Made by a program: the position numbers and the translations under genes. This document shows, in pieces, positions 1-12,791 of a DNA stretch of 12,791 bases. The stretch spans positions 1-12,791 of the forward strand of contig JAISTJ010000204.1 of the NCBI GenBank assembly GCA_031272655.1. Direction: 5' to 3'. Numbering within the stretch: position 1 is the first letter of the stretch; every line of letters begins with the position of its first letter. The notes below the pieces were generated by a model that saw only the letters and a program-made list of their open reading frames with translations, was not told the origin of the DNA and ran no database searches. This DNA is from Tannerella sp. Its GTDB lineage: Bacteria > Bacteroidota > Bacteroidia > Bacteroidales > Tannerellaceae.

Positions 1-197
1 TTCATCGCGCGCAAGTCCTTAGTGATACCCTCTTTTGAGTAGTTAGTCCCCAACCAGTGCCACCAAGCCTGCGGACGATATTTCATCTCCGGCTGCGACC
101 TGAACTGCTCGGCAAGCGATTGTATGTTCTGACCTGTTCCAAAAAACGGAACCAATAATAATACTGTTAAAATTAAAATGGTTGATTTATGTTTCAT
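1..197 (-). CDS. GH106-like glycoside hydrolase (alpha-L-rhamnosidase family), N-terminal fragment
   Basis: Only the first 65 codons are in the window; the gene continues past the left edge. Translation from ATG at 197 gives a signal peptide (MKHKS, then a Leu/Ile/Val-rich core, ending near FFGTGQ at residues 18-23). A conserved N-terminal block follows, with the motif WWHWLGTNYSKEGITKDL at about residues 45-62. Proteins of the GH106 alpha-L-rhamnosidase group begin their mature part with a closely similar WWHWxxGN(V/I)TKEGITxDL motif, so I assign the family from that match; substrate is inferred. The absence of a lipobox suggests a secreted or periplasmic enzyme. No TAnnTTTG box is seen between this start and the terminator at 227-259, so how it is transcribed is unclear. 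It shares strand and general theme (glycan breakdown) with the GH92 gene beyond the tRNA. Confidence 0.72.
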   Translation of the reverse strand, partial: MKHKSTILILTVLLLVPFFGTGQNIQSLAEQFRSQPEMKYRPQAWWHWLGTNYSKEGITKDLRAM

Positions 198-226
198 AAC
201 TTTGATGTTATTAATGGCGATGAATA

Positions 227-259
227 AAAACGGCTTCACCAAACGAGTGAAGCCGTTTT
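227..259 (-). terminator. Intrinsic terminator of the tRNA-Pro gene
   Basis: A perfect 13-bp inverted repeat (AAAACGGCTTCAC at 227-239 and GTGAAGCCGTTTT at 247-259) encloses a 7-nt loop. On the minus strand the stem ends in a run of U and is followed by UAUUCA. It begins 9 nt after the tRNA CCA end, so it most likely ends the tRNA transcript. It also separates the tRNA from the GH106-like gene. Confidence 0.85.
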
Positions 260-267
260 CGAAAAAG

Positions 268-344
268 TGGTCGGGATGAGACGACTCGAACGTCCGACCT
301 CCACGTCCCGAACGTGGCGCGCTAGCCAACTGTGCTACATCCCG
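268..344 (-). tRNA. tRNA-Pro (anticodon CGG)
   Basis: The minus strand folds into a standard cloverleaf of 77 nt including an encoded CCA. The acceptor CGGGATG pairs perfectly with CATCCCG, and the C1-G72 pair is characteristic of bacterial tRNA-Pro. The D arm is GCAC..GCGC. The anticodon stem CCACG/CGTGG holds the loop TTCGGGA, giving anticodon CGG at 34-36 with U at 33; it reads the CCG proline codon. The T arm GGACG-TTCGAGT-CGTCT has one G-U pair. The discriminator is A, followed by CCA at 270-268. A promoter lies just upstream (361-390) and a terminator just downstream (227-259), so this is a single-gene unit. Confidence 0.95.
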
Positions 345-360
345 TTGCTTTTAGCGGCTG

Positions 361-390
361 CAAAGATACTGCTTTTTTTGAAATGCACAA
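361..390 (-). promoter_or_regulatory. Promoter of tRNA-Pro (Bacteroidota -33/-7 type)
   Basis: On the minus strand TATCTTTG (368-361) fits the Bacteroidota -7 consensus TAnnTTTG. A TTG (390-388) lies 19 nt upstream, the usual spacing to the -33 element. The spacer holds a run of seven A (379-373) just before GCAG and the -7 box, as in the rplU promoter. The predicted start is a few nt before the tRNA 5' end at 344. Confidence 0.75.
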
Positions 391-408
391 CTTTTTTTGA
401 AAAAATTT

Positions 409-2595
409 TTATTCTCGCATCTCAAAAACTAATTCGCCGCCGGCTACAATATCTTTAAAATCTATATATAGTTTATCATACAGTTCGCCATTGAGCGTTA
501 TTGAGTTGATAAACACATTAGAAGAACTGTTATTCAACGCTTTAACAGTAAATGTTTTGCCATTGCCTACATTTATTACAGCTTCGTCCATAACCGGACT
601 GCCAAAGTAATAACGTCCGCCGGAAGGCTCTATCTGATAGAAACCGAGCGCAGAAAGCACATACCATGCCGACATTTGTCCTACATCTTCATTGCCACAC
701 AATCCTGCAGGTTTGTCGGTATAAAGATTATCAAGCACATAACGCACTTTTTCAGCTGTTTTTTCCGGATAGCCAATGCGAGTATATAGATATAATATAT
801 GATGGCTTGGCTCGTTTCCATGTGCATATTGACCTATAAGACCGCTGATGTCCGGAGATGCGCCTTCGCCGAGATCCCCGCTAACAAGGAAGAGGGAATC
901 AAGTTTGTCGAGAAACTCTTCTTCGCTTCCAAAGAGAGCAACAAGTCCGTCGGCGTCATGTGGCACAAGCCATGTGTATTGCCACGCATTGCCTTCTGTA
1001 TATTCGTTGCCGCCATGTATAGAACGGAACGGGTTGAACGGCTCACGGAACTTACCTTCAGAATCTTTGCCGCGCATGAACTTAGTTTCGGGGTCAAAAA
1101 ACTCCTTATACGACTTGCTTAGCTTCATAAAATATTCGTAATCATCTTGTTTGCCCATTTGTAAAGCCACTTGTGCAACAGCCCAATCGGCTATTGCATA
1201 TTCCATCGTTTTGGCAAGCGATTCGCCCTCCTTATCAAAAGGAATGTAGCCATAGTCGCGCATGAGTTTCTGCCCGCGCTCGTCTAATAGTGAGGATGTT
1301 GTCAGCGCCTCATAAGCCAGTTCTTTGTCGAAGCCGTCAAAGCCCTTAGTAATTGCGTCAGCTACTACGCAGACGCCCGGATTGCCGACCATGCAGTTTG
1401 TCTCGTTGCCAACAAGATGCCATACCGGAAGTTTGCCTTGCTCGCGATAGATGTTGAGCATCGTGTTAATGATGTCGGGCATCTTTTCAGGGTGAAGTAT
1501 GGTCATCAATGGATGCGCAGCACGGTATGTATCCCATAATGAGAACGTTGTGTAATTAGTAAAGGTAGCGTTGCGGTGAATTTGTTTGTCGGATCCATAG
1601 TAATCGCCGTTGACGTCACAAAAGACAGACGGAGCTATCATCGTGTGATACAACGCAGTGTAAAACTTACGCATAGTTGCGGGGTACGACGACTTAAAGT
1701 CAATCTTGCCGAGTTCCTCGTTCCAAGCAGCATCTGCGGCTTTCACTGTGTTGTCGAAGTCCCATCCTTTCAGCTCGGCGGCAAGGTTTTCCTTAGCATT
1801 TTCAATACTGACAGGCGAAAGAGCCACCTTAACATAGATAACCTCACCCTGTTTTACATCAAAAACAGCTTGTCCTAACACTTTCTTATTGTCAGGCGCT
1901 TCTATGATAAAATTCTTGAAAGGCTTAGAGAATACCGCAGTGAAATAGACTTTCTGGTCGTTAGCCCAACCTTTGGAAAAACGATAGCCTGATACAATAG
2001 TGTTACTTTCCTGTTTAACAGTACATTCTGCCGGTGCATCCCAGCCTACCCCGTGCTGCAGGTCTATAATTATCCTTGCATCGTCCGACTGCGGAAACGT
2101 ATATTTGTGAAAACCAACTCGTTTAGTAGCCGTCAGTTCGGCTTTTATGCCGAAGCGCTTCAATAAGACCGAGTAGTATCCTGCGCGAGCAATTTCATCG
2201 TTATGCGAGAAGTAAGAATATATCCCCGATGCAGGATCGCCGGGAACGCCTTTTTCAAGTTTGACGGCGCCCAGAACAGGCAGCAAACTGACGTCCCCAA
2301 GGTCGCCAATTCCTGTGCCACTGAGGTGTGTATGAGCGAAACCCATTATTGTACTGTCGGAAATATGGTATCCCGAACACCAGTCCCAGCCCTCGCTGAT
2401 ATTAACCGGGCCAAGTTGTACAAAACCGAACGGCACGTTTGCGCCAAGAAAAACATGTCCATGATCGCCGGTGCCGATAAACGGATCAACGTATTGGGTA
2501 TAATTACTCTTCGCCGCGTCGTTCTTAACGTTCCCGCAACTGACCGCGCTTATACAAACGGCTGATATTAAGCATATTTTAAAAATTGTTTTCAT
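409..2595 (-). CDS. GH92 family alpha-mannosidase, lipoprotein
   Basis: A 728-residue exo-acting alpha-mannosidase of glycoside hydrolase family 92, a calcium-dependent inverting family used by Bacteroidota on N-glycans and yeast mannan. Residues 1-20 form a lipoprotein signal peptide ending in the lipobox AVSC (Cys20). Family signatures appear in order: VDPFIGTGDHGH (36-47), WDWCSGYH (70-77), GFAHTHLSGTG (85-95), LPVWHLVGNETNCMVG (389-404), EYTEGNAWQYTW (531-542, which probably holds the general acid Glu), GNEPSHH (593-599) and GNEDVGQMSAWYV (634-646, acidic residues expected in base and metal roles). Length and both domains (N-terminal beta-sandwich, C-terminal helical barrel) look complete. 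It has its own -7 box at 2619-2626 and is divergent from rplU. No SusC/SusD pair or sigma/anti-sigma gene is visible, so membership of a polysaccharide-utilization locus is not shown. The exact linkage cleaved cannot be read from sequence. Confidence 0.93.
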   Translation of the reverse strand: MKTIFKICLISAVCISAVSCGNVKNDAAKSNYTQYVDPFIGTGDHGHVFLGANVPFGFVQLGPVNISEGWDWCSGYHISDSTIMGFAHTHLSGTGIGDLGDVSLLPVLGAVKLEKGVPGDPASGIYSYFSHNDEIARAGYYSVLLKRFGIKAELTATKRVGFHKYTFPQSDDARIIIDLQHGVGWDAPAECTVKQESNTIVSGYRFSKGWANDQKVYFTAVFSKPFKNFIIEAPDNKKVLGQAVFDVKQGEVIYVKVALSPVSIENAKENLAAELKGWDFDNTVKAADAAWNEELGKIDFKSSYPATMRKFYTALYHTMIAPSVFCDVNGDYYGSDKQIHRNATFTNYTTFSLWDTYRAAHPLMTILHPEKMPDIINTMLNIYREQGKLPVWHLVGNETNCMVGNPGVCVVADAITKGFDGFDKELAYEALTTSSLLDERGQKLMRDYGYIPFDKEGESLAKTMEYAIADWAVAQVALQMGKQDDYEYFMKLSKSYKEFFDPETKFMRGKDSEGKFREPFNPFRSIHGGNEYTEGNAWQYTWLVPHDADGLVALFGSEEEFLDKLDSLFLVSGDLGEGASPDISGLIGQYAHGNEPSHHILYLYTRIGYPEKTAEKVRYVLDNLYTDKPAGLCGNEDVGQMSAWYVLSALGFYQIEPSGGRYYFGSPVMDEAVINVGNGKTFTVKALNNSSSNVFINSITLNGELYDKLYIDFKDIVAGGELVFEMRE

Positions 2596-2618
2596 ATAAA
2601 TAATGTTTTTTTCAAGTG

Positions 2619-2626
2619 CAAAAGTA
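2619..2626 (-). promoter_or_regulatory. Putative -7 element of the GH92 gene
   Basis: TACTTTTG on the minus strand matches TAnnTTTG and ends 23 nt before the ATG at 2595. There is no TTTG at the usual 19-nt spacing; the only one nearby is 12 nt upstream. An A-rich spacer precedes the box. It lies back-to-back with the rplU promoter, so the two -33/-7 regions partly overlap. Confidence 0.5.
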
Positions 2627-2645
2627 AGATTTTTTTATCAAAAAT

Positions 2646-2676
2646 TTTGCAGATTCAAAAAAAAGCAGTAATTTTG
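2646..2676 (+). promoter_or_regulatory. Promoter of the rplU-rpmA operon
   Basis: TTTG (2646-2649), a 19-nt spacer and TAATTTTG (2669-2676) form a near-ideal Bacteroidota promoter. The spacer has eight A (2657-2664) followed by GCAG, as in the tRNA-Pro promoter. Transcription should start around 2680-2683, leaving a leader of nearly 80 nt before rplU. Confidence 0.8.
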
Positions 2677-2682
2677 CGCCCT

Positions 2683-2759
2683 GATTTTACCTCACAGGCA
2701 GTCAAGAGACGTCGGAGTGACGCCCGCCTCCGGGTTATAACCTGTTAATTATTAGACAG
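2683..2759 (+). promoter_or_regulatory. Possible structured 5' leader of rplU mRNA
   Basis: The untranslated leader is GC-richer than the surrounding AT-rich spacer and can fold. An outer helix pairs ACAGG (2694-2698) with CCTGT (2741-2745). Inside it, GTC-AAGA-GAC (2701-2710) and CGGAG (2713-2717) with CTCCG (2728-2732) could form two hairpins, giving a three-way junction that ends 14 nt before the ATG. Alternatives exist: CCCG-CCTC-CGGG at 2723-2734, and the palindrome GGTTATAACC at 2733-2742. Ribosomal protein operons are often autoregulated through such leaders. The fold is worked out by eye and the function is inferred. Confidence 0.4.
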
Positions 2760-3077
2760 ATGTACGTAATAGTAGAAATTCAAGGTCAGCAATTTAAAGC
2801 TGAAAAAGGAAAAAAATTATTTGTGCACCACATAGCAGAAGCTGAAAGTGGCAGCACGATTGAGTTCGACAAGGTTTTACTTGTTGACGCCGACGGAGCA
2901 ATCACGATCGGAACGCCCACAGTATCAGGCGCTAAAGTAGTGTGCGAAGTTATTTCGCCGCTCGTAAAAGGAGACAAAGTCCTCGTATTCCACAAGAAAC
3001 GGCGTAAGGGGCACCGCAAACTGAACGGACACCGTCAGCAGTTTACGGAAGTGATTATTAAAGAGATTGTTGCATAA
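2760..3077 (+). CDS. rplU: 50S ribosomal protein L21
   Basis: A 105-residue protein with the usual length and features of bacterial L21 (bL21), which binds 23S rRNA in the large subunit near L20. It opens with [17 protein letters not shown], the conserved start where the family usually has [29 protein letters not shown] (residues 74-93) matches the basic rRNA-binding stretch (K+RRKxxxRxxGHRQ). The ATG at 2760 gives the canonical N-terminus; there is no Shine-Dalgarno sequence, as usual in Bacteroidota. rpmA follows after 23 bp, the widespread rplU-rpmA pairing. It is driven by the promoter at 2646-2676. Confidence 0.97.
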
Positions 3078-3100
3078 AACGTTGAAAGGAGAAACAAGAA

Positions 3101-3655
3101 ATGGCACACAAAAAAGGAGTAGGTAGTTCTAAGAACGGTCGCGAATCAGAAAGCAAGCGACTTGGAGTGAAACTTTTTGGCGGCGAGTTCGCCAAAGCCG
3201 GAAACATAATAGTCCGTCAGCGTGGCACGCAGCATCATCCGGGCGAAAACGCGGGTATAGGCAAAGACCATACTATCTATGCGCTGATTGACGGTTTAGT
3301 AGTCTTCCGTAAGACGAAAAATAACCGCTCATACATATCCGTACAGAGGATTGGCGGCGATAAACCGGCGGAAATTATTGCACCGCAGCCTGTAACGGTT
3401 GCCAAAAAAGTAGTTGAAGCGCCCGTACCGGCTGAAGCGGCTGTGGTTGAAGCAGTTGCAGAGGCAGCGGTAGTTGAAGCGCCTGTAACAGAGGCAGTAG
3501 AAGAAGTCGCAGTAGCGGCTCCGAAACCGAAGCCTGCAGCAAAGCCCAGAGCTAAGAAAACTGCAGAAGCGCCTGCTACAGAGGCAGAAACAGAAACCAA
3601 ACCGAAGAAAACAACGGCTAAGCCGAAAACAAAAAAAGAAGAAAAAGAAGACTGA
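3101..3655 (+). CDS. rpmA: 50S ribosomal protein L27 with a long low-complexity C-terminal tail
   Basis: Residues 1-87 are a complete, canonical L27 (bL27): [16 protein letters not shown], then [24 protein letters not shown] and [15 protein letters not shown]27 sits by the peptidyl-transferase centre, where its N-terminus approaches the tRNA ends. There is no Firmicutes-style cleaved N-terminal extension. Family members are usually about 85-90 residues; this one has 184. The extra ~97 residues (88-184) have no hydrophobic core. Residues 104-138 are an Ala/Val/Glu-rich acidic part with repeated VVEAPV and EAVAEA units; residues 141-184 are a Lys/Pro/Ala-rich basic part ending in KKEEKED. At DNA level GTAGTTGAAGCGCC occurs twice exactly 60 bp apart (3410-3423, 3470-3483), in frame, which suggests growth by internal duplication. 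A terminator follows at 3685. Core assignment is certain; the tail's role is unknown. Confidence 0.96.
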
Positions 3656-3684
3656 TGTTCTTTTTAACATAACAATCATTTTTT

Positions 3685-3714
3685 CGGGAACTTGCAAAAG
3701 TTCCCGTTTTTTTT
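3685..3714 (+). terminator. Intrinsic terminator of rplU-rpmA
   Basis: A perfect 9-bp stem (CGGGAACTT at 3685-3693, AAGTTCCCG at 3698-3706) with a GCAA tetraloop is followed by eight T (3707-3714). It lies 29 bp after the rpmA stop codon and is the cleanest terminator in the window. Confidence 0.93.
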
Positions 3715-3737
3715 GCCCGAAATCCCGTTTTTTGTAT

Positions 3738-3745
3738 TACTTTTG
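3738..3745 (+). promoter_or_regulatory. -7 element of the NlpC/P60 gene
   Basis: TACTTTTG matches TAnnTTTG. A TTTG at 3712-3715 is 22 nt upstream, slightly wider than usual and inside the terminator's T run. Only 7 nt separate the box from the ATG at 3753, so the mRNA should be leaderless or nearly so. Confidence 0.55.
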
Positions 3746-3752
3746 CAACCCA

Positions 3753-4313
3753 ATGAAAAAAGATATATTCGTTGCAGCTTTTATTTTGATGAGCGTTGTA
3801 TCATGCTCATCAAAAAGAACTTACACTGACAGCCGGCGATATGATAAGAGGGAAACCTCTCATAATCAGCAGATTGAACAGCAAAAAAGGGACAAGTTGT
3901 CGAAAATGTACGGCTTCCGGATAACTCCGGATGACAATCTGAGATTGTATGAGGCTTGCAGTCAATGGTTTGGGGTAAAGCATAAATGGGGCGGCAACAC
4001 TAAGGCCGGCGTGGACTGTTCGGGGTTGGTGAAGATTATCTTCAAACAAGTCTATAACATTGATACTGAGCGCAATTCGGCATTGATTCTTCGGCGAAAC
4101 TGCGTGCGTATCAAACGCGGCGACCTTCACGAAGGCGACCTTGTGTTCTTCCACACATTCGGCAACGACGCGCCCGATGTCCCTACGCATGTAGGCATCT
4201 ATCTGAAAAACAGGCGTTTCGTTCACGTAAGCGCCACGCGGGGAGTAACCGTAAGCAATCTTACATCCCCGTATTACAAACGAACTTGGATTACTGGAGG
4301 GCGAATTAAATGA
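3753..4313 (+). CDS. NlpC/P60 family cell-wall peptidase, lipoprotein
   Basis: A 186-residue cysteine peptidase of the NlpC/P60 family, which cleaves peptide stems of peptidoglycan, typically the D-Glu-to-diamino acid bond. A signal peptide ends in the lipobox SVVSC (Cys18), so the enzyme should be an envelope lipoprotein like E. coli Spr/MepS. A short Lys/Arg/Gln-rich linker (19-50) leads to the catalytic domain (about 65-186). The nucleophile Cys89 is in GVDCSGLV, the histidine is His146 in THVGIYL, and a third polar residue, His158, is in FVHVS. All three are present, so the enzyme looks active. I chose ATG 3753; a TTG at 3732 is in frame but would precede and spoil the signal peptide and lies upstream of the predicted transcription start. 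No terminator separates it from the response regulator that starts 49 bp downstream, though that gene has its own -7 box. Confidence 0.93.
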   Translation: MKKDIFVAAFILMSVVSCSSKRTYTDSRRYDKRETSHNQQIEQQKRDKLSKMYGFRITPDDNLRLYEACSQWFGVKHKWGGNTKAGVDCSGLVKIIFKQVYNIDTERNSALILRRNCVRIKRGDLHEGDLVFFHTFGNDAPDVPTHVGIYLKNRRFVHVSATRGVTVSNLTSPYYKRTWITGGRIK

Positions 4314-4320
4314 TTTTTAT

Positions 4321-4328
4321 TAACTTTG
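4321..4328 (+). promoter_or_regulatory. Putative -7 element of the response regulator gene
   Basis: TAACTTTG matches TAnnTTTG and lies 34 nt before the ATG at 4363. No convincing -33 TTTG occurs at 19-21 nt. It sits just after the stop codon of the NlpC/P60 gene. Confidence 0.5.
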
Positions 4329-4362
4329 CATTCTCAAAATAAAGCATTTTCAAAACTGACAA

Positions 4363-5721
4363 ATGAAAAAAGGAAGCATCCTAATTGTTGATGATAACAG
4401 GAACGTACTGACGGCTTTACGCCTTTTACTGTCGAATTATTTTGAGACGGTAACGCTGTTGCCGTCGCCAAACGGCATTTATGATGCGTTGCGGGACTTA
4501 AAGCCCGATGTGGCGTTGCTTGACATGAATTTTTCGGCGGGCATCAACTCCGGCAATGAAGGTTTGTATTGGCTCTCGGAGATAAAAAAGCATGAGCCGG
4601 ACCTGCCGGTCGTCCTGTTCACCGCCTATGCAGATATAGATTTAGCAGTCAGCGCTTTAAAGCGCGGAGCAACTGATTTTGTGGTCAAGCCATGGGATAA
4701 TTCCAAGTTGGTTGCAACCCTGCAATCGGCTTATAATCTGCGGGAATCGCGAAAAGAAGTGAAGTTTTTGCGCGAGAAACAGTCTGTTTTGCACAGCGAA
4801 CTAAACCGCGAAACGGCGATCTGTTGGGGACAATCGGCAATAATGGACAGTTTGCGGCGAATGATAGAAAAAATTGCATCCACTGACGCCAACATACTGA
4901 TAACAGGCGAGAACGGCACAGGTAAAGAAGTGATAGCCAGAGAGATACACAGACTGTCATCACGCAACAACGAGGCTCTCATAACGGTTGATATGGGCGC
5001 AATAACCGAAACGCTGTTTGAAAGCGAGCTGTTCGGCTATGTCAAGGGCGCTTTCACCGACGCCAAAACCGACAGGGCGGGCAAATTTGAGGCGGCAAAC
5101 GGCGGCACGCTTTTTCTCGACGAAATAGGCAACCTGTCGTATCCGCTTCAAGCAAAGATGCTTAACGCGCTGCAATCGAGGCTGATAAGGCGCGTAGGAA
5201 GCAATACACCCATACCAGTCAATATCCGCCTGTTGTGCGCCACCAACCGCAATCTTCCCGAAATGGTCGCCAAAGGCGAGTTTCGTGAAGACCTGCTTTA
5301 CCGCATCAACACTATCCAGATTGAAATGCCGCCACTCCGCGAAAGGCGCGAAGACATCCCGCTGCTCGCCGACTTCTTTTTGCGCAAATACGCCGGCAAA
5401 TACAAGAAAAACGGCATCACTCTTTCCGCCGAAGCTGTCCGCAAGCTGCAAAATTACTCTTGGCACGGCAATATACGTGAGCTGCAGCACACACTCGAAA
5501 AGGCAGTGATTTTGTCAGATAGCGCTGTCCTTCAGGCAGATGAGATCCTGCTGAACAAGCGTTCGGACGAGATGCCTAAAATCATTACGCTTGAAGAAGC
5601 AGAAAAGCAACTGATAATCAAATCATTAAAACGACACAACAATAATCTTACAGCCACAGCCGATGAGCTTGGCACAACCAGGCAAACACTTTATAACAAA
5701 ATCAAAAAGTACAATTTTTGA
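4363..5721 (+). CDS. NtrC-family sigma-54-dependent response regulator
   Basis: A 452-residue three-domain transcription activator. The receiver domain (about 5-122) has the acidic pair Asp10/Asp11, phospho-acceptor Asp54 in ALLDMN, Thr87 and Lys109 in VVKPWD. The AAA+ domain (about 153-385) has Walker A GENGTGKE (182-189), the sigma-54 contact loop as GAFTDA (229-234) instead of GAFTGA, Walker B GGTLFLDEIGNL (247-258), arginine-finger region FREDLLYRIN (307-316) and sensor II WHGNIREL (367-374). A Fis-type helix-turn-helix closes the protein (about 412-452, ATADELGTTRQTLYNKIKKY). All parts needed for phosphorylation, ATP hydrolysis and DNA binding are present. Its likely kinase is the PAS/HisKA protein at 6955-8280 on the same strand, separated by one opposing gene. 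It converges with that gene with a 10-bp gap. Target genes are not evident; I saw no convincing sigma-54 -24/-12 promoter in the window. Confidence 0.95.
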   Translation: MKKGSILIVDDNRNVLTALRLLLSNYFETVTLLPSPNGIYDALRDLKPDVALLDMNFSAGINSGNEGLYWLSEIKKHEPDLPVVLFTAYADIDLAVSALKRGATDFVVKPWDNSKLVATLQSAYNLRESRKEVKFLREKQSVLHSELNRETAICWGQSAIMDSLRRMIEKIASTDANILITGENGTGKEVIAREIHRLSSRNNEALITVDMGAITETLFESELFGYVKGAFTDAKTDRAGKFEAANGGTLFLDEIGNLSYPLQAKMLNALQSRLIRRVGSNTPIPVNIRLLCATNRNLPEMVAKGEFREDLLYRINTIQIEMPPLRERREDIPLLADFFLRKYAGKYKKNGITLSAEAVRKLQNYSWHGNIRELQHTLEKAVILSDSAVLQADEILLNKRSDEMPKIITLEEAEKQLIIKSLKRHNNNLTATADELGTTRQTLYNKIKKYNF

Positions 5722-5722
5722 T
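5701..5722. other. AT-rich inverted repeat at the convergent junction
   Basis: ATCAAAAA (5701-5708) and TTTTTGAT (5715-5722) are perfect inverted repeats around a 6-nt loop. They contain the stop codon of the response regulator and end 10 bp from the stop codon of the opposing gene. It could act as a weak bidirectional terminator, but an A/U-only stem makes that doubtful. Confidence 0.25.
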
Positions 5723-5731
5723 ACGGAAAAG

Positions 5732-6865
5732 TTACTCTCCGAGCACCTCTTCTAATTTTTCCGTCAACTTCACCCCGCGAAGGTCTTTGCCGATGATTAT
5801 GCCGTCGGGATCTATCAGGAAATTGGCAGGAATAGCCTGTATCCCGTAAAGGCGGGATACCTCATTGTTCCAGTATTTAAGGTCGGAGACGTGCGTCCAT
5901 GTCAGGTTGTCGTCTTTAATGGCCTTAAGCCATCTCTCCCTGCCGTTACGTTCGCCGTTGTCGAGCGACACTCCAAGAATAGTGAAGTTCCTGTTTTTGA
6001 AGCGGTTATACGCTTTCACGACGTTCGGGTTTTCATTCCTGCACGGTCCGCACCATGAAGCCCAAAAATCCAAAAGCAGGTATTTACCCCTGAAATCCTT
6101 AAGGCTCACCGGCTTACCATCAGGATCGTCCTGTGTAAACTCAGGCGCGGGGTATCCGACTGATGTTTTCCTCCATTCCTCAATCTGCTCGGCAATCTCT
6201 TTCCCTGCCGGCGATTCCCGCAGTTCGGGCGAAAACCGGTTGAAAAGTTCTTCCGCTTTGGCAGCATCGGGATTATAGCCTACAAGGTTGAAAAACAACT
6301 GATCCAGACCGATAAACGATGATGGATGCTCATTGATATAATCCTCGGCAAGCTGTTTTTCTTTTGCGCTGATAGAATCGCTCAAAGCTTCGTAATGCTT
6401 CTTAAACTCCTCAGTATCACGCATATTCTCATCTGTACTGTAGTAATGCTCAATCAATGCCTGCCGTGCATCAGTAATAGTTTGTTTGATAGCTTTCCAA
6501 TTCCGGTCTTCATCATTGAGCGCCGAGCCGGTAATCACAACATTCCGGAGGCTATCGGGACTTTCCATCTTAATCAGCCCCTTTTCAACATAAAAAGTTA
6601 CATAATCAAGATTGCGACCGAGCAGTTTGGCGTCGCCTTTTTCAATCTGCGCCCTGAAAGGAGTTTCTACTGTATCGCTGAAAACAAACTTATTATCAAC
6701 AACATAAGTCGAATCCGTAAAATTTTCGCCGTTCAGACGATACTTGAGATACAAAACCGTGTTGTCGGGAATATTTTTGAGACTGCCGACAATTTTATAA
6801 CCGTGTTGCGGTGTACAACTAAAAAGCAGGGATGTTAAACCTGCAAGTAAAACTATTCTTTTCAT
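5732..6865 (-). CDS. DUF4369/thioredoxin-fold (TlpA/ResA-like) disulfide reductase lipoprotein
   Basis: A 377-residue lipoprotein with signal peptide MKRIVLLAGLTSLLFSC (lipobox Cys17). Residues ~22-115 match the Bacteroidota DUF4369 pattern (KIVGSLKNIPDNTVLYL, then an F.DSTYVVDNKFVFS strand pair). A charged helical middle (~120-232) follows. The C-terminal AhpC/TSA-thioredoxin domain (~236-377) has the redox motif WASWCGPC (Cys272, Cys275) and a likely cis-Pro at 346 (AIPANF). Members of this group are thought to reduce or rearrange disulfides, or handle redox of envelope proteins; the actual partner is unknown. I chose ATG 6865: a TTG at 6892 is in frame but lies within the -7 box. The gene stands alone, converging with the response regulator on one side and divergent from the histidine kinase on the other, with the two -7 boxes about 43 bp apart. 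Confidence 0.92.
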   Translation of the reverse strand: MKRIVLLAGLTSLLFSCTPQHGYKIVGSLKNIPDNTVLYLKYRLNGENFTDSTYVVDNKFVFSDTVETPFRAQIEKGDAKLLGRNLDYVTFYVEKGLIKMESPDSLRNVVITGSALNDEDRNWKAIKQTITDARQALIEHYYSTDENMRDTEEFKKHYEALSDSISAKEKQLAEDYINEHPSSFIGLDQLFFNLVGYNPDAAKAEELFNRFSPELRESPAGKEIAEQIEEWRKTSVGYPAPEFTQDDPDGKPVSLKDFRGKYLLLDFWASWCGPCRNENPNVVKAYNRFKNRNFTILGVSLDNGERNGRERWLKAIKDDNLTWTHVSDLKYWNNEVSRLYGIQAIPANFLIDPDGIIIGKDLRGVKLTEKLEEVLGE

Positions 6866-6889
6866 ATCAATTCTATTTAAAACCTGCGT

Positions 6890-6897
6890 CAAAGGTA
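6890..6897 (-). promoter_or_regulatory. -7 element of the DUF4369-thioredoxin gene
   Basis: TACCTTTG on the minus strand lies 24 nt before the ATG at 6865. It is preceded by seven A (6908-6902) and GTAG, closely resembling the tRNA-Pro and rplU promoters. The -33 position lacks TTTG; one occurs only 11 nt upstream of the box. Confidence 0.6.
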
Positions 6898-6940
6898 CTA
6901 CTTTTTTTCAAATAAGAACCTCGAAAAAGGAAAAAAATTG

Positions 6941-6948
6941 TAATTTTG
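6941..6948 (+). promoter_or_regulatory. -7 element of the histidine kinase gene
   Basis: TAATTTTG, preceded by seven A and TTG, matches TAnnTTTG. The ATG at 6955 follows after only 6 nt, so the transcript is predicted to be leaderless or to have a leader of a few nt. No -33 TTTG at standard spacing. Confidence 0.55.
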
Positions 6949-6954
6949 CAGAAT

Positions 6955-8280
6955 ATGTTCAAATCAATTCGGCATAAATTGATACTTTACACTGTCCTGC
7001 TCGTTGTTGCTGCTGCAGCGGGCGGGTGGTTTATTTTCGAGGGGTATTATATTTATACTCTGATAGTTATAGCTTTGATAATCTATTTCCTTTCGAAGCA
7101 ATTAAAGCATTTTGATACGTACAACAAGAAAATCATCTTCCTGCTCAATGCGCTTGAAAACGGCGATTACACATATAGGTTCTCGGACAAAAAGCTGACA
7201 ACCCGCGAGCGCGAAATGAACATGATGTTCAACAGGATAAAAGAAATTCTTGAGATGGCGCGCACGGAAGTTATTCAAAATGAGCAATTTCTGAGCATTA
7301 TACTCGAAAGCGTCTCAACCGGAATCATCATTGCCGACGAAAGGGGAATAGTCCATAAAGTGAATCGTACGGCTCTGGAAATGCTTGGTTTGGCGATACT
7401 TACGCACCTCAATCAACTGCAAAATATAGATGAGACTTTTCCGGATATTTTCATGGGTCTGCGTACCGGTGAAAGCCGCCAGTTGCCTCTTGCAAGCGAG
7501 AAGGAAGAAATCCTGATAAGCCTGCGCGTATCTGATATTAAGTTGAAACGCGGAATGATGCGGGTACTGACGCTTAACAACATTGGTAACGAACTGGAAA
7601 CCAAAGAGATGGAGTCATGGATACGTCTCATTCGCGTTATGACACACGAGATAATGAACTCCATTGCGCCGATCACCTCGCTTAGCGAAACGATGATGAG
7701 TTTGTATAAAAACGGCTCAAAACCCGCTCTTGAAGATACGCTGACTGCATTTGAAACAATCAACAGCACTGCTTCGGGCTTGCTTAGTTTTGTTGAGTCA
7801 TACCGCAAGTTCACATCCGTTCCTGCGCCGAAAAAAGAGCCGTTCAATATCTGCACGCTCGTAGAAAAGGTCGTTCAGCTGCACAAACAGGATGCGGCGG
7901 ACAAAGACATTGAGATTAGCGTAGAAACAACGCAGCCCGAAGATGAAGCCATCATGACTACTGCCGACGAAAACCAGATGCAGCAGGTTGTAATCAATCT
8001 GTTGAAAAACGCAATGGAAGTATCTGATTGTAAGCATATTATAATAAAAATCAATAACGAAGAAAAAGAAACGGCAATAGAAATATCAAACGATGGCGCA
8101 CATGTTCCGCCTGAAGTCTTACCGCATATTTTCGTGCCGTTTTTCACCACCAAGCCCAACGGTTCGGGCATAGGGTTGAGCCTGTCGCGTTACATCATGC
8201 GGCTACACGGCGGCAAACTGATTCATTATACCTCAAAAGACGGTCGGACTGTGTTCAGGATGGCATTAAGCAAGCAATGA
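6955..8280 (+). CDS. PAS-containing membrane sensor histidine kinase
   Basis: A 441-residue kinase. Two membrane helices (about 10-28 and 32-48) are joined by only a few residues, so there is no periplasmic sensor domain and sensing is probably cytoplasmic or intramembrane. A HAMP-like/coiled linker (50-110) leads to a PAS domain (~110-210, ILESVSTGIIIADERGIVHKVN). The HisKA part has phospho-acceptor His231 in RVMTHEIMNSIAPITSL. The ATP-binding domain has the N box with Asn352 (NLLKNAMEV), G1 Asp380 (ISNDGA), the F region FVPFFTTKPNGSG and G2 GSGIGLSLSRYI (403-414). This NtrB/NtrY-like layout commonly partners NtrC-type regulators, so the regulator at 4363-5721 is the likely target. ATG 6955 is preferred to the in-frame TTG 6946, which lies inside the -7 box. 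Its stop codon is 1 bp from that of the opposing DUF4296 gene. Confidence 0.94.
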   Translation: MFKSIRHKLILYTVLLVVAAAAGGWFIFEGYYIYTLIVIALIIYFLSKQLKHFDTYNKKIIFLLNALENGDYTYRFSDKKLTTREREMNMMFNRIKEILEMARTEVIQNEQFLSIILESVSTGIIIADERGIVHKVNRTALEMLGLAILTHLNQLQNIDETFPDIFMGLRTGESRQLPLASEKEEILISLRVSDIKLKRGMMRVLTLNNIGNELETKEMESWIRLIRVMTHEIMNSIAPITSLSETMMSLYKNGSKPALEDTLTAFETINSTASGLLSFVESYRKFTSVPAPKKEPFNICTLVEKVVQLHKQDAADKDIEISVETTQPEDEAIMTTADENQMQQVVINLLKNAMEVSDCKHIIIKINNEEKETAIEISNDGAHVPPEVLPHIFVPFFTTKPNGSGIGLSLSRYIMRLHGGKLIHYTSKDGRTVFRMALSKQ

Positions 8281-8281
8281 A

Positions 8282-9085
8282 TTAAACAGGCGGGATTGTA
8301 TCAGTCTCATTATCAATGCGTAACGCTTTAGAGCCGTAATTATACTTCATCAGCCTGATGTCGTCCAAATAAATGCGATGATAAGACTTTTCCGATGAAT
8401 TAAGCATCAGATAGCCATAAACACGTTTTACCTGCTTGGTTGCTGCCGTTTTCATCAAAATTTCATAATACCCGTCAGATGTAATGTCCTGATTAACAGT
8501 TACTATCGTATCCTGTTGAACGGCATTGACGCTTATCCGCGGATAGCATTTCAGATTTTTGCCCGCGCCCAAGCCCCAGACATTGACGCCAAGAACATAC
8601 GAACTACCTGATGAATAGGGCACTTTCGGCTCTATATCAAACACAAGGACGTTTTTCAAACGGTCGGGACTAAACGTGAAGTTGCGGTTGTAAATCCAAA
8701 CATCAATCGAATCTTTGGCGGAAACATCGCCGGAAAGCGGGTTTGGCTTTATATCGCCGAGATTGGCGATTGACGCATTGATGTCGCGAAGCACAAGCTT
8801 GTAGATTTGCATGTACAGGTCAAGGTTTTTGCCGTACCATATCAGGGACGTATCGTAGTCCGCCTGCGAAATGTTATGCTTGGCGAAAACCGATTTATAG
8901 AGTGCATTCCGCTCATCATAAGTGCGATACGATTCGTAATTCGTCTCTACAAACGCCTCTGCAAGCTGCATGTCATACAACACCGAGCGCATCTTTTTCT
9001 CCGAAAGGACAAACTTCGGCACCCTGCTGCATGAAGCTGTCATAACAAGCAGTGTAATAACAATATAAGCGACGAATTTATTCAT
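8282..9085 (-). CDS. DUF4296 domain lipoprotein
   Basis: A 267-residue protein of unknown function. The signal peptide ends in lipobox MTASC (Cys19). The N-terminal half (about 25-110) fits the Bacteroidota DUF4296 pattern, with a K(M)xxVLxDMxLAEAFVE-type helix (KMRSVLYDMQLAEAFVE, 31-47) followed by YKSVFAKHNISQADYDTSLIWY (63-84). The C-terminal half (~125-267) is beta-rich, with alternating hydrophobic residues (VLVFDIEPKVPYSSGSSYVL, YEILMKTAATKQVKRVYGYL), and may be a beta-sandwich. It lies 13 bp after lspA on the same strand and is surely co-transcribed; LspA would cleave its signal peptide. It converges with the histidine kinase gene with a 1-bp gap. I cannot assign a biochemical role. 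Confidence 0.85.
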   Translation of the reverse strand: MNKFVAYIVITLLVMTASCSRVPKFVLSEKKMRSVLYDMQLAEAFVETNYESYRTYDERNALYKSVFAKHNISQADYDTSLIWYGKNLDLYMQIYKLVLRDINASIANLGDIKPNPLSGDVSAKDSIDVWIYNRNFTFSPDRLKNVLVFDIEPKVPYSSGSSYVLGVNVWGLGAGKNLKCYPRISVNAVQQDTIVTVNQDITSDGYYEILMKTAATKQVKRVYGYLMLNSSEKSYHRIYLDDIRLMKYNYGSKALRIDNETDTIPPV

Positions 9086-9098
9086 ATACTCCTGATTA

Positions 9099-9749
9099 CT
9101 AAGAGTTTTTCTCTTTTGCGAAGCTTGCCGAAAGCGATTGGCGATAGAAGATAAGCAGTGTGAAAACGCTCACGCAGATTGACGAGTCTGCGACATTGAA
9201 TATCGGACGGAAAAAGACAAACTCGTGTCCGCCCATAAACGGAACCCACGTGGGCAAAACTGTCTTTATAAGCGGGAAGTAGAGCATATCAACAACCCTG
9301 CCGTGAAACCACGTGGAATAGCCGCCGCCTTCGGGCATAAAAGTCGCCACATGCCCGTAACTATTGTCGAACAGCGCACCGTAGCACACGCAATCAATAA
9401 TATTGCCGAGTGCACCGGCAAGTATGAACGACAAGCAAATGATAAAACCAAACTTAAAATCGCGCCGTATGAGCTTGAAAATAAACCACCCCAGCGCACT
9501 GACTACAATTATTCTGAAAATCGTAAGTATGTATGTATCAAACAGTTCTATACCGAAAGCCATACCCGGGTTTTCGGTGAAATAGATTTTGAACCATGAA
9601 AAGATTTCTATGCTGTCATAGAGGCGCATATTAGTCTTGACCAGCACTTTCGAGGTCTGGTCAAATATCAGTAGCAGCAATACACAGCATGTCGCTATGA
9701 GTATCCGTTTACGCTGTAATTTACTTAACTCCACTTTCTTTAGCTTCAA
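9099..9749 (-). CDS. lspA: Lipoprotein signal peptidase (signal peptidase II)
   Basis: LspA is the inner-membrane aspartyl protease that cleaves prolipoproteins before the lipidated cysteine. Signatures seen: DQTSK (30-34), FTENPGMAFG (57-66), LAGALGNIID (110-119), catalytic Asp154 in GRVVDMLYF and catalytic Asp188 in FNVADSSI. Four membrane helices fit (about 16-33, 72-93, 99-119, 187-203). At 216 residues it exceeds E. coli LspA (164); the extra length is mostly in two segments, one between GNIID and GRVVD and one between the two catalytic Asp. The start is unusual. No ATG is available: an in-frame TGA lies two codons upstream of TTG 9749, so the start is TTG 9749 or GTG 9734, both inside the 3' end of the DksA-like gene. 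This suggests translational coupling. The DUF4296 lipoprotein gene follows closely. Confidence 0.94.
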   Translation of the reverse strand: MKLKKVELSKLQRKRILIATCCVLLLLIFDQTSKVLVKTNMRLYDSIEIFSWFKIYFTENPGMAFGIELFDTYILTIFRIIVVSALGWFIFKLIRRDFKFGFIICLSFILAGALGNIIDCVCYGALFDNSYGHVATFMPEGGGYSTWFHGRVVDMLYFPLIKTVLPTWVPFMGGHEFVFFRPIFNVADSSICVSVFTLLIFYRQSLSASFAKEKNS

Positions 9750-10101
9750 TGCTCAATGTTGCGTGGGGTACAGCGCGGAGGCGCTCCTTAGGTATCAGCT
9801 TGCCTGTTTCGCGACAAATACCGTAAGTCTTGTTCTCAATGCGAACAAGCGCTGCTTGAAGGTTCTGGATAAATTTCATCTGACGCTGCGCCAACCGTCC
9901 CGATTCCTCTTTGGACAGCGTTGTAGCGCCTTCTTCAAGCACCTTGAACGTAGGCGACGTGTCCGAAACGTCATTACCTTCATAGTTAGTAACTCCGTCG
10001 CGCAACTGCTCATAGTCGCGCTTCGCCTTGTCGAGTTTTTCAAGAATTATTGCCTTAAATTCTTCCAATTCCTCGTCTGTGTATCTTGTTTTTTCAGCCA
10101 T
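9721..10101 (-). CDS. TraR/DksA-family RNA polymerase regulator lacking the four-Cys zinc site
   Basis: A 126-residue DksA-like protein. The N-terminal half (about 8-90) is a predicted coiled coil with an acidic turn NDVSDTS (43-49) in the place of the DksA coiled-coil tip DxxDxA, which reaches into the RNA polymerase secondary channel. The C-terminal block YGICRETGKLIPKERLRAVPHATL (93-116) is the DksA zinc-finger homology region, but only Cys96 of the four zinc ligands remains; the others are replaced by Thr, Val and Ala/Thr. A zinc-independent fold is therefore expected. The family modulates transcription initiation, often with ppGpp; that role is inferred here. It is the first gene of a three-gene unit with lspA (overlap of 14-29 bp) and the DUF4296 lipoprotein. 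ATG 10101 is well placed; the predicted promoter lies 90 bp upstream. Confidence 0.9.
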   Translation of the reverse strand: MAEKTRYTDEELEEFKAIILEKLDKAKRDYEQLRDGVTNYEGNDVSDTSPTFKVLEEGATTLSKEESGRLAQRQMKFIQNLQAALVRIENKTYGICRETGKLIPKERLRAVPHATLSIEAKESGVK

Positions 10102-10281
10102 AAGACTATTGTTTTTGAATTACATTACTGTTTTGCATTAATGCGGGTTTGGCGAAAATTCTTTCCACTTCACGACCCGCTTTGGCGCCGCAAAGGTAAT
10201 AATAATTTTACAAAGTTGTAGCATTTAGCTATTAAACTTTTCAACAATTAGGAAATATTAGGATTTCTCTACGCAAATATT
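10102..10281. other. Intergenic region between the DksA-like operon and the HU-LysM gene
   Basis: No gene here. Features by eye: the operon promoter near 10191; an inverted repeat CTTTG-GCGCCG-CAAAG (10180-10195) that overlaps that -7 box; GCGGGT (10143-10148) complementary to ACCCGC (10175-10180), which could form a leader hairpin; and two copies of ATTAGGA 10 bp apart (10247-10253, 10257-10263). No terminator for the HU-LysM gene is obvious. Confidence 0.4.
10191..10198 (-). promoter_or_regulatory. -7 element of the dksA-like/lspA/DUF4296 operon
   Basis: TACCTTTG on the minus strand matches TAnnTTTG. No TTTG at 19 nt; one occurs 12 nt upstream. The predicted leader is about 85 nt, much longer than for most units here, and starts in a GC-rich stretch with inverted repeats. 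Confidence 0.55.
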
Positions 10282-11784
10282 CTATCTCTGCTGTTTCATC
10301 AGTTCGCGCTGTCTCTGAAGCGCTTTGTCGAGCGAGAGCTTGTTTTTTGCGTCTATGCTGTAAACGTTCGGGCGCGGCAGCTTTATCTCCGTTCCTACGG
10401 GGATGTTGTCGAAATTCTTGATTTTATCTTTGTTATATTCATAGATATAAACCCAGAAGATCTTGTCTCCGTAGTATTGAAGGGCGATCTGAGTAAGGCT
10501 CATGCCTGCCGTCATGACTACCCGTGACGGGATGTTCGTCTGCGTGGCGGTTGTTGATGCCTGTTTGGAATCTGTGCTACGGTTCGTTGTGTTGCTGTTC
10601 TGACGCGGACGGTTTGCACTTGCACGCCTTGTAGTCTGCTGCGGCGTCTGCCCCGACGAGGGCGCAAGCCAGTCTATAGACGATTTCTTTTCCTCTTCCG
10701 ACAATCTCGAAACGCTGTCTTCCGCAATCACTCTGTTAATGTCTGTCTCTGAGGGATTTACGTCGGAATGTCTTGCAAATTCCGTGCTGTCCACTGCTAT
10801 ACCTATCTCTTCAAATTCACCGCCTTCCGCAGATCCTTCTTCCGATGGCATTGAAAACTGCGAGGTGAACTCCGTAGCAGGTTCTTTTTCTGTACCATTA
10901 TCCGTATGAATCTTCAGGAAAGCATACGCGCCTATACCGGCTCCTGCCATGATAAACAGCGGAATAGCCACAAAATATACCCACACGGGTATAGTTTTCT
11001 TCTTTTTTCTCATTCTGTGTCTGTGATAACCCGATCTATACTTATTGACTTCCTCCTTATCCTCTTCGTCCTCGGGTTCAAGTTCTAATTCCTGTTCGAG
11101 GTCCAATTCCGATTCTTCAGGACGGGATTTGTTTGTCGTATTGTTTTCTTCAGCCTGAATTAACTGCGTACTTTCATCTTCGGGGACTACAAACACCGGA
11201 GTTTCAGGCTGTTGCTGCTGTTGCTGTTCGGGATATTTGTTATTGAAGTTTTCTTTTTCTTCCAAATTATCCGGCTCGTTTTCTTCCGGTTCACCTGCGC
11301 CGTTTTCCTCGATGGATGCGTTACTTAAAGCTTTTTCCCTACTTACAACTTCCTCATTTTCAGATACTTCCTCTTCTTCCTGCGGAAGAGCTTCATCTTC
11401 AAGTTTATAATTACCGATAGCAAAGTTTTCCGTATCAAACGAATACCTGCCGGGCTGGATATCATCCGTCGTTTCAACGGTTTCAAAGAAGGCGAACGGG
11501 CGATTTATATGATCTTTAAACGATTTGTCGGGGATAAACGAAATCTTGTGGTGGGCGGGTATCACTATCCGCTCGCCGGTCTGAACATGAACGCTTTCGC
11601 GCTCGCGGACAAGCACTACCTTGAATACTCCAAGCCCCAAAACCTTCACCACACCGTTCTTTTCAATGCCTTTCTTAATGAATTCGGCAAGGGTGTCAAT
11701 GAATTTTTCGGCTTTCAACTTGTTCAAACTGGTGTGTTCAACCAGAATGTCCGATAATGCTCTTATGTTAGTACGTTCATTCAT
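10282..11784 (-). CDS. HU-type DNA-binding domain / acidic linker / membrane helix / LysM protein
   Basis: A 500-residue modular protein. Residues 1-95 form an HU/IHF-like domain (helices 8-40; beta-arm VVKVLGLGVFKVVLVRERESVHVQTGERIVIP), but the Asn-Pro of the usual arm tip (NPQTG) is His-Val (66-67). Residues 128-247 are a strongly acidic Glu-rich linker with a six-Gln run (187-192). A basic cluster RHRMRKKKK (255-263) precedes one hydrophobic helix (265-290), so by the positive-inside rule the N-terminus is cytoplasmic and the C-terminus outside. A Ser/Thr/Gln-rich spacer follows (300-420), then a LysM-like domain (~419-470: MTAGMSLTQIALQYYGDKIFWVYIYEYN ending IPVGTEIKLP), normally a glycan or peptidoglycan binder. 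Start ATG 11784 overlaps the stop of the small HU gene by ATGA. If topology is right, the protein could tether DNA to the cell wall; that is inference. Confidence 0.88.
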   Translation of the reverse strand: MNERTNIRALSDILVEHTSLNKLKAEKFIDTLAEFIKKGIEKNGVVKVLGLGVFKVVLVRERESVHVQTGERIVIPAHHKISFIPDKSFKDHINRPFAFFETVETTDDIQPGRYSFDTENFAIGNYKLEDEALPQEEEEVSENEEVVSREKALSNASIEENGAGEPEENEPDNLEEKENFNNKYPEQQQQQQPETPVFVVPEDESTQLIQAEENNTTNKSRPEESELDLEQELELEPEDEEDKEEVNKYRSGYHRHRMRKKKKTIPVWVYFVAIPLFIMAGAGIGAYAFLKIHTDNGTEKEPATEFTSQFSMPSEEGSAEGGEFEEIGIAVDSTEFARHSDVNPSETDINRVIAEDSVSRLSEEEKKSSIDWLAPSSGQTPQQTTRRASANRPRQNSNTTNRSTDSKQASTTATQTNIPSRVVMTAGMSLTQIALQYYGDKIFWVYIYEYNKDKIKNFDNIPVGTEIKLPRPNVYSIDAKNKLSLDKALQRQRELMKQQR

Positions 11785-12068
11785 TTTTCATCTAATTTTT
11801 TTAAGATAGTCTTCCAGAATGGCGCGGGTTTAAAAACAGGCGTCAGCTTTGGAGGGATCAAATACCTCTTACCGTTTGTCGGATTGGCGGATATACGCTC
11901 GGCTTTCTTTTTGGCTTCAAACTGTCCCACCCCGCTGACCGTAACCGTTCCACCATTGGAAATAGCATCCCCCATCAACAAATATAATGTTGACAGTATG
12001 TTAACTACCTCATTAGGAGGCATATCCATCTGTTCGGATAATGCGGTAACCAGTTCGACATCTTTCAT
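11781..12068 (-). CDS. HU/IHF-family DNA-binding protein
   Basis: A 95-residue nucleoid-type protein of normal HU length. Helical dimerization part at 1-38, then GGTVTVSGVGQFEAKKKAERISANPTNGKRYLIPPKLTPVFKP (39-81). This matches the HU pattern of a GxGxF turn and a beta-arm with the tip ANPTNG holding the Pro that inserts into bent DNA. HU proteins act as homo- or heterodimers. The next gene starts within its stop codon (ATGA) and carries a divergent HU domain, so a heterodimer between the two products is plausible. It lies 141 bp after rimO and has its own -7 box at 12138-12145; it may also be reached by rimO transcription since no clear terminator is seen between them. Confidence 0.92.
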   Translation of the reverse strand: MKDVELVTALSEQMDMPPNEVVNILSTLYLLMGDAISNGGTVTVSGVGQFEAKKKAERISANPTNGKRYLIPPKLTPVFKPAPFWKTILKKLDEK

Positions 12069-12137
12069 ATTTCAATATTCAATTATTATTCTCTTATGAG
12101 TATGATTAGTTAGAACATTTGCTTCGTTATTTCGGTA

Positions 12138-12145
12138 CAAAAGTA
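12138..12145 (-). promoter_or_regulatory. -7 element of the HU / HU-LysM operon
   Basis: TACTTTTG on the minus strand matches TAnnTTTG, preceded by an A-rich spacer; the -33 position reads TTTT. The leader to ATG 12068 is about 65-70 nt. The stretch 12146-12209 is almost pure A/T and holds no gene or GC-rich terminator. Confidence 0.55.
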
Positions 12146-12209
12146 TTATCTTTTTTCGAAATAAAAAAATATTTTGCAACTTTTTTTTCAAAAAAAATTT
12201 TTCTTTTGG

Positions 12210-12791
12210 TCATTTTTTTGCCGGCTCACCGTATAATTCAAACGCTTCTGCCCTGTTAATCAGTATGTTATAAAATTCTCCCTGTTTAAGATTTTTTTTG
12301 CCGCCGATAATTATTTCCGGATCAATTTCGGGCGAATCGTACTCCGTTCTGCCGATAAAATATTCGCCTTCGCGCCGGTCAATAATTGTTTTCAGTATCT
12401 TGCCCACCTTTTGTTCGTTCACCTCCTCCGCTATCGCCTGTTGGATGTTCATCAGCCGGTCTAATCGCTGCTGCTTGACTTCGTCGGGAATGTTATCTTC
12501 GTGATTTTCAAACGAATACGTACCATGTTCATGGCTGTAGGCGAAAGCGCCCATACGCTCGAATCGAGCTTCCTTGACAAAGTCGCACAGTTCGGCGAAA
12601 TCGTCGTCTGTTTCATCGGGATGCCCCACCATAAATGTTGTACGAATGTGAATATCAGGCACTTCGTCGCGAATTCGGGCAAGCAGTTCGCGGGTCTGAT
12701 TAGACGTGATGTCGCGTCGCATCATTTTAAGGATGTGGTCGCTGATATGCTGAAGGGCTATATCCAAGTAGTTGCAGACGTTTTCGCGCTC
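12210..12791 (-). CDS. rimO: Ribosomal protein S12 methylthiotransferase RimO, C-terminal part
   Basis: The final 193 codons of RimO; the start lies beyond the right edge. RimO is a radical-SAM iron-sulfur enzyme that adds a methylthio group to the conserved Asp of ribosomal protein S12. The fragment covers the end of the radical-SAM barrel: YLDIALQHISDHILKMMRR, RTTFMVGHPDETDDDF (residues 50-65 of the fragment) and FAYSHEHGT (83-91). It then enters the C-terminal TRAM domain (about 128-188) with GRTEYDSPEID (147-157), which distinguishes RimO from the related tRNA enzyme MiaB. The cluster-binding cysteines of the N-terminal half are outside the window. An in-frame TTG at 12767 is internal, not a start, as the conserved sequence continues to the edge. 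The two HU genes lie downstream on the same strand. Confidence 0.95.
   Translation of the reverse strand, partial: ERENVCNYLDIALQHISDHILKMMRRDITSNQTRELLARIRDEVPDIHIRTTFMVGHPDETDDDFAELCDFVKEARFERMGAFAYSHEHGTYSFENHEDNIPDEVKQQRLDRLMNIQQAIAEEVNEQKVGKILKTIIDRREGEYFIGRTEYDSPEIDPEIIIGGKKNLKQGEFYNILINRAEAFELYGEPAKK

Follow-up and report, generated by a model that had tools for sequence, protein, structure and literature searches.

A two-gene HU and LysM module in Bacteroidota that may tie nucleoid DNA to the cell wall

In a 12,791-nucleotide stretch of DNA from Tannerella sp. (the window), two overlapping genes on the minus strand encode a small HU protein and a membrane protein with an HU domain at one end and a LysM domain at the other. 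Our tentative reading, which we place just short of an even chance, is that they represent a two-gene Bacteroidota module whose HU dimer would tie nucleoid DNA to the cell wall across the inner membrane. The initial annotation described the larger gene at the right coordinates (10282–11784); its strand has to be given as minus, since frame 1 of the plus strand contains several stops. Absent from that annotation were the overlapping HU gene at 11781–12068 and the C-terminal helix at residues 482–499. The features are listed below by coordinates and strand, with the evidence in brackets.

11781..12068, minus: partner HU protein, 95 aa, with the wedge proline and a basic arm (PF00216 E 4.2e-18, alignment)
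11781..11784, minus: ATGA overlap of 4 bases between the partner stop and the HU-LysM start (sequence)
10282..11784, minus: protein of 500 aa with the order HU, acidic linker, membrane helix, linker, LysM (ORF, profiles, AlphaFold2)
11494..11784, minus: HU domain, residues 1–97, with V replacing the wedge proline of the arm (PF00216, pLDDT, Foldseek, alignment)
11005..11493, minus: acidic disordered linker, predicted to be cytoplasmic, residues about 98–260 (pLDDT mostly below 50, net charge)
10993..11037, minus: basic cluster preceding the membrane helix, residues about 250–264 (8 K/R in 15 residues)
10903..10986, minus: single predicted membrane helix, residues 267–294 (hydropathy 1.99; pLDDT about 93 in mid-helix)
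10531..10902, minus: second disordered linker, predicted to lie beyond the membrane, residues 295–418 (pLDDT mostly below 50)
10372..10530, minus: LysM domain, residues 419–471 (family profile against PDB, fragment model, Foldseek)
10288..10341, minus: C-terminal helix past LysM, residues 482–499 (AlphaFold2 models)

The AlphaFold2 model of the whole membrane-anchored protein, computed from 38 aligned sequences, has a mean pLDDT of 65.3 and a pTM of 0.30, with 244 of the 500 residues below 50. Its three confident parts are the HU domain, the helix at 267–294, and the LysM fold (421 to about 471) followed by the helix at 482–499 (about 95). PF00216 matches residues 10–94 of this protein (E 1.7e-17), pLDDT is about 95 across residues 11–90, and Foldseek places the same part among solved HU/IHF structures (best E 1.2e-7). 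The N-terminal HU-like domain of the initial annotation is thereby confirmed, with the HU fold as a well-supported prediction. An HU of the mobile-element (HU-HIG) type was rejected for the window protein on the strength of its PF00216 match; PF18291, of the HU-HIG type, is matched by two other loci of the same genome. At the nucleotide level, an inverted repeat of 7 pairs lies inside the HU-LysM gene at 10976–10993, about where the codons of the membrane helix begin. Terminator-like sites in 9600–12791 number 10, against 4.7 (sd 2.3) expected by shuffling. The promoter scan found 0 against 4.2 expected by shuffling, such a scan being uninformative for Bacteroidota.

Comparisons across the family were based on 68 members: 41 sequences of a first set, mostly from the order, and 27 of family f131. 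Two OmpA-LysM proteins without HU (L013 and L019) were excluded from these 68 and from alignment A2, L026 was excluded from alignments A1 and A2 and L030 from A2, and L087 was added to the 68 as the second fused protein. For 64 of the 68 members, the corresponding neighbouring position on that strand holds an HU gene, at a spacing of -23 to +14 bases. The other four are L014, where the start seems to have been misread and an HU gene overlaps; L024, which has an HU neighbour by tblastn; and L030 and L087, which are HU-HU fusions. Twenty loci were retrieved from g82, a genus of family f80: 19 encode the fused arrangement (HU-HU-helix-LysM), and the remaining one has a 266-aa frame. Families f54 (L127) and f27 (L122) contribute one fused protein apiece. 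Scored against the partner profile, the second HU of the g82 proteins gives uneven values (i-E 2.2e-6 to 0.3), and in several of them its assignment therefore relies on position and pattern. The comparison establishes the gene pairing and the fusions as such; their tightness and repetition suggest that the partner HU and the anchored HU most likely form one dimer. In a second set within one genome (L124, 309–1956), an HU-like protein of 84 aa, an HU-membrane-LysM protein of 296 aa and a small membrane-LysM protein of 152 aa are encoded in a row.

The linker that follows the anchored HU (residues about 98–260, mostly at pLDDT below 50) carries a net charge of -40 over residues 96–246, in line with the acidic linker noted initially. 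In 67 of the 68 members the linker preceding the helix has a net negative charge, and no column within it is conserved in the family alignment. Its acidity fits a DNA-repelling membrane spacer and self-inhibition of the HU domain alike, and these observations speak neither for nor against the initial suggestion that the linker mimics DNA. A hydropathy scan of the whole window protein finds one stretch only, at 267–285, flanked by 8 K/R in the 15 residues before it and 2 in the 15 after. When the 68 members were scanned from residue 101 to about 80 residues from the end, a hydrophobic stretch above the threshold was found in 67 (L027 peaks at 1.53) and a second one in none; whole-length scans gave at most one stretch per protein in 42 and in 29 proteins. 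Of the 68 members, 55 have more K/R N-terminal to the helix than C-terminal to it, 7 have fewer and 6 have equal numbers, these rows being related and not independent. The single stretch and the K/R bias make an HU domain inside and a LysM domain outside the likely arrangement, and both the one helix and the N-in topology are predictions with good support. The opposite placement, HU outside and LysM inside, was rejected on the sole stretch at 267–285 and the N-in charge bias. The basic cluster and single helix proposed in the initial annotation thus stand, as does its placing of HU and LysM on opposite sides of the membrane, as a predicted topology.

Pfam LysM (PF01476) has no match on the window protein at E ≤ 1 and matches 3 of the 41 aligned members at E ≤ 0.01. 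NCBIfam models match weakly, far below their curated cut-offs: Rpf at 353–471 (E 1.6e-4) and a LysM protein at 411–471 (E 2.8e-4). A profile of 36 relatives searched against PDB chains recovers Kbp (E 3.3e-9) and Ecp6 (E 1e-8). Alignment A3 comprises 36 of the 42 ORFs, L013 included, and omits L003, L016 and L036 (without the cutting motif) and the near copies L007, L019 and L040. An 82-residue fragment containing the domain was modelled with a mean pLDDT of 93.5, and Foldseek places it near Kbp, baseplate proteins, some of which carry a LysM label, and LysM domains. The best E value is 2.9e-3, with no match at E ≤ 0.001, and the first neighbour superposes with an rmsd of 1.1 Å over 51 columns. 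The matches further include LysM structures containing GlcNAc oligomers (4b8v, E 0.18; 7r1l, E 0.96). The nearest solved LysM is that of Kbp (YgaU), a potassium-binding protein. The relatives' profile search and the confidently folded fragment led us to reject a chance resemblance, and the LysM-like domain of the initial annotation is upheld as a predicted LysM fold with good support. In the family alignment, the majority pattern YGIDA....S..KA extends into the C-terminal helix.

The same LysM cassette terminates three proteins with an OmpA-family domain, recognised by PF00691 in L013 (E 4.5e-12), L019 (E 3.6e-12) and L121 (E 7.2e-14); the OmpA barrel model exceeds its cut-off in L121 only. 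Since L013 and L019 are 97% identical, the OmpA-LysM arrangement amounts to two independent cases. OmpA-family domains work in the periplasm.

The HU-LysM layout is not confined to the window but recurs in the order and in another class of the phylum. Of the 198 genomes sampled from the order, 35 match the family profile (E ≤ 1e-22), and 34 of these read as HU and LysM in one frame: 30 among L015–L044 or L128 (G193), together with L087 (G165), L125 (G021), L126 (G125; weak HU match, E 4.5e-4) and L122 (G129). The 35th genome (G130) has a profile match at the HU end only. The class sample gave matches in 8 of 247 genomes, all 8 in the order. In the phylum sample, 197 of 296 genomes match at E ≤ 1e-12. 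Of these, 33 reach E ≤ 1e-26, namely 3 from the order and 30 from family f131, which belongs to another class. Best E values are 3e-20 or weaker for the remaining 164, which are read as mainly ordinary HU genes. From f131, 27 of the 30 genomes were fetched as best hits, and each of the 27 combines HU with a single hydrophobic stretch and a match to the LysM profile. The 12 named loci come from 11 Tannerella-labelled MAGs and one unplaced Bacteroidota MAG (L013).

The neighbouring genes vary and give no single functional hint. In 20 of 40 loci the upstream flank contains a rimO-like stretch, many of the flanks being just 1.5 kb. L082 has an FtsY-type gene upstream and MoxR-type and BatD-like genes downstream, the BatD-like match being just under the Pfam cut-off; by eye, N-termini similar to the L082 neighbours occur in other Bacteroidales loci. 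The f131 loci have other neighbouring genes. Elsewhere in the window, 3101–3655 on the plus strand encodes a 184-aa protein, presumably a bL27-like ribosomal protein, whose C-terminal extension of roughly 100 residues is rich in A, P, E and K. The plus-strand genes at 4363–5721 and 6946–8280, which we take to encode an NtrC-type response regulator and a histidine kinase, flank an opposite-strand gene, presumably for a thioredoxin-like protein.

In the window the contrast between the two HU chains is moderate: the partner arm has 7 K/R, a net charge of +5 and P at the wedge position, with +3 for the whole domain, whereas the anchored arm has 5 K/R, a net charge of +2 and V at the wedge position, with +4 for the whole domain. 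In the first set, 35 of 37 partners have the wedge proline, as against 3 of 41 anchored rows, one of the three being the first HU of a fused protein; the 41 rows include two fused proteins, aligned by their first HU, and L014, with its doubtful start. Partners of this set have on average 6.6 K/R in the arm and a domain charge of +6.0, against 4.5 and -0.2 for the anchored domains. L031 and L035 have a shortened anchored arm, and L125 and L126 lack it. In f131, all 27 partners and all 27 anchored chains have the wedge proline, which means that the division of labour is not general; mean arm K/R is 6.0 for partners and 4.3 for anchored chains, and mean domain charge +0.4 (about neutral) and -1.0. 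The two HU domains of the 19 fused g82 proteins have mean net charges of -2.8 and -3.5, which argues against DNA binding in that genus. From these comparisons of wedge proline, arm and charge, the anchored HU looks like a weaker DNA binder in the order and seems to be kept mainly for pairing. DNA binding by the HU pair appears likely in the lineage of the window, possible in f131 and doubtful in g82.

The proposal that one polypeptide links DNA to peptidoglycan holds in part: the architecture and predicted topology agree with it, but it is too simple, since DNA is probably bound by a dimer that includes the neighbouring HU protein, with the anchored HU as the apparently weaker binder in the order. 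From the parts described above we infer a heterodimer, binding of DNA and of peptidoglycan, and a biological role in tethering, along the following lines. The small HU would pair in the cytoplasm with the membrane protein's HU domain, giving one HU-type dimer, the anchored chain serving mainly to dimerise and anchor and the small partner providing more of the DNA grip. The long acidic spacer would keep this dimer away from the membrane, one helix would span the inner membrane with the N terminus inside and the C terminus outside, and the second flexible spacer would allow LysM to hold peptidoglycan. Tying nucleoid DNA to the cell wall in this way could position or segregate the chromosome. Nucleoid-to-wall tethering by the HU-LysM pair is plausible. 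A simple DNA tether is weakened by the usual absence of the wedge proline from the anchored chain in the order, the lack of the arm in some relatives and the on average net negative HU domains of g82; it is weakened too by the closest solved LysM domains, which belong to Kbp and baseplates and need not bind peptidoglycan.

The same observations bear on the main rival, in which the HU pair is a protein-binding adaptor under the membrane: LysM would sit on the wall while the HU dimer recruits a cytoplasmic protein instead of DNA. Comparable cases are the HTH domain of RodZ, which binds MreB and not DNA, and the eukaryotic CCDC81, whose HU domains work at the centrosome. An adaptor would fit the retention of the HU body and LysM while arms degenerate in some members, the on average net negative charge of both HU domains in the fused genus, and the alignment of the tandem HU of the SPOR relative to the fused HU-HU. 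However, most partners keep the wedge proline (35/37 and 27/27) and a basic arm, which is hard to explain without DNA, and we judge this reading rather unlikely.

Two further possibilities shift the emphasis to the LysM end. By analogy with membrane regulators of comparable type such as ToxR and CadC, LysM might sense the state of peptidoglycan and alter how HU contacts DNA close to the membrane, thereby affecting transcription. A single helix between an inner domain of DNA-binding type and an outer domain of ligand type would suit such a wall-responsive regulator, but HU lacks sequence specificity, the long disordered linkers flanking the membrane would pass signals poorly and the neighbouring genes vary, all of which makes it improbable. 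We would expect still less that LysM binds a target other than peptidoglycan, such as an ion or an outer-membrane protein, and that the membrane HU protein has another envelope partner. That the closest solved LysM is in Kbp and others are in baseplate proteins speaks for this; against it, the same cassette follows an OmpA-family domain in the OmpA-like proteins, and GlcNAc-oligomer LysM structures were matched as well (4b8v at E 0.18, 7r1l at E 0.96). This small conserved two-gene module, with parts that reach from an HU pair to a wall-type domain, offers a direct test of whether a physical tie joins a bacterial nucleoid to the cell wall. To our knowledge, how chromosomes are placed and separated in Bacteroidota is poorly known. 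A split between a gripping and an anchoring HU would, if true, be an unusual specialisation of HU heterodimers.

Burroughs and colleagues are said to have predicted in 2017, in work on the HU superfamily and CCDC81, a chromosome partition role for the CCDC81-type HU proteins of Bacteroidetes. Our searches of the open-licence literature listed no paper on the LysM version of the HU membrane protein. None of the LysM or HU proteins mentioned in passages from three articles (PMC11885536, PMC10434189, PMC13114119) could be tied to the window protein. Another article (PMC3969353) reports that no mutant of the Porphyromonas gingivalis HU PG1258 could be obtained; no correspondence between PG1258 and the partner HU could be established.

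Compared with known systems, both chains share the HU domain of the HU/IHF family (PF00216), and the anchored chain its fold, but that chain differs by the linker, the membrane helix, LysM and an altered arm. The LysM part corresponds in profile and fold to the C-terminal LysM of Kbp, from which it differs by the added YGIDA....S..KA segment, the C-terminal helix and a predicted place outside the inner membrane. Closest in layout are the proteins with HU-CCDC81_bac_1 and bac_2 domains, a helix and SPOR (PF18174, PF18175, PF05036), which likewise combine two HU domains, a linker, one membrane helix and a C-terminal end of the wall-binding type. As the initial annotation noted, HU and SPOR relatives occur in Bacteroidota: L051, from the same genome as the window, has HU-CCDC81 1 and 2 and SPOR with one hydrophobic stretch between. 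Among the seven SPOR-type proteins read, both HU models match in all, SPOR in six (not L047), and six have a stretch above 1.6 (not L049).

The window differs from these proteins in having LysM in the place of SPOR, for which there is no profile match on the window protein, in its HU pair, which is usually spread over two genes, and in HU domains that match PF00216 and not PF18174. Membership in PF18174 was rejected, as neither the window protein nor its partner matches that model at E ≤ 1. PF18174, which counts the HU model and not SPOR, matches 179 of the 198 genomes of the order, including 30 of the 35 with the LysM type; in f131 it has 1 match in 39, below the cut-off. The window carries its two HU domains on two genes, and one-chain versions are found in the fused relatives. 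An hhalign comparison matches the fused HU-HU of the LysM proteins to the tandem HU of the SPOR type (E 3.3e-6, probability 87.8, 119 columns, 13% identity), and we accordingly regard the LysM module as a variant of these tandem-HU membrane proteins, its HU pair being usually divided between two genes. It is possible, if somewhat short of probable, that Bacteroidota possess two parallel systems leading from an HU dimer to peptidoglycan, one through SPOR and one through LysM, and that the LysM system is the modular one, combining a soluble gripping HU with a dedicated anchoring HU in a direct nucleoid-to-wall tether.
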